64,000 nucleotides of DNA from positions 1,319,501 through 1,383,500 of the forward strand of contig NZ_CP132543.1 of NCBI RefSeq assembly GCF_030845195.1, given 5' to 3'. Both the position numbers and the translations under genes were made by a program. Origin of the DNA: Sanyastnella coralliicola. Lineage in GTDB: Bacteria > Bacteroidota > Bacteroidia > Flavobacteriales_D > Sanyastnellaceae. The notes under the pieces were generated by a model. That model saw nothing but the letters and a program-made list of their open reading frames with translations, was not told where the DNA came from and searched no databases. This document shows, one piece after another, positions 1 to 64,000 of the stretch (position 1 is the stretch's first letter; each line of letters opens with the position of its first letter).

Positions 1-1841
1 TTACAGGAGGTACTGGTGTATTGACACTAGACTTTACAGATCCAGATTTCACTTTTACTCCACAAGAGGCTCCAATCGATCTTACGATTTCTGATCTAGG
101 TGCTGGTCAATACACATTGACAATCACTGACGAAAACAACTGTCAGGAGACGCAAATCTTCGACCTAACGGAACCAGATGCCCTTGATGTGACATTCACA
201 AGCACTGACATCGTGTGTTTCGGAGAGTGCAGTGGGGTTATTGAATTCACCGCTGACGGTGGAACAGGTCCTTTCGAATTGGTTGTAACTGATCTTGACG
301 GTAACGTTGAGATCCCTACTGAGCTTTGCTCGGGTGAGCACATTGCAACGGTATTGGACAACAACGATTGTCCTTTCATTGACACATTAACGATTACAGA
401 ACCACCACAGATCGTATTTGATCTCGATACAACGAATGTGAGTTGTTTCGGAGCGAATGATGGTGAAATCTGTATTTCTAATGTGACCGGTGGAACAGGG
501 GTGGTTCAATGGCAGATTTCATCTCCGCCATCTGAGGCCACGGCCTTAGGTACTGAGCCTTGTTTCTCTGATCTCCCGGCAGACAACTACACGATGAACA
601 TCATTGACGAGATTGGATGTACCATTATCGTTGATGGATTGATCATTGAAGAACCTGCAGAACTCGTGATTGATGCTGTTGGAACGGACGTTACTTGTTT
701 CGGGCTTGACAACGGTATGATTGAAGTGAATGCCTCAGGTGGAACAGGTACGATCTCCTTGACAAGCCCTGAGACACAAGAACTCCCATTCACGATAGAG
801 AACTTGGCCCCAGGAAACGTCAACGTAGTCATCACAGATGAAACAGGATGTCAAGACAGCGTTGTCGTTGATATCAACGAGCCACTTGAATTGACTGTTG
901 TTCTTAACGGAACAACCGACATCTCTTGTGGTGACGATTGTGACGGTGCGGTTGATCTAGATATATCTGGTGGTACTGGAGAAGTGGCGTTGTTCTTAAA
1001 CGATGTGCCATCTGTGCCAGTAGGACTATGTGCTGGTGTATACGAAGCGATTGTAATTGACGAGAATCAATGTCAAGACACGGTTAACTTCGAAATCGAG
1101 GAACCTGAACCAGTTCAGTTCTCTCTTCTAATTGAGCAAGTAACGTGTACCGGAATGAATGACGGTTCAGCAGTAGCGGTTCCTTTTGGAGGAACAGGTG
1201 ACCCTGCAAACTTCGAGCTGACCTTCTTCCCAGTAGATGCTGACGAAAACAACCTGTTCGAAGGAGAATACACTTATCAAGCGATTGACTCAGTAGGATG
1301 TGTATTCGATACAACCTTCTTCGTGACGGCTGAAATTGAAACTGACCTTAGCGTAACTATCTTCACTAGTCCAGTAACATGTTGGAATGAAGCAGATGGT
1401 ACAGCCACTGCTGCCGTAACTGGAGGCACTGAGCCATTCACCTTTGAATGGAATGATCCTGATATGCAGACTACAGCCACTGCGGTTGGACTTGCAGAAG
1501 AGGTTTACTCGGTGACTGTTAGTGATGGTGATGGATGTATTCTGTCATTCTTCGCAGAAGTAGAACCAACTGTTGGATGTTTCTTTATCGCTGATGCGTT
1601 GACTCCAAACGGAGACGGTGCCAACGATGAATGGATTATTGGAGGTCTTGAATTCTTCCCGAATTCGCTCGTTCAAGTCTTCAACCGTTGGGGACAACTA
1701 CTATATGAATCTAGAGGATACTCAACCCCTTGGGATGGGACATGGAATGGTAACGCGTTACCAGTGGCAGACTACTACTACGTAATCACGTACGACGAGT
1801 CGAAGGAACCGATTCTAGGAACAGTAACCATTAAATACTGA
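1..1841 (+). CDS. SprB-repeat T9SS cargo protein, 3' part (5' end outside window)
   Basis: The frame is open to the left edge, so the true start lies outside. The visible part is about 610 residues. It holds about six repeats of roughly 70-75 residues, each opening with a Cys-containing motif such as CFGECSG, CFGANDG or CFGLDNG and a GGTG turn, like the SprB repeat of gliding adhesins. The last 90 residues (LTPNGDGANDEW to GTVTIKY) match the gliding motility-associated C-terminal domain (CHU_C), the type B sorting signal of type IX secretion. The protein is therefore probably exported by the T9SS and kept at the cell surface. A PorP/SprF gene follows after 7 bases, the usual partner of type B cargo, so the two are likely co-transcribed. 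Function beyond surface adhesion or gliding cannot be read from this part. Confidence 0.9.
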   Translation, partial: TGGTGVLTLDFTDPDFTFTPQEAPIDLTISDLGAGQYTLTITDENNCQETQIFDLTEPDALDVTFTSTDIVCFGECSGVIEFTADGGTGPFELVVTDLDGNVEIPTELCSGEHIATVLDNNDCPFIDTLTITEPPQIVFDLDTTNVSCFGANDGEICISNVTGGTGVVQWQISSPPSEATALGTEPCFSDLPADNYTMNIIDEIGCTIIVDGLIIEEPAELVIDAVGTDVTCFGLDNGMIEVNASGGTGTISLTSPETQELPFTIENLAPGNVNVVITDETGCQDSVVVDINEPLELTVVLNGTTDISCGDDCDGAVDLDISGGTGEVALFLNDVPSVPVGLCAGVYEAIVIDENQCQDTVNFEIEEPEPVQFSLLIEQVTCTGMNDGSAVAVPFGGTGDPANFELTFFPVDADENNLFEGEYTYQAIDSVGCVFDTTFFVTAEIETDLSVTIFTSPVTCWNEADGTATAAVTGGTEPFTFEWNDPDMQTTATAVGLAEEVYSVTVSDGDGCILSFFAEVEPTVGCFFIADALTPNGDGANDEWIIGGLEFFPNSLVQVFNRWGQLLYESRGYSTPWDGTWNGNALPVADYYYVITYDESKEPILGTVTIKY

Positions 1842-1848
1842 TCTGGCC

Positions 1849-2802
1849 ATGAAAAAGATTTTACTACTACTCGCTGTATTTTTCTTGGCTAGCCTTGGTG
1901 CAGAAGCCCAACAGCTTTCGAGAAGAACGCAATTCATCAATAACACTTACTTGATGAATCCAGCTGTAGCTGGAACAAAGCTCTATTCACCAATCACTGT
2001 TTCTTACCGAAATCAGTGGGCTGGGTTTGATGGAGCGCCGCAGACATACTTGTTGTCAGGTCATACAGGACTTCCAAACCGAATTGGGGTAGGAGCGATT
2101 TTCTTCCATGATGATACTGGTGGTGCCATTAGTCGCACAGGAGCAGAGTTGACTGGTAGCTACCAGATCGATTTGAACAACGAGGATGCTGTATCTTTTG
2201 GTTTGAGTGCCGTGCTAAGTCAATTTGCTTTTGACGGCTCAGACTTGGAGGTATTTGATCAGAACGATCAAGCGCTTGTTGGAACAGCTGAGTCTACATT
2301 CAACTTCGATGCGAATTTCGGTATGATGGTATACGGACCAAACTACTTCTTCGGATTTAGTGTTCCACAACTCATCCAGACGAAACTTGGTATTGATGGA
2401 TTCCTCGAAGATGAAAACCAGAATATTCGCCACTTCAACTTCATGGGGTCGTACTTGTACTACTTCAACGAAGATTTCTCGATTCAGCCGTCTGTCTTAA
2501 CAAAGTTCACCGGGTCTAGTCCTGTGCAATTGGACGTGCTTATGAAAGCTGCCTACCAAGAGATGGTATGGGCAGGAGTGACATACCGTCACAATGATGC
2601 TGTTGCCCTCTCTGTAGGATATGAATACGACCGTTACGCAGTAGCGTACTCATACGATATCACAACGTCTGATGCAGCGAACCTCTCGCCGCATACACAC
2701 GAGATTTCGTTGTCATACTACATCCCAAGAGCAGGACGTGGATTCTCTGAAAAATCACTACTCGGAAAGCGTATCCTTTCACGCCGTCGTGTAGTTAAGT
2801 GA
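1849..2802 (+). CDS. PorP/SprF family type IX secretion membrane protein
   Basis: 317 residues with a signal peptide ending near residue 20 (GAEAQ). The mature start (FINNTYLMNPAVAG, then RNQWAGFDGAPQTY) is the characteristic opening of the PorP/SprF family of outer-membrane proteins, and the rest alternates in a beta-barrel pattern. Members are encoded next to type B cargo, and SprF is needed for SprB to reach the surface of Flavobacterium johnsoniae; the same role for the adjacent cargo is inferred here. It follows the cargo gene by 7 bases. The basic C-terminus (RILSRRRVVK) is ordinary for the family. Confidence 0.92.
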   Translation: MKKILLLLAVFFLASLGAEAQQLSRRTQFINNTYLMNPAVAGTKLYSPITVSYRNQWAGFDGAPQTYLLSGHTGLPNRIGVGAIFFHDDTGGAISRTGAELTGSYQIDLNNEDAVSFGLSAVLSQFAFDGSDLEVFDQNDQALVGTAESTFNFDANFGMMVYGPNYFFGFSVPQLIQTKLGIDGFLEDENQNIRHFNFMGSYLYYFNEDFSIQPSVLTKFTGSSPVQLDVLMKAAYQEMVWAGVTYRHNDAVALSVGYEYDRYAVAYSYDITTSDAANLSPHTHEISLSYYIPRAGRGFSEKSLLGKRILSRRRVVK

Positions 2803-2810
2803 TTTGGCAG

Positions 2811-2818
2811 TATCTTTG
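2811..2818 (+). promoter_or_regulatory. TAnnTTTG -7 promoter box for the 205-aa secreted protein
   Basis: TATCTTTG lies 30 bases before the ATG at 2849 and matches the Bacteroidota -7 consensus TAnnTTTG. No good TTTG was seen at the expected -33 distance. It suggests that the downstream gene has its own start of transcription besides readthrough from the PorP gene. Confidence 0.4.
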
Positions 2819-2848
2819 CTATAACCTTGATGTAAAAAACTTTCTATA

Positions 2849-3466
2849 ATGAAAAAACTGACAATTACACTTGTGGCTTTCCTATTGACAGTGGCTGCTT
2901 CGGCTCAGTTCGTACGAATTGAAGTTGAAGAAGTACCAAACAGTGGGAAGGTTCCTGGAACTACTTACCGCGTTTATGCAGTCTTAGAAAGCCCAAATGA
3001 TTTGATCATGGCGGTGTTCGGAGAAGAAGAGAATCCGGTTCGTATCGAAAGCACAAAGCCATTCTACCAGCACCCGAAGGGAGGAGCACTTTCAAACGAC
3101 TTAATGCGTTTTGAAGTTCAGCAAGATTCAAAACTAGCGTTTGACTCATGGTTAACGATCGGTTCTGAAGACAACTACAACAACTACCTGATGCCTTTCC
3201 TGGTTGATAGCGTTGAGCTGAAGAAGTTTGAGTCTGGTGAGGCCTTCGTGACAAAGACAAGTGCTTGGTTCGCGACTCCGGACCGTCGTCAGACTTTGGC
3301 TGATAGCAAAGGACGTGTACTCTTGATGCAATTGACAACTGAAGGAAAGATCTCAGGAACGATTAACCTTCAAGGAAGAACGAAAGCAATTCGTGATCCA
3401 CAAGGAAACATTGTTTCAGGAAACGAAAACTTTGAAGTTCGCGGAATCCGCTTCTCAGCAGGATGA
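2849..3466 (+). CDS. secreted protein of unknown function
   Basis: 205 residues with a clear signal peptide (MKKLTITLVAFLLTVAASAQ). I do not recognise a family. The mature protein is mixed in composition, with no cysteine and no sorting tail, and it ends in EVRGIRFSAG. It reads like a single beta-rich domain (for example the stretch VPGTTYRVYAVLESP). It lies 46 bases after PorP/SprF on the same strand and is followed by a strong terminator, so it is the last gene of the T9SS cargo unit. A role as an accessory to the cargo protein is possible but rests on position alone. Confidence 0.8.
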   Translation: MKKLTITLVAFLLTVAASAQFVRIEVEEVPNSGKVPGTTYRVYAVLESPNDLIMAVFGEEENPVRIESTKPFYQHPKGGALSNDLMRFEVQQDSKLAFDSWLTIGSEDNYNNYLMPFLVDSVELKKFESGEAFVTKTSAWFATPDRRQTLADSKGRVLLMQLTTEGKISGTINLQGRTKAIRDPQGNIVSGNENFEVRGIRFSAG

Positions 3467-3489
3467 TTCCAGAATCTTTTAGATATTTA

Positions 3490-3516
3490 AAAACCCCGCA
3501 TTCGCGGGGTTTTTTA
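3490..3516 (+). terminator. rho-independent terminator (works on both strands)
   Basis: The stem ACCCCGC/GCGGGGT with an ATTC loop is flanked by A and T tracts on both sides, between two convergent genes (ends at 3466 and 3559). Almost the same hairpin recurs at 8117-8143. Confidence 0.9.
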
Positions 3517-3524
3517 TTCAATAA

Positions 3525-3565
3525 ATTCTCATTCTCATTCTCATTCTCATTCTCATTCTCATTCT
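3525..3565. repeat. ATTCTC hexamer tandem repeat
   Basis: Six perfect copies of ATTCTC followed by a partial copy. On the minus strand the last copy supplies the TGA stop codon of msrB (3559-3561). A change in copy number would alter only the 3' untranslated part. It differs from the 7-bp arrays elsewhere in this window. Confidence 0.95.
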
Positions 3566-4089
3566 TCCTCTGTCACCGACATCTTCGGCTCGGGATCACT
3601 AGGAACGAAGTCTAAAGAGACGCTATTGATACAGTAACGTAATCCTGTCGGACGAGGTCCATCTGCGAATACATGGCCTAGGTGTCCTTCGCAACGATTA
3701 CATACTACTTCAGTACGAGACATTCCATAGCTGTTGTCTGTGTGCTCACCGACATTCCCATCTGCTACCGGTTGATAGAAACTTGGCCAACCCGTACCTG
3801 ACTTAAATTTCGTTTCGCTTTCGAACAGCTCCAGTCCGCAGGCTGCGCAGCAGTATGTTCCGTTTCCTTTGTGGTTCCAGTACTCACCAGTAAAGGCTCT
3901 TTCAGTTCCTTGTTCACGAAGCACATGAAATTCCTCATCGGAAAGCTCAGCGCGCCATTCAGCATCTGTCTTTTCAATCTTTTCGCCGTCGTAGGCTTTG
4001 CTTGGAGTGGGCTGTTGTTGCATGTCGCCCTGTGCACATGCCGTCATTGTGATCATTGGCACAATGAGGTAAAACATCCATTTAGTCAT
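3559..4089 (-). CDS. msrB: peptide-methionine (R)-S-oxide reductase, lipoprotein
   Basis: MsrB reduces the R form of methionine sulfoxide in oxidised proteins. The 176-residue protein starts with a lipoprotein signal (MTAC, Cys18), so it probably acts in the periplasm or at a membrane. The MsrB domain covers about residues 45-165: a zinc site from C81/C84 and C130/C133, the GTGWPSF motif at 98-104, and the catalytic Cys153 in [11 protein letters not shown]. It starts 10 bases after uvrA on the same strand and is probably co-transcribed with it, coupling repair of DNA and of oxidised protein. The acidic end (TEEE) runs into the ATTCTC hexamer repeat, which provides the stop codon. Confidence 0.95.
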
Positions 4090-4099
4090 ACTACCTTAA

Positions 4100-6934
4100 T
4101 TAGTTCAATTTATCAGCGATGAACTGCGCAGTAAGCGATGCTTCATGGTTAGCCAATTCTTGTGGGGTGCCGCAGAAAACGAGTTCTCCGCCGTTGACTC
4201 CACCATCAGGACCTAGATCTATCACCCAGTCAGCACCTTTGATTACATCAGTGTTGTGCTCAATAACAATCAAGGAGTGTCCTTGTTTGATAAGAGCCTG
4301 GAAGGCATCTAACAGCTTCTTGACATCATGGAAGTGAAGACCGGTCGTAGGTTCGTCGAAAATGAACAAGGTGTGTTCCTGACGATCTCCTTTGGCTAGG
4401 AAGGAAGCTAACTTGATTCGTTGGGCTTCACCACCACTTAAGGTGCTGCTGCTTTGTCCTAATCCGAGATAACCTAATCCTACCTCTTGTACCGGCAATA
4501 ACTTCTGCACAAGGCGTCTGCTATCTGCGCGCTTATCATCTTCACCAAAGAAAGCGATAGCTTCGTCGACAGTCATCTCAAGAATATCACTGATCGACCT
4601 GTTTCGGTAGTTCACTTCGAGGATCTCATCTTTGTACCGTTTCCCTTTACAGACGTCGCATTGCAGCTTAATGTCTGCCATGAACTGCATCTCAATTGTC
4701 ACTAAACCTTCACCTTCACAGTTGTCGCATCGTCCTCCGGCAACGTTAAAACTGAAGTGTGCTGGTTTATATCCACGCACTTTTGAGATTTGTTGAGAAG
4801 AGAATATGCTTCGAATTTCATCGAAAGCCTTCACATAAGTCACAGGGTTACTTCTTGAAGACTTTCCAATTGGATTCTGATCGACATACTCAACGGCTTT
4901 AATCGTCTGCACATCGCCAACCATGCCATCCATTTGGCCCATGCGATCGCTGAAGTCGCCTAGCGCTCTTCGCACGGCAGGATAGAGTAGGTCACTGACT
5001 AAGGTTGATTTTCCCGATCCACTCACACCACTTACTACTGTCAAGGTGTGCAAAGGGAAGTCGACCGTAATGTTCTTTAGATTATTCTCTCTTGCACCTT
5101 TGATCGTCAATTTGTCTGTCCATTTTCTCGCCTTCGGCGGAATTGGAATTTCTGCTCTACCAGTCAGGTACTGTGAAGTAAGGGAATCTGAAGTCAGTAG
5201 GGCCTGATGGTCGCCTTCAAATACAATCTCACCTCCGAAGGTTCCGGCGTATGGACCAATATCTATAAGGTGGTCAGCCGCTTCCATGATTTCTTCATCG
5301 TGTTCAACGACAATGACTGTATTACCTAAATCCCGAAGTGACTTCAAGACTTTAATCAAACGCTGCGTATCGCGCGGATGAAGGCCAATACTCGGCTCAT
5401 CAAGGATGTACATGCTTCCAACCAAGCTACTGCCCAGGCAAGTGGAAAGGTTGATACGCTGACTTTCACCTCCAGAGAGGGTAGAGCTCAGTCGGTTGAG
5501 TGTCAGGTATCCTAAACCAACATCACATAGGTAGCCCAGACGATTGCGTACTTCAATAAGCAAGCGTTCCGCGATAGCGGCATCAGTAGGCCCCAAAGTC
5601 ATTGCGTTGAAGAATTCAAGGAGCTGATCACAAGGCAAGACAACCAACTCCGAAATCGAAGTACCATTGATCTTAACGTAGTTCGCATCTTGGCGTAGAC
5701 GCGTGCCTTTACACTCTGGACACTTCGTTCTTCCGCGATAGCGACTTAACATAACGCGGTATTGAATCTTGTAGCTCTTTTCTTCAAGGTATTTGAAGAA
5801 AGCATTTAAGCCTTTGAAATGCTTGTTGCCCGTCCATAGCAATTCTTGTTGTTCTTGAGTAAGCTCGTGATATGGACGATGAATAGGGAAGTCAAATTCT
5901 CGGGCGCTTCTTACCAGTCTGTCTTTCCAGGCAGACATCTTATCACCTTTCCAACAAACAACAGCGTCATCGTAGACTGAAAGACTCTTGTTTGGGATAA
6001 CAAGGTCTTCGTCGATCCCAATGACCTGTCCGAAGCCTTCACAACGTTTACAGGCCCCAACAGGATTGTTGAATGAAAAGAAGTTCGGACTAGGTTCTTC
6101 GAAGGTCATTCCATCTAACTCGAAGCGGTTATTGAATTCACGTTCGATTTCTTCTTCGCCATTGAAGACTAGAAGAAGGCATTCACCACTCCCTTCGAAA
6201 AAAGCACTCTCTGCGGAGTCTGCAAGTCGTACATGATGTTCTTGGGTGTCTGAATAACTCAAACGGTCAACAACAATCTCTAAGGTGTCTTTGGGTTTGA
6301 TTTCCGCGGCTGTGTCTTTATCCAACCGTTTGACCTCGCCGTTTACACGGATTCTGGAAAACCCTTGCTGAAGCAACACTTCAGCCTGCTTAGCCTTCGA
6401 TCGTTCTTTCGATGGAGTCACAGGTGCCATCAGCATGTAGCGCGTCCCTTCCTCGAATTGAGATAGGTAGGTGCGGATATCTGCTACGGTATGACGCTTC
6501 ACCTCTTCACCTGAGATAGGAGAGAAGGTCTTACCAATACGAGCGTATAGCAACTTGATGTAGTCATAGATCTCGGTAGAGGTGCCCACGGTAGAACGAG
6601 AACTACGGCTGGTTACTTTTTGCTCAATAGCTACCGCAGGGGAGATGCCTTCGATTGAATCAACTTCTGGTTTATCTAATCGGCCCAGGAACTGACGGGC
6701 ATAAGATGAAAGACTCTCAACATACCTGCGCTGACCTTCAGCATAAAGTGTATCAAAAGCCAACGACGATTTACCAGAACCCGAAAGGCCGGTAATCACC
6801 ACCATTTTGTTCCTTGGAATGGCCAAGGAGACATCCTTCAGGTTGTGCATTTTTGCCCCTCGGATGATGATATTCTTCTTCGGATCCAACGCGTCTAACG
6901 CGGAATCTGCACTTTTTATCATTGATTCACTCAT
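4100..6934 (-). CDS. uvrA: excinuclease ABC subunit A (first copy)
   Basis: 944 residues, the normal UvrA length. UvrA dimers find bulky DNA lesions and load UvrB in nucleotide excision repair. Two ABC modules are visible: Walker A GLSGSGKSS at 49-57 and GVSGSGKST near 640; signatures LSGGESQR and LSGGEAQR; Walker B ending in LDEPSIGLH and FDEPTTGLH. Both zinc fingers are intact (CKRC with CPEC, and CDNC with CDVC). The UvrB-binding region after residue 135 is more diverged (APVTPSKERSK) than in the second copy at 57164-60010, which has the classical APLVKGRKG. This one may therefore be the paralogue, but both look functional. msrB follows after 10 bases. Confidence 0.95.
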   Translation of the reverse strand: MSESMIKSADSALDALDPKKNIIIRGAKMHNLKDVSLAIPRNKMVVITGLSGSGKSSLAFDTLYAEGQRRYVESLSSYARQFLGRLDKPEVDSIEGISPAVAIEQKVTSRSSRSTVGTSTEIYDYIKLLYARIGKTFSPISGEEVKRHTVADIRTYLSQFEEGTRYMLMAPVTPSKERSKAKQAEVLLQQGFSRIRVNGEVKRLDKDTAAEIKPKDTLEIVVDRLSYSDTQEHHVRLADSAESAFFEGSGECLLLVFNGEEEIEREFNNRFELDGMTFEEPSPNFFSFNNPVGACKRCEGFGQVIGIDEDLVIPNKSLSVYDDAVVCWKGDKMSAWKDRLVRSAREFDFPIHRPYHELTQEQQELLWTGNKHFKGLNAFFKYLEEKSYKIQYRVMLSRYRGRTKCPECKGTRLRQDANYVKINGTSISELVVLPCDQLLEFFNAMTLGPTDAAIAERLLIEVRNRLGYLCDVGLGYLTLNRLSSTLSGGESQRINLSTCLGSSLVGSMYILDEPSIGLHPRDTQRLIKVLKSLRDLGNTVIVVEHDEEIMEAADHLIDIGPYAGTFGGEIVFEGDHQALLTSDSLTSQYLTGRAEIPIPPKARKWTDKLTIKGARENNLKNITVDFPLHTLTVVSGVSGSGKSTLVSDLLYPAVRRALGDFSDRMGQMDGMVGDVQTIKAVEYVDQNPIGKSSRSNPVTYVKAFDEIRSIFSSQQISKVRGYKPAHFSFNVAGGRCDNCEGEGLVTIEMQFMADIKLQCDVCKGKRYKDEILEVNYRNRSISDILEMTVDEAIAFFGEDDKRADSRRLVQKLLPVQEVGLGYLGLGQSSSTLSGGEAQRIKLASFLAKGDRQEHTLFIFDEPTTGLHFHDVKKLLDAFQALIKQGHSLIVIEHNTDVIKGADWVIDLGPDGGVNGGELVFCGTPQELANHEASLTAQFIADKLN

Positions 6935-7237
6935 GAAAGATCAAGGTCAACTTTGAATAGGTTGTGAAGGTCTGAAATGCTTGTCAATTCTACAATTCAG
7001 CCAGGGGGGTGTTATCCCCATTAGGAGATTTTAACAGGTGGAAAGACTAAAAAGTTTGGAGAGTACCAATAAAATTGGCTTATCTTTAGGGAAGACTTAG
7101 CAATAATTGTATTTAAGTCGACGTTATTATTCAAACCTCTAAAAACAGGGATACTATAGATACACCTTTACTCTGAATTATTTTTTGTTAGAAAGGCGCT
7201 TTAGGGCGTTGATGTTTAATCTAAAGAGTGAGGTAGT
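6935..7237. other. divergent intergenic region between uvrA and the sigma factor gene
   Basis: 303 bases without a gene. On the plus strand, TTTG at 7055-7058 and TATCTTTA at 7081-7088 are separated by 22 bases and could be a Bacteroidota promoter for the sigma factor gene, leaving a leader of about 145 bases. A G-run (GGGGGG near 7004) and a short hairpin-like GGGG/CCCC pair (about 7004-7020) lie on the uvrA side. No repeat array or RNA family was recognised. Confidence 0.35.
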
Positions 7238-7825
7238 ATGCGAGCTAAACAAATCCCTGACCGCGAACTTGTACGATCGTACATCGCAGGTAAAGACGAA
7301 GCCTTTGAGATTCTTTTGAACCGACACCGTCAGCAGGTGTTCACGAAGATCTTTATGTTGGTCAAAGACCACGACGTGGCTAACGACATTTTCCAAGACA
7401 CATTTATTAAAGTGATTAACACCTTGCGTTCTGGTCGCTATAATGAAGAAGGTAAGTTCCTTCCTTGGGTACTCCGTATCGCACACAACCTTTCTATCGA
7501 TCATTTTCGTAAAGGAAGAAAGATGCCAGCCGTAAGGAGTGATGAAAACAATGATGTTTTCGCAACCATCCAAAACGACGAAATGCACGTCGAAGATCAA
7601 ATGGTATGGGATCAAACCTTGAATGATGTGAAGTCTCTGCTTCAATACTTGCCTGAAGAGCAACGTGAGGTAGTACTTATGCGTCACTACTACGGAATGA
7701 GCTTCAAGGAGATTGCAGAAACGAATGATATTTCGATCAACACGGCCCTCGGTCGTATGCGCTATGCGTTGATCAACTTGCGTAAGATCATGGAAAAGAA
7801 TAACATCGTGCTGACGCTCGATTAA
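7238..7825 (+). CDS. ECF-type RNA polymerase sigma-70 factor
   Basis: 195 residues. Region 2 (about 25-95) contains the DIFQDTFIKV helix and the WVLRIAHNLSIDHFRK stretch that contacts the -10 element. Region 4 (about 135-185) contains LPEEQREVVLMRHYYGMSF followed by a helix-turn-helix (KEIAETNDISINTALGRMR). No region 1.1 or 3 is present, as in ECF factors. A 70-aa gene follows after 76 bases; no classical transmembrane anti-sigma factor is next to it, so how its activity is controlled is not visible. The regulon is unknown. Confidence 0.93.
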   Translation: MRAKQIPDRELVRSYIAGKDEAFEILLNRHRQQVFTKIFMLVKDHDVANDIFQDTFIKVINTLRSGRYNEEGKFLPWVLRIAHNLSIDHFRKGRKMPAVRSDENNDVFATIQNDEMHVEDQMVWDQTLNDVKSLLQYLPEEQREVVLMRHYYGMSFKEIAETNDISINTALGRMRYALINLRKIMEKNNIVLTLD

Positions 7826-7869
7826 AAAATCTTTGCTCTATGCAATAAGTCTTAAATGAGGCCGTTATA

Positions 7870-7896
7870 CAAATGGAATCCTAAATAATCCATTTG
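7870..7896. promoter_or_regulatory. perfect 8-bp inverted repeat before the small gene
   Basis: CAAATGGA (7870-7877) and TCCATTTG (7889-7896) are exact reverse complements separated by 11 bases, ending 5 bases before the ATG at 7902. It could be an operator or an RNA hairpin that controls translation of the 70-aa gene. The TTTG next to the ATG also resembles the leaderless promoter boxes elsewhere in the window. Confidence 0.5.
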
Positions 7897-7901
7897 AGCC
7901 T

Positions 7902-8114
7902 ATGCAGGACTTTACACTTGATGATCTATCACATTTTGCAAAACACGAACGCCGGTTGATCCAGGAAATCTTTAATACTGAAGATACAGTGGAACAGCAG
8001 GAAGTAGTAAGCGGACCAAGCGATGAGAGCATCTCTCGTATCATTGCTTACAACAAAGCATTGTCGGTCCGAAAAGGAAAAAAGATTAAGAATTATCAGC
8101 TATTGCTGAACTAA
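7902..8114 (+). CDS. small acidic protein downstream of the sigma factor
   Basis: 70 residues, soluble, no signal peptide. The N-terminal half is acidic (QDFTLDDLSHFAKHERRL) and the end is a conserved-looking tail (IIAYNKALSVRKGKK to the terminal LLLN). From memory, short proteins with a similar YxKALSVRK-type tail are common after sigma factor genes in Flavobacteriales, but I know no proven function. It could modulate the sigma factor. It is followed directly by a strong terminator, so sigma factor and small gene form one unit. Confidence 0.7.
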   Translation: MQDFTLDDLSHFAKHERRLIQEIFNTEDTVEQQEVVSGPSDESISRIIAYNKALSVRKGKKIKNYQLLLN

Positions 8115-8116
8115 TT

Positions 8117-8143
8117 AAAACCCCGCACTCGCGGGGTTTTTTA
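8117..8143 (+). terminator. rho-independent terminator between convergent genes
   Basis: The stem ACCCCGC/GCGGGGT with loop ACTC and T-tract is nearly identical to the terminator at 3490-3516. The TAA stop of the nuclease gene on the other strand (8141-8143) lies inside the T-tract, so it can serve both genes. Confidence 0.9.
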
Positions 8144-9469
8144 TTGCCTTATATGTTCGATTGACTTTGAATGGGGTAGGTATGGCGCCATGATAGAATG
8201 GGTCATTTCACTCGAAGGAAGCATGGTCGTGAAATTCAATAGATCTTCTTCCGAATTCACTGACTCGTCTGGAGAAATGAAGGCGTATCCCTTTAGTTGA
8301 CCTCCTTCGATAACTACCAAAGAGCGCTCATCGTAGTTGCGTCCTTGACCTTCGATCCAACGAATTCCATCTTGATTGGCTAGAAAAGCTACCATCTCAT
8401 CAATACGTTGGTTGTATGCTGACACTTCTGGCATAGGACCAGATTCCATAGGGACACCACATAAGGATGCGTGGAGATTGAATTCTCTTACCAAGCTGAT
8501 CAGGCGGTCACGCGCTGTGGTCATACTGTAATAAACTTCGATCGGACGAGATCCTACCTGAAGCTTTTGAACCGTGAGTCTTTTGTAGCCGAGTTGATCG
8601 AGGTAGGAGACGATTCCAAATCGACTTCGCGGTCTTTTCTGTGCTCGGTTGTGTTTCGGCCAATGGTGTCGAATCTCAGCGTCTTCGAGGAGACGCGCAA
8701 TCAGTTCGGTTCCAGTCAGTGTGACCTGAATATCTACGATATCCTTCAAGAACTCTTGCCTACGAGAAGACGCCATCTTACCACCAAAGTGCTGTCGTAT
8801 GCGTTTCTTGACGTTAATCGACATTCCGATGTAGATGAACTTACCATGCCGATCAATGAAGTAGTAAACTCCGGGCTTCTCCGGAAGTTGATCAAATACA
8901 TTGCGCGGTAAGGCAGGAGGAAGCCACTGTTCTGCGGAGCCTCTTTTCAACATGCCGTCAATAACTCCAGCTTGATCAGATAACATCAAGTGATGGAATA
9001 ATTGCACCGTTGCCATCGTGTCACCAAGAGCTCGGTGGCGTGCTTCGTTACCAATGCCAAGATCTTCACAAATGCGACCAAGGCTGTAGCTCCGATGTCC
9101 GGGAAGAATCTTGCGAGACATACGCACAGTACACAGACGTTTCGGATTGAAACGCATGCCATACTCTTCAAAGCTTTTCTTGATGAATGCATAGTCGAAG
9201 CCTACGTTGTGCGCAACGAAAACGGCGTCCTCAAACCACGAGTATAACTCTTCAGCAATCTCCTCAAAACGTGGCGCATCTGCGACCATTTCGTTGGTGA
9301 TGCCCGTCAACTCAGTGATATAAGGAGGAATCGCATGCTCCGGACGAAGCAGGGTATGAAACTGATCGAGGATTTCGGTGCCATCCGTCAACACCACAGC
9401 AATCTCTGTTATGCTATTCGCAGAGGCATAACTCCCCGTGGTTTCTATGTCGGTAACGGCGAAAATCAT
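8141..9469 (-). CDS. DnaQ-like 3'-5' exonuclease fused to a GIY-YIG nuclease domain
   Basis: 442 residues from the ATG at 9469; a TTG four codons upstream is less likely because the exonuclease fold begins at once with MIFAVTDIETTG (acidic D7 and E9). The other DEDDh motifs are HNVGFDYAFI and the HRALGDT block. After residue 190 a GIY-YIG domain follows (GVYYFIDRHGKFIYIG, then KKRIRQHF), as in the N-terminal nuclease of UvrC and Cho. The remaining 200 residues are a less conserved C-terminal region. Similar fusions are known in Bacteroidota and are annotated as DNA polymerase III epsilon-like proteins. A role in repair, perhaps as a Cho-like nuclease, is inferred from the domains and from the nearby uvrA. 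Confidence 0.88.
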   Translation of the reverse strand: MIFAVTDIETTGSYASANSITEIAVVLTDGTEILDQFHTLLRPEHAIPPYITELTGITNEMVADAPRFEEIAEELYSWFEDAVFVAHNVGFDYAFIKKSFEEYGMRFNPKRLCTVRMSRKILPGHRSYSLGRICEDLGIGNEARHRALGDTMATVQLFHHLMLSDQAGVIDGMLKRGSAEQWLPPALPRNVFDQLPEKPGVYYFIDRHGKFIYIGMSINVKKRIRQHFGGKMASSRRQEFLKDIVDIQVTLTGTELIARLLEDAEIRHHWPKHNRAQKRPRSRFGIVSYLDQLGYKRLTVQKLQVGSRPIEVYYSMTTARDRLISLVREFNLHASLCGVPMESGPMPEVSAYNQRIDEMVAFLANQDGIRWIEGQGRNYDERSLVVIEGGQLKGYAFISPDESVNSEEDLLNFTTMLPSSEMTHSIMAPYLPHSKSIEHIRQ

Positions 9470-9503
9470 TTGAACGCCCAAACTACGAAAAGCTTTGCTT
9501 TAT

Positions 9504-9640
9504 AGGCGTATGGCTTAAGGCCTAAGGCTTAAGGTAATGGTGCTGTGTGCTTTAAAATTCATTTCAGCATACAGCATACAGCATACAGCATTCAGCATAC
9601 AGCATACTGCGTTCCGCACTCCGCGTTCTGCGTTCCGCAA
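9504..9640. repeat. heptamer array 1 (period 7 bp)
   Basis: From 9504 to 9531 four units of the type AGGCTTA follow each other. From 9564 to 9640 there are eleven consecutive units of exactly 7 bases; they begin as ACAGCAT and drift to TCCGCAA while keeping GC in the middle. The array fills the gap between two minus-strand genes. No open frame in it looks coding. Confidence 0.9.
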
Positions 9641-9642
9641 CC

Positions 9643-10032
9643 CTATTCAACTCCTACAACCGCGAACATCTCTTCACCGTTCTCGGAGACGAATACATGT
9701 TTCCCGGGAGAGGAGAGTGTACAGCTCATGGTGAGTGAATGCATGGGAACAACCATGGTGCAAATCTGCTCTTCGCGTGGGACGCGGTAATAAGCGAGCA
9801 CTTGAATGGTGGTGTCGGTGCGGGAGTTTTCGAGGTGATCGGCTGTGGCGCAGCCGTTAGTGCCACCAGTGAAGGTGACTTGAACCTCGAATGGGGTGTT
9901 GATTTTGATAGAATCCGGTCCGGAAATGGCGTTGACGTTGCCTTTTAGGATGTCGTATTCATCAGAAGAGCAGGCGGAGAGGATCAATGCGAATGCACCG
10001 ATCGCTAGGGTGATCAATCTTGGCTTCAGCAT
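9643..10032 (-). CDS. lipoprotein of unknown function
   Basis: 129 residues with a lipoprotein signal (ALILSACSS, Cys21). The mature part is about 105 residues and beta-rich, with three further cysteines (NGCATADH, EQICTMVV, MSCTL) that could form a disulfide. I do not recognise the family. It may be a small immunoglobulin-like outer lipoprotein, judging by stretches such as NTPFEVQVTFTGG. It stands alone on the minus strand, next to heptamer array 1, with the cyclophilin gene diverging from it. Confidence 0.75.
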   Translation of the reverse strand: MLKPRLITLAIGAFALILSACSSDEYDILKGNVNAISGPDSIKINTPFEVQVTFTGGTNGCATADHLENSRTDTTIQVLAYYRVPREEQICTMVVPMHSLTMSCTLSSPGKHVFVSENGEEMFAVVGVE

Positions 10033-10106
10033 GGTGTGCAGGTTTCCTTCATAACGTTAGAATTGATTGAATCGTATAGGGATTCAACTTTGCCTGACCA
10101 CTCTGT

Positions 10107-10114
10107 TATCTTTG
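10107..10114 (+). promoter_or_regulatory. TATCTTTG box 4 bases before the cyclophilin ATG
   Basis: TATCTTTG matches TAnnTTTG and ends 4 bases before the ATG at 10119. With the usual box-to-start distance, transcription would begin at or next to the ATG, so the mRNA would be leaderless. Confidence 0.55.
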
Positions 10115-10118
10115 CGGT

Positions 10119-10910
10119 ATGAAGAAGTGGATTATTCCTATCGTCGTTTTGATGACCGCCTGTGCTTCGGAATCAGTACCAGAAGGCGAAGCCGTTCAGG
10201 CGGTGACGCCAGAAGAAAAGCCTACTGAAACTGTGGGTGAAGAAGTGGAAGTTACCCCTGAAGCACCTGTATGGCCGCGATTATCTAACGCTACGTGCAA
10301 GGACTTCCTTCTAGAGTACGGACAAAAGAACACGGCAAATCGCGTGGTTATTCATACTCCTTACGGAGATATCAAAGTGAAGCTATATGATGACACACCA
10401 ATTCACCGAGCGAATTTCCTTTACCTGATTGAACGGGGGTATTTTGCTCCCACACAGATTGTTCGAATTGTAAAGGACTTTGTTGTGCAGGGTGGAAATA
10501 GCGAGGAGCCAGAAGATCAGGAGGAACGATTCCTGATTGGAGACTATACCTTGCCAAACGAGATTCAAGCGCATCATATTCACACAAGAGGTGCCTTGGC
10601 CATGTCTCGGAATTATGAAGGGAATCCGGAACAGCGGAGTTCAGCTTATGATTTCTACATCGTTGATGGTCGTGATATTTCAAACGTTGAGTTTTTTCAA
10701 GTGAAGGAAGAGAACGGCTACAATTACACGGATGCGCAGGAAGCGGAATACAAAAAAAGAGGAGGGGCCATACACCTAGACGGCAAACACACCGTTTTTG
10801 GAGAGGTTACTTCTGGGTTGAGTGTGATTGATAAGATTGCAGATCTTGAAACGGATGCTTCCGATTGGCCCGTTATGGAATTGATCGTTTCCATGGAGGT
10901 TGTGGAATAA
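10119..10910 (+). CDS. cyclophilin-type peptidyl-prolyl isomerase, lipoprotein
   Basis: 263 residues. A lipoprotein signal (VLMTACAS, Cys15) is followed by an acidic, Pro-rich linker to about residue 50 and a cyclophilin domain over about 70-263. Typical elements are VVIHTPYGDIKVKLYDDTP, FVVQGGN (the catalytic strand), and HTVFGEVTSGLSVIDKI. It should isomerise proline bonds in envelope proteins during folding in the periplasm. In the usual catalytic arginine block the sequence reads TQIVRIVKDFVVQGG, so the Arg is present. The outer-membrane protein gene that follows 38 bases later may share its transcript. Confidence 0.92.
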   Translation: MKKWIIPIVVLMTACASESVPEGEAVQAVTPEEKPTETVGEEVEVTPEAPVWPRLSNATCKDFLLEYGQKNTANRVVIHTPYGDIKVKLYDDTPIHRANFLYLIERGYFAPTQIVRIVKDFVVQGGNSEEPEDQEERFLIGDYTLPNEIQAHHIHTRGALAMSRNYEGNPEQRSSAYDFYIVDGRDISNVEFFQVKEENGYNYTDAQEAEYKKRGGAIHLDGKHTVFGEVTSGLSVIDKIADLETDASDWPVMELIVSMEVVE

Positions 10911-10948
10911 CCACTGATTAAGCCGTATTTTTAAAGACCAGACTAGAA

Positions 10949-11836
10949 ATGATGAGAAGAAAGCTATTGATGTGCCTATTCCTACTCGCCGGTGGGATCT
11001 CTGCCTTAGGTCAAGGACATGACCAACTCATCCTACAGGATGATGATTTCGAATGGCCTGAACGTCAGGGATTTGTCTTCGGGATGTCGATTGGAGCCTA
11101 TTTCGCCAATAAACAAAGTGCGGCGTTCTATAACGGAGAAGCGTTGTATGAATTGGGGGATAACCTGGCTACAATTTATAATATCGAAGACCGTCTTTTT
11201 TTGAATGACCAAACCTATCAACAGGTCACCAACCTGATTGAAGCACAGGATTTTTCTATTCCTTTCGATTCTTATCCGCAGGCAATGCGATACAACCCGG
11301 GGGTGCTCATTGGGTTTAGAGCAGGGTACCGTCTGAACAATGAAAACAGCTTTTTCCTTGATCTGAATTATGCCACCCTGAAGGCGGCTGATAAGTTCAC
11401 CTTGGTTACGAACCTCTTACCGGACCCAAGTCAGGGAACACAAGATATTCGTCTCTACAATATTATTGGTGAGGAGGATCGACTGAACATTCATCTTGGT
11501 TATCGTGCTGGGATTGTGGTTAATGAAGATATGAACTGGTACATCGAGGGGGGAGCGAGTATGTTGGCCATACGATTGCAGGAAAATTTTCTAGAGATTG
11601 AAGGAACGACATTCGACTTGTGGATTGCGCCTTTCGGACCGAACAATATCAGTGGGCCTCAAAGTAATTTGACAGGTACGGGATACGGGTTTTACGGAGG
11701 AACTGGTGTCGAAGTATTCTTTGATGAGCGCTTTGAGATTGACCTTGGAATGCGTCTTTCTCGTGACAAGGTGGTGATGGGGTCTTTCTCAGACAACCTG
11801 ATCAACACCAGCGTTTTCTTGAGCTTTACGCTGTAA
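10949..11836 (+). CDS. outer-membrane beta-barrel-like protein of unknown function
   Basis: 295 residues with a signal peptide ending near residue 22 (GGISALGQG). The mature protein has alternating hydrophobic and polar residues and many Gly/Tyr/Phe girdle positions (for example LIGFRAGYRLNNENSFFLDLNYATLK), and ends in a C-terminal strand VFLSFTL with a terminal hydrophobic residue. This is what is expected of an outer-membrane barrel. No family was recognised. It follows the cyclophilin gene, whose product could help fold such proteins. Confidence 0.75.
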   Translation: MMRRKLLMCLFLLAGGISALGQGHDQLILQDDDFEWPERQGFVFGMSIGAYFANKQSAAFYNGEALYELGDNLATIYNIEDRLFLNDQTYQQVTNLIEAQDFSIPFDSYPQAMRYNPGVLIGFRAGYRLNNENSFFLDLNYATLKAADKFTLVTNLLPDPSQGTQDIRLYNIIGEEDRLNIHLGYRAGIVVNEDMNWYIEGGASMLAIRLQENFLEIEGTTFDLWIAPFGPNNISGPQSNLTGTGYGFYGGTGVEVFFDERFEIDLGMRLSRDKVVMGSFSDNLINTSVFLSFTL

Positions 11837-11842
11837 AAGAAA

Positions 11843-11866
11843 CAGGGCCTCCCGTTGGAAGCCCTG
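11843..11866 (+). terminator. hairpin after the outer-membrane protein gene
   Basis: CAGGGC pairs with GCCCTG around a CCCGTT-containing loop, 7 bases after the stop codon. No T-tract follows, so it may be a weak terminator or an RNA-stabilising hairpin. Its core is shared with the stronger terminator at 38266-38295. Confidence 0.55.
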
Positions 11867-11974
11867 AATTCGAAACCTTAACCAAATAACTACTCAAAAA
11901 ATCGCTGTAGCCTTTCTATTTGAAACTGACTATAACAAAGATATGAGTAGAATACTCCCGAATTTGGTGACTTT

Positions 11975-12022
11975 GTAAACGGTCGCTTTCGCCAGTTAAC
12001 GGTCGCTTATTCCCAGTAAACG
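11975..12022 (+). promoter_or_regulatory. three phased direct repeats GT(A/T)AACG before the DinB-like gene
   Basis: GTAAACG (11975), GTTAACG (11995) and GTAAACG (12016) are spaced 20 and 21 bases apart, about two helical turns. The first two extend to AACGGTCGCTT. The last ends 11 bases before the ATG at 12033. The regular phasing suggests a row of protein-binding sites; the protein is unknown. Confidence 0.5.
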
Positions 12023-12032
12023 TTTTCACAAC

Positions 12033-12554
12033 ATGCCCCTAACAGAGAATTTCGATAGCTACTTTCAGCGCTACATAGATCTTGCAGGATCAACCGATCC
12101 TTCTGAAGCACTTCAACGCACCAGTGATGATACCAAGGCTTACCTAAGTCCATTGTCAGAAGAACAATGGCATTACGCTTATGCAGAAGGGAAGTGGACA
12201 GTAGCAGATATGTTGCAGCATATGATTGATACGGAAAGAATCATGGCCTATCGTGCGCTGCATTTCGCTAGATCTTCGACCACGCCCTTGCATGGTTTTG
12301 ATCATGATCTTTTTGTCGCTAACGCGGAAGCGGACAAAAAGAATGGCGAGGATATCCTAAATGATTTCCTCGCCACTCGAGTGTCAACGATGTCTATGTT
12401 CGGATCGTTTAATGTTAAGCGTCTGGATGTTTCAGGTTCGTTTGACAGCAGAAGTCCGTTAACTGTACGTCAGCTAGGCCTTTTGATCTCTGGTCATAAC
12501 ATTCATCATCTGAACGTTCTCAAAGACCGATACTTTAACTCTGGTCAATTCTAG
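12033..12554 (+). CDS. DinB family protein (putative metal-dependent hydrolase/transferase)
   Basis: 173 residues with the DinB/YfiT four-helix fold: WTVADMLQHMIDTERIMAYRAL near residues 55-75 and the closing motif SGHNIHHLNVLKDRY at 153-167. Likely metal ligands are His63, His155 and His159. Members include thiol-dependent transferases and proteins of unknown role; despite the name the family is not DNA polymerase IV. Residues 94-98 (VANAE) are encoded by one copy of the dispersed 14-bp word (12316-12329). Phased repeats upstream suggest specific regulation. Confidence 0.85.
   Translation: MPLTENFDSYFQRYIDLAGSTDPSEALQRTSDDTKAYLSPLSEEQWHYAYAEGKWTVADMLQHMIDTERIMAYRALHFARSSTTPLHGFDHDLFVANAEADKKNGEDILNDFLATRVSTMSMFGSFNVKRLDVSGSFDSRSPLTVRQLGLLISGHNIHHLNVLKDRYFNSGQF
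12316..12329 (+). repeat. dispersed 14-mer TCGCTAACGCGGAA (in DinB-like gene)
   Basis: A copy of the word TCGCTA(G/A)CGCGGAA that recurs through the window. Here it reads in frame as Ala-Asn-Ala-Glu. Confidence 0.8.
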
Positions 12555-12848
12555 CACCTCCTGAACATCAATAATGGTTCAACCAAACATTCGTTGACAC
12601 TAACTAAGGATGAAGGCTGGTTATCCATAGCTAGCTTGTTGTGCTTTTAATTTCCTATTGAAACTCTTTAGGTTCGTTTACCAAAAGCGAAGTGTACTTC
12701 GTGTTTCACAATTCAAATCTGGCCATTCTTTATCATGCGTCCTACACGGATTTACCCCGAAACGTATATTCCATATCCGGGAATAACAGGTGTTGAGTCG
12801 CTAAAAAGCCTATATTTATTGAGAATCAACTAAGGCAAAACGTACATA
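12555..12848. other. intergenic region with no recognised gene
   Basis: 294 bases between two plus-strand genes. It contains a near-palindrome CGAAGTGTACTTCG (about 12689-12702) and an inverted pair TATTCC/GGAATA near 12770-12785. No array, RNA gene or clear promoter box was found. Confidence 0.4.
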
Positions 12849-14375
12849 ATGCCCCTCTTAGAGTCTTTCCTAGCCACCATGACTGAATACGAGCTCCGTG
12901 AGCTGGAACAGCACATTTCAAAAGTGGGCAAACAGTCTGATCGGGTGGATACACGCGCATTGCAGTTGTTGATTGAAGAACCGGAGCTGTCAGGTCAAGA
13001 CGCCGCCTTGAAACTATATGGAAAGGCGAACTTGAATGCGTATCACACAGTTCGGAAGCGGTTAACGCGCAGAACTCAAGAGTACATCACACTCAAATCC
13101 CTCGAAACGGGAATTAACCGAGGGGATGAAATTAGAATGGTAGTCCGCGCCGCTCGTTTCTTACTCACTCGTGGTCAATCAGACGCAGCCGCAAAAATGC
13201 TACGGAAGGCGAGAAACGCAGCCAAACAGAAAGACTTGTACGTTGAATTGGTAAACGTACTTTCTGCGGAGGTGGAGTACTCAGACGAGCTTGGTCTTGA
13301 TTCGGAACTTCTAGTCAACGAATGGAAAGAAGCACAGGAGCTTGCCAGCCTGCAGGAACGTGTAGACTTAGCATACAACGTACTTCGTATCAAACTGCGT
13401 GAAACGCGCTTAACAGGATTTTCAGGAGATCTTCAGAAACTGGTGAGGGGAGAGCTCGACCAGTTGGGAATCGACCTTCACCAGAACCTACCGGCATCGA
13501 TTGTATATAAGATGATGACCATTATCAGAATGGCCATTGTTGCGTCTAAGCAATATCACCAGTTTGATCCACTTGTGACCCAAGCATACGAGCAGTTGGA
13601 ACGAGATGGGCTCATTCAAAAAGCTGACTTGAAGGTGCGCATCGGTTTTCTTTATATGATTGCACATACAAAGTACCGTACCCGAAGCTTGGATGAAGCC
13701 AATGAATGGCTCGGGAAACTAGGTGAGTATATGACGGATACGCGCAGACGAGCCGTATTGGATTATCTCGGTCGATACTTCTTGCTCAAGGCCGCCATTC
13801 CAATGTATCAAGGAGAGGTGGAGAAGTCGATTCGATCTCTGAATGATGCGTTGGAACGGAAAGATCTTCGTGTGAGTGACACACTCAATATTCGCTTGAA
13901 CCTTTCTGTATATGAGTTCATCGCTAATAAGCCGAAGAGAACACTTTCGGTACTCGTCAACAATCCACTCAGTGATAAGGAATGCGAACGCCATATGGGG
14001 CCCGAATGGTGCTTTAAGAAGGACCTTATTCAAACGATTGCCCTTGCGGAACTCGGGATTGACGACGTAGCTGAGATTCGCTTAAAAAGTATGAGGAATC
14101 ACTATTCCAATATTCTTTCTGCTGATCAGCACCAACGAATTGCCGGTTTCTTGAAGGTAGTTCAGTGGGTGATGAATTCGCCGGAGAAGCTTCGTACACC
14201 AGAGTTCGAAGAGAAGGTAGAGCATGCTATTCAACGACTTCCTGGCAATATGGAAGACCTTCAAGCTATGACCTTCTATTGCTGGGTGAAAAGTAAGATG
14301 GTAGGACGTTCTTACTATTCAGTCCTTGTAGAAACTGTTGCGACTTTTGGAAAGGATCGTATTACGGATTACTAG
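12849..14375 (+). CDS. large helical cytoplasmic protein of unknown function
   Basis: 508 residues, no signal peptide and no membrane segment. The sequence is almost entirely helical, with many Leu/Ala/Arg/Glu-rich segments of 30-40 residues (for example ARFLLTRGQSDAAAKMLRKA), which suggests TPR-like or other alpha-solenoid repeats without a clean consensus. The N-terminal 80 residues (EYELRELEQHISKVG, then YHTVRKRLTRRTQEYI) look like a separate basic helical domain that could bind nucleic acid. I do not recognise a family. Its stop codon overlaps the stop of the convergent lipoprotein gene on the palindrome CTAG. Confidence 0.75.
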   Translation: MPLLESFLATMTEYELRELEQHISKVGKQSDRVDTRALQLLIEEPELSGQDAALKLYGKANLNAYHTVRKRLTRRTQEYITLKSLETGINRGDEIRMVVRAARFLLTRGQSDAAAKMLRKARNAAKQKDLYVELVNVLSAEVEYSDELGLDSELLVNEWKEAQELASLQERVDLAYNVLRIKLRETRLTGFSGDLQKLVRGELDQLGIDLHQNLPASIVYKMMTIIRMAIVASKQYHQFDPLVTQAYEQLERDGLIQKADLKVRIGFLYMIAHTKYRTRSLDEANEWLGKLGEYMTDTRRRAVLDYLGRYFLLKAAIPMYQGEVEKSIRSLNDALERKDLRVSDTLNIRLNLSVYEFIANKPKRTLSVLVNNPLSDKECERHMGPEWCFKKDLIQTIALAELGIDDVAEIRLKSMRNHYSNILSADQHQRIAGFLKVVQWVMNSPEKLRTPEFEEKVEHAIQRLPGNMEDLQAMTFYCWVKSKMVGRSYYSVLVETVATFGKDRITDY

Positions 14376-14926
14376 TGATCTACGATGACCATGTCATGTC
14401 TCTCCAGGAATGCTCTCATCCAGGCGTATCCATTCTCTGAGAACCCATCTGATTTGTATCGAGGAGAAGTTTGCACACCGGAACATAGAAAGCAGACGTT
14501 CGTTTGAGCGATCAATGAATCCTTTACAAAGAAGCCAAAGCCTACATGAGGGATAAAGCAAGTACCCTTGGTCCCATTTAATTCACCATTGTATATCGAG
14601 GTGTCACAGAGCATATGAACCAGTTCATCACGGCTGTTGTCAGGTAAGTCCTTTCCGTTGTACGCGGTAGGATGAACGTTGAAGTTAGACGGATCATACA
14701 ACGTCATGTCGTTCTCGCTCATGTTTGCAGGATTCTCTGCTTGCGGATTGAAGTTGTATGTAGTGATTCGATCAGCTTGAATGAGTAGGTCATATAACTC
14801 TTGGATGTCTTCAATGGGTGGTCTTTGAGACAGTTCAATAGGCTCTTTTTCAGGTTTGTCTTCTACTTGGTTTTCGTTGGACTGACAGCTGAATAAAACG
14901 AGAAGGAACGGGAGGAAATACTTCAT
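14372..14926 (-). CDS. lipoprotein of unknown function
   Basis: 184 residues from the ATG at 14926 (MKYFLPFLLVLFSCQ, lipobox Cys14); a TTG six codons upstream would precede the signal peptide and is less likely. After a charged linker rich in Glu and Lys, the domain of about 140 residues has four cysteines (MLCDTS, GTCFIP and the pair in NVCFLCSG). A CxxC pair might bind metal or be redox active, but no family was recognised. Just before the ATG the sequence TACCTTCA plus four bases resembles a degenerate form of the leaderless promoter boxes. Confidence 0.72.
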   Translation of the reverse strand: MKYFLPFLLVLFSCQSNENQVEDKPEKEPIELSQRPPIEDIQELYDLLIQADRITTYNFNPQAENPANMSENDMTLYDPSNFNVHPTAYNGKDLPDNSRDELVHMLCDTSIYNGELNGTKGTCFIPHVGFGFFVKDSLIAQTNVCFLCSGVQTSPRYKSDGFSENGYAWMRAFLERHDMVIVDH

Positions 14927-15078
14927 GGCCTGAAGGTAGGTCAACTTTGAATGATTTCTTGATCAGTGCACCATTAAAGTCTTATGGATTTAGTTGAAGT
15001 GCACAAGAGTGAGAATGCGTACAATGACACGAGCTTGTATCATGCGATAGATAGTTGAACACGAAGTAGTTAAAATGA

Positions 15079-15108
15079 AAAAGCCTGGTAACGATACCAG
15101 GCTTTTTC
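15079..15108 (-). terminator. terminator of the tRNA-Arg gene
   Basis: A perfect stem (AAGCCTGGTA with TACCAGGCTT around ACGA) with T-tracts, starting 5 bases after the tRNA 3' end on the minus strand. Confidence 0.88.
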
Positions 15109-15112
15109 TTTG

Positions 15113-15186
15113 TGACCCCGCAGGGATTCGAACCCCGAACCTCCGCATCCGTAGTGCGGTGCTCTATCCAGTTAAGCTACGGAGCC
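15113..15186 (-). tRNA. tRNA-Arg (anticodon ACG)
   Basis: The 74-base cloverleaf reads on the minus strand. The acceptor stem GGCTCCG pairs with CGGGGTC, allowing two G-U pairs, followed by discriminator A. The D arm has AGCTTAACTGGATAGAGC, the anticodon stem is CCGCA/TGCGG with loop CTACGGA (anticodon ACG, read as ICG for CGU/CGC/CGA), and the T arm contains GGTTCGAATCC. CCA is not encoded (the DNA continues CAAAG), so it depends on the CCA-adding enzyme encoded at 28410-29822. Confidence 0.97.
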
Positions 15187-15233
15187 AACTCTTTCCCCGA
15201 ATTGGGGGGTGCAAATATATAAATTCTCTAGAT

Positions 15234-16766
15234 TCAAGGAAGTTTTTTGAATTCTAATTCTGTAAAATCGAAATCAGGATTCGGAACGTCGATGATCATT
15301 TCTTCAATTTCTCCTTCTGGGTTGAGAATAAACTGCACTGTTCCAGGAGGTAACATCATCTGAGTTCCCCAGTTCAACTGGAAACTATCATATTGCCAGT
15401 GACGCATCGTTCCTCTAAAAAGAGGTGTTGGTTCAAACTGAAACGCCAGTTGATCACCTACTACTCGGATCTCACAATTTCCATACATCTCACCTCCATA
15501 CGTTCCTGCGTAGGCTTCTAGTGGGAGGGAAGGCTTACTGTCTTTGTCTCTAGCTTCCTCTGCCGCCGCGCGTTCAGCCTCCTCAGCTTGCTGACCCGAC
15601 TTTGAAAAATTCAAGAAAAGCTCCGACCAATCTTGTCCTTCCTCACCCATGTAGCGGTCAGCCCACGCATAAGTCAAGGCATAAGCAATCGAGCTGATGT
15701 TATTTGTTAGGACAACAATTCCCATGTTTTCTTCTGGAATCATCAGGGTGCGGGAAATCATCCCGTCGTATCCACCGCCGTGGCTGACAATCTTCACTCC
15801 GTGCAGGTTTTGAAGTTCCCAACCTAATCCGTAACCACTGAAGGTTTTACTTGGCCAAAGGCTGCGGCTCCCAGGAGAAATCGCTTCTGGAGTTTGAATA
15901 GCCCACATTTCATGTCCTTGGTTTTCTGACCAGATTGCCGTGGTGTCCTTCATTCCCATGTTCATTTGGGCAATCATCCATTGCGACCAATCGTGAACAC
16001 TCGACACTAATGCGCCAGCAGGAGCGATGTTATCCCAATTCACATATTCAATCACCACGTTGTTGTCGTTGACCGTGTTGTGTGGCATTGCTTTGTTGAC
16101 ATCACTCGTCAATTGTGAAGTGCTGTAGTAGGTGTTGTTCATCTCCAACGGAGAAAGAATGCGTTCGCTCACAAACTCTTCCCATGCTTGACCTGTCACT
16201 ACAGGGATAATCTCACCAGCTGCCAAGAACATGATGTTCTGGTAGCCGAAGTGCTCACGGAACCCATAGGCCGGCTCTAAGAAACGTGCTCGACGTAATA
16301 CTTCTTCGCGGCTATGGTTACTTCCATACCAGATCAGATCTCCACTGAATGTTTCCAAACCACTACGGTGGCAAAGCAAATCTCGAATTGTCAGGTTTGC
16401 ACTCACATACGGATCATACAACTGGAACCAAGGAAGGTACTCTTGTACTTTGTCGTCCCAGTTAATCTTACCCTCATCTACAAGAATCGCAAGAGCTGCC
16501 GCGGTCACACTCTTGGTGTTTGAAGCCACCGCGAATACTGTATTCTCATCTACAGGCTCATTCGTATCAACAGACTTTACACCGAAGCCCTTTTCGTAGA
16601 TGATCTCTCCGTCTTTCACAATAGCCACGGCTACGCCGGGAACATTCCAGTCTTGACGGGCCTGTTCAATGTATTTCTCAAACGACTTGAGTTTCTTGTC
16701 GATTTTCTGTGCGCTCGCCGGCAGAACAAACGCCACAGCAAGCAAAAGGCTAAGAATAATGCGCAT
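15234..16766 (-). CDS. serine hydrolase of the beta-lactamase class C / S12 family
   Basis: 510 residues from the ATG at 16766, which begins a signal peptide (MRIILSLLLAVAFVLPASAQ). The catalytic elements of class C enzymes are present: SxxK as S82-NT-K85, YxN as Y175-Q-N177, and the third motif HGG at 329-331. A C-terminal domain of about 130 residues follows (EAYAGTYGGEMYGNCEIRV), like the DUF3471-type domain of many Bacteroidota serine hydrolases. It is probably a periplasmic esterase or D-peptide hydrolase rather than a resistance enzyme. The frame stays open upstream but runs through heptamer array 2 and over the next gene, so that extension is rejected. Confidence 0.9.
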   Translation of the reverse strand: MRIILSLLLAVAFVLPASAQKIDKKLKSFEKYIEQARQDWNVPGVAVAIVKDGEIIYEKGFGVKSVDTNEPVDENTVFAVASNTKSVTAAALAILVDEGKINWDDKVQEYLPWFQLYDPYVSANLTIRDLLCHRSGLETFSGDLIWYGSNHSREEVLRRARFLEPAYGFREHFGYQNIMFLAAGEIIPVVTGQAWEEFVSERILSPLEMNNTYYSTSQLTSDVNKAMPHNTVNDNNVVIEYVNWDNIAPAGALVSSVHDWSQWMIAQMNMGMKDTTAIWSENQGHEMWAIQTPEAISPGSRSLWPSKTFSGYGLGWELQNLHGVKIVSHGGGYDGMISRTLMIPEENMGIVVLTNNISSIAYALTYAWADRYMGEEGQDWSELFLNFSKSGQQAEEAERAAAEEARDKDSKPSLPLEAYAGTYGGEMYGNCEIRVVGDQLAFQFEPTPLFRGTMRHWQYDSFQLNWGTQMMLPPGTVQFILNPEGEIEEMIIDVPNPDFDFTELEFKKLP

Positions 16767-16797
16767 AATGTAGGATTGGTCCCGCAAGATAAAGATT

Positions 16798-16869
16798 GTA
16801 GGCAGTAAGCAGTAAGCAGTAAGCTGTAGACCGCATACCGCATACTGCCTACTGCCTACGGCCAAAGGC
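16798..16869. repeat. heptamer array 2 (period 7 bp)
   Basis: Ten consecutive 7-base units that begin as GTAAGCA and drift to GCCTACG, in the gap between the divergent serine hydrolase and Smr genes. It ends about 10 bases before the TACCTTTG promoter box of the Smr gene. Confidence 0.9.
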
Positions 16870-16879
16870 CCACATTCCT

Positions 16880-16887
16880 TACCTTTG
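16880..16887 (+). promoter_or_regulatory. TACCTTTG box 5 bases before the Smr-domain gene
   Basis: It matches TAnnTTTG and ends 5 bases before the ATG at 16893, implying a leaderless transcript. Confidence 0.5.
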
Positions 16888-16892
16888 TAGGT

Positions 16893-17477
16893 ATGTTTAG
16901 GCCCGGAGATAAAGTGCGCTTCTTGAATGAGACTGGAGAAGCGGTAGTGATCCAAATGATCGATAAGACACAGGCGTTGATTGAAGATGAAACAGGCTTT
17001 GATTATCCGTACCCTGTGGATGAATTGATTTTGGTGGGAGATCGTGAAGACGAAGAAGATAAATATGCTTCTAAGCAACCGCGTGCGCTTGATATTATCT
17101 CTCGTAACGTAGATCAGTCGAAGCTGAAGGCAGCTGAGAATGATTTCAAGGCGAGATACAAGGAAGACAACAAGTTCCGTCGAAAAGATGATGCTGTAGA
17201 AGTTGACCTTCATCTCCATGAAATCGTTGACAACGAAGGAGGGATGTCTGATGGTGAAAAGCTAGATCTACAAATGCGCCACTTCGAACGCATGATGGCT
17301 CGAGCAGAGCGTGAGCATCTTTCGAAGATCGTATTCATTCATGGGGTGGGTCAGGGAGTGCTTCGCAATGAGATTAGAAAGCATTTGAAGAGCTATTACC
17401 CAAATGCTGACTTCTTTGATGCAAATTACCAGCAATACGGATATGGCGCAACGGAAGTCCGCCTGCGCTTTAATTAA
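16893..17477 (+). CDS. DUF2027/Smr domain protein
   Basis: 194 residues. The N-terminal 50 residues form a small SH3-like beta domain (FRPGDKVRFLNETGEAVVI). After a charged linker the Smr domain spans about 105-194: VDLHLHEI, then SKIVFIHGVGQGVLRNEIRKHL and the closing GATEVRLRF. Smr domains cleave branched DNA or RNA; in MutS2 the same domain acts on recombination or ribosome-collision substrates. This stand-alone form is common in Bacteroidota, and its substrate is not established to my knowledge. The stop codon overlaps that of the convergent gene by 4 bases. Confidence 0.88.
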   Translation: MFRPGDKVRFLNETGEAVVIQMIDKTQALIEDETGFDYPYPVDELILVGDREDEEDKYASKQPRALDIISRNVDQSKLKAAENDFKARYKEDNKFRRKDDAVEVDLHLHEIVDNEGGMSDGEKLDLQMRHFERMMARAEREHLSKIVFIHGVGQGVLRNEIRKHLKSYYPNADFFDANYQQYGYGATEVRLRFN

Positions 17478-18343
17478 CGCCGTGGATCGATGTAAGGACG
17501 TTTACTCTGTTCCTTATCTAAGGTGATGTCTACATTGCTGTTGTATTCCCACTTCGTCTTTTCCAGATTGAATGAGTCATAGGTCATATCTGGACCGTAG
17601 AAAGCAGGGTTTCCTTCAAGTCCTTCTTGACGTGGGGAAAGGTGATCAAATACAATGCGCTTTTCTTTTGGATAATACTTCAGCGAAGCCATCACTTCTT
17701 CCGAGTACTCCATCACATATCGTTTCGGATTCTTCTTTGGGATATCAAAAACTGGAGCTCCTAACCGAACCTTGCCTCTGTTGATGGTAAAGGGCTCAAT
17801 TACCTTGCGGTTAATAAGTCCGTTCGCTCCATCCCAACCGAGCAGGACGTAATGATCGATTTTCTTTCTTCCTTTCTTCACTTCGATAAGCTCGTAATAC
17901 AAGGCTCCTTGCCATTTCTCAGGCTTGAGGTACTTGTTCTCTACCGAACTTCCATCATCAACGTTGTCTTCTAATTCCACCCAATCGTAGATTCCTTGTT
18001 TTCCATCTACTAGCCAAAGCATGAAACAACCGTAGGTGTGGGTCTGATCATTGTACGGCATATTCCAATTGAAAATGCGGAGTTCACCATTAGAAGAGGT
18101 GAGGATAGACATGTACTGAACGCGGTCAAAGGCATATTCCAACGAGCCTGAAGAATTCATGACCTCAGTCATCGTTTGGCGTAATGAATCGTGATAGGCA
18201 AAACGCGTTTCGTCTTCCACCGCATCGCGCATCTTTTCTTGAATAAAGATGATTCGATCTTCCAATGAAGCTATATCTGACTGCGCGAAAGAAGTTAGAC
18301 TTCCGGCGATAGCCAGAAAAGAAAAAAGAAATGAAAGGCGCAT
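17474..18343 (-). CDS. secreted protein of unknown function
   Basis: 289 residues with a signal peptide (ending near TSFAQ, residue 21). The mature protein starts helical and continues as a beta-rich domain with motifs such as LRIFNWNMPYNDQTHTYGCF and YVLLGWDGANGLINRKVIE. I have an impression that this type of protein is widespread in Bacteroidota as a hypothetical, but I cannot name a family or function. It shares its orientation with the next upstream gene (18397-18885), 53 bases away. Confidence 0.75.
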   Translation of the reverse strand: MRLSFLFSFLAIAGSLTSFAQSDIASLEDRIIFIQEKMRDAVEDETRFAYHDSLRQTMTEVMNSSGSLEYAFDRVQYMSILTSSNGELRIFNWNMPYNDQTHTYGCFMLWLVDGKQGIYDWVELEDNVDDGSSVENKYLKPEKWQGALYYELIEVKKGRKKIDHYVLLGWDGANGLINRKVIEPFTINRGKVRLGAPVFDIPKKNPKRYVMEYSEEVMASLKYYPKEKRIVFDHLSPRQEGLEGNPAFYGPDMTYDSFNLEKTKWEYNSNVDITLDKEQSKRPYIDPRR

Positions 18344-18396
18344 AAGCGAATTGCAGGTTTCCTTACTAGAACGTAAATATCGGCAAAAGAGATATG

Positions 18397-18885
18397 TTAC
18401 TTCTCAGGAAGAAACTCTTCGGGAACAGAAATGCCGTTGGTATCGTTGGCCCAAATGACATTGCAAATCCACCAACGATCTCTGTGATAAATCATCTGGT
18501 AGCAATTGATTCCTTGATTAGAATCATCGGCAACTTCCACTTGATAGGTCTGCCACACCATCGCAATACCATTGTATTCATTGACTTCAACGCTCAACTG
18601 GTATTCCTTAAACGTACGATCAGGACTATTCTGGAAAAGGCGAACGAAATCTTCCAGCGCGAAACTCTTCCCCGTCATTCCCATATCATGCACATCCTGA
18701 ACCACCGTGAAATGCGCAGTAGGCACGAACAATGCCCGAAAAGCTTCCCAATCTGGCGTGTCAGTGCTAATCAAACGCAAGGTCTCTTCGGCCATCTTCT
18801 CAGGAGAAGTCATGGCAGGGGAAAAGTCTTGAGCGAAAACTGTTGAAAGGGGGAGTGCGAAGAGGAGGGCCAGGAGAAGTCTCAT
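18397..18885 (-). CDS. secreted NTF2/SnoaL-like protein
   Basis: 162 residues with a signal peptide cut near residue 18 (TVFAQ). The mature part fits the cone-shaped NTF2-like fold: a first helix (PEKMAEETLRLI), FRALFVPTAHFTVV, and strands ending in YQMIYHRDRWWICNVIW. Such domains bind small ligands or act as isomerases, but no catalytic set was identified. It may be co-transcribed with the secreted protein downstream (17474-18343). Confidence 0.7.
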   Translation of the reverse strand: MRLLLALLFALPLSTVFAQDFSPAMTSPEKMAEETLRLISTDTPDWEAFRALFVPTAHFTVVQDVHDMGMTGKSFALEDFVRLFQNSPDRTFKEYQLSVEVNEYNGIAMVWQTYQVEVADDSNQGINCYQMIYHRDRWWICNVIWANDTNGISVPEEFLPEK

Positions 18886-18890
18886 AAGGT

Positions 18891-20521
<1,631 letters not shown>

Positions 20522-20522
<1 letters not shown>

Positions 20523-20546
20523 AAAAGGTGCCCGAAGGCACCCTTT
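20522..20546 (-). terminator. terminator between convergent genes
   Basis: GGTGCC/GGCACC with loop CGAA. The long T-tract lies on the minus-strand side, so it ends the reductase unit, and it can also stop the LuxC transcript. Confidence 0.85.
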
Positions 20547-20567
20547 CACTGAATTATGCTGTCTCGC

Positions 20568-21632
20568 TTATTTCTTAGCGAAGATGTTTGCGTCTACGAG
20601 CGCTTGGAATCCATCTACCATAGAGTCCTTTAGTGGGCGGAATTTGATGCCCAACTCGTTTTTAATTTTCGAGTTGTCTGCCTTCCATTCAACGTTCACA
20701 TTGTTCTTGATGAACTGTCGAGTGAATAGCTTATTTGCCATTGGTCCTACGATCATGAGCAACCACTTTGGAAGTGCTTTCTTCGGCAGCGGGTAGTCAG
20801 CTCCGTACTTGTCTTGAAGTTGCAGTGCCATTTCCAGGAAGTCAGTATTGTGTCCGGAAGTGATGTAACGACCTTTCGCGTTGTCATTGTATCCCGCTTG
20901 GAAGTGAGCTTCGGCTACGTCGCGAACGTCAACAACTCCTACACCCATTTTTGGAACACCCGCTTTCATCGTACCGTCTCCAAGTTGCTTCAGGATGTTG
21001 AAGCTTTCAGAAGTAGTGGCTTTCGGGTTAAGTGGAGGTCCCATGACGAAGCTTGGGTTAATGGTCACGAGGTCCCAGTTATTCTGAGTTTCTGCGATTT
21101 CCCATGCCTTCTTTTCGGCAAGTGTCTTTGAATATGAATACGGTTGGTAAGTCAACGACGCTGTCTCATTCCAGATGGTTTCGTCGATTCTTCCATTCGG
21201 AGCGTTGACGGTGTCGATGGCATCTGTGTAGATAGCTGCACAAGAGCTTGTCACCACAACACGACGGACTGAAGCAATTTTCTTTGCACTCTCCAATACA
21301 TTCGCTGTTCCTTTTTCCGCTGGATCAATCAAATCACGTTGAGCATCCTGCACATCAGTTACGAATGGAGAAGCAGTGTGGAATACAACCTCACATCCTT
21401 GCATCGCTTCTTCGTAAGAGCCTTCTTCCAGAAGGTCAGATTTGAAGAACTTAATATCTCCTGAAGACTTGGCCGCAGCGGCTTTCAAATGCGCTACTTT
21501 CTCTTCCTTGTTTGGGTTTCGAACGGCAGCGTGCACAGTGATTCCTTCATCAAGAAGACGTTGAACAAGCCATCCGGCTACATATCCGGTCGCACCGGTT
21601 ACCAATACGGGTTTAGATTTATCGATTGACAT
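20568..21632 (-). CDS. NAD(P)-dependent extended SDR, aldehyde/dihydroflavonol reductase-like
   Basis: 354 residues. The N-terminal Rossmann motif is VTGATGYVAGW (residues 11-21). The catalytic Tyr-Lys pair sits in PYSYSKTLAEKKAW and the Ser in VVTSSCAAIYT. The order and the NPSFVMGPPL and VVDVRDVAEAH motifs match the extended SDR group that includes dihydroflavonol-4-reductases and bacterial aldehyde reductases. The substrate is probably an aldehyde or ketone, but this is not determined. It lies 23 bases behind an AraC-type regulator on the same strand, so the pair forms a unit and the regulator may respond to the substrate. Confidence 0.88.
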   Translation of the reverse strand: MSIDKSKPVLVTGATGYVAGWLVQRLLDEGITVHAAVRNPNKEEKVAHLKAAAAKSSGDIKFFKSDLLEEGSYEEAMQGCEVVFHTASPFVTDVQDAQRDLIDPAEKGTANVLESAKKIASVRRVVVTSSCAAIYTDAIDTVNAPNGRIDETIWNETASLTYQPYSYSKTLAEKKAWEIAETQNNWDLVTINPSFVMGPPLNPKATTSESFNILKQLGDGTMKAGVPKMGVGVVDVRDVAEAHFQAGYNDNAKGRYITSGHNTDFLEMALQLQDKYGADYPLPKKALPKWLLMIVGPMANKLFTRQFIKNNVNVEWKADNSKIKNELGIKFRPLKDSMVDGFQALVDANIFAKK

Positions 21633-21655
21633 GATCTGAATGTTTATGGTGTAGA

Positions 21656-22567
21656 CTAGTTTGTTTGTGTTCTAAATTTTTGCGGTGTGAAGCCTGTCTT
21701 TTGCTTGAACAACCGACTGAAGTAGTGGGGGTAATTGAATCCCAAACTATAGGCGATCTCAGACACGGTATCTTCCGTACTGAGAAGTAATGTCTTTGCT
21801 TTGTCTACAAGGAAGTCGTTGATGTGATCTTTCGCACTTCGACCTGTTTCTTTCTTTAATAGATCACTTAAATAAGCAGGAGAGAGGTTCACCTTTTCGG
21901 CCAAGAAATGGATCGATGGTGGTCCATACTCAGGCAATTGACCAGACTTGTAGTAGTCTTTCAATTGATGCTCTACTTCTGAGATGACATCCTTATTGGA
22001 TGCAGTTCGCGTGTTGAACTGACGCTCATAGAAACGCAGGCAGTAATTCAGAAGAAGCTCAAGACTGCTTACAATCACACGCTGAGACATATTGTCTATC
22101 CGCTGGTTGTACTCGTCTTTGATGAGTTTGACCATGTCAGCCATGGTCTGCTTCTCTGCATCAGACAGGTGCAATGCTTCGTGGGTGTCGTATGAGAAGA
22201 ATGAATAGCTATCAATGTTTTCACCCAATGGCGTCGAACGAATGAGGTCAGGGTGGAAATACAACATGAATCCGAAGTCTTCCTCAAAATCTGCAGAACC
22301 AGTAGAGGTTACAACCTGACCTGGAGCCGTGAAGGCTAACACTCCTTCAGAGAAGTCATAATCGTTGCGGCCATAACGTAGACCGCAACTACCACTCTTC
22401 ATTCCGATGTAATAAAGGTCAGCTGAGAACTTAGCCCCTGCAGGCACTTTAGAGTGATCAATGTCTTTCACGTCAATCACGCTTATCAATGGATGCTTCG
22501 GTTTTTCAAATCCTAAGCCCTCATGCAAGTGACTAATCGAACGGATTCTGATAGTGTCTTCTGCCAT
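21656..22567 (-). CDS. AraC family transcriptional regulator
   Basis: 303 residues. The N-terminal 170 residues form a cupin-like sensor half (YYIGMKSGSCGLRYGR, then FMLYFHPDLI). The C-terminal 100 residues hold the two helix-turn-helix motifs of AraC proteins: NLSPAYLSDLLKKETG and the signature SEIAYSLGFNYPHYFSRLFK followed by GFTPQKFR. It precedes the SDR reductase gene by 23 bases and probably regulates it and itself. The effector is unknown. Confidence 0.93.
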   Translation of the reverse strand: MAEDTIRIRSISHLHEGLGFEKPKHPLISVIDVKDIDHSKVPAGAKFSADLYYIGMKSGSCGLRYGRNDYDFSEGVLAFTAPGQVVTSTGSADFEEDFGFMLYFHPDLIRSTPLGENIDSYSFFSYDTHEALHLSDAEKQTMADMVKLIKDEYNQRIDNMSQRVIVSSLELLLNYCLRFYERQFNTRTASNKDVISEVEHQLKDYYKSGQLPEYGPPSIHFLAEKVNLSPAYLSDLLKKETGRSAKDHINDFLVDKAKTLLLSTEDTVSEIAYSLGFNYPHYFSRLFKQKTGFTPQKFRTQTN

Positions 22568-22981
22568 AACCTTTCGTTTACATCACAAATGTCTGATTTA
22601 AAGTAGGTAGGTGGCTAACACAAATCGCGGAATGTGGAACACTGAAATGGTGGACTGTGAACTGTGGACTGTGGACTGTGGACGGTGGACAGGGGGATAG
22701 TGGTAGATTCCGTCAACCGTCAACCGTCAACCGTCCGTGGGGGCAGTTCGTAGTTCGTTCTAATGGGTTTTTGATTGTAGTGTTTCGATGATGTGTTCCG
22801 GCGTAAAGGTTTAAGACGTAGAATATGTTATTGAGTTATCGGTTATAGTTTATCGATTATTGATTCTAGCATTCGGCGTTTAGCGAAAGCATTCGGACGC
22901 CGGACGCCGGATGCCGAGCTAGAACTGTTAGGATTCACCGAACTTTGTGATAAGCGGAAGCTGCCACTTGGAGGAAAGAAC
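22568..22981. repeat. heptamer arrays 4 and 5 in a divergent intergenic region
   Basis: About 430 bases lack a gene. Units of 7 bases occur at 22627-22647 (CGCGGAA type), 22649-22690 (six of the TGTGGAC type), 22710-22737 (CCGTCAA three times and a variant) and 22833-22915 (from CGGTTAT to GGACGCC, with one 6-base step). Between the blocks the sequence is not obviously repetitive. Confidence 0.88.
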
Positions 22982-22989
22982 TATTTTTG
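22982..22989 (+). promoter_or_regulatory. TATTTTTG box before the lipoprotein gene
   Basis: It matches TAnnTTTG and ends 6 bases before the ATG at 22996. It overlaps an alternative TTG start, which argues for the ATG and for a leaderless transcript. Confidence 0.5.
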
Positions 22990-22995
22990 TGGCCT

Positions 22996-24105
22996 ATGCA
23001 TGGAAAATACATCTTTCTACTCGTCGTTTTTGGGCTGATTGGGGCCTACAGTTGTTCAACTGAAATTGACGTAAACGCACCGTATGATTCGAAGACAGTC
23101 GTTTTCGGAATCCTTGAACCTGAGGTAGATACGCAGTGGGTGAAGATCACTAGAACTTGGTTGGGTGAAGGGAATAACTTCGACGCAGCGATGGTTCGCG
23201 ATTCTTCGGAGTACCCAGAAGGAGCTTTCACTGGCGTTGTGGAAGAGTGGATTGGAAATAGCATTGTACAGACTTATCCTCTGTTCGATACACTTCTAGA
23301 GAACAAAAGCACTGACGGAATCTTCTATGCTCCCGAACACACGGCTTATTACTGTTTGACTCCGAATGGGTTGAATAATGATGCGTTGTACCGCATCAAC
23401 CTCGACTTTACAAGCAAAGACGACGTTGAAGCAACTGCTGATGTAGTAGAAGTAACGCCAGGATCAATTTCATTCCCTCCGGCGATTTCAACTTTTGAGA
23501 TCAGCTGGGCTACAGTAGCAGGAGTGAACACGGTGTACAACAACCAGACCTTCGAATGGAATAGTTCTCCAAACGCTAAGCGTTACGAAGCGAGTTTAGA
23601 TATCTACCTGACAGAAAATGTATGGGCAGACGCGTCACATACAGAGTTGGTTGAGTCTCGTCCGGTGGTTTTGAACTGGTTCATCGGAACTCGGACCACA
23701 GCTGATATCAATGGTGGAGAGCAATTGAGCATTGACGTGAACGGAGAGGCATTCTACCGTTTCCTTGAGTCACGTTTGACGGCTGACCCGATGGTCACAC
23801 GCGAGTTTGGTATTTGGGACGACGAGGTACAGTTCTCACGTGCGATTGACTTCGTATTGACGATTGCGAATGAAGAGTTGGACACTTACCTAGAGATCAA
23901 CGAGCCAGTTACTAATATCGTTCAAGAACGTCCTAGCTATACGAACGTTACCAATGGATTGGGAATCTGGGCTTCACGCACACAACAGTCTGTGGATGGT
24001 GTGGGTATCTCAACTGGTTCATTGAAAGCGTTGGTAGAAGGAGAGTTCACTGCAGATTTGAACTTCTGCTCTTCGAACCCTTTCAACGAGTATTCTTGCG
24101 ATTAA
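22996..24105 (+). CDS. DUF4249-like lipoprotein
   Basis: 369 residues from the ATG at 22996, with a lipobox (GLIGAYSCS). The mature start (EIDVNAPYDSKTVVFGILEP) and the following TWLGEGN element resemble a group of Bacteroidota outer lipoproteins related to DUF4249, often of unknown role. The protein is beta-rich throughout, with two cysteine pairs near the C-terminus (NFCSSNPFNEYSCD). A membrane protein gene follows 26 bases later on the same strand and may be in the same unit. The family assignment is from memory of its N-terminal pattern and is moderate. Confidence 0.7.
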   Translation: MHGKYIFLLVVFGLIGAYSCSTEIDVNAPYDSKTVVFGILEPEVDTQWVKITRTWLGEGNNFDAAMVRDSSEYPEGAFTGVVEEWIGNSIVQTYPLFDTLLENKSTDGIFYAPEHTAYYCLTPNGLNNDALYRINLDFTSKDDVEATADVVEVTPGSISFPPAISTFEISWATVAGVNTVYNNQTFEWNSSPNAKRYEASLDIYLTENVWADASHTELVESRPVVLNWFIGTRTTADINGGEQLSIDVNGEAFYRFLESRLTADPMVTREFGIWDDEVQFSRAIDFVLTIANEELDTYLEINEPVTNIVQERPSYTNVTNGLGIWASRTQQSVDGVGISTGSLKALVEGEFTADLNFCSSNPFNEYSCD

Positions 24106-24131
24106 TCGTCCCTGCTTAGACCTTTCTTCTT

Positions 24132-24887
24132 ATGATCGTTTTCAACTTTCTCGCCATCGCTCAAGCTTTGATTGCGGTGTTGGTGGTTGTGGCGCTTCAT
24201 TTTTTACTTCAGCTATTCGGACTTGATGTCGACCTCATTGGAGGTACTTACGAAGCATGGGCTTCACTCTTGATTATTGGCTTTGTTTCCATGATGACAG
24301 AAACCCTTGGTCTTCGTGGACGCATCTTTTGGATTCCAGTTTGGATGTTGGCGATTGCTGGATCATTGTTCATGTTTTATACATGGAATTTTCCTCCTCG
24401 CTACGACTATTTCAAAAGTGAATACGTAGATGTCAACACGGTTCCGGAACACATCACGGTGTTGCTAGGAAGTGCATTGACGATCTATCTGTTTTTCAAG
24501 CGAAATGCGGCGTATTGGCGTAAGAAGTTCCAGAAGGCATCTGAAGCCATGGCGGGTATTCGCCACATGGAGCAAACGGGAGAGCTGACGATGCAACAGT
24601 TTTGGGCAAATGCCTCTCACGCATACATTGATCCTCCATTTCTATTCCTCTATGCGTATTGGTTGTGGAAGATTCTGTTCCCGAATTCATTTACAGATTT
24701 TGACTTCATCGTTCACTACCGTGATTTGTTGAGTCGAATCGATATGGAGAGCATCACGAAATCAGGGCAACGAGAGTACCTAAACTCCTTCCTCGCAGCA
24801 GTGAACGCGGCGGATTCCTTCAAGGATTACAATCATCCTGGTGGATCGTTGAAGAGACTGGCTGATGCCATCAATGATAAAGTCTAA
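24132..24887 (+). CDS. integral membrane protein of unknown function
   Basis: 251 residues. About four hydrophobic segments lie in the first half (roughly 3-30, 44-55, 66-85 and 107-121), followed by a soluble helical C-terminal region of about 120 residues (QKASEAMAGIRHMEQ and AYIDPPFLFLYAYWLW). No family was recognised. It lies between the DUF4249-like lipoprotein and the STAS-like gene, all on the plus strand. Confidence 0.72.
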   Translation: MIVFNFLAIAQALIAVLVVVALHFLLQLFGLDVDLIGGTYEAWASLLIIGFVSMMTETLGLRGRIFWIPVWMLAIAGSLFMFYTWNFPPRYDYFKSEYVDVNTVPEHITVLLGSALTIYLFFKRNAAYWRKKFQKASEAMAGIRHMEQTGELTMQQFWANASHAYIDPPFLFLYAYWLWKILFPNSFTDFDFIVHYRDLLSRIDMESITKSGQREYLNSFLAAVNAADSFKDYNHPGGSLKRLADAINDKV

Positions 24888-24913
24888 GCTTCCTAACCTC
24901 AAGAAGTTAATAT

Positions 24914-24927
24914 TTCCGCGCTAGCGA
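24914..24927 (-). repeat. dispersed 14-mer, intergenic copy
   Basis: TCGCTAGCGCGGAA on the minus strand, in the 76-base gap between two plus-strand genes. It is the only strong copy found outside coding sequence, 37 bases before the next ATG. Confidence 0.85.
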
Positions 24928-24963
24928 GTTCAAACAGGGCAGAGGTCCGCGTAATTTGCGACC

Positions 24964-25395
24964 ATGCACAACCTTCGACCAGAGGAACTTGATGACTTCA
25001 AAAGCGAGACGCCACAGGCGTTCTTCCGCTATAGTGATGGCATCCTGGTCGTTGAGCTCAAACCTGAATTAATCATTGATCTACGTACCATTCAGCGCAT
25101 GGAGCGCTTTCGGAAGGAAATGTCAATGGGGTTTGAACTTCCGGTGCTCATAGTGATTCCAAAAGATCACTTATTGCTAGATAAAGAGGCCTTTCAGTAC
25201 TTAGGGAGCAAGGAAGCGATGGATGGTTGTGTGGCTAAGGCCATTGTCATTAAAGCACCGCTGCGCGTGATCTTGAAAAACTTCTCACTAGCCTTCTTGA
25301 AAGCGGAGAAGCCGTTCAGATTGTTCGTTAGCAGATCAGAAGCCAAAATGTGGCTCTTCGATCATATCACCGAGGAGATTATTTTACCAGATTGA
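24964..25395 (+). CDS. small soluble STAS/SEC14-like protein
   Basis: 143 residues without a signal peptide. The alternation of strands and helices (FFRYSDGILVVELKPE, LPVLIVIPKD, VAKAIVIKAP, then FRLFVSRSEAKMWLF at the end) fits the SpoIIAA/STAS-like fold seen in many short Bacteroidota proteins. The final SxxEAxxWL-type helix is typical. No phosphorylatable Ser was identified, so the function is open. GTAATTTG ends 5 bases before the ATG, close to the leaderless box pattern. The 3' end overlaps the convergent T9SS gene by 17 bases. Confidence 0.65.
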   Translation: MHNLRPEELDDFKSETPQAFFRYSDGILVVELKPELIIDLRTIQRMERFRKEMSMGFELPVLIVIPKDHLLLDKEAFQYLGSKEAMDGCVAKAIVIKAPLRVILKNFSLAFLKAEKPFRLFVSRSEAKMWLFDHITEEIILPD

Positions 25396-26428
25396 TACGT
25401 TCTCTGCGAACCGCATTAGTGGTTTGAACTTCTACTAGGTAGAATCCATTCGCGAAGTTCGAGAGATCAACGAATCCGAATTGAATGCCTTGCTCAAGAA
25501 CTTTCCCATCCAATGAATATACAGTCACCGAAGCCCCTGCAGGGAGATTCGAAATGTAGAGCCCACCTCTGGTTGGGTTAGGATAGAAGTCCATCTGAGC
25601 GAGCAATAGCTCATCTACGTTATCTGGTTCTTCTTCCTCTTCTTCAATGTCTTTGTAGAGAATCTGCGAAACCAATCCAAGGTTCTCAATTACACGGAGA
25701 ACTGGAATTCCTTCTTCCTTCGCTAGCCAGTGGTATTCGACACTGTTACGCTCGAAGGTAAATCCTTGCTGGATGAAGTCGATGTAAAGTGAGTCATTCG
25801 CGTCAATCTCCATGCGCACTTTGATCACTTCAAATTCACCGTATGGAGTGATAAGGGTTCCCCAGCCGTCTACGTCCACATCTCTTGACTGCTCAAGTTT
25901 GTAGGCGCCTAACGTCGGGACTTCAACCTCCCACTCGCTGTAGCTTTCGTAGAAGTCAGCATAGTCGAGTGGAAACTCATAAACGTTGTCTACTGGATCA
26001 TTGACCCCTGGAATGGGAATACTGTTAATTGTAGCACCGTAACCAACGATGGTATATGCTTCTTCGTCGAGCTGATAGAACTCGTAAAAGTCGTCTAGTG
26101 AAAACTCGCCAACCTGAAACCCATCAGTTTGAATGGCGTGGTCAGCAAGGTGTTCTTGGTCGAAGGGATTGTTAAATAGGAACTGGTAAGAGAATGGCGC
26201 TTCGGAAACTTCAATGTAGTTGCGCTCTTGCTGTCCGGCCGGTTCTAGATCACTGTAGTCCCAAGTGTATTCGAAACCTGTTTCGCTGAAATCGTAGTCG
26301 TTGAATAGCCCCGCATTCGTCACGAAATAGCTCGAATCAGGTGAGGGCATGTCGTCTTGTGTGATCGTGATTTGTGCGCTCACGTTCAACACCAAGAATG
26401 ATAGAATAAGAAGCGATAGGTTTCTCAT
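25379..26428 (-). CDS. T9SS type A cargo protein, secreted
   Basis: 349 residues: signal peptide (LLILSFLVLNVSAQ), a beta-rich body of about 250 residues with no recognised domain, an acidic linker (EEEEEPDN), and a C-terminal sorting domain of about 75 residues (MDFYPNPTRGGLYI to GFYLVEVQTTNAVRRERINL). The FYPNP motif and the final Lys match type A T9SS tails, so the protein should be exported and processed by the T9SS. Its function is unknown. Confidence 0.88.
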   Translation of the reverse strand: MRNLSLLILSFLVLNVSAQITITQDDMPSPDSSYFVTNAGLFNDYDFSETGFEYTWDYSDLEPAGQQERNYIEVSEAPFSYQFLFNNPFDQEHLADHAIQTDGFQVGEFSLDDFYEFYQLDEEAYTIVGYGATINSIPIPGVNDPVDNVYEFPLDYADFYESYSEWEVEVPTLGAYKLEQSRDVDVDGWGTLITPYGEFEVIKVRMEIDANDSLYIDFIQQGFTFERNSVEYHWLAKEEGIPVLRVIENLGLVSQILYKDIEEEEEEPDNVDELLLAQMDFYPNPTRGGLYISNLPAGASVTVYSLDGKVLEQGIQFGFVDLSNFANGFYLVEVQTTNAVRRERINLVK

Positions 26429-26490
26429 GTCGTTAGTTTGATCGAAAGATACGACTTTGCGTACGGCTCTTCAATGTAGTTGGCGTGCAA

Positions 26491-27351
26491 CTATTCAAAG
26501 CTCATAGAGAAGAATGACTTCATTTCTTCCTTGCTAAGCGAATCAGCTTCAGCGTTGTATGCCAATGGGAGATCAAACTCTTCACCTTTAGCTGTCGCTT
26601 CAGGATTCGAAAAAGCGTGAACAGCACCAGGGTAGGCGATGAGTTTATAGTCGGCTCCGTTAGCGGTCATTTCAGACGCAAATGCATCACGTGCCGTACC
26701 TGGAACAAAAGGATCATCTTCACCAGTCAACACGAGAATTTTAGTTTGAATCGTATCTGTTGCTTCCACAGCAGCTCCAAGAGAACCGTGAATACTCACA
26801 ACCCCATCAAGATCAACACCTTGGCGAGCCATGTTCAGTACGACACCTCCACCAAAACAGTAGCCAACAGCTCCAATCTTGTCATTCGTCACGGTAGGGT
26901 GATTTTCAAGCAATTTCTTTGCCTCTAGAAAGCGAGCAGTAGCACCGTCAAAGTCAGACATGACAGCTCCTGCGAAACTTCCAGCGTCAGAAGGGTGATC
27001 CGCCGTTTGCCCATTACCGTACATGTCTACCGCAAGTGCAGTATAACCGAGTGAGGCTAGGTATTCAGCGCTTTGTCGAGCGTGGTTGTTATGTCCCCAC
27101 CATTCATGCACTACCAAAACGCCTGGACGCTGACCTTCAATATTCTTATCGTACACCAAGTAACCGTTCATAGCAACGGAGTCAGCCATGTAGCTCACTT
27201 CTTGTCCGTTGAGATCTACACCTGATTTAGGCATGCGTTGTCCTTGTTGCTCTGTTGGAGGCGGAGTTGTTTCAGGGGATTCATCTGAAGCAGGCTCAGT
27301 ACCGCAAGAAAAGAGGGCAGCTGAGAGAAGGGCGAGGAGTACTTTTTTCAT
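26491..27351 (-). CDS. dienelactone hydrolase family lipoprotein
   Basis: 286 residues from the ATG at 27351 (MKKVLLALLSAALFSCG, lipobox Cys16); upstream in-frame Met codons would spoil the signal peptide. The alpha/beta hydrolase domain (about 60-286) has the DLH triad: nucleophile Cys in GAVGYCFGGG, Asp in LTGEDDPFVPG and His in GAVHAFSNP. HEWWGHNNHARQSAEYLA is typical of the family. It should hydrolyse esters or lactones in the periplasm or outer membrane. A Cys nucleophile distinguishes it from Ser esterases. Confidence 0.9.
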   Translation of the reverse strand: MKKVLLALLSAALFSCGTEPASDESPETTPPPTEQQGQRMPKSGVDLNGQEVSYMADSVAMNGYLVYDKNIEGQRPGVLVVHEWWGHNNHARQSAEYLASLGYTALAVDMYGNGQTADHPSDAGSFAGAVMSDFDGATARFLEAKKLLENHPTVTNDKIGAVGYCFGGGVVLNMARQGVDLDGVVSIHGSLGAAVEATDTIQTKILVLTGEDDPFVPGTARDAFASEMTANGADYKLIAYPGAVHAFSNPEATAKGEEFDLPLAYNAEADSLSKEEMKSFFSMSFE

Positions 27352-27395
27352 CTTGATCATAATAGGATACGAACCTACGAAATCAAGAAATGTTC

Positions 27396-27806
27396 TTATT
27401 CGAAGTCGTTCGATTTTACCGAAAAATGAAAGTCGTGTCGCCAAGCTGACGGCACCTTGTGCTCATGCGTCGAATACACTTCCCAATATTGGTCGTCGTA
27501 AATGTCTTTCGTCATGGTATCACCCTGTGCGTTGATTACAGTCAGGTAGTCTTCGTAGGTGAACAAAGGACCTGGTTCTGATCGTCCGCCAAGTTGGCTG
27601 TGGTAAATCACTTCTTTGTGATCACCTGGATTGATCTCAATGCTGCGTTGATCTAGTGCATCACCTCCTACGATGTATTGATGAATCACCGTGATTCGCT
27701 CATTGTGGAAGTTGTGGATTGTATGGACGTAGTCTGTGTTTCCTTCGCATGAGCAGAGGAAGAGGGTAAAGAGCACTAGGCTAAGTGTGTATAAAGTTCG
27801 GTTCAT
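27396..27806 (-). CDS. lipoprotein of unknown function
   Basis: 136 residues from the ATG at 27806 (MNRTLYTLSLVLFTLFLCSCE, lipobox Cys20). The mature part is a small, His-rich beta domain (HNFHNERITVIHQY, PGDHKEVIYHSQ, HEHKVPSAWRHDFHFSV). No family was recognised, although the eight or more His could bind metal. It lies 44 bases upstream of the dienelactone hydrolase gene on the same strand. Confidence 0.72.
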   Translation of the reverse strand: MNRTLYTLSLVLFTLFLCSCEGNTDYVHTIHNFHNERITVIHQYIVGGDALDQRSIEINPGDHKEVIYHSQLGGRSEPGPLFTYEDYLTVINAQGDTMTKDIYDDQYWEVYSTHEHKVPSAWRHDFHFSVKSNDFE

Positions 27807-27893
27807 GTCAGTAAAACGTTCACTTGACGAAGATAGGTGCATCTGCTAGAATTCGATTCGTTGCAATCATTGAAAGCCTTGTACTTTTAGCCC

Positions 27894-28406
27894 ATGAAAG
27901 CGAAAAGACACCAAGTGACCGTAATCGGTCGATACGATGCCACAGATGAACAGTACCAAATGGGAATGGACATCGGTAAAATGCTGGCCGAGTTGAACAT
28001 CACAGCGATCACTGGTGGGAGAGGAGGACTCATGGAAGCCGTTGCTCGCGGATGCACAGAAGCAGGCGGACTATCCGTAGGGATTCTTCCTGGTGAGCAA
28101 TTCGAGGAATCTAATGAGTACAATTCGGTGGTGATTCCTTCGGGTATTGGTTATGCTCGAAATTCAATGAACGTTCTTGCTGCTGATGTTGTCATTGCTG
28201 TTGGAGGTGCCGCAGGAACCCTTTCGGAAATGGCTTTTGCTTGGAGCTATAAACGTCCTGTGATTGCCTTACTTGGCAGCGGTGGATGGGCTGAAGAGCT
28301 GGCCGGGAAACACATAGACCATCGTTGGGAACAAGAAATCATTCCAGCAACGGATTTTGCGGAGATTAGAAAAGAGCTTGTTAAACTTCTGGGGATCGAA
28401 TCCTAA
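27894..28406 (+). CDS. LOG-like Rossmann protein (TIGR00725 type)
   Basis: 170 residues. Motifs ITGGRGGLMEAVARG and AVGGAAGTLSEMAFA are those of the TIGR00725 group, relatives of lysine decarboxylase-like LOG proteins and of the molybdenum cofactor carrier protein. LOG enzymes need a PGGxGTxxE motif; here it reads VGGAAGTLSE, so nucleotide-monophosphate hydrolase activity is uncertain and a nucleotide-binding role is as likely. TACTTTTA plus four bases before the ATG is a near match to the leaderless promoter boxes. A second, more typical LOG gene is at 56419-57126. Confidence 0.85.
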   Translation: MKAKRHQVTVIGRYDATDEQYQMGMDIGKMLAELNITAITGGRGGLMEAVARGCTEAGGLSVGILPGEQFEESNEYNSVVIPSGIGYARNSMNVLAADVVIAVGGAAGTLSEMAFAWSYKRPVIALLGSGGWAEELAGKHIDHRWEQEIIPATDFAEIRKELVKLLGIES

Positions 28407-28409
28407 AAC

Positions 28410-29822
28410 TTACTTGGTAGGTGCCAAGCCTAGTTCTCCTCCTTTACTGATCATGAAGTGGTAAGCTTCGTCTCGATCATTCTTAATTTCTCCTTCAAGA
28501 ATAGCTTCTTTGATGGCGTTCTTGATTTGCCCAACTTTCCGACAAGGAGGGATATCGAAAGTCTTCATGATTTCCTCACCTGAGATTGGTGGCTGAAAAT
28601 TGCGAATGCGGTCTTTCTCTTCAACCTCTACCAACTTCACCTTCACCACATCGTAGTTGCTCAAGTAACGCTTCACCTTCGCTTCATTCTTCGAGGTGAT
28701 ATCAGCACGGCACAACAACATCAAATCATCAATGTCATCTCCTGCATCGAATAGAAGTCGACGTACGGCGCTGTCCGTAATCTCTTCCTTTGTCAATGCA
28801 ATCGGACGTAAATGCAGCGCAACCAGCTTCTGAACATACTTCATACGATGATCCGTAGGCAACTTCAATCGCTTGAAGATCTTCGGTACCATACGCGCAC
28901 CTTTGTCTTCGTGTCCGTGGAAGGTCCAGCCGTGCACTTCATCAAAGCGTTTCGTGGCAGGCTTGGCGATATCATGAAGAATCGCTGACCAACGCAACCA
29001 CAAATCATCTGAAGTTGCAGCAAGGTTGTCGAGCACCTCTAAGGTGTGGTAGAAGTTGTCTTTGTGACCAATTCCGTTGATACGATCTACCCCTTTGAGG
29101 GCAATCATCTCAGGAAGGATGTGTTGCAGCAGGTTGGTCTTCAGCAAAAGCTTGAATCCAATCGAAGGTCGTTTTGACTCAATGATCTTGTTCAGCTCAA
29201 CGCTGATCCGTTCCATGCTTACAATCTTGATGCGATCTGCATTCTTTCGAATCGACTCAAGACTATCGTGGTGAATGGTGAAGCGCAATTGCGTTGCAAA
29301 GCGAATCGCTCGCATCATGCGCAAAGGATCATCGCTGTACGTAATGTCCGGCTCCAAAGGAGTACGAATCAATCCAGCGTCGAGGTCAATCACACCACCA
29401 AATGGATCAACAAGCTCTCCGAAGTTCTCCTCGTTCAATGAGAGAGCAAGGGCGTTGATGGTAAAATCACGGCGGTTTTGATCGTCTTCAATTGTTCCGT
29501 CTTCCACAATCGGCTTGCGTGAATCTCGCTGGTAGCTTTCTTTTCGTGCTCCTACGAATTCAATGTCGTAGTCTTTGAATCGGAAGGCAGCTGTTCCAAA
29601 GTTCTTGTAGTAGGCCACCTTCTTCACGCCCATCTCAGCGGCTGTCGCTTTGGCCAGTTCAATCCCGCTTCCTTCAATGACAATGTCAATGTCTTTCACC
29701 GGTCGGCCAAGAATCACATCTCGCACGTATCCACCAATAGCAAAGGCTTGCTGACCTTTTTCGTCGGCAATTTTCCCAGCTACTTTGAAGACCGGATGTT
29801 TGAGATGTTCGCTCAGGTTCAT
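28410..29822 (-). CDS. CCA-adding tRNA nucleotidyltransferase with HD domain
   Basis: 470 residues from the ATG at 29822. The nucleotidyltransferase head has GGYVRD (30-35), the catalytic DxD in KDIDIV (D44, D46) and RRDFTINAL. The neck and RNA-binding region follow, with DDPLRMMRAIRFATQL. An HD phosphohydrolase domain (SAILHDIAKP, then FHGHEDKGARM) lies in the C-terminal half. The enzyme adds or repairs the CCA end of tRNA, needed for tRNA-Arg here, which lacks encoded CCA. The frame stays open upstream through heptamer array 6, but the promoter box 4 bases before the ATG supports this start. Confidence 0.95.
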   Translation of the reverse strand: MNLSEHLKHPVFKVAGKIADEKGQQAFAIGGYVRDVILGRPVKDIDIVIEGSGIELAKATAAEMGVKKVAYYKNFGTAAFRFKDYDIEFVGARKESYQRDSRKPIVEDGTIEDDQNRRDFTINALALSLNEENFGELVDPFGGVIDLDAGLIRTPLEPDITYSDDPLRMMRAIRFATQLRFTIHHDSLESIRKNADRIKIVSMERISVELNKIIESKRPSIGFKLLLKTNLLQHILPEMIALKGVDRINGIGHKDNFYHTLEVLDNLAATSDDLWLRWSAILHDIAKPATKRFDEVHGWTFHGHEDKGARMVPKIFKRLKLPTDHRMKYVQKLVALHLRPIALTKEEITDSAVRRLLFDAGDDIDDLMLLCRADITSKNEAKVKRYLSNYDVVKVKLVEVEEKDRIRNFQPPISGEEIMKTFDIPPCRKVGQIKNAIKEAILEGEIKNDRDEAYHFMISKGGELGLAPTK

Positions 29823-29826
29823 TTTG

Positions 29827-29834
29827 CAAAGGTA
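29827..29834 (-). promoter_or_regulatory. TACCTTTG box 4 bases before the CCA enzyme start
   Basis: On the minus strand TACCTTTG is followed by CAAA and the ATG at 29822. It fits the leaderless pattern and separates the gene from the repeat array upstream. Confidence 0.55.
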
Positions 29835-29863
29835 ACTCACCGTTTTGCTTTGTACAATATCTG

Positions 29864-29989
29864 GGTGGACGGTGGACGGTGGACGGTGGACGGTGGACGG
29901 TGGACGGTAGACGGTAGACGGTAGACGGTAGACGGTAGACGGTAGACGGTGGACGGTGGAACGTGGAATGATTGCGGATTGCGGTAATG
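29864..29989. repeat. heptamer array 6 (period 7 bp, 18 units)
   Basis: Six GGTGGAC units are followed by six GGTAGAC units, then a third block drifting through CGTGGAA to GGATTGC. All are in strict 7-base register, giving 126 bases. This is the longest and most regular array of the window. It lies upstream of the CCA enzyme promoter. Confidence 0.95.
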
Positions 29990-30081
29990 AAACCACATTG
30001 GCTTTAAAGTCCCGAGAGGGACGGATCAAATCCGTCCAAAACGAAATCGCCCAACAAATCGTCGATTTTGTGAAGTCATCC

Positions 30082-31416
30082 TTATTCGACAGAGACTAAT
30101 TGAGAAAACGAAGTCGAAACTGATTCTGCAGTTAAAATATAGATGCCCCTTGGGATTTCAGATTTCGGCCAAATGCCAAGGTGATCAGAAGCTCTTATGA
30201 CGCGACCTGAAAGATCAATGAGTTTTTGTTCAAATTTCCCTTGAGTAGGCGAAAACCCAAGTGAAGCTTCGGAATTGATAAGAACAAAAGCAGGTTCCAA
30301 TGGATGGTCGATGGATAATGAGAAATCGCGGTTCGTAGAAAAAATGGAAGTGACATAACTATCAGGCGATTCTGCTAAGAACTTAGACCCGTATAACCAT
30401 AGAGAGTCTCCGTGAATCGAGATTCGATGACCCCATTGTTCCCATTCGGGGATATTCAAATGTAAATCCCCAATTATATCTCCTTCTGCTGAATATTGTA
30501 TGACTTTAAGGTCATTTATAACTTCGCCTGATTCTAAATTGTCATAGATATAGACCACGTATAAATTGCCCTCGTCATCGAAACAAAAATCATTTGGATT
30601 GTGGTTCTCAGGGATGTCAAAGGCATTTATCGATAAAAGTTCTCCATCTTCTGCAAAAGAAAAATATATGAACTCATCATCAATGAGTGTACTCGCAGAA
30701 ACCATTGCAATTTCCTCGTCAGGATGGCTTCTGAAAGCGTCAAGAAGCCCAGAGCACGGATCATAGTAGATTTGTTCATCTTCTGAATAAGGTAGCGGAA
30801 GTTGAACGGCATTAGTGAGGTTTAGCGGGTCAAATCTGAATTTGTGTTCACAGTCCAAGGATATGATTACGGTTCCATCTGGACGGGAAAAAATTTCAGA
30901 TAAAGGACGAAGAGTAGAGGGTATATTCTCAAAGCTGATTTCTTCTTGGGCACTGCCGCTTTCCAGATCATGACGGGAGATGACTAATTCAAATTCAAGG
31001 AAATAGCTAATAACGACGTACTCTTCGTCTGAAATGATCTCGGACACGATTGCATCGACAGGTAAGTCTAAGGTCTGAGAATGAATGACTTCAATTTCAC
31101 TAGAAAAAGAATGTATATGATGTGATTCATTAGCTGATGTTACAATCCGACATATGTCATTGTAACTAGTAATGCCTACAATTAATTCATCTTCAAAAGT
31201 GTGCTCCAGAATAAGCTCTCCTTGGTGAATTGAATAAATCTTTGATGAGATAGATTCATCGCAGTTTTCGGTGATGACAGCGACAGTGTTTTCATCATTA
31301 AAAACATGAAGAAATTCGCAAAAATTTTGACAAGGAGAGTCTACGTTATATTCGATCTGAGAAATAGCTGCATGCGAGGCTATTATCGCTCCAAAAAAGA
31401 AAATTAAATGTTTCAT
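30082..31416 (-). CDS. secreted protein with T9SS type A-like tail
   Basis: 444 residues from the ATG at 31416, which begins a signal peptide (MKHLIFFFGAIIASHAAISQ). The body has a row of beta strands with a repeated look (ISYFLEFELVISRHD, DDEFIYFSFAEDG, FCFDDEGNLYVVYIYD), consistent with a beta-propeller. The last 70 residues (LGFSPTQGKFEQKLIDLSGRV to GIYILTAESVS) resemble a sorting domain but lack the usual FPNP. The ATG overlaps the TGA of the upstream open frame (TGATG), suggesting translational coupling. Codon use and base composition are more AT-rich than in neighbours. Confidence 0.78.
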   Translation of the reverse strand: MKHLIFFFGAIIASHAAISQIEYNVDSPCQNFCEFLHVFNDENTVAVITENCDESISSKIYSIHQGELILEHTFEDELIVGITSYNDICRIVTSANESHHIHSFSSEIEVIHSQTLDLPVDAIVSEIISDEEYVVISYFLEFELVISRHDLESGSAQEEISFENIPSTLRPLSEIFSRPDGTVIISLDCEHKFRFDPLNLTNAVQLPLPYSEDEQIYYDPCSGLLDAFRSHPDEEIAMVSASTLIDDEFIYFSFAEDGELLSINAFDIPENHNPNDFCFDDEGNLYVVYIYDNLESGEVINDLKVIQYSAEGDIIGDLHLNIPEWEQWGHRISIHGDSLWLYGSKFLAESPDSYVTSIFSTNRDFSLSIDHPLEPAFVLINSEASLGFSPTQGKFEQKLIDLSGRVIRASDHLGIWPKSEIPRGIYILTAESVSTSFSQLVSVE

Positions 31417-32432
31417 CACTTGTTGATTAGGGCTTTTCGTGCAGCAAATCCTTCTTTCCAATAATGGTAGTAAGCAAAACAAGGATAGAACTCGTCGCAT
31501 CCATCAGCAAGGCAGTCTCCCCCAATGTTATTTCCGTTATATCCAACATGGAACTCCAGACTTATTAGCTGCATACCTTCTTCGTTAGGAATGCGACTTT
31601 CGATTTCATTAATTCCTTTCATTATGTAGGAATTCACCTGAGATCCGGACATCCAAATCTCTTGGTTATTATTGTTGCCGTATACAAGTTCAGGACCTCC
31701 GTATATTTCAAGGGTACCCTCGTACATTAGACAGTCAGAAATACCCAAAGGACCAATGATTTCAGTAGGGTCAATTGTCATTCCATATGGGTATATGTTC
31801 TCGTTTGGATACATATCAGTTAAGAAATATTCTGAGTCGTCAATTTCTTCGAAAAAAATCCTGTCATTAATGATATTGTCGAAACTGAGCACCACAGGCT
31901 GATAACTGCCATTGTCTGGTAGCATTGCATATCCGAAGGATAAATCAGTATTTACGTAGCCCACAACTGTTATAATGTCAACTAGGATTTGTTGCCCCTC
32001 TAAAACTTCGATATCGACGATATAGAATTAGGCTCCTAGAGACACAAGGTAGTCAATTTGGTAAGTTATCTGATTTTCAATGCTTTCGAACTGAGATGAG
32101 GGAATCATACCATTGCTGTCTAGCTCAAAATCAATAAAAAGTAAATGCGATTGTCTACTAGAGCCTTGATTACTTCCGGCACGGAAATCCCTATTGATCT
32201 TTGTTTCAAGAGCATAATTAAAATCCTGTGGACTTAAGTCTACGGCAGAACGTCCAGAAAGGTTGTTTTCATAGATGTCTGCAAGTTCGAGTAGTTGGTC
32301 CAAGCTGTATGATCGAGACGATTGGATGATAGATGGTATGTTCTTCGAGTCTTCAAATGAATGATCTGACACTTCTTTATTACATCCTAGGCAGCACATT
32401 GCTATGGCAATGGTAAAGACTGCTAATTTCAT
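31416..32432 (-). pseudogene. lipoprotein gene interrupted by an in-frame TAA
   Basis: Two open frames, 32432-32028 (134 aa, lipoprotein start MCCLGCN) and 31416-32027, are in the same frame and separated only by a TAA codon at 32030-32028. The 21 codons after the stop (FYIVDIEVLEGQQIL and on) read as normal protein and continue without any ATG into VGYVNTDLSFGYAML. The N-terminal part ends in ITYQIDYLVSLGA, which joins naturally to FYIVDIEV. The simplest view is one gene of 338 codons with a nonsense mutation; readthrough or a sequence error are alternatives. The C-terminal part is Cys-containing (GGDCLADGCDEFYPCF). No function was recognised. It precedes the T9SS-like gene 30082-31416, whose ATG overlaps its TGA. 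Confidence 0.7.
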
Positions 32433-32805
32433 AGTTCGGTTTTAGTAAGTAATCACAAATTAGTTTTGTGCTGATGTTGTTAACGGATCAATTTTACGAC
32501 AAGTAATTAACCAAACCATCATCCTTTTGGGGGAGAGAAGGGCGTGTGTACGAGATATCTTACCGTAGGATGGCCTAACGAGAACCTGTTTGTTTCCAAT
32601 TTTAATGAGTGAATGTATTTGATTAATTACAAGTTTTATTCAATGACATTTGCGGATTGCGGATTGCGGATTGCGGATTGCGGATTACGGATTGCGGATT
32701 GCGGAACGCGGAAGAGTTGAAGTAACTAGAAGGCAAAACGGACACCGGACGCCGGACTCCGGAAAACCCCAGCCTTAAGCCATACGCCTTACGCCTTACG
32801 CCTAG
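32433..32805. repeat. heptamer array 7 in a 356-base intergenic region
   Basis: Nine 7-base units at 32651-32713 (mostly TGCGGAT, ending in CGCGGAA) are followed by a short CCGGACG block (about 32742-32762) and by units such as CGCCTTA at 32771-32805. The last block runs into the MFS gene, whose stop codon (32789-32791) and last residues it encodes. The first 200 bases (32433-32640) are AT-rich and show no feature. Confidence 0.9.
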
Positions 32806-34033
32806 CGATAGTTAAAGCAGTTACCCCACCTACCAGCGCAAACCCTGCCATCGACAAATAAACATACTGATGCCCCTGCTTACCTGGGAAATCGTCTAGG
32901 AAGACACCAATCAGTTTGGCCATGTATACGTCAGGGAGGAAGCCGACGATGCTGGCGATACCTACGACCGTTCCTGTGATGGCGATAGGGATTTCCATTT
33001 CTTCCATTACTGCGAAGTAGAGTCCTCGCAGGGCGTAGATGGAGGAGGCCATGGCCATGATGATGATAAGGAAGGGGAGTAGGATACTGACTTGGCTAGC
33101 GCCGAAACCAACAAGGAGTCCGCAGAGGAAGATGATGGCGAAGGCGCCTACGATCAAACGACTCGTGCGAATCGATGTTCCCAGGATTCCTCCGGCAATG
33201 GCTCCTAATGGACGTACCCAAAGTAGTTGGCTCGTGAATGCAGCAGCTGCGCTTTCATTCATGTTCAGATAAGTTTCCGCGAGCGCGGGAAAAGCATCAG
33301 TGACACGATAAGCTGAATAAGCACATAGAATGATCAAGGATTGCTTCCAGACTGCCGGCATTTTGATCGCTTTCCAGACTTGGCTCGGTTCAAAGCGGGG
33401 TTGTGCGGCACTTGGCGGAGGTGTGCGTAAGGCGAAAAGCACAGCTAGTCCTGCCAAGACTACAAAGCTGGAGAAGAAGTAAATCACTACCTGGAAGGCT
33501 TCTTTTCGTTCTTCAGGGGTGATGCTTCCTGCATCCGTTGGGATAACGTCTTGGAGCAGGCCTACCGCTACGAAACCAATTAGTGCGGCAATCAATCCTC
33601 GTCCGCCGTCTAGAATACCGTAGGCGAGGGGAGCGTTTCCTACGCCTCCATAATCTCTCGTGGCGCGTAGCATAGCTGCCCAGAAGAGCATGATCGTTGA
33701 TACTCCGTAGAAAGCATACAATCCGTACAACGCACCTTTTGGAGGGATGCTCGCCAGATAGAAACCGCTAATCCCTGTAATGATCAAGGCTCCCGATAGT
33801 AACCATCGTGCTTTGAATCGATCTGCAACCGGACCGCCTAAGAAGTAACAACCAATCGCTACCAAGCCATAAACAGAGAAGAGGTCTCCCAGCTCTGAAT
33901 TGCTCAGGTCGAATACTTGAAGGAGCGTAAGTCGGAAGATGCGGGGTAGGACGAAGGGAAGGAAAAAGATGGCTTCTCCGGCAATGAATAAGAGGATCAG
34001 TACAGGGAAGTTGATCTTGTTTCTCGCGTCCAT
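32789..34033 (-). CDS. MFS transporter
   Basis: 414 residues with about twelve hydrophobic segments. The loop after the second segment reads GGPVADRFKARWLLSG, the MFS motif A (GxxxDRxxxR). The N-terminal half has FYGVSTIMLFWAAMLRATRDYGG and the second half FLPDVYMAKLIGVFLDDFPG, which resemble the glycerol-3-phosphate/sugar-phosphate (GlpT/UhpC) branch. The substrate is not known. The last residues (ARRKA) are encoded within heptamer array 7, so the 3' end has been reshaped by, or merges into, the repeat. TATCTTAC lies 5 bases before the ATG, a variant of the promoter box. Confidence 0.88.
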   Translation of the reverse strand: MDARNKINFPVLILLFIAGEAIFFLPFVLPRIFRLTLLQVFDLSNSELGDLFSVYGLVAIGCYFLGGPVADRFKARWLLSGALIITGISGFYLASIPPKGALYGLYAFYGVSTIMLFWAAMLRATRDYGGVGNAPLAYGILDGGRGLIAALIGFVAVGLLQDVIPTDAGSITPEERKEAFQVVIYFFSSFVVLAGLAVLFALRTPPPSAAQPRFEPSQVWKAIKMPAVWKQSLIILCAYSAYRVTDAFPALAETYLNMNESAAAAFTSQLLWVRPLGAIAGGILGTSIRTSRLIVGAFAIIFLCGLLVGFGASQVSILLPFLIIIMAMASSIYALRGLYFAVMEEMEIPIAITGTVVGIASIVGFLPDVYMAKLIGVFLDDFPGKQGHQYVYLSMAGFALVGGVTALTIARRKA

Positions 34034-34168
34034 GTGGGGTAAGATACATCAAATGTGCAGGTCATTCCCCTGATCGCTTTGGTCGTCCTAGCATTCTGAA
34101 CCTTAGACGATGATGTCGTGTTCTGAATGCATTCACGCTGTATCTTACAGCCCTAAACCGAAATAATC

Positions 34169-37100
34169 ATGTCGAGAAACTTGCTGTTGGTGGCTTTGCT
34201 GCTGATCTCTAGCGCTGTATTGGCGCAGGATAGTGGCGAAAACGGACCAGATTGGTCAGTCTTAATGCACGATGAAGATCTCACCTTCGAAGAGATCCAA
34301 GCTCAATTTGAAGCATACTGGGAAGGAAAGGAAATTACTCCGGGAAGTGGCTGGAAGCCCTTCAAACGTTGGGAATTGCTAATGGAAGGTCGTTTGACCT
34401 CTGATGGCAAGGTGCCGCAATGGAGCAATATGAGTCGTGCCTACCAAGAAGCGCTACAACACCGCCTCGCTAGAAGTGAAGAGGGGAACTGGCAAGTACT
34501 AGGGCCAATCCTTGATCTTCAGACAACAAGAGAGAACATTCCAGGTATCGGACGTATGAACACGGTGGCCTTCCACCCAACAGATCCGAACATCATTTTC
34601 TGTGGTGCTCCTGCTGGTGGACTATGGCGTTCGTACGATGGTGGTAATACTTGGGAATCCAATACTGATGACTTGCCAACGCTTGGAGTGAGTGCGATTG
34701 CTTTCGATCCATTTGATCCGGATATCGTGTATATCGGAACAGGTGACCGTGACGCAGGCGATGCTCCAGGAATGGGGGTAATGAAGTCTACAGATGGAGG
34801 AATCTCTTGGGAGTTTTCAAACGAAGGCATCGAGGATTACACGATCGGTGATATGAAGTGTGATCCAGAAAACCCCGGAGTGATTATTGCCGCAACAGAC
34901 GAAGGAGTTCACCGCTCTGATGATTACGGTGCTTCATGGGAACACACAAGTAACAGCATGTTCTACAAGGAAGTGGAGTTCAAGCCAGGTGATTCACAAA
35001 TCGTGTATGCAACGGCTCAAGGACGTTTCTTCCGCAGTGACGATAACGGACAATCATTCAGCCAAATTGGTAACGGGTTGACGAACGGTACACGGAATGT
35101 AATCGCGGTAACGCCAGCGAACCCGGAATACGTTTACATCTGTTCGGCTAACCAAACGAACTTCCGTGCGCTATTCAAGTCTACAGATAGTGGAATCTCC
35201 TGGGAAGAGATGTCAGATTCACCGAACATTCTCGACTGGTCGGCTGATGGATCTGGTGATGGAGGTCAAGCATGGTATGACCTCTGTATGAATGCAGATC
35301 CGGTGAACCCAGAGCGCATTTATGTTGGTGGTATTCGCATGAAGCGCAGTGATGACGGTGGGGTGACATGGATTGACATGCAAAACAGCTACCTACACGT
35401 TGATCAGCACTGGCTAGAATTTTCACCTCATACCAATGAGCTGTACCTCGCGAATGACGGGGGAATGTACCGTTTGGAAAATGGTACGAACTGGATTGAC
35501 ATCTCAAGCAATATCGTAACAGGACAGATCTATAAGTTCGGACAAGCACCATTCACGGGCAACGACGCACTTACTGGTTACCAAGACAATGGTACGATGA
35601 TCTACAACGGTGTGGTTTGGGATCGCGCTGGTGGAGCCGATGGTTTCGAATGCCAATATGACCCAACGGATGAGGGAGTTTACTACAACTCGATCTACTA
35701 CGGTCAAGTGTATCGCACAAACGATAACGTAACAAACCAGAAGATTGCAGGTGTCAATGAATTGGGTATCGATGAATCTGGAGCTTGGCTTTCGCCTTGG
35801 TTTGTCAGCCAAGAAGATGAGAACACCATGTTCCTCGGCATGAAGAATGTGTGGCGTTGTCGCAACATCAAGCACCCTGAAAAAGACAGCTTGGTTTGGG
35901 AGCGTATTTCGAATAACCTCGGAGGCAATAACCTCTCAAACATGGGGGTATTGATCCAGCACCGCGCTGATACGAATGTGGTTTACGGGACGGAAGGTTC
36001 TCGTAAGCTTTTCCGCACGAATAATGCTCTCGCTAACGCGGAAGAGGTGGTTTGGGATGATATCTCAAACAGCCTCCCTTGGGTAACGACACCTGTAACA
36101 GCTCTTGAATCACACCCTGATTCTGTGAACTGGGTCTACCTCGGCTTCGACAACAAAGTGTGGAAGAGTATTGACCAAGGTGAGAACTGGGAAGACATCT
36201 CAGGTACACTACCAGATGTACGCATCAACTCTATCGTTTACGAACTCGGAACGGATGAAGGTCTATACATCGGAACGGATATGGGCATCTACTACCGCGA
36301 AGCTGGAATGGACGATTGGACTTCGTTCAGCAACGGATTGCCATTGGGTGTGCGTGTAACTGAATTGGAGATTTTCTACGGTGAAACAGCGGCAGAGAAT
36401 AGACTTCGTGCTTCAACTTACGGACGAGGCCTTTGGGAGTCTGATCTATTCGGAAGCGAGGTGAATGTATTCCCTGCTACAGCTTGGGCACTCACTCCAG
36501 ATGCTGCGATAGAAGTATTTGGTGAGTTTGACGTCAACATCGGTTTCTACCGCAACTTGACCAACATTGATGTTACCGACTTTGATGTAGCAGACATCAA
36601 CGTAATCAACGGAACGGTGACTAACCTTACTGGAGGTCCGGTATTCACTGCTACTATCGAACCAGATGCTTTTGGTTTGATTGAGTTAACGATTCCAGAT
36701 GCAGCAGCCATTGATCTTGATGGACTTGATACCTATGCTTCTGATACACTGCGTGTGTTGTACAAACCGGCTCCTGAAGAGTTCGGTATATACGGACCAG
36801 GTGGGGTAGGTGACGAAGATGATTTGACATTCTGGTTGCGTGCAGATGAAGGTACTTTCTCGACAGAAGGTGGTGCGCTCGCTAGCGCGGAAGGAGATCC
36901 TGTTCAACAGTGGATGGATATCTCAGGTAACGACCACGACGCGTTCCAAGAGTCACTAGATGCTCGTCCAACCCTTAGCATGGATGACAACGGAATCAAT
37001 GGTTTCCCTGCCGTTGAATTCAACGGAGAGAACCAGTTCTTCATCGCAGATGATATTCCATCAAGCGTTGATATCAGTGTGTTCTCTGTAGCGCGTGGAG

Positions 37101-38245
37101 CTGATAACCAATGGAACGATCACGGATGGATGGCCTCTTGTCGTATGGCGAATGGATTCTTGCTGCACCCATGGAAGGAAACAGCACTATTCAACGTGTC
37201 AATCATGGATGAGAACAACCAATCGAAGAACTCTCCTACAGAATGGATTGTGGATGCTTCAGCTCCACAGATTTACGGATTGATCTACGAATACCATCCG
37301 CAAGCGCAGATCTTCCAGAAGATCATCAATGGAAACCGTCTTGATTACAACGATACTGATCATGGTGCACGTCAAGCAGGACAGCCATTGTCTATCCGCT
37401 ACGGATGGGATTACGAAGAGCGTTTCGGAGAAGGTCAGATTGCTGAGCACTTTATCTACGGACGTCGTCTCTACGAATCACAACGTGTATTGGTGAGCAA
37501 CTACCTTGCTGTTCGTTACGGAGTAGATCTGGGTCCAGATCAACTATACGGTCGTTACGATATGCCGATGGAAGTGGCCGGTATTGGTCAAGAGACAGAA
37601 TACGATAAGCATACAGATGCTCAGGGTAGAGGAGTAGTTCGCATGCTAGAAGCGAGCGATATGGAAGATGGAGAATACTTGATCTGGGGGCACGACTTCA
37701 TGGAAATGGTATGGGAATCGACTGGTTACCCACTGACTTCTCCGCACGTTGACCGCACATGGGCTTACGAGCAAACAGGTGATGTTGGTACTGTGGAGGT
37801 TCGAATTTACGCTCCTGAATTGGATAACCTAGGTGAGGAAATCGGTATTGTAGCTAGTCCTACAACGAACTTCGAGCCTGGAGTACTTCCAGCATTCTTC
37901 CCACTGACCAACATGGGAGATTACTTGGTAGCACAGGTTGACTTTGAAGGTTCAGGTGTTTTCACTGTAGGTACTCAGCCAGCAGTTTCTGTAGAAGATC
38001 TCGCTAGCGCGGAAGTCAATGTATTCCCTAATCCAGTGAATGAGATGTTGAACGTATCGCTTTCTGGAGCTGACGTCAACGACATGCGCGTTCGAGTTTA
38101 CGACAACATCGGACAGCTTGTTTTCGAGGTTCGTCCTGACAGCCAGTTCTTCGCAGTAAGCATGGCAGGATACGCACCTGGCTTCTACACGATTGAGTTT
38201 ACAAAGAATGCACAACGCAAGGTGGCTCGTTTCATCAAGCAGTGA
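34169..38245 (+). CDS. large T9SS cargo protein with BNR/Asp-box repeats
   Basis: 1358 residues. Signal peptide (LLLISSAVLAQ), then about 700 residues with at least seven Asp-box motifs of the form SxDxGxxW (SYDGGNTWE, STDGGISWE, SDDGGVTWI), as in sortilin/sialidase-like beta-propellers. A central region of about 350 residues (DPVQQWMDISGNDHDAF, NGFPAVEFNGENQFFIADD, and SNYLAVRYGVDLG) resembles the LamG plus DUF8202-type modules of Bacteroidota surface proteins. The last 80 residues (VNVFPNPVNEMLNV to KVARFIKQ) are a type A sorting tail. The protein is probably an exported carbohydrate- or matrix-binding protein. Three copies of the dispersed 14-mer lie inside it. Confidence 0.88.
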   Translation: MSRNLLLVALLLISSAVLAQDSGENGPDWSVLMHDEDLTFEEIQAQFEAYWEGKEITPGSGWKPFKRWELLMEGRLTSDGKVPQWSNMSRAYQEALQHRLARSEEGNWQVLGPILDLQTTRENIPGIGRMNTVAFHPTDPNIIFCGAPAGGLWRSYDGGNTWESNTDDLPTLGVSAIAFDPFDPDIVYIGTGDRDAGDAPGMGVMKSTDGGISWEFSNEGIEDYTIGDMKCDPENPGVIIAATDEGVHRSDDYGASWEHTSNSMFYKEVEFKPGDSQIVYATAQGRFFRSDDNGQSFSQIGNGLTNGTRNVIAVTPANPEYVYICSANQTNFRALFKSTDSGISWEEMSDSPNILDWSADGSGDGGQAWYDLCMNADPVNPERIYVGGIRMKRSDDGGVTWIDMQNSYLHVDQHWLEFSPHTNELYLANDGGMYRLENGTNWIDISSNIVTGQIYKFGQAPFTGNDALTGYQDNGTMIYNGVVWDRAGGADGFECQYDPTDEGVYYNSIYYGQVYRTNDNVTNQKIAGVNELGIDESGAWLSPWFVSQEDENTMFLGMKNVWRCRNIKHPEKDSLVWERISNNLGGNNLSNMGVLIQHRADTNVVYGTEGSRKLFRTNNALANAEEVVWDDISNSLPWVTTPVTALESHPDSVNWVYLGFDNKVWKSIDQGENWEDISGTLPDVRINSIVYELGTDEGLYIGTDMGIYYREAGMDDWTSFSNGLPLGVRVTELEIFYGETAAENRLRASTYGRGLWESDLFGSEVNVFPATAWALTPDAAIEVFGEFDVNIGFYRNLTNIDVTDFDVADINVINGTVTNLTGGPVFTATIEPDAFGLIELTIPDAAAIDLDGLDTYASDTLRVLYKPAPEEFGIYGPGGVGDEDDLTFWLRADEGTFSTEGGALASAEGDPVQQWMDISGNDHDAFQESLDARPTLSMDDNGINGFPAVEFNGENQFFIADDIPSSVDISVFSVARGADNQWNDHGWMASCRMANGFLLHPWKETALFNVSIMDENNQSKNSPTEWIVDASAPQIYGLIYEYHPQAQIFQKIINGNRLDYNDTDHGARQAGQPLSIRYGWDYEERFGEGQIAEHFIYGRRLYESQRVLVSNYLAVRYGVDLGPDQLYGRYDMPMEVAGIGQETEYDKHTDAQGRGVVRMLEASDMEDGEYLIWGHDFMEMVWESTGYPLTSPHVDRTWAYEQTGDVGTVEVRIYAPELDNLGEEIGIVASPTTNFEPGVLPAFFPLTNMGDYLVAQVDFEGSGVFTVGTQPAVSVEDLASAEVNVFPNPVNEMLNVSLSGADVNDMRVRVYDNIGQLVFEVRPDSQFFAVSMAGYAPGFYTIEFTKNAQRKVARFIKQ
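36030..36043 (+). repeat. dispersed 14-mer TCGCTAACGCGGAA
   Basis: In the BNR-repeat cargo gene, read in frame as Ala-Asn-Ala-Glu (context NALANAEE). Confidence 0.85.
36879..36892 (+). repeat. dispersed 14-mer TCGCTAGCGCGGAA
   Basis: In the BNR-repeat cargo gene, read in frame as Ala-Ser-Ala-Glu (context GALASAEGD), at the border between the propeller part and the lectin-like part. Confidence 0.85.
38001..38014 (+). repeat. dispersed 14-mer TCGCTAGCGCGGAA
   Basis: In the BNR-repeat cargo gene, read in frame as Ala-Ser-Ala-Glu, directly before the sorting tail (context EDLASAEVNVFPNP). Confidence 0.85.
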
Positions 38246-38265
38246 TGCAGAAAATAAATAGCACT

Positions 38266-38295
38266 AAAAAGGGCTTCCCGTTGGAAGCCCTTTTT
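38266..38295 (+). terminator. rho-independent terminator of the BNR cargo gene
   Basis: A perfect stem GGGCTTCC/GGAAGCCC with loop CGTT and flanking A and T tracts, 21 bases after the stop codon. The core is shared with 11843-11866. Confidence 0.92.
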
Positions 38296-38337
38296 CGTTG
38301 TTTCGAAATAATCCTCAGAGAAAACCATCTGTAGTGA

Positions 38338-39315
38338 TTATTGCCTTACTATTTTGAAGGTCTTTACTTCGTCGTCCGCGGCAAAGCGCACGAGGTAAAT
38401 GCCTTTTGATTCGTTTGAAATATCTATTTGATCAAACCCAGTGAAGAGCCCTTGATCAATGATTCGTCCGCTTAGGTCGAGTACCTGGTAATCAACCTGC
38501 TCTGTTGAGTTTGAACGGAAGTTCACAAGACCATTTGTCGCTGTAGGATAAACGTTCCATTCCAGTGAAGTATTTTCTTCTACAGATACAGGAGTAGTAG
38601 AAAAACGGTACACCATTCCGTTTGATGGAATTGTTAGCAACGATGCAAGTTGAAATTCATCTACAGAACTTCCTTCGAAGAGGCTTGGAGCGTTCCCTGT
38701 TCCACCAACGAACATAGCGTAGCCGATTTCATTGTTTTGCGATGCGTCGTCAAGTAGGCCCGAACTAAAGAAATCATCGGTCAATAGGTCAGATTGTTTG
38801 AACGAATTAGGCCCCCAGCGAAATTCAACATCATTTGAACCTTCGTAGATCCAAAGCTGCAATGAAATCTGATTCGCCGCAGTTCCTGACTGTGCATATT
38901 CGTTATAAGTACCGCAGTTCTTCCATTCTAGTTTGAAGATGCGTGTACCAGGCTCTCCTGTTGTTTCATATGTGATTGGCGAAAGAAGTTCTCCATTCGC
39001 GTAACCAGCGTCAATTAAATCACCCGAGGTAGCCCAAATCATGTCCCAAGTCGGACTCATGTCATCTAGAACTAAAGTTCCACCTAGGAAATCATCAGAC
39101 ATGTAAAGGGTATTCGTAGTTGTACCCATTGACGTAAAGTCGAAACCAATAGGAATCTCTGCATTCGGGTCGTCCCACGTTTCAAATACCGCAGAATCAG
39201 CATTCTGTAGGTAATCAAAGTCGTCTTGGAAGTAAGAGAAGTAGTAATTAATCTGACCGAAAACAGTAGCAGAAGTCAAGAGAGTAAAAGCGAAGAGTAG
39301 AAGTCTTTTCATCAT
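38338..39315 (-). CDS. T9SS type A cargo protein, secreted
   Basis: 325 residues from the ATG at 39315; the second Met (39312) is equally possible. Signal peptide KRLLLFAFTLLTSATVFGQ. The body (about 20-245) is beta-rich with aromatic motifs such as IFKLEWKNCG and LQLWIYEGSNDVEFRWG, of a kind seen in PKD-less Bacteroidota surface proteins with jelly-roll character. The C-terminal 75 residues (LEWNVYPTATNGLVNF to VKTFKIVRQ) are a type A sorting tail with the YPTxTNG variant. Function unknown. Confidence 0.85.
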   Translation of the reverse strand: MMKRLLLFAFTLLTSATVFGQINYYFSYFQDDFDYLQNADSAVFETWDDPNAEIPIGFDFTSMGTTTNTLYMSDDFLGGTLVLDDMSPTWDMIWATSGDLIDAGYANGELLSPITYETTGEPGTRIFKLEWKNCGTYNEYAQSGTAANQISLQLWIYEGSNDVEFRWGPNSFKQSDLLTDDFFSSGLLDDASQNNEIGYAMFVGGTGNAPSLFEGSSVDEFQLASLLTIPSNGMVYRFSTTPVSVEENTSLEWNVYPTATNGLVNFRSNSTEQVDYQVLDLSGRIIDQGLFTGFDQIDISNESKGIYLVRFAADDEVKTFKIVRQ

Positions 39316-39701
39316 GAAGGTTTTATATAAGTCGTCTAAAGGTCCCTGTTTGTTACATGCTTCTATCAAAAAAGACACCGAAGTGTCGAATTCGTTGCAT
39401 GAATTGTTGAAGAAATTAATACGACTGTACTTAATGCCGACGAAATTTCGGGCGAACGGTTGTAGAGGGTGGCGGAATGCGGATCGCGGATCGCGGATCG
39501 CGGAATGCGGAATGCGGATCGCGGGGGGTGGATTGCGGAATGCGGATCGCGGTTTGGAATTGTTACCTTTTGGCGGGCCTTAGTCTAGAGACTTTAGTCT
39601 ATAACTAAAAATACTAACGCCTATCGCCTAAAGCCTAACGCCTTCTTCCCAAAGAGACAGTAAACCACGTTCTACAAACCACGAACCACAAACCAAAAAA
39701 C
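39316..39701. repeat. heptamer array 8 in a divergent intergenic region
   Basis: 386 bases lack a gene. Twelve units at 39472-39555 alternate mainly between GCGGAAT and GCGGATC. A second block of seventeen 7-base steps (39581-39699) drifts from TAGTCTA through AACGCCT to CCACAAA and ends 2 bases before the ATG of the VOC gene. TAGTCTA also opens array 3 (18891). Confidence 0.9.
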
Positions 39702-40073
39702 ATGAACCTCGGAGCCTTCTCAGTAAGCCTTGCAGTGAAAGACCTTCAAGCATCAAAAGCATTTTATGAAAAACTCGGATTCAGCGCCATGGGCGGTGTT
39801 GAGGAACAGAATTGGCTGATCATGAAAAACGGATCCACCGTTATCGGATTATTTCAAGGGATGTTTGAACAGAATATTCTCACCTTCAACCCTGGATGGG
39901 ATCAGAACGCTCAGAATGTTGATGAGTTCACAGACATCCGAGACCTTCAAACAAAACTAGAAGGAGAGGGGGTAAGCTTCACTACCAAGATTGATGCGGG
40001 TCCAGAAGGGCCTGCGAGTTTTATTCTCTTGGATCCGGATGGGAATCCGGTGCTTGTAGATCAACACAGATGA
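39702..40073 (+). CDS. VOC superfamily (glyoxalase/bleomycin resistance-like) protein
   Basis: 123 residues with the paired beta-alpha-beta-beta-beta units of the VOC fold: SVSLAVKDLQASKAFYEKLGF at the start and the closing FILLDPDGNPVLVDQH. Conserved metal-ligand positions look incomplete (no His in the first strand; the usual His/Gln is replaced by Ser or Leu), so it may not be a classical metal enzyme. Heptamer units run right up to its start, so its promoter must lie inside array 8. Substrate unknown. Confidence 0.85.
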   Translation: MNLGAFSVSLAVKDLQASKAFYEKLGFSAMGGVEEQNWLIMKNGSTVIGLFQGMFEQNILTFNPGWDQNAQNVDEFTDIRDLQTKLEGEGVSFTTKIDAGPEGPASFILLDPDGNPVLVDQHR

Positions 40074-40076
40074 TTT

Positions 40077-40203
40077 GAATCGAAAAACGATAATCAATAA
40101 TCTATAACTGATTTACTAGATGGAGACGTTTCCAATAGTCATTAGTCATTAGTTATTGGTCATTAGTCGTTGGTTAACGGTTATCGTTTTTCGATTATAG
40201 ATT
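40077..40203. repeat. heptamer array 9 between convergent genes
   Basis: Five units at 40077-40111 (for example TAATCTA) start just after the stop codon of the VOC gene. Ten units at 40134-40203 (mainly ATTAGTC) follow in 7-base register. The middle (40112-40133) is not periodic. Confidence 0.88.
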
Positions 40204-40220
40204 CAGCGGCAAAGCCGCAC

Positions 40221-40251
40221 AAAAAAAGGCCGATCTCGAAAGACCGGCCTC
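40221..40251 (-). terminator. terminator of the 1237-aa repeat protein gene
   Basis: On the minus strand AGGCCGG/CCGATCT pairing forms a stem around TTTCGA, followed by seven T. It lies 23 bases after the stop codon. Confidence 0.85.
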
Positions 40252-40273
40252 CCTGTTACCATTTACGAAACGG

Positions 40274-43200
40274 TTATTGTTTCAACAGGGCCACACGATA
40301 CGTTTGGTCACCATTGGTTAGGTGTAGATGGTATGCTCCGGTAGCTAGTTGGGAAACGTCAACCTGCTGATTCCCGCTGCCGCTCATCTGCGTCGTCAAG
40401 ACGATCTGACCTTGCGTATTGTAGATAGTTAGCTGTGCGTTTTGCACTGCTTCTGGAAGTTCGATAGTCACTGCTTCGTTGACCGGGTTTGGCCAAGCGT
40501 TGAGTGCGTTTACGCGTACCTCGTAAACTCCTACAGGCTGGCGATCGATGGTTACGAAGTTCTCTGAGATTTGGAAACAATCTCCAGTTGATGTGATGTC
40601 TGCGATGTTGTTCTCTACTTCTGCTTCAAGCGTTCCGTAGTAAGAGAATCCGTATACGTAGCAGATACCTGCTGGTGCTCCTTCGAAGTCAGCTGTGTTG
40701 CCGTCTAGGATGTCGATGATTTCTCCAGAAGGATCAGTAACGATGAATACGAAGTTTTCACCTTCCGATTCCGCGCTAGCGAATTCAAATTCATCAGCAT
40801 CACCATCACCAACAATCACGGTAACCATAGTTTCACCATCTGAAGTACTTACCGTACCTCCTGCGATTCCATTACGGATCACCGTTACTGGGTTAGAAAG
40901 TGAGTAACAACCGTCAAGGTCATTCGCGTTCATACCAACTTCAGCTCCTGTGAGTCCATCTTCGAAGCTCAAGTGCCAGATGAGGCAAGTACCAGGACCA
41001 GCTCCGTCAAGATCGAATGGACCACCCGCAGGAAGTGCAAGGATATTGCCTTCGTCGTCAGTGATCACCCACTGAGAGTTTTGTCCTTCGTTACCTTCGA
41101 GTGTTACGTCGATTGGATCAGCGATTCCGTCACCAGCACAGATTTCGAAAGTGTTGTCTTCATTGTCTGTAGTCAATACACCACCGTTCACTCCGTTTCG
41201 GATGACAGTTACTGGGTTAGAAAGCGCGTGACAACCTTCGAGGTCATTTGCATTCATACCAACTTCAGCACCAATCAGTCCATCTTCGAAGCTCAAGTGC
41301 CAGATGAGGCAAGTACCGCCACCAGCGCCTTCAAGATCGAATGGAGGTCCTGCAGGAAGCGCAAGGATATTTGCAGCGTCATCAGTGATGACCCATGCAG
41401 AGTTCGTTCCGATAGCACCAGAAAGTGTTACATCGATTGGATCAGCTACGCCGTCACCGGCACAGATCTCAAATGTGTTGTCTTCATTTTCAGTAGTCAA
41501 CGTACCACCGTCAACAATACAATCACAATCTTCTCCAACTAAACGTGTTACAGTGATTGGGTTAGAAAGAGAGTAACAACCTTCAAGGTCATTCGCGTTC
41601 ATTCCAACTTCTGCACCTTCAAGTCCGTCTTCAAAGCTCAAGTGCCAGATCAGGCAGATTCCTTCTCCTGCTCCGTCCAAATCAAACGGTCCACCTTCAG
41701 GAAGACCAAGGATGTTTCCAAGATCGTCAGTGATTACCCATGCAGAATTCGATCCTTCAGCACCTTCCAACGTTACGTTGATTGGGTCTGGGTTGTCATC
41801 CAATGCACAGATTGTTGTTGGGTCTTCTGTAGAGATAGTTCCTCCAGCTACACCGTTACGGATGACCGTTACAGGGTTCGATAGAGAGTAGCATCCTTCA
41901 AGGTCGTTTGCGTTCATTCCAACTTCTGCACCTTCGAGTCCATCTTCGAAGCTCAAGTGCCAGATGAGGCAAGTACCGCCACCAGCTCCTTCGAGATCGA
42001 ATGGACCAGCTCCTTCAGGAAGCGCGAGAATGTTACCGAGGTCATCAGTAATAACGTACTGAGAGTTTTGTCCTTCAGCACCTTCAAGCGTTACATCGAT
42101 TGGATCAGCTACACCGTCGCCAGCGCAGATTTCGAAGGTGTTATCGTCATTGATAGTAGAGAGGGTACCACCAGCAACACCATTACGTGTTACCGTGATC
42201 GCGTTAGAAAGAGAGTAACAACCTTCGAGGTCATTCGCGTTCATTCCAACTTCAGCTCCTACGAGTCCGTCTTCAAAGCTCAAGTGCCAGATTAGACAAA
42301 CACCACCTCCAGCGCCTTCAAGGTTGAAAGGACTACCTGCAGGAAGCGCAAGGATGTTTCCTTGATCATCAGTGATTACCCATGCAGAGTTTGACCCTGA
42401 CGCTCCTTCCAATGTCACATTGATCGGATCAGCTACACCGTCACCAGCGCAGATCTCTGTTGGATCTTCTGTAGAGATTGTTCCTCCTTCAGCTTCACAG
42501 TCACACTGGTCACCTACAAGGCGTGTTACGGTGATCGGGTTAGAAAGAGAGTAACAACCTTCAAGGTCATTCGCGTTCATTCCAACTTCAGCGCCTTCAA
42601 GTCCATCTTCGAAGCTCAAGTGCCAGATCAAACAAACACCTTCACCAGCGCCATCAAAGTCGAAAGGACCGTTCGCCGGAAGATCAAGGATATTTCCGAG
42701 ATCGTCAGTGATTACCCATGCGAAGTTGCTTCCTTCAGCACCTTCTAGGGTTACGTTAATTGGATCTGCTTCTCCATCAAGGGCACAGATTGTTGTCTCG
42801 TCTTCTGTGGAGATGGTTCCACCAGCAACACCGTTACGGATTACCGTTACAGGGTTAGAAAGAGAGTAACAACCTTCAAGATCGTTTGCGTTCATTCCAA
42901 CTTCTGCACCTTCGAGTCCGTCTTCAAAGCTCAAGTGCCAGATGAGGCAAGTACCGCCACCAGCACCTTCGAGGTCAAATGGACCAGCTCCTTCAGGAAG
43001 TGCAAGGATGTTCCCGAGATCATCAGTAATAACGTACTGAGAGTTTTGTCCTTCAGCACCTTCAAGCGTTACTTCGATTGGATCAGCTACACCGTCACCA
43101 GCGCAGATTTCGAATGTGTTGTCATCATTGATTGTAGAAAGAGTACCACCAGCAACACCATTACGTGTCACTGTGATTGCGTTTGATAGAGAGAAACATC

Positions 43201-43987
43201 CTTCGAGGTCATTCGCATTCATTCCCACTTCAGCTCCAATGAGTCCGTCTTCAAAGCTCAAGTGCCAGATCAGACAAACACCACCGCCAGCGCCTTCAAG
43301 GTCGAATGGACTACCTTCAGGTAGTGCTAGGATATTCGCTTGATCATCTGTGATTACCCATGCAGAGTTCGAACCAGAAGCGCCTTCCAATGTCACATTA
43401 ATCGGATCAGCTTCACCATCGCCAGCGCAAATCTCTGTTGGATCATCCGTAGAGATTGTTCCACCTTCAGCGTCACATCCACCGAGATTCTCAGCTCCGA
43501 AAGTGTCATCACCAAGGAACCAATCGCCTGAAGTGTCGCCTTCACCGTCCCACTGCACAGATTCTCCAGCATTAACCGTTGGGATAAAGTCTCCCATCGA
43601 CCAGATTGCAGCACCGATAGCAACGTTTGCGCGCACGTGGCCTGAGCTTCCCCATTCTACGTAGTCAATGATTGCACCGGAGTTAGAGTATTGAGGGAGG
43701 ATGTAAAGTCCGAGTTCGTCATCTGAATCACCCATCTCGTGACCCGAGACAACGAGGATCTCTCCTGGACCTAGGTTGAGGTCTCCAGAGACGATTGTCA
43801 TGTCTTCAATTTCAGTGTAGATTGGGAAAGAGCAGAGGAAGTAGTTACCTACAGGCACTTCCATCATTCCCAGGTTTTTGATTTCCACCTGGTCCAAGTC
43901 AGGTTGGAATTCGTTGATAACGATCTGTGCATTTGCACCGATAGCAAACAGCATTAAGATCGCTGAGAGTAAAGTTCTGATTCGCAT
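40274..43987 (-). CDS. T9SS cargo protein with lamin-tail-like domain and tandem repeats
   Basis: 1237 residues. A signal peptide (LFAIGANAQ) is followed by a lamin-tail-like domain (IVINEFQPDLDQVEIKN to about residue 170). Then come eight near-identical units of about 95-110 residues with conserved ICAGDGVADPI, WVITDD and CLIWHLSFEDG and GMNANDLEGC, plus a ninth degenerate unit. The order is ABC, ABC, then two more, which points to duplication of a three-unit block. The C-terminus (VRVNALNAWPNPVNEAVTI to QTYRVALLKQ) is a type A sorting tail. Repeat cysteines could pair within units. It is probably a long surface fibre; the ligand is unknown. The ninth unit carries a copy of the dispersed 14-mer. 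Confidence 0.9.
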   Translation of the reverse strand: MRIRTLLSAILMLFAIGANAQIVINEFQPDLDQVEIKNLGMMEVPVGNYFLCSFPIYTEIEDMTIVSGDLNLGPGEILVVSGHEMGDSDDELGLYILPQYSNSGAIIDYVEWGSSGHVRANVAIGAAIWSMGDFIPTVNAGESVQWDGEGDTSGDWFLGDDTFGAENLGGCDAEGGTISTDDPTEICAGDGEADPINVTLEGASGSNSAWVITDDQANILALPEGSPFDLEGAGGGVCLIWHLSFEDGLIGAEVGMNANDLEGCFSLSNAITVTRNGVAGGTLSTINDDNTFEICAGDGVADPIEVTLEGAEGQNSQYVITDDLGNILALPEGAGPFDLEGAGGGTCLIWHLSFEDGLEGAEVGMNANDLEGCYSLSNPVTVIRNGVAGGTISTEDETTICALDGEADPINVTLEGAEGSNFAWVITDDLGNILDLPANGPFDFDGAGEGVCLIWHLSFEDGLEGAEVGMNANDLEGCYSLSNPITVTRLVGDQCDCEAEGGTISTEDPTEICAGDGVADPINVTLEGASGSNSAWVITDDQGNILALPAGSPFNLEGAGGGVCLIWHLSFEDGLVGAEVGMNANDLEGCYSLSNAITVTRNGVAGGTLSTINDDNTFEICAGDGVADPIDVTLEGAEGQNSQYVITDDLGNILALPEGAGPFDLEGAGGGTCLIWHLSFEDGLEGAEVGMNANDLEGCYSLSNPVTVIRNGVAGGTISTEDPTTICALDDNPDPINVTLEGAEGSNSAWVITDDLGNILGLPEGGPFDLDGAGEGICLIWHLSFEDGLEGAEVGMNANDLEGCYSLSNPITVTRLVGEDCDCIVDGGTLTTENEDNTFEICAGDGVADPIDVTLSGAIGTNSAWVITDDAANILALPAGPPFDLEGAGGGTCLIWHLSFEDGLIGAEVGMNANDLEGCHALSNPVTVIRNGVNGGVLTTDNEDNTFEICAGDGIADPIDVTLEGNEGQNSQWVITDDEGNILALPAGGPFDLDGAGPGTCLIWHLSFEDGLTGAEVGMNANDLDGCYSLSNPVTVIRNGIAGGTVSTSDGETMVTVIVGDGDADEFEFASAESEGENFVFIVTDPSGEIIDILDGNTADFEGAPAGICYVYGFSYYGTLEAEVENNIADITSTGDCFQISENFVTIDRQPVGVYEVRVNALNAWPNPVNEAVTIELPEAVQNAQLTIYNTQGQIVLTTQMSGSGNQQVDVSQLATGAYHLHLTNGDQTYRVALLKQ
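40769..40782 (-). repeat. dispersed 14-mer TCGCTAGCGCGGAA
   Basis: In the degenerate ninth unit of the repeat protein, read in frame as Ala-Ser-Ala-Glu (context FEFASAESEG). The other units have no such segment at the equivalent place. Confidence 0.85.
40830..43470 (-). repeat. large DNA tandem repeats of about 300 bp inside the cargo gene
   Basis: Eight units of about 290-330 bp are highly similar at DNA level; for example the minus-strand words for GMNANDLEGC recur in each. Two blocks of three units (about 900 bp each) are nearly identical. Recombination could change their number. Confidence 0.9.
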
Positions 43988-44131
43988 AATTTAGAATTGA
44001 TGCTGCAAGATTCAATTCAATTATCACGAAAAGTTCTCAGCCCTTTCAACATTCTAAAATGTTGATCCTTGGTTTGGACGCAACCTTTGGAAACCTAAAT
44101 AGGCAATGAGGAGGTATGAAGTACAGCCAGC

Positions 44132-45469
44132 CTACTGTCCGTTGAAGGAATCTGTGGTAAGAACACCGATCACTCGATCATAACCAGCGGGGTCAGAGTA
44201 ATAGGCGAGGATGGTATACTCGTTTTCTGTCATCTGGTGATTCCCCTCAATAAATGCTTGGGTTCCGTTCGGATGATCGGCTGAAACGATGCTGTACATG
44301 TAATTATAATAACCTTGTTTGAGGTAGAGGGTACATTCGTAGCGCTTCTTTCTCGGGTTCCATGTCATCCTATTTTCTTCGAAGTGATCCCACTGATTGA
44401 ATCCGCCGATGATATAGACCTCTTGTTGGTAGAGTTGCTCATCGAAAGGGAGGTAGAAGTGCGTATAAATATACTGTGATTCAAGATGGTCATCGAAGTC
44501 GTCGTTGCGAATGAGGAATTCGCCATTGATATCACGATCTGTTCGATAGACTTCATACGTGCGTCTTAAATCAGGCTGGAGGTAATAGTGCCATTCACCT
44601 TTGATTTCACGAATACTGTCAGTGCCCACGGCAGCATACCTCAGGCTTTTGGAATCAAACCATCTGAATTCATTCAGTCCGTCGAAGTTGTTCTCCTCAT
44701 CAAAGTCATAGACGAGTTCAGTGCCCTTCATAAAGACTGGCTTGAGGCCTGTGATGGCGTTGTCCCATCGATGGTTTTGTAGAATAGCAACTTCAAGGTC
44801 GCTGTAAGGGTCATATAACTTGTACTCGGCCTCGATGAGGTCAAAATCTACTTCTTGGCGGTAACGTCTGTCTGCTACGATGGTTGATGCTTTGACCTGC
44901 GGTCGGAAACGGGAAAGTTGTTCAGTGACAACGATCCTTCTTGTGAACACAGGTTCTTCTTCATAGCCTTCCTCATATACTTTTAGGATGTAGTTCCCAC
45001 TGAGCATGGGCTTGCTCATGTCATTAGGCCAATTGATAGCGTAGTTTGTGTAGTTCTGTACTGTATTGAAGCTTTGTTCGATGTCGTTGATCATGAGCTC
45101 TTGAAACCCTTGAATGTATTCTGATGCGAGCAGGTCACTATCGTTCCACTCATAATCACAATGGGTGACGCTGATCCAATAATCTTTAAAGCCTCCATGT
45201 AGATCATCAAAGCGCAATTCCAGCTGGGCTGGGGAATTCAGATCAATGATAGGAGCGAGGAGAGGGTTGTCAACCGGGTGAAGCAGTACAGTTCTGATGT
45301 ACGGTTCATAGATCCGGTCAATATTGCGGTAGTCATGAAAGTATTCAGAATCGGTTTCAGTGACAATTGGGGCCGTATGACTGACAGACGAGTCTGAAAC
45401 TGTGCATGAGATGCTAACAACGAGTGTTGAAATCGTCAGTAAAATGTGGCTGAAAGACAAGTTATTCAA
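44132..45469 (-). CDS. T9SS plug protein (DUF5103)
   Basis: 445 residues. The sequence RIYEPYIRTVLLHP, then WISVTHCDYEWNDSDLLASEYIQGFQEL and NYTNYAINWPN, is that of the DUF5103 family, identified as the plug protein that closes the periplasmic side of the T9SS SprA translocon. The middle is beta-rich and the C-terminal part has an early-set-like domain (VYIIGGFNQWDHFEENRM). No ATG is available: the start is a TTG at 45469 or a second TTG at 45460, which has AGGAG at a better spacing. The beginning looks like a lipoprotein or signal peptide (LVVSISCTV). It is divergent from nqrA. Confidence 0.88.
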   Translation of the reverse strand: MNNLSFSHILLTISTLVVSISCTVSDSSVSHTAPIVTETDSEYFHDYRNIDRIYEPYIRTVLLHPVDNPLLAPIIDLNSPAQLELRFDDLHGGFKDYWISVTHCDYEWNDSDLLASEYIQGFQELMINDIEQSFNTVQNYTNYAINWPNDMSKPMLSGNYILKVYEEGYEEEPVFTRRIVVTEQLSRFRPQVKASTIVADRRYRQEVDFDLIEAEYKLYDPYSDLEVAILQNHRWDNAITGLKPVFMKGTELVYDFDEENNFDGLNEFRWFDSKSLRYAAVGTDSIREIKGEWHYYLQPDLRRTYEVYRTDRDINGEFLIRNDDFDDHLESQYIYTHFYLPFDEQLYQQEVYIIGGFNQWDHFEENRMTWNPRKKRYECTLYLKQGYYNYMYSIVSADHPNGTQAFIEGNHQMTENEYTILAYYSDPAGYDRVIGVLTTDSFNGQ

Positions 45470-45548
45470 GCTCCTGAGGGTTTATTTGGAATGATTCTAA
45501 ATTGGGTCTATTTGAAACGTACAAATAACAATGACGTTCACAAAGTGT

Positions 45549-45556
45549 TAATTTTG
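45549..45556 (+). promoter_or_regulatory. TAATTTTG -7 box of the nqr operon
   Basis: It matches TAnnTTTG, 29 bases before the nqrA ATG, in the only sizeable non-coding gap upstream of the operon. No clear -33 TTTG at the right distance. Confidence 0.5.
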
Positions 45557-45585
45557 CGCACCAAAATAACGCATACTTCCCTAAA

Positions 45586-46941
45586 ATGGCGAAAGCGATT
45601 CGTATACGTAAGGGTAGTGATATCAGACTCGTAGGAGTAGCTGATAAAACCCTTGAAAATCCTGCACGGACTGACCTATATGCGGTCAAGCCGACTGACT
45701 TCCACGGTCTTACACCGAAACTCGTTGCGCGAGAAGGTGACCGCGTGAAAGCAGGTGATGTCCTCTTTTTTGATAAGTACAATGACTCGATCAAGTACAA
45801 CGCTCCCGTTAGTGGAACTGTTGACGAGGTCGTACGTGGTGAAAAACGCCGCATTCTAGAAGTACGTATCAAAGCTGATGCCCAAAATGAATTTAAAGAC
45901 TTCGGAGCAAAGTCTGCGAGCTCAATGAGCGCTGCTGATCTTCGTGCTCACTTGTTGGAAGGAGGCTGCTGGCCGCTTATCCAACAGCGTCCGTTCGCTA
46001 TTGTTGCGAATCCGGAGAGCACACCAAAGTCGATCTTCATTGCTGGTTTCGACAGTTCACCACTAGCACCTGACGGTGACTTCGTGATGGAAGGAGAAGC
46101 TGACAACTTCAAAGAAGGTCTGGCTGCTTTGAAAGTTCTTGCTGATGGAAAACCAGTTCACCTGGGTGTTCGTCCTGACAGCAAAGCCTTCAACGGCGTT
46201 GATGCACAGGTTCACCAAGTGAGTGGTCCACACCCAGCTGGAAACCCAGGGGTTCAGATCCATCACATTGATCCGATTAACAAAGGTGAAGTCGTTTGGA
46301 CGATTGCAGCGCAGGATGTAGCGAACATCGGAAGATTCCTTCGCACTGGTAAGTTTGATATGCAGCGTGTTGTTGCATTGACTGGTGCTCAAGTGAATCA
46401 ACCGAAGTACTACCGAGTTACTGTAGGAGCCAACGTCTCATCTATGCTTAACGGCCAAATCAAGGATGATAATACTCGTGTCATCAGCGGAAACGTTTTG
46501 ACAGGTGATCACATCACTACCGATGGCTTCCTTGGTTACTACCATCACCAGATCACGGCTATTCCTGAAGGGAAGGAGCCAAAGTTCTTGTTGACTGATG
46601 GTTGGTTGAGCCCAGGATTGAAGAAGTTCTCTCTTTCACACGCTTACCCAACGTGGTTGATGCCAAAGAGCAAACGATTCAACTTGGATACCAATTCAAA
46701 TGGTGAAGATCGCGCCTTCGTTGTTACCGGACAGTACGAGAAGGTATTCCCATTTGACATCTATCCAGTTCAATTGGTGAAGTCGATCATCGTCAACGAT
46801 ATCGATTCGATGGAAAAACTAGGGATCTACGAAGTAGCTCCCGAGGATTTCGCGCTTTGTGAATACGCTTGTACCTCAAAAATTGAAGTTCAAGACATTG
46901 TTCGCGAAGGGTTGGATACCATCATGAAAGAATTTAGTTAA
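45586..46941 (+). CDS. nqrA: Na+-translocating NADH:quinone oxidoreductase subunit A
   Basis: 451 residues, the usual NqrA length. NqrA is the soluble subunit of the Na+ pump that takes part in quinone binding. The barrel-sandwich start (FFDKYNDSIKYNAPVSGTVDEV) and GLTPKLVAREGDRVKAGDVL are typical, as are HPAGNPGVQIHHIDPI and the C-terminal CEYACTSKIEVQDIVREGL. It is the first gene of nqrABCDEF, with 20 bases to nqrB. Confidence 0.97.
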   Translation: MAKAIRIRKGSDIRLVGVADKTLENPARTDLYAVKPTDFHGLTPKLVAREGDRVKAGDVLFFDKYNDSIKYNAPVSGTVDEVVRGEKRRILEVRIKADAQNEFKDFGAKSASSMSAADLRAHLLEGGCWPLIQQRPFAIVANPESTPKSIFIAGFDSSPLAPDGDFVMEGEADNFKEGLAALKVLADGKPVHLGVRPDSKAFNGVDAQVHQVSGPHPAGNPGVQIHHIDPINKGEVVWTIAAQDVANIGRFLRTGKFDMQRVVALTGAQVNQPKYYRVTVGANVSSMLNGQIKDDNTRVISGNVLTGDHITTDGFLGYYHHQITAIPEGKEPKFLLTDGWLSPGLKKFSLSHAYPTWLMPKSKRFNLDTNSNGEDRAFVVTGQYEKVFPFDIYPVQLVKSIIVNDIDSMEKLGIYEVAPEDFALCEYACTSKIEVQDIVREGLDTIMKEFS

Positions 46942-46961
46942 GCATAGAAAATCGTCATACC

Positions 46962-48212
46962 GTGAAAGCACTTCATAATTTTCTAGAGAAGAAGGTAAAG
47001 CCGAATTTCGTTGAAGGAGGGAAGCTCTCGCGCTTCTGGGTGGTTTATGATTCACTCGAAACCTTCGCATTCACGCCAGGTCACGTTACTAAGAAAGGAG
47101 CTCACATCCGTGATAGCATCGACCTGAAGCGTACCATGTTCTTGGTGATCGTTGCCATGGTTCCAGCACTGTTGTTTGGAATGTGGAATGTTGGTCACCA
47201 ATACTACCTATCAATTGGAGAAATCACTACAGCTGACCCATACAGCGCAATGCTGTGGGAGAAATTCCAAGTAGGACTGGTGAAAACACTACCGTTGATC
47301 GTTGTATCATACGGTGTCGGACTCGGAATCGAGTTCATATTTGCAGGACTTAGAAAGCACTCAATCAATGAAGGTTTCCTTGTATCAGGGATGCTTATTC
47401 CATTAATTATGCCAGTGGATGTACCATTATGGATGGTAGCGGTTGCTACTGCCTTCGCGGTAATCATTGGTAAAGAGGTGTTTGGTGGTACTGGAATGAA
47501 CATCTTGAACGTCGCACTTACGGCGCGTGCATTCTTGTTCTTTGCTTACCCGAAACAAATGTCAGGTGAGATTTGGATCCACGACGTAGCGGCTTCTGCA
47601 ACTAACGGAATGTTGGCTGACGGTTACACAGGTGCGACAGCGCTTGGTCACCTAGCGAACACTGTTGGTAAGCCAGTCGATGGCGAAGTCGCAGGAAGTG
47701 TCATGGGTATGTTCGGAGACGCGGGCATGTACTCGTTCATGGATTCATTCCTAGGATTGATTCCTGGATGTATCGGTGAAACAAGTGCACTTGCCATCCT
47801 TATCGGAGCTGGAATCTTGATCTGGACAGGTATTGGTAGCTGGAGAATCATGTTGAGCTTCCTTATCGGAGGTTTGGCCATGGGAGCCATCTTCAATGCA
47901 TTCGGAGCGAACGCTTACATGACGCTACCAGCAGTTCACCAAATCGTCATTGGTGGATTCATGTTCGGTATGGTCTTCATGGCAACTGACCCGGTAACAG
48001 CGGCACAAACGAACACAGGTAAACTCATCTACGGATTCTTTGGAGGTTTCTTCTCGATTATGATCCGTGTATTCAACCCTGCTTATCCAGAAGGGGTGAT
48101 GATGGCTATCCTGTTTATGAACGTAATGGCTCCTATGATTGACCACTACGTAATTCAAGCGAACATCAAACGTCGAATGAAACGAACTGCACTCGCTACG
48201 GCGGCTGCGTAA
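46962..48212 (+). CDS. nqrB: Na+-NQR subunit B (covalent FMN, membrane)
   Basis: 416 residues with about nine to ten membrane segments. FMN is attached by a phosphoester bond to the last Thr of the TGAT motif (T226 in DGYTGATALGH), the same place as in other NqrB proteins. GTG is the start codon. NqrB carries FMN and riboflavin, and forms part of the Na+ channel. It is followed by nqrC after 11 bases. Confidence 0.97.
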   Translation: MKALHNFLEKKVKPNFVEGGKLSRFWVVYDSLETFAFTPGHVTKKGAHIRDSIDLKRTMFLVIVAMVPALLFGMWNVGHQYYLSIGEITTADPYSAMLWEKFQVGLVKTLPLIVVSYGVGLGIEFIFAGLRKHSINEGFLVSGMLIPLIMPVDVPLWMVAVATAFAVIIGKEVFGGTGMNILNVALTARAFLFFAYPKQMSGEIWIHDVAASATNGMLADGYTGATALGHLANTVGKPVDGEVAGSVMGMFGDAGMYSFMDSFLGLIPGCIGETSALAILIGAGILIWTGIGSWRIMLSFLIGGLAMGAIFNAFGANAYMTLPAVHQIVIGGFMFGMVFMATDPVTAAQTNTGKLIYGFFGGFFSIMIRVFNPAYPEGVMMAILFMNVMAPMIDHYVIQANIKRRMKRTALATAAA

Positions 48213-48223
48213 TACCTAAAGCA

Positions 48224-49030
48224 ATGGCAGTAAATAAAAATAGCAACGGGTATACATTCTTCTTTGCGATCGCCATGGTAGTGGTGGTTGGAGCGATCTT
48301 GGCGATTACTTCGGTGTCACTCAAAGAGCGTCAGCAACAGAATGATGCAGATAAGAAGCGTATGGACATCCTGGGTGCAATCAAGGTAGAATCAACGCGT
48401 CAAAATGCGGCAGACTTGTTCTCACAGTTCGTGGTAGAACGCATTTCTGTTGATTACTCTGGAAACTTGGTGGAGCAGGCATCAGGGAAGATTGACCCGA
48501 ATGACAAACAAGATCCATTCAATATTGACGTAAAGAAAGATTACAGGTCTTCGATCAAGGGAATCGTAAAAACTTCAGGAAAAAATCCGGAAGAACTTGA
48601 GAATAGACTTGCTAACGCAGATGTAAACTACCCAGTTTTCAAGTGTGTTAAAAATGACACTACGCTCTACGTATGCCCAATGGTCGGAACTGGTCTTTGG
48701 GGTCCAATTTGGGGTTATGTTGCTCTTGAAGAAGATTTTCAAACAATCTACGGAGCTAAGTTTGATCACAAAACAGAAACTCCAGGTCTTGGGGCTGAAA
48801 TAAAGGAGGACTTCTTCACGGTAAAATTTGAAGGGAAAGAATTGAACCTTGAAGATCCGAAGACAATGTTCTCTGTCCTGAAAGGGGGAGCAGTTACGAA
48901 CGAACACAGTGTAGACGGAATCACGGGAGGTACCATCACTTCGAAAGGGGTGGATGAAATGCTTAACCGTACACTTCCGGTTTACGTGAAATACTTTACT
49001 AACGCTAACGATCAACGCGCAGAACGATGA
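48224..49030 (+). CDS. nqrC: Na+-NQR subunit C (covalent FMN)
   Basis: 268 residues: one N-terminal membrane segment (about 9-30) and a periplasmic FMN domain. The FMN site reads DGITGGTITSKGV, with T237 as attachment Thr; the motif is TGGT instead of the more common SGAT. ApbE encoded downstream would attach the FMN. The stop overlaps the nqrD start by 4 bases (ATGA). Confidence 0.96.
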   Translation: MAVNKNSNGYTFFFAIAMVVVVGAILAITSVSLKERQQQNDADKKRMDILGAIKVESTRQNAADLFSQFVVERISVDYSGNLVEQASGKIDPNDKQDPFNIDVKKDYRSSIKGIVKTSGKNPEELENRLANADVNYPVFKCVKNDTTLYVCPMVGTGLWGPIWGYVALEEDFQTIYGAKFDHKTETPGLGAEIKEDFFTVKFEGKELNLEDPKTMFSVLKGGAVTNEHSVDGITGGTITSKGVDEMLNRTLPVYVKYFTNANDQRAER

Positions 49031-49737
49031 GCACTGAAGTAAAAGAAGTAGAAAAAGCGGTTGAGAAGAAGTCTGAGCCACTATTCTCGAAAAAGAATAG
49101 GAAGCTGCTTTCAGACCCTCTGAATGATTCCAACCCAATTACTGTTCAGGTACTAGGTATCTGCTCAGCACTCGCGATTACAGTACAGCTTCAACAGGCT
49201 GTGATTATGTCACTCTCAGTATTGTTCGTAATGATTGGAGGTAACGTAATCGTATCGTTGCTTCGTAACGCGATTCCTGATCGAATCCGAATCATCGTGC
49301 AGCTTGTTGTTATTGCAGCACTTGTAATTATCGTAAATGAAGTTCTGAAAGCCTTCCTACCAGACATCTCTGAGAAGCTGTCGGTATTCGTAGGTCTTAT
49401 CATCACGAACTGCATCATCATGGGACGTCTAGAGGCATTTGCTCTAGGTAACAAGCCAGGACCATCATTCCTTGATGCGATTGGTAACGCCATGGGTTAC
49501 GCTTGGATTCTTTTGGCCGTATCTATCGTGCGTGAGATCTTCGGTTCCGGAGCGATTTCATTCCCAGGGATGGGTCAGGTGAAATTCTTTGACCCAGATT
49601 GGTCAGGATGGATGGCTAATGGAGGATTCTATGAAAACAACAACTTGATGATCCTTCCTCCAATGGCCCTTGTGGTTGTGGGTGTGATCATCTGGATCCA
49701 GCGTGCACGTAACACTAAATTGATCGAAGAAAACTAA
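49027..49737 (+). CDS. nqrD: Na+-NQR subunit D
   Basis: 236 residues with six membrane segments. The conserved half-membrane cysteine motif of the NqrD/RnfE family lies in [18 protein letters not shown], one of the ligands for the iron centre shared with NqrE. The N-terminus has a charged extension (about 30 residues). The start overlaps nqrC by 4 bases, so translation is coupled. Confidence 0.97.
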
Positions 49738-49745
49738 GAACAGCC

Positions 49746-50360
49746 ATGGAATACTTTAGCATATTCGTAAAAGGTATCTTTATTGAGAACATGATCTTCG
49801 CCTACTTCTTGGGGATGTGTTCTTATCTAGCGGTATCAAAGACAGTTAAGACGGCGGTTGGTCTTGGTTTCGCCGTGATCTTCGTACTCGGAATCACTGT
49901 ACCGATCAACTACCTACTAGAAAACTACGTACTGGCAGAAGGGGCCCTCACCTGGATCTCTCCTGAGTACGCAACAGTAGACCTCAGCTTCCTCAGCTTT
50001 ATCATGTTCATCGCCGTAATTGCGTCGATGGTACAGTTGGTTGAGATGATCGTTGAGAAGTTCGCTCCAGCACTTTACGGAGCACTTGGAATCTTCCTAC
50101 CACTTATCGCAGTAAACTGTTCGATCCTTGGTGGTGCACTCTTCATGCAAGAGCGCCAGTACCCATCGATCGGGGAGGCAACTGTATTCGGACTTGGTTC
50201 TGGAGTTGGATGGTGGCTAGCGATTGTTGCGATTGCAGCCATCCGTGAGAAGATCCGCTACTCTCATGTACCTGCTCCGCTTCGCGGACTAGGAATTACA
50301 TTCATCATTACTGGTTTGATGGGAATGGCGTTCATGAGCTTTATGGGAATTGAAATTTAA
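49746..50360 (+). CDS. nqrE: Na+-NQR subunit E
   Basis: 204 residues, six membrane segments. Conserved family motifs are [15 protein letters not shown] and the matching [15 protein letters not shown], whose cysteines supply the second half of the intramembrane iron site with NqrD. Nine bases follow nqrD. Confidence 0.97.
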
Positions 50361-50381
50361 TCGTTGAAGAAAGTATAGATC

Positions 50382-51677
50382 ATGACAACAACAGTCATTC
50401 TAACCATTGTATTCTTCCTAGCAGTAATCCTGCTACTTGTATCATTGCTTCTTTTCGCAAAGGCGAAGCTTTCGCCAAGCGGTAAGATCAAGATCGAGAT
50501 CAACGGAGAAAAAACGATCGAGGTAGACGGAGGTGGATCACTTCTTACAACCCTCGGTAATGCGGGAATCTTCCTACCATCAGCATGTGGTGGAGGTGGT
50601 ACTTGTGTTCAGTGTACTTGTCAAGTGCACGAAGGTGGAGGTGCTATCCTTCCTACAGAAGAACCACACTTCTCACGTAAAGAGATCGCTTCGGATTGGC
50701 GTCTCGGTTGCCAGGTGAAGGTGAAGGAAGATATGAAGATCCAAATCCCTGAAGAGGTATTTGGTATCAAGAAGTGGGAGTGTGAAGTAGTTTCAAACTA
50801 CAACGTAGCTTCATTCATTAAGGAGTTTGTTGTTCGCCTTCCTGAAGGTGAATCACTCGACTTTGAAGCTGGTGGTTACATCCAGATTGATGTACCGAAA
50901 ATCACAGTGAACTTCAAAGACATCGACATCACAGCTCACCCTGAGCAGCACGGAAACCCTGAAGAGTTCCGCACGGAGTGGGATAAGTTCGGCCTATGGG
51001 ACTTGAAGATGGTTAACGACGAAGACATCGTACGTGCCTACTCGATGGCTAACCACCCAGCTGAAGGAAACATCGTCATGTTGAACATTCGTGTAGCAAC
51101 TCCACCTTGGGATCGCGCACGTAACGCATGGATGCAAGTGAATCCAGGTGTTTGTTCTTCATACGTGTTCGGATGTAAGCCAGGAGATAAAGTAACAGTT
51201 TCAGGTCCTTACGGAGAATTCTTCATCAAGGAAACTGACGCTGAGATGGTATACATCGGGGGTGGTGCAGGTATGGCGCCAATGCGTTCACACCTTTTCC
51301 ACTTGTTCCACACGTTGAAGACTGGACGTAAAGTGACATTCTACTACGGTGGTCGTTCACGTCGTGAGCTTTTCTACATCGAAGACTTCCGCAAGATCGA
51401 ACGTGAGTTCCCGAACTTTAAGTTCCACCTTGTATTGTCTGAGCCACTTCCAGAAGATAACTGGAATGAGAAGAAGAGCGTTGACGATGAAGGAGACGGG
51501 TTCTTAGGTTTCGTTCACAATGCGGTGATCGAGCACCACTTGAAAGATCACGATGCTCCTGAAGATATTGAATTCTACTTCTGTGGTCCTCCATTGATGA
51601 ACCAGGCTGTCCTCAAAATGTGCGACGACTGGGGAGTTCCACCAGAAAATGTTTCCTTTGATGACTTCGGAGGATAA
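50382..51677 (+). CDS. nqrF: Na+-NQR subunit F (NADH-oxidising, 2Fe-2S and FAD)
   Basis: 431 residues. An N-terminal membrane anchor (about 5-26) is followed by a plant-type 2Fe-2S domain with C69, C75, C78 and C110. The FAD domain has the RAYS motif (RAYSMANHP) and the NADH site has [12 protein letters not shown]. The C-terminus ([13 protein letters not shown]) is typical. It takes hydride from NADH and starts electron flow in the pump. A terminator follows at once, so apbE has its own promoter. Confidence 0.97.
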
Positions 51678-51685
51678 AAAACTTC

Positions 51686-51711
51686 AAAAGGCGCCTTTAC
51701 GGCGCCTTTTT
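51686..51711 (+). terminator. terminator of the nqr operon
   Basis: AAAGGCGCC/GGCGCCTTT with a short loop and T-tract, 9 bases after the nqrF stop. Confidence 0.92.
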
Positions 51712-51718
51712 CATTTCT

Positions 51719-51726
51719 CATCTTTG
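51719..51726 (+). promoter_or_regulatory. CATCTTTG box 5 bases before apbE
   Basis: One mismatch from TAnnTTTG (CATCTTTG) and 5 bases before the ATG at 51732, after the nqr terminator. It fits the leaderless pattern. Confidence 0.4.
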
Positions 51727-51731
51727 CAGAC

Positions 51732-52817
51732 ATGAAGAGAGTCGTATTCATTTTCATCGCAGCTGTTGTTCTTGCTGCCTGTGGTACATCAGAACCACCG
51801 GTTCAGGAAACACCACCCTCGACCTTCCAGAACATGGTCATTACTGGCGAGGCGCAAGGAACCACTTATACCATCCGATATATTGAGGATACGGTCGACT
51901 ACAAAACGCAAGTGGATTCAATCCTGTTGCGCATTGACCAGGACCTCTCGACTTGGGTTCCAAGTTCTTTGATCAATCAGATCAATGCCTTTGATCGCAC
52001 TGATACCGTATTTGCGTTCTATGATAGCACGAAGTACTTCTCAGTGATGTTTGATGTATCTCGTGAGATTTGGAACAAAACAGACGGCGCTTTTGATCCC
52101 ACGGTATATCCCTTGGTTGACCTTTGGGGATTCGGATTAAGCAATAGAGGAGACGTCAATGATGAGGCTGTCATGGAGGCACAGTCGAAAGTCGGAATGA
52201 TGGAGGCCAATATTGATATGATCGAATTGGAGGAGAACTACCTCTACCAGACGACTTGGATTCGAAAAGGACAAGAAGGCGTGCGCCTTGACTTCAATGC
52301 GATTGCCCAAGGGTTTAGTGTTGACTTGATCACGGAGTTCTTGGAAGAGCAAGGAGTGAATAATTATATGGTGGAGCTCGGAGGTGAAGTGAGCTGCAAA
52401 GGAGTGAATGCAGAGGGGAATGCTTGGCGCATTGCTATTGATAAGCCTAAGGATGACGGAGAACGAGAGTTCCAAGCGATTGTGAATGTTCGAAACAAAG
52501 CAGTTGCGACTAGCGGGAACTACCGCAAATTCTACGAAGTGGATGGCGTGCGTTATTCCCACACGATTGACCCTCGCACTGGTTATCCGGTAACACATAG
52601 TCTGCTTTCGGCTACGGTTATGGCTTCTGACTGCGCAACCGCGGATGCTTATGCCACATCTTTCATGGTGATGGGGAAGGATGACGCCATCGCATTTATT
52701 GAAGATGGTATGGTCTCCGGACTAGAAGTTTACCTGATCTACGATGAAGGTGGAGTGTATAAGACGTGGATGACTGCAGGTATGAACGAAGTCATTGAAG
52801 AATTGAATGATTTGTGA
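51732..52817 (+). CDS. apbE: FAD:protein FMN transferase, lipoprotein
   Basis: 361 residues with lipobox VVLAACG. ApbE attaches FMN to Thr residues of NqrB and NqrC, using FAD as donor. Typical motifs: GTTYTIRYIED, DGAFDPTVYPLVDLWGFG, LDFNAIAQGFSVDLI, and SHTIDPRTGYPVTHSLLSATV with the Mg2+/FAD-binding acidic residues. VMASDCATADAYATSFMVMG closes the domain. Its place right after nqrF matches its role in maturing the pump. Confidence 0.96.
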   Translation: MKRVVFIFIAAVVLAACGTSEPPVQETPPSTFQNMVITGEAQGTTYTIRYIEDTVDYKTQVDSILLRIDQDLSTWVPSSLINQINAFDRTDTVFAFYDSTKYFSVMFDVSREIWNKTDGAFDPTVYPLVDLWGFGLSNRGDVNDEAVMEAQSKVGMMEANIDMIELEENYLYQTTWIRKGQEGVRLDFNAIAQGFSVDLITEFLEEQGVNNYMVELGGEVSCKGVNAEGNAWRIAIDKPKDDGEREFQAIVNVRNKAVATSGNYRKFYEVDGVRYSHTIDPRTGYPVTHSLLSATVMASDCATADAYATSFMVMGKDDAIAFIEDGMVSGLEVYLIYDEGGVYKTWMTAGMNEVIEELNDL

Positions 52818-52839
52818 TCTCTAAGCAGAGCTTACTGCT

Positions 52840-52847
52840 TATCTTTG
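52840..52847 (+). promoter_or_regulatory. TATCTTTG box 4 bases before the small Cys-rich gene
   Basis: A perfect TAnnTTTG match, 4 bases before the ATG at 52852; implies a leaderless mRNA separate from apbE. Confidence 0.55.
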
Positions 52848-52851
52848 CACT

Positions 52852-53052
52852 ATGAGTACAGTATTATTAGCTATCGGATTGTTGGCCTTGGCTTTCGCAG
52901 GCATCGCCATCAAGATCCTTGTTAAGAAAGACGGAGAGTTTGCCGGTACTTGTGCCAGCAATAATCCATACCTCAAAGAAGAGGGTGGTACATGTTCTGT
53001 TTGTGGTGCTCGTCCACAGGAGCAGTGCCAGCGTGAGTCTGTAGAGGGATAA
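52852..53052 (+). CDS. small membrane protein with four cysteines, candidate NqrM-like maturation factor
   Basis: 66 residues: one membrane helix (about 3-24), a basic turn (KILVKKDGEF), and a short tail with four cysteines (C34, C48, C51, C59; GTC, then CSVCG and QEQC). In Vibrio and other bacteria NqrM (DUF539) is a small membrane protein with a helix, a basic turn and a Cys tail (GSCGG type), needed for NQR maturation, probably for the iron site in NqrD/NqrE. The layout and position after nqrF-apbE fit this role. The cysteine spacing differs from DUF539, so this is inference; it could also be another small zinc-ribbon-like protein. Confidence 0.6.
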   Translation: MSTVLLAIGLLALAFAGIAIKILVKKDGEFAGTCASNNPYLKEEGGTCSVCGARPQEQCQRESVEG

Positions 53053-54159
53053 TTAGAAGATCCTATATCCGATCCCAAATTCTGGGTAATCGGCTTTTGC
53101 CCAATGAGTTTTGAGCCCAATCATGCATTGCCAATCTTCGGTGATGTCGTAACGCAATGAGAAGCGGTGATAGAATGTGCCGTTTCCTTTGTAGCGCGTA
53201 AAAGTGTAAGCGCCCATCATCAAATCGAATCTTAATCTTCCGAAGTGCTGGTTGTAACTAAGTGCTACGCCATGTTGCACCATGTCGAGCACATCAGACT
53301 GACCTTCTTCACCGAGTAGCTGAGCGGCAGCCATGTTGTAAAAGAGATCACTCCGAATACTCCAACCCCGTTTCCAACTCGGTCTGAATTCATAGGCATA
53401 GCTGAAGGTATGCACTGAAAATTTTGGTCCGCCCGGAGGTAGATTCTCTTTGACACCAGTTAAAAGCATCGCATAATGTGCCCTGCCTCTTGGTAGTACT
53501 GAAGTCCAAATGCCTTCTGGTAAGGGTACAATAGGATTAATGTGGTATACCGCCTGCAGGCCAACAGTCAAGTTGTTAATGCCAAGATTGGGTAAGGTGT
53601 AAGCACCATTAGACAAGTGTGTCATTCTCAGGCTAGCGCCGATATGCCAGTGATCTGATAGGTAGTAATCGGATTGAACTCCCAAGATCACGCTTGCATT
53701 TAGCGGTGAGCCGAGTGCGATCGCCTTTGTATTGTCTTCAAGGTCCCAGGTTGTATCTGTGAAGCCGATGCCTCCTGCAGCTAATAGGAAATGCTCGAAG
53801 CGTTCTCCTCTTCGGATGGGTAGTAAGGTATAGAGTGACAGTGCTGCTTGTCTTCCCAGTTCAGCTCTGTTACCTAAGTCGGCCGCGTACAGCTCCACTC
53901 CCCAGCGAGGTCTGAAGTAGTTGTAGTGCCAACGTTTGGAGCCGTCCACTATCCATTCCGCCGAGGCGGTGATGGCCACTGAATTTCCTGTGACTAGAGG
54001 TTTGAGATCATCTCTATGAGGTACTACCAATCCGTAGTTTCCGCCTATTCTAAAGCTGTTGGGTGCTTGCGCTAGCGCGGAAACGGACAAGACTACCAGA
54101 AGAACAAGAAGCGAAGCGTTCCGCCCGATAGGGCGAAAAAATGAAGAGAAGAAATACAC
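53053..54159 (-). CDS. PagL-like acyloxyacyl hydrolase / outer-membrane protein
   Basis: 368 residues if the GTG at 54159 is the start, which gives a signal peptide ending in SVSALAQAP. ATG codons exist further upstream (54210, 54252) but overlap the divergent mazG start. The mature protein is a beta-barrel-type sequence. THLSNGAYTLPNLG contains the HxSN motif of PagL lipid A 3-O-deacylases, the catalytic His and Ser; the catalytic Glu was not located. The C-terminal strand (EFGIGYRIF) ends in Phe as in outer-membrane barrels. Bacteroidota relatives are usually called acyloxyacyl hydrolase. The signal peptide region holds a 14-mer copy in the antisense frame (54070-54082). Confidence 0.65.
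   Translation of the reverse strand: MYFFSSFFRPIGRNASLLVLLVVLSVSALAQAPNSFRIGGNYGLVVPHRDDLKPLVTGNSVAITASAEWIVDGSKRWHYNYFRPRWGVELYAADLGNRAELGRQAALSLYTLLPIRRGERFEHFLLAAGGIGFTDTTWDLEDNTKAIALGSPLNASVILGVQSDYYLSDHWHIGASLRMTHLSNGAYTLPNLGINNLTVGLQAVYHINPIVPLPEGIWTSVLPRGRAHYAMLLTGVKENLPPGGPKFSVHTFSYAYEFRPSWKRGWSIRSDLFYNMAAAQLLGEEGQSDVLDMVQHGVALSYNQHFGRLRFDLMMGAYTFTRYKGNGTFYHRFSLRYDITEDWQCMIGLKTHWAKADYPEFGIGYRIF
54070..54082 (+). repeat. dispersed 14-mer, 13 of 14 bases, antisense to the gene
   Basis: CGCTAGCGCGGAA on the plus strand, preceded by G instead of T. In the minus-strand gene it reads Ser-Ala-Leu-Ala in the signal peptide, so here the word is not in the Ala-Ser-Ala-Glu frame. Confidence 0.65.
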
Positions 54160-54187
54160 TTTGCTATCGTGTGCCACAGGAAGAAGG

Positions 54188-54195
54188 TATCTTTG
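54188..54195 (+). promoter_or_regulatory. TATCTTTG box 4 bases before mazG
   Basis: A perfect match to TAnnTTTG followed by AAGT and the ATG at 54200; implies a leaderless mRNA. Confidence 0.55.
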
Positions 54196-54199
54196 AAGT

Positions 54200-54973
54200 A
54201 TGAACAGCATGCAAGATAAACTAAAGGCTTTTGAACGCCTGCTCATCATCATGGATGAGCTGCGTGAACAGTGTCCGTGGGATATGAAACAGACGATGGA
54301 TAGTCTGCGTCATTTGACGATCGAGGAGGTGTATGAATTGACCGATGCGATCATGGATAAAGACATGGAAGAGGTGAAGAAGGAGCTGGGAGATATCATG
54401 CTTCATATGGTCTTTTATGCTCGAATTGCCAGTGAAACGCAGCAGTTTGACATTGCTGATAGCCTAAATTCTATTTGCGATAAGATCATTGATCGTCACC
54501 CGCATATTTACGGTGATGTTGACGTAGCGGATGAAGAAGAAGTCAAGCAGAACTGGGAAAAGCTGAAGTTGAAAGAAGGGAAGAAGTCGGTACTTCAAGG
54601 GGTACCAAAGTCGCTTCCTAGTTTGGTGAAGGCAGTTCGTGTGCAAGACAAAGCACGTGGCGTTGGGTTTGATTGGGATCATGAAGACCAAGTGTGGGAG
54701 AAAGTGCAGGAAGAGCTTCAGGAGTTTAAGGCCGAAGCTGATGCTGGCAGTGATAAAGTAGAAGAGGAATTTGGGGATTTGATGTTCAGTCTCATCAATT
54801 TCGCGCGTTTCAAGGGAATCAATCCAGACGATGCCTTAGAACGTACCAACAAGAAGTTTATCAAGCGTTTCCAATTCTTAGAAGTAGAGAGTGCCAAGGA
54901 TGGCAAAGTGCTAGGGGAGATGACCTTAGAGGAAATGGACGGCTATTGGGAACGTGCCAAAACAGAGGCCTAA
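54200..54973 (+). CDS. mazG: nucleoside triphosphate pyrophosphohydrolase
   Basis: 257 residues with two MazG domains. The first has REQCPWDMKQTMDSLRHLTIEEVYEL and KKELGDIMLH, the metal-binding EExxE and ExxD motifs. The second (about 150-225) has EELQEFKAEA and EEEFGDLMFSLINFAR. The enzyme cleaves (d)NTPs to monophosphates and is known to clear aberrant nucleotides and, in some bacteria, to influence ppGpp. The DUF2807 gene begins at the base after its stop (TAA then TTG), so the two are co-transcribed. Confidence 0.95.
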   Translation: MNSMQDKLKAFERLLIIMDELREQCPWDMKQTMDSLRHLTIEEVYELTDAIMDKDMEEVKKELGDIMLHMVFYARIASETQQFDIADSLNSICDKIIDRHPHIYGDVDVADEEEVKQNWEKLKLKEGKKSVLQGVPKSLPSLVKAVRVQDKARGVGFDWDHEDQVWEKVQEELQEFKAEADAGSDKVEEEFGDLMFSLINFARFKGINPDDALERTNKKFIKRFQFLEVESAKDGKVLGEMTLEEMDGYWERAKTEA

Positions 54974-55705
54974 TTGAGAGCGATTCTGCTGATAGCGTGT
55001 TTAGTGTTCTTGTTCTCATGTGATCGGGAACGACCGGCATGTTTCATGCGCGCAGGAGAAGAAACGACAGTTATTCGTAGCCTTCCAGAAGGCATTCAAA
55101 CCCTTGAGGTATATGATTTAGTTGATGTGGAAGTCTATCAAGACGACCGCAATGAAGTGGTGTTACGTGGTCCTGAGAATGTCATTCGAAAGATCAAGAC
55201 CCCCACTGAATCAGGTACGGTGCGCATTGAAGACACCAATCGATGCAACTGGGTGCGTGATTTGAGCATTCGTCCAACCATAGAGTTCCATTTGCCCTCC
55301 ATTACCCACGTTAAATACGAAGGACAAGGAGATGTCTTGTTCGTTGACTCACTAGAAGCGGAAGTATTCACCTTTGAAGGGAGAGCAAGCGCAGGAGATA
55401 TCTTTCTCCGACTCAATGTGGATTCAGCCAACATTGAAGTTCACACAGGCCTGTCAGATATTGAAATTCAAGGAACAGCGCGTATCGTAGGGCTCTTCAA
55501 TCAAGGGTATGGGTTCATGAATGCCGAAGATTTGGATGCACAATTCGTACTCAGCAATAACTCAAGCATCAATTGGATGCGTGTGCGCTGTGAACAATAC
55601 CTCTACGCTCGCATCAATGATCGTGGTAATCTCGAATACTACGGAACGCCAAATACAGTGGATCAACAGCTCAACGGCGATGGAGAGCTGATTGCGTTAG
55701 ATTAA
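54974..55705 (+). CDS. DUF2807-like lipoprotein (auto-transporter adhesin head GIN domain)
   Basis: 243 residues. It starts with TTG right behind the mazG stop codon. Lipobox FLFSCD at residue 16. The mature part is a beta-helix-type repeat domain: strands of the kind VEVYQDDRNEVVLRGPENVIRK, VKYEGQGDVLFVDS and IEVHTGLSDIEIQGTA with regular spacing fit the DUF2807 head domain common in Bacteroidota. It is probably at the cell surface or periplasm, function unknown. Coupling to mazG appears positional only. Confidence 0.82.
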   Translation: MRAILLIACLVFLFSCDRERPACFMRAGEETTVIRSLPEGIQTLEVYDLVDVEVYQDDRNEVVLRGPENVIRKIKTPTESGTVRIEDTNRCNWVRDLSIRPTIEFHLPSITHVKYEGQGDVLFVDSLEAEVFTFEGRASAGDIFLRLNVDSANIEVHTGLSDIEIQGTARIVGLFNQGYGFMNAEDLDAQFVLSNNSSINWMRVRCEQYLYARINDRGNLEYYGTPNTVDQQLNGDGELIALD

Positions 55706-55706
55706 G

Positions 55707-56225
55707 CTAGATGTTGATTTTGGCAATTTGTTGATGGATCTCATTGATCTGCATCACCGCCGCGCTACCGTACCAAGGATGTAACTCCATTACCAAACTT
55801 CCAGATTGAATGGCCGGGTCAGTTGCTGTCAGGGCTTCTGCTTCTTCTATAGACTGAACGTCGAAGATGTAAATACCCCTGAGCTCGCCATCGTCAAGGA
55901 ATGGACCAGCCAATACCAATTTTCCTTCATCAGCTAATCTGCCGATGTTTTCCATGTGAGCGCGTTGCAGTTCAGCTCGTTCTTCTTCCGTTCCGTCTCT
56001 GTTAGGTCCTGCTTTAAGAAATGCCATCACGTACTGATGCATTCCGTAGTCATCTGCACCAAGGCGAGCGGCGAGAAGGCTGTCATAGCCCATGATTTCA
56101 GGTGTGGTTTCCGCAGGAACAGATTCCCGAGGGAACTTCTCGGTTATGTCAACAGCATCGCTAGAATTATCGAGCAGACAAGAGCCCAGGAAACAAATGA
56201 GGAAAAAAGGAATCAGGTATTTCAT
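55707..56225 (-). CDS. YCII-related domain lipoprotein
   Basis: 172 residues with lipobox FLGSCLL (Cys16). After a linker the YciI-like domain (about 60-155) has [39 protein letters not shown] and [16 protein letters not shown], the usual order. YciI-like proteins adopt a dimeric alpha+beta barrel; the conserved His sits in RAHMENI. The enzymatic role is not known. Its stop is one base from the stop of the convergent DUF2807 gene. Confidence 0.82.
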
Positions 56226-56247
56226 AGACCCAAGTTGATGAAAAAAA

Positions 56248-56272
56248 ACAAGCGCTCCTTTGAGCGCTTGTT
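56248..56272 (-). terminator. terminator for the LOG gene
   Basis: On the minus strand a 10-bp stem (ACAAGCGCTC with GAGCGCTTGT) is followed by eight T. It lies about 150 bases after the LOG gene stop and 23 bases before the YCII gene start. Confidence 0.85.
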
Positions 56273-56418
56273 AATTCCGAACAATTCGGAGAGAGTTACT
56301 TGAGATAATTAGCCTGACTTGGACCGATGGTTTATCGATCGTTGTACTGACAATACAAATGTATATGCTTCTTATCTACGCCGCATCACCCTTTAGGGGG
56401 AGCAGAAAAAAATCTTTG

Positions 56419-57126
56419 TTAAAAGTTCGGCTTGAGTAGGTACTTGCTGTAGAACTGATCAATCGCATCTACGGCTTCGTCTGCCGTATCTACAACTTGC
56501 CAGAGATCAAGATCTTTCGCCGAAATGTTCCCTTCTTTTTCGAGCAGGGTGTTCTTTACCCAATCAATCAGGCCTGCCCAGAACGTCTTTCCTACCAAGA
56601 TGATTGGGAATCGACCAATCTTTGATGTTTGGATCAAGGTCATTGATTCGAAGAGTTCGTCGAGCGTACCGAAACCACCAGGCATCACGATGAATCCCTG
56701 TGAGTACTTCACGAACATCACTTTGCGTACGAAGAAGTAGTCAAAGTCAATCGATTTATCGCTGTCAATCCATGGGTTACCGTTCTGTTCGAATGGGAGT
56801 TCGATATTCAGACCAACAGAAGTTCCGCCCCCGTCGTGTGCACCGCGGTTACCGGCTTCCATGATACCTGGTCCACCACCTGTGATAACACCATATCCTT
56901 TCTCAGTGAGCTTGAGAGCAATTTCACGAGCCATACGGTAGTACGGGGTACCTGGCTTGGTTCTCGCTGAACCGAAGATCGATACACATGGTCCGATCTC
57001 ACCTAATTTGTCATATCCTTCAACGAACTCGGCCATGATCTTGAAGATTGACCAGCTATCGTTCGTTTTTATTTCATTCCAGGAGCGTTGATTGAATTTC
57101 TCCTCTACGCGGTTGTCTTTGTCCAT
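56419..57126 (-). CDS. LOG family protein (TIGR00730, cytokinin riboside 5'-monophosphate phosphoribohydrolase-like)
   Basis: 235 residues. The motifs VITGGGPGIMEAGNRGA and MPGGFGTLDELFE match the PGGxGTxxE signature of the LOG family, which hydrolyses nucleoside 5'-monophosphates to base and ribose phosphate. IFGSARTKPGTPYYRMAREIA lies at the N-terminal Rossmann start. In bacteria such proteins act in purine or nucleotide metabolism or are of unknown role. It is divergent from nothing close and is followed by an unusually long 3' region of 150 bases before its terminator. Confidence 0.9.
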   Translation of the reverse strand: MDKDNRVEEKFNQRSWNEIKTNDSWSIFKIMAEFVEGYDKLGEIGPCVSIFGSARTKPGTPYYRMAREIALKLTEKGYGVITGGGPGIMEAGNRGAHDGGGTSVGLNIELPFEQNGNPWIDSDKSIDFDYFFVRKVMFVKYSQGFIVMPGGFGTLDELFESMTLIQTSKIGRFPIILVGKTFWAGLIDWVKNTLLEKEGNISAKDLDLWQVVDTADEAVDAIDQFYSKYLLKPNF

Positions 57127-57163
57127 GGTATCTTGATTGCTTACGAAGGTAATAATTCGAGCA

Positions 57164-60010
57164 CTACAGCTCCACCTTCAAAAACTTCCCAGTATAACTT
57201 TCGTCTACTTTGATGATTTCTTCAGGGGTTCCTTGTGCGATCACTTGTCCGCCGCCGTTACCTCCTTCAGGGCCGATATCTACGATGTGGTCTGCGACTT
57301 TGATGACGTCCATGTTGTGTTCGATTACTAGGACGGTATTTCCTTGATCAACGAGTCTGTTCAACACAGAGATGAGCATACGTACATCTTCGAAGTGCAG
57401 TCCTGTTGTAGGCTCATCGAGGATGTAGAAGGTACTACCGGTGCTGCGCTTCGCCAATTCCGATGCGAGTTTTACACGCTGAGCTTCTCCTCCTGAAAGC
57501 GTTGTGCTTTGTTGTCCGAGGGTGATGTAGCCAAGGCCGACGTCTTTCAAGGTTTGAGCCATGCGTCTGATCTTCGGAATATTCTCAAAGAACTCAACGG
57601 CCTCTTCAATGGTCATGTCTAAGACGTCTGCGATTGACTTTCCGCGGTAGCGAACTTCGAGCGTTTCACGATTATAGCGCTTGCCCATGCACGTTTCACA
57701 TTGCACATAAACGTCTGGAAGGAAGTTCATCTCAATCGTTCGCAAACCAGCGCCTTTGCAAGTTTCGCATCGTCCGCCGGCTACATTGAACGAGAATCTT
57801 CCCGGCTTGTAGCCACGTACCTGAGCTTCAGGTAGCTTCGTGAACAGGTTTCGAATTTCTGAGAATATACCTGTGTAAGTCGCAGGGTTAGAACGCGGGG
57901 TTCTACCAATTGGACTCTGGTCGATTTCACTCACCTTATCTAGGTGTTGAAGCCCGGTAATCTTTTTGTAATCGAGTGGTCTTTTCGTCTCTTCGTAGAA
58001 GTGATTGTGCAGGATAGGGTAGAGCGTCTGGTTGATCAACGATGATTTACCGCTACCACTGACTCCCGTCACACAGACAAGGGTACCCAATGGGAGGCTC
58101 AGCTTGACATTCTTAAGGTTGTGTCCACTGGCTCCGGTGAGGGTTAGTTTCTTTCTATTTCCTTTTCGCCTGGTCGGCGGAACGGCGATTTCCAATTCGC
58201 CTTTGAGGTACTTCGATGTAGTAGAACCTTCTGCAACATGCTCTTGAGGAGAGCCTTGAGCGACAATCGTTCCACCATGCACTCCAGCACCTGGACCTAT
58301 ATCAATGAGGTAATCGCTTTCGAGCATCATGTCTTTATCGTGCTCTACCACAATCACTGAGTTGCCTGCATCTCTCAAGGCCTTTAGGCTTTGAATCAAA
58401 CGCTGGTTGTCACGTTGATGCAGTCCAATACTCGGCTCATCCAGGATGTACAGCACACCCACGAGCTTACTTCCAATCTGTGTTGCCAGTCGGATTCGCT
58501 GTGCTTCACCTCCGGAAAGGGTTCGTGCGCTTCGGTCAAGGGTTAGGTAGTCAAGTCCTACGTCTAACAAGAATCCGAGACGCGCTCTGATTTCTTTCAG
58601 GGGTTCCTTGAGAATTACCTTCTGGCGTTCATTGAGGTGTTGGTCGAGCTCTTCGAACCACTTCGCTAATTCAACGATGTCTTCATTCGCCAAGCTTGCG
58701 ATGTCACGATCATGGATCTTGAAGTAGAGTGACTCTTTCTTCAATCGTGTTCCCTTACAAGTTGGACATTGCTTCTTATTCATGAAGCTGTTCGCCCAGC
58801 GTTTGAGCCCGGCATTGCTGCTTTCTTGCGCAGCACGTTCTACAAGGGCAATGACTCCTTCGTATTGAATATTGTACGGCTTGGTACCGTTCTTAGGTGT
58901 GATCGTGAATCTTAATTCGCTACCGTAGAGCAGCGTGTTGATGACTTCTTCTTCAAGATCAGCGAGAGGAGTCTTAACGGTATGACCAAAATGTTCTAGT
59001 ACAGCTTCCACTTGTGTGAACGCCCAGCTTCCTTTCATTTCACCAAGTGGAGCAATCCCACCTTGCTTGATGCTTTTCTTCGGGTCCGGAATAATCTTCT
59101 CTGGGTTCACCTCAGAGATTTGACCAAGTCCGTTACACTTTGGACAGGCCCCGTAGGGACTGTTGAAAGAGAATAGGTTCGGCTCAGGTTCTGCGTAGGC
59201 GATACCGGTCGTAGGGCACATCAAGAAACGGCTGAAATGGCGGATTTCGCCTCCATCATGCGGCATGACCATCATTCGTCCTTTACCCATACGAAGGGCA
59301 TTCTGTACACTCTTAAGGATGCGTTGTTTGTCACCCTTATCCACCTTCACACGGTCAACTACGGCTTCAATATCGTGGATCTTGTAGCGATCAATTCTAT
59401 ATCCAGGCTCGAGTTCAACAAGTTCTCCATCTACACGAGCGCGGACGTAGCCTTGCTTCATGATGTTCTCGAAGAGCTCGCGGTAGTGACCTTTTCGTCC
59501 TTTCACCAAAGGAGCGAGCAAGAGTAGCTTCTCACCATCCATTTGATCGATGATGAGTTCGGTGATTTGCTCGTCGGTATAACGCACCATTTTCTCTCCT
59601 GTATTGTAGGAGAACGCTTCACTAGCACGGGCATAAATAAGGCGCATGAAGTCATAGACTTCAGTGATGGTTCCCACGGTTGATCGCGGGTTGCGGGAAA
59701 TCGTTTTCTGTTCAATACTAATAACAGGGCTCAGCCCTGTGATCTTATCGACGTCAGGTCGCTCCATGCCGCCTAGGAACTGGCGAGCATAGGCAGAGAA
59801 TGTCTCAATGTAACGACGTTGTCCTTCAGCGTAGATGGTGTCAAAGGCCAAGGAAGACTTTCCTGACCCTGAGATACCAGTGATCACCACTAATTGCTCA
59901 CGTGGGATGTTGACATGGATGTTGCGGAGGTTGTTTTCACGTGCCCCTTCAACTTGAATGTATTCTTGTTCTTCGGAAACAGTGACTTCCGAGATCTGCT
60001 GTTCTTTCAA
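57164..60010 (-). CDS. uvrA: excinuclease ABC subunit A (second copy)
   Basis: 948 residues. Walker A is GISGSGKSS at 45-53 and GVSGSGKSS near 660; signatures [11 protein letters not shown] and [11 protein letters not shown]; Walker B ending in LDEPSIGLH and LDEPTTGLH. Zinc fingers CPKC with CPTC and CETC with CETC are present. The UvrB-interaction region keeps the classical [16 protein letters not shown], so this looks like the standard UvrA. No ATG is available: TAA lies four codons upstream, and the start is TTG at 60010. nhaC lies 19 bases upstream on the same strand, so the two may be in one unit. Confidence 0.95.
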
Positions 60011-60029
60011 TGCTTCGTTTTCTTAACGA

Positions 60030-61493
60030 TCAACCTTCATTCAATCCGTCTGAACCAATCTTCGCTGGGAGGCGATTTAGTTTCCAACCCATGAGCCCAA
60101 AGAGAACGGTCATGAACGGACTGACAATATTAAATATGCAGTATGGTGCATAGGCCAAAGTAGCAACACCTAAAACCCCAGATTGTGCTACACCACATGT
60201 ATTCCATGGAATAAGAACTGAGGTTACTGTTCCGCTGTCTTCCAATGCACGACTTAAGTTTTCTGGAGCAAGGCCTTGGTCTTTGTAGGCATCAGCGAAC
60301 ATTTTCCCTGGAACAACGATAGCGAGGTATTGATCACTCGCCAATACGTTGAAGACAATACATGTTCCCGCAGTAGAAGCCACAAGGCCTCCAGAACCAG
60401 TCACCACGCTTAAAATTGCAGAAGTGATTCTTCTTAACATTCCAGCCGCTTGCAGAATTCCTCCGAAGGTGAGGGCACAGAGAATCAACCATACAGTATT
60501 CATCATTCCATACATTCCGCCAGCTGAAAGCAGTCGATTGATTTCATCGTTGCCGGTTTCAATGCTTGTATCCAACGCCATTGCCTTCACCACAATGGAA
60601 TAAGCTGAGTTCGCGAAAGACTTTCCTTCACCTGCTAATTCCATGATGATTTGAGGCTGGAAAATGACAGCGAAGATTCCTCCGATGATTGACCCAATAA
60701 ACAGAGCAGGTACGGCAGGTACCTTTTTGGCGATCATCACAATGACAGCAATAGGTACCAACATCAACCACCATCCGAGATTGAATTTTTCGGCCATGAC
60801 TTGCTGCATTTCTCCAACGCTTACGGTGCTTTCCTGGAGGTCAACTGTAAACCCAGCTACGAGGAATACGATGAGTGCAATGATGATGGAAGGACCTGTA
60901 GTCCAGATCATATGGCGAATGTGCGTGAATAGATCCGTACCAGCGATTGCTGGAGCAAGGTTCGTAGTATCAGATAGGGGAGACATTTTGTCTCCGAAGT
61001 ATGCCCCCGAGATAATCGCCCCTGCTACCCATCCTTCACCTATGCCTAAGGCTTGACCGATGGCAATGAGGGCCACACCAACCGTTCCGACGGTACCCCA
61101 TGATGATCCTGTAGCGAGCGATACAATCGCGCAGACAATGGTAGTGGCAAATAAGAAGATGGTTGGGTTGAGGATTTCGAGTCCGTAGTAAATCATAGCA
61201 GGGATGACTCCGGAAAGCAACCAGGTTCCTGCTAAAGCTCCGATCATCAATAGAATCAAGATGGCTCCTAGTGCTGAGGATATGCTCTCGGTGATGCCAT
61301 CATACAGTTTCTTCCATTTCTCACCTGATAGCAAGGAGATTCCTGCAGCTACTCCACCTGCGGTGAGCAAGGCTATTTGATTCGGTCCGTAAGAAGAGTC
61401 TTCACCGTAGAAGACAACGTTTAGTCCTAGCAATGCGATGAGCACCACAATTGGCACCAACGAAAGCAGGAGGGAAGAAGCTGAGTTATTCAT
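60030..61493 (-). CDS. nhaC: Na+/H+ antiporter of the NhaC family
   Basis: 487 residues with about eleven membrane segments. The family signature SGAYFGDKMSPLSDTTNLAPA is intact. Further conserved elements are GSSWGTVGTVGVALIAIG, and CTVFNVLASDQYLAIVVPGKMF-type residues in the second half, including SGTVTSVLIPWNTCGVAQ. It exports Na+ in exchange for H+ and fits with the Na+-NQR pump encoded 10 kb away. It lies between oxyR (59 bases upstream) and uvrA (19 bases downstream). Confidence 0.94.
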   Translation of the reverse strand: MNNSASSLLLSLVPIVVLIALLGLNVVFYGEDSSYGPNQIALLTAGGVAAGISLLSGEKWKKLYDGITESISSALGAILILLMIGALAGTWLLSGVIPAMIYYGLEILNPTIFLFATTIVCAIVSLATGSSWGTVGTVGVALIAIGQALGIGEGWVAGAIISGAYFGDKMSPLSDTTNLAPAIAGTDLFTHIRHMIWTTGPSIIIALIVFLVAGFTVDLQESTVSVGEMQQVMAEKFNLGWWLMLVPIAVIVMIAKKVPAVPALFIGSIIGGIFAVIFQPQIIMELAGEGKSFANSAYSIVVKAMALDTSIETGNDEINRLLSAGGMYGMMNTVWLILCALTFGGILQAAGMLRRITSAILSVVTGSGGLVASTAGTCIVFNVLASDQYLAIVVPGKMFADAYKDQGLAPENLSRALEDSGTVTSVLIPWNTCGVAQSGVLGVATLAYAPYCIFNIVSPFMTVLFGLMGWKLNRLPAKIGSDGLNEG

Positions 61494-61552
61494 ATGGTTC
61501 CGGAGTATGGCTCGCTAAGATAGCAGATTCAAGCATGCTAAATGACACCAAT

Positions 61553-62485
61553 TTATCTCCAACGAATGGTGACAAATCGTTCGTTCTTTTCGAAGCTGTC
61601 AGGGGTGTTTGCTAAGATTGATTTCCTCAATTCAGTTAAGAGTTGCTCGCGTGTGAAACTACGGTGTACCACGATGCTTATTTCTCTTGCCGGTTCAGGA
61701 TGATTGAATCGTTTGACAAATGGCGTGTCAGTCTGTTCATCAAATGAAAGTTGAGGAATCAAGGTATACCCATCCACTTGTTGGAGCATCTTTTTTAAGG
61801 TCTCAATTGACCCTCCTTCCATCATTAGGTTTCGTTCATCTTTATTCTGGTTGACCTGGCAGATATTTACCGTCTGATTCCGGAAGCAATGTCCTTGTCC
61901 AAGTAGCCACAATTCATTCTCGTCTAGATCTTGAGGTGAAATACTTCCACGTTGCCTTAAAACGGAGTGTTCCGCGTTAGCGAAAAGAAGAAAAGGCTCA
62001 TAAAACACAGGGATTTCGCGAAGGTTCGGTTCTTCAAGCGGCGTAGCAAGAATACCAATGTCTAGAATGCCTTTCTGCAGGCGATCAATGATCTCAGCGC
62101 TCTGAAGCTCGTGCACGGAGAGCTTGGTGTTTGGATGAGACTTCACGAAATCTCCGATAAAGAGCGGCAAGAGGTAAGGAGAAAGCGTAGGAATCACGCC
62201 AATCGAATATTCACCATCAATACGATCTCGTTCCTTATTGACGAGTTCCTTGAGTTCGTCAATCTCACGAAGAATATGTCTGGCCTTCGAAATGAACAAT
62301 TCACCCATGGGAGTGGGTTTAATTGGTTGTTTACTTCGATCAAAGAGCTGAAAGTTCATTTGATCTTCCAGCTTCTTTACTTGCAAGGTGAGGGTGGGTT
62401 GAGCCACAGAACAACTCTGTGCAGCTTTAACGAAGTGACGATGGTTGTCGAGCGCAACAACATATTGCAATTGCTGGAGTGTCAT
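61553..62485 (-). CDS. oxyR: hydrogen peroxide-responsive LysR regulator OxyR
   Basis: 310 residues. The N-terminal helix-turn-helix (FVKAAQSCSVAQPTLTLQVK) and the two-lobed sensor domain are LysR type. The redox pair is conserved: GQGHCFRNQ gives C200 and VNICQVN gives C209, equivalent to Cys199 and Cys208 of E. coli OxyR. Peroxide should form a disulfide and turn on the divergent katG. Residues FANAE (169-172) are encoded by a copy of the dispersed 14-mer. It may be co-transcribed with nhaC. Confidence 0.95.
   Translation of the reverse strand: MTLQQLQYVVALDNHRHFVKAAQSCSVAQPTLTLQVKKLEDQMNFQLFDRSKQPIKPTPMGELFISKARHILREIDELKELVNKERDRIDGEYSIGVIPTLSPYLLPLFIGDFVKSHPNTKLSVHELQSAEIIDRLQKGILDIGILATPLEEPNLREIPVFYEPFLLFANAEHSVLRQRGSISPQDLDENELWLLGQGHCFRNQTVNICQVNQNKDERNLMMEGGSIETLKKMLQQVDGYTLIPQLSFDEQTDTPFVKRFNHPEPAREISIVVHRSFTREQLLTELRKSILANTPDSFEKNERFVTIRWR
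61970..61983 (-). repeat. dispersed 14-mer TCGCTAACGCGGAA (in oxyR)
   Basis: A copy of the dispersed word, read in frame as Ala-Asn-Ala-Glu. Confidence 0.85.
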
Positions 62486-62528
62486 GCCTATATATTTATA
62501 CTGTAAATATACGTATTGTGATTATCTA

Positions 62529-64000
<1,472 letters not shown>

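Follow-up and report, generated by a model that had tools for sequence, protein, structure and literature searches.

A 66-residue, single-span membrane protein encoded behind the nqrABCDEF-apbE genes of Sanyastnella coralliicola is probably the form that NqrM, the NQR maturation factor, takes in Bacteroidota, with tail cysteines that would bind iron or an iron-sulfur precursor and deliver it to NqrD/NqrE. The preliminary description had proposed such a Bacteroidota counterpart, and this reading is supported by co-occurrence of the protein family with nqrF, by the absence of PF04400 (DUF539) proteins and by profile-level homology to NqrM.

NqrM is the NQR maturation factor in V. cholerae, where it is linked to the [2Fe-2S] centre, according to passages of PMC12174285, and the literature passages that describe NqrM concern Vibrio. 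PMC12174285 and PMC11576283 each name both NqrM and a word beginning with Bacteroid-, and the passages of the former give NqrM for V. cholerae. Bacteroidota NQR has been studied in Bacteroides fragilis and Prevotella bryantii (passages of PMC7002350 and PMC8516057); the terms 'ApbE' and 'maturation' are absent from the texts of both papers, and 'NqrM' from that of PMC8516057. Standard family libraries name no NQR maturation factor in the branch of Bacteroidota to which the window belongs, the window being the whole 64,000-nucleotide stretch of DNA analysed. Its nqr region contains the following features.

45586-46941, + strand: nqrA (TIGR01936, 491 bits; cut-off 321)
46962-48212, + strand: nqrB (TIGR01937, 481 bits; cut-off 350)
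48224-49030, + strand: nqrC (TIGR01938, 180.5 bits; cut-off 144)
49027-49737, + strand: nqrD (TIGR cut-off exceeded), with cysteines in LGIC and ITNC
49746-50360, + strand: nqrE (TIGR cut-off exceeded), with cysteines in LGMC and AVNC
50382-51677, + strand: nqrF (TIGR01941, 604 bits; cut-off 295)
51732-52817, + strand: apbE, FMN transferase lipoprotein (PF02424, 265 bits)
52840-52847, + strand: promoter-like box TATCTTTG, matching TAnnTTTG, 4 nt ahead of the start codon of the following ORF
52852-53052, + strand: proposed type I counterpart of NqrM, a membrane protein of 66 aa with a single span, comprising helix, K25-K26, FxGTCAS containing C34, CSVCG containing C48 and C51, and C59

The four cysteines of NqrD and NqrE are presumably the intramembrane iron-centre ligands, as in Vibrio NQR. 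The flavin-attachment stretch of NqrC (48224-49030, +) departs from the SGAT-type motif and reads DGITGGTITS; NqrB has DGYTGAT. On the 3' side of the ORF lie a gene resembling PagL/outer-membrane barrels (53053-54252, -) and mazG (54200-54973, +). Elsewhere in the window, a 1237-aa secreted-looking protein (40274-43987, -) carries several near-identical repeats (CLIWHLSFEDGL...GAEVGMNANDLEGCYSLSNP), noticed by eye in the ORF listing.

The ORF comprises 66 codons and starts 34 nt past apbE, and its cysteine codons begin at 52951 (C34), 52993 (C48), 53002 (C51) and 53026 (C59). An AlphaFold model places a helix at about residues 2-25 and is confident in the helix only (whole-model mean pLDDT 64.5, compared with means of 89 and 88 over residues 1-20); the basic residues are K21, K25 and K26. 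Reading of the ORF, the modelled helix and the TIGR and PF02424 matches upstream thus bear out the layout first described, a 66-aa protein behind nqrABCDEF-apbE with an N-terminal helix, a basic turn and four cysteines. Homologues are present in 40 of 59 near relatives; identity is 100% in one, 60-85% in 37 and 40-45% in two. In the alignment of near members (A1), which has 37 rows because four (near-)duplicates were removed from the 41 near genomes with the gene, C34, C48, C51, C59, G17, K21, G28, S36 and G52 are invariant in all 37. Since so many relatives carry homologues with invariant cysteines, the ORF is a real gene. C34 is also invariant in all 23 rows of an alignment of diverse members, and the Gly-Thr ahead of it varies in a few. 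Among the best 80 of 584 confirmed stretches (hereafter the 80 named loci), the pattern C-x13-C-x2-C-x7/x8-C was found at every one; 74 have exactly four cysteines and six have one more upstream. Record titles place these loci in Flavobacteriales, Crocinitomicaceae, Chitinophagales and Balneolaceae, among others.

The Bacteroidota -7 promoter box, TAnnTTTG, occurs in the 30 nt ahead of 97 of 144 non-redundant members chosen by the GxFxGTC pattern, compared with 107 of 1453 control ORFs of at least 200 aa. The box at 52840-52847 suggests that the ORF may have its own, near-leaderless transcript.

Occurrence of the family was compared with that of nqrF (marker TIGR01941) in 60 near genomes and in 395 genomes of the phylum, each set including the S. 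coralliicola genome. In the near set, 41 of 43 genomes with nqrF carry the family and none of the 17 without it does (n = 60). G019 (99% complete) and G047 (78%) have nqrF but not the family, and four weak rows, all from genomes that lack nqrF, were dropped (G018, G028, G032 and G055; E 0.026 to 0.62). In the phylum set, nqrF is present in 69 of 395 genomes; at E<1e-3 the family was found in 53 of these 69 and in none of the other 326 (Fisher P 8e-52, uncorrected for relatedness). Full scoring added G295, bringing the count to 54 of 69; the search scored at most 15 candidates per genome, so that absences may be missed presences, as in that case. Another phylum match, in G281 (E 0.0019), was rejected as a 129-aa frame that has no leading helix. 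G224 and G449 (family f49) are counted among the 69 despite a partial match; because the match is limited to roughly the final two thirds of the model and lies within an open frame of 779 aa, both probably have no NQR. The pattern holds within a single genus (g45), where the family is present in all three genomes with nqrF (G141, G211, G346) and absent from the five listed without it (G080, G084, G114, G125, G199).

Up to E 0.01, the sole match among the 326 genomes without nqrF is a truncated copy of 33 codons in G451 (E 0.0023; locus L262, C1:945400-946800), which stops directly past the first tail cysteine. It is flanked by genes resembling those beside other members in family f22, presumably pepD and skp/ompH, as in f22 and f23, and is consistent with decay following NQR loss. 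The preliminary description had held that the family should be confined to genomes with nqr, and apart from this copy no member was seen outside them in either set.

It had likewise expected the same genomes to encode no true DUF539 protein. Indeed, PF04400 gave no match over its cut-off (gathering score 22 bits) in any of the 60 near or 395 phylum genomes; within the order of G404, which is taken to be Bacteroidales, this search covered G404 and G287 only, both part of the 395 set. As a control, a Vibrio-type NqrM scored 80 bits. Sub-threshold hits in G044, G053, G340 and G433 were rejected as looking like chance matches: each overlaps a longer ORF read in a different frame or on the other strand, and none resembles a helix followed by a cysteine tail. 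Neither the 66-aa protein nor 23 selected members matched PF04400, and Pfam and NCBIfam as a whole returned nothing above cut-off for the protein, with weak matches only for it and the 23 relatives. No relative was found in the plasmid collection, and a PDB sequence search gave one match (E 0.083). The small single-span layout is shared with FixS/CcoS and with FeoB-associated cysteine-rich small membrane proteins, which appeared only as sub-threshold Pfam matches. Because the PF04400 model was tried and not reached, we leave the protein out of PF04400; it is a homologue that falls outside the boundary of that family and very probably works like NqrM.

For comparison, ten NqrM proteins (three gamma- and seven alphaproteobacterial) were taken from 22 plasmid-collection records with NqrM-like sequence. 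Profiles were built from near members (A1), from diverse members (A3) and with members from the order of G404 included (A6). In HMM searches, A3 placed all ten NqrM above 1230 decoys, 615 natural and 615 synthetic (best 27.5 versus 11.2 bits), and A6 placed eight. The reverse direction was weaker: with the NqrM profile, 5 of 23 and 4 of 20 members of the family outscored all decoys. Comparison with NqrM by hhalign gave probabilities of 95.4% (A3), 91.4% (A1) and 95.6% (A6). When both halves of NqrM were shuffled, the observed score was reached in 0 of 300 (A3) and 0 of 120 (A6) trials; with the tail alone shuffled, it was reached in 14 of 300 and 0 of 120, respectively. Since the A3 helix part alone scores 93% and the tail alone 0.4%, the A3 signal stems mostly from the helix plus GxC. 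All ten NqrM have GSCGG soon after the helix, and the family has GxC in the same place. We read the family as a true, if remote, NqrM homologue missed by Pfam, a reading that rests on these profile comparisons.

The layout proposed at the outset is consistent with this. The ORF protein resembles NqrM of Gamma- and Alphaproteobacteria in size, in a single N-terminal helix with a basic residue, in a short cysteine tail with G[ST]C soon after the helix and three further cysteines, and in having nqr and apbE nearby. It differs in having TCAS where NqrM has SCGG and in its x13-CxxC-x7 spacing; the family is also often located away from nqr and is unmatched by PF04400. The cysteine spacing had been described as different from that of NqrM. 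This is correct in that the spacing is unlike either proteobacterial form, C-x11-CxC-x3-C in the three gammaproteobacterial and C-x11-CxxC-x15-C in the seven alphaproteobacterial proteins; however, CxxC also occurs in the latter, and spacing varies within NqrM itself. As these two NqrM forms differ, and so do the forms seen in G353 and in members from the order of G404, cysteine spacing varies in both NqrM and the family. In V. harveyi NqrM, Cys33 is reportedly the essential cysteine and the others are of less importance; NqrM is said to have been called a proteobacterial factor by the authors of that study. Cys33 aligns with the invariant C34 of the ORF protein.

The gene lies within 6 kb of nqrF in 19 of the 40 relatives, 6 times co-directional and 13 times convergent. 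Of the other 21, 19 have it on a different contig, where draft assemblies and contig ends may hide some links, and two farther away on the same contig (8 kb from nqrF in G042 and 308 kb in the one-contig genome G038). Because more than half of the relatives have no copy near nqrF, linkage is not the cause of the co-occurrence. The position behind apbE, which the preliminary description had stressed, does not generalize either: with 6 of 19 linked relatives co-directional, operon placement is not conserved. Within the 80 named loci (best 80 of 584; many cut by contig ends), NqrF was seen in 28, an ApbE-like ORF in 44, MazG in 36 and a PagL-like gene in 33. The mazG and PagL-like neighbours were also seen at loci that have no nqr in the fetched stretch.

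The near-exclusive co-occurrence with nqrF and the single helix would fit equally well if the protein stayed bound to the finished NQR as a small supernumerary subunit or as a stabiliser, with cysteines holding a structural metal. We consider this unlikely, given the remote homology to NqrM, whose role in V. cholerae is in maturation (passages of PMC12174285), and given that an own promoter-like box and loose linkage are less usual for a subunit.

Further evidence came from a tree of NqrF (42 rows). Nine enzymes of family f28 group with the three from proteobacteria and are separated from the remaining Bacteroidota enzymes (support 100/100), and two Balneolaceae enzymes fall inside a six-member set with Flavobacteriales (100/99). 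The Balneolaceae loci, L134 and L155, carry the type I factor as well as NqrF, which is probably due to joint horizontal transfer. Factor type thus follows the NqrF clade, as Balneolaceae NqrF inside Flavobacteriales NqrF comes with the same type I factor. This result bears on the idea of a membrane protein that works in a different pathway, such as metal sensing or sodium physiology, and correlates with an NQR life style. The recurrent mazG and PagL-like neighbours (36 and 33 of the best 80 of 584 loci) would suit that idea, but presence and absence switch with nqrF inside single families and one genus, and together with the agreement of factor type with the NqrF tree and the NqrM homology this makes it very improbable. 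The least probable reading is that the protein serves ApbE, aiding flavin transfer or anchoring the enzyme: the ORF adjoins apbE in the window and ApbE-like ORFs outnumber NqrF at the named loci (44 versus 28 of the best 80 of 584), but family presence agrees with nqrF in 58 of 60 near genomes, and passages of PMC12174285 connect its homologue NqrM with the [2Fe-2S] centre. ApbE (PF02424) itself, the NQR accessory gene next to the ORF, differs in being an enzyme for FMN transfer with an unrelated sequence.

The type I family is missing from 15 of the 69 phylum genomes with nqrF, 12 of which belong to f28. All 12 f28 genomes with nqrF encode a different small protein, with a transmembrane helix followed by CCGGGxC (type III, profile A4), 1.3 to 2.9 kb from nqrF. 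Examples with CCGGG[HNS]C are found at L190-L195, L198, L200 and L201 (for instance L192, 8184-8393, +). Outside f28, the 395 genomes gave only weak hits in G280, G311 and G353 (E 0.006 to 0.01), which were dropped. By eye, the gene lies directly behind an apbE-like ORF in eight of nine fetched f28 loci; at L201, no apbE-like ORF is listed between nqrF and the CCGGGxC protein. The one member scanned had no Pfam match. Like type I, the protein consists of a helix and then a cysteine tail, but its hhalign probability against type I (64%) is no better than that of shuffles. Against NqrM it is borderline (hhalign 88-91%), with 11 of 120 tail shuffles as good and none above every decoy. On these comparisons it is a candidate for a second NQR factor, possibly one unrelated to the first. 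Of the 69 genomes with nqrF, 66 have one or the other type, leaving G325 and the two doubtful f49 genomes.

Divergent forms of the family itself were also found. In f22 and f23, the sole family member of four genomes with nqrF has His at the position of C34 and keeps a tail cysteine near C48. Such relatives in f22/f23 and the order of G404 (L185-L188, L210-L224, L225-L244) share FPxTxxGxNKxxRKxGIxC, with His or another residue at the key cysteine; those of f22/f23 adjoin genes resembling pepD and skp/ompH. A search of 60 genomes from the order of G404 found the family, taken in the wide sense, in 44 of 48 with nqrF and in 2 of 12 without it (G461, 91% complete, and G462, 61%); of the profiles used, A5 and A6 were partly built from the genomes searched. 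By a rough pattern, 17 of the 48 have a tail of the Cys34 type, 27 only other forms and four none; His, Glu, Ser, Arg and other residues replace Cys34, and the members in G461 and G462 are also forms that lack it. The tails in this order read GGSC...CGCG...C or TC...CSC...C, and that of G353 (f17) reads CGCGPEGC. Two different forms stand side by side at four fetched loci (L224, L233, L234, L244), and some tandems include the Cys type. Because 27 of 48 genomes with nqrF show only forms that lack it, the indispensability of Cys34 is strained here. The match between nqrF and the family is therefore clean in the lineage of the window and blurred in the order of G404. The view of this family as the Bacteroidota counterpart is well supported, with one correction here: type I, present in 54 of 69 genomes with nqrF, is not the sole candidate factor, given the CCGGGxC protein in f28 and the forms lacking Cys34 in the order of G404. 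We raise tentatively that NQR needs a small membrane-anchored helper so strictly that at least two unrelated proteins took this role, one the NqrM lineage (the proteobacterial, type I and His or other forms) and the other the independently evolved CCGGGxC protein of f28, each tied to its own NQR clade.

For the proposed maturation factor encoded in the window, we envisage anchoring in the inner membrane through its N-terminal helix; by the positive-inside rule, the KK pair suggests a cytoplasmic cysteine tail. C34 of the G-T-C motif, together with C48, C51 and C59, would bind iron or an iron-sulfur precursor, and the tail would pass it on to the cysteines that lie between NqrD and NqrE. ApbE would meanwhile attach FMN to NqrB and NqrC. 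Delivery to NqrD/NqrE is proposed because of the alignment of Cys33 with C34 and the four kept cysteines of the two subunits. The protein would then be required for a working NQR.

A named factor would account for the formation of the iron centre in Bacteroidota NQR, a sodium pump of many members of the phylum. It could help heterologous production of the enzyme, and it would show how tightly factor and enzyme are tied. If at least two unrelated helpers do exist, the factor would belong to the NQR module and travel with it.
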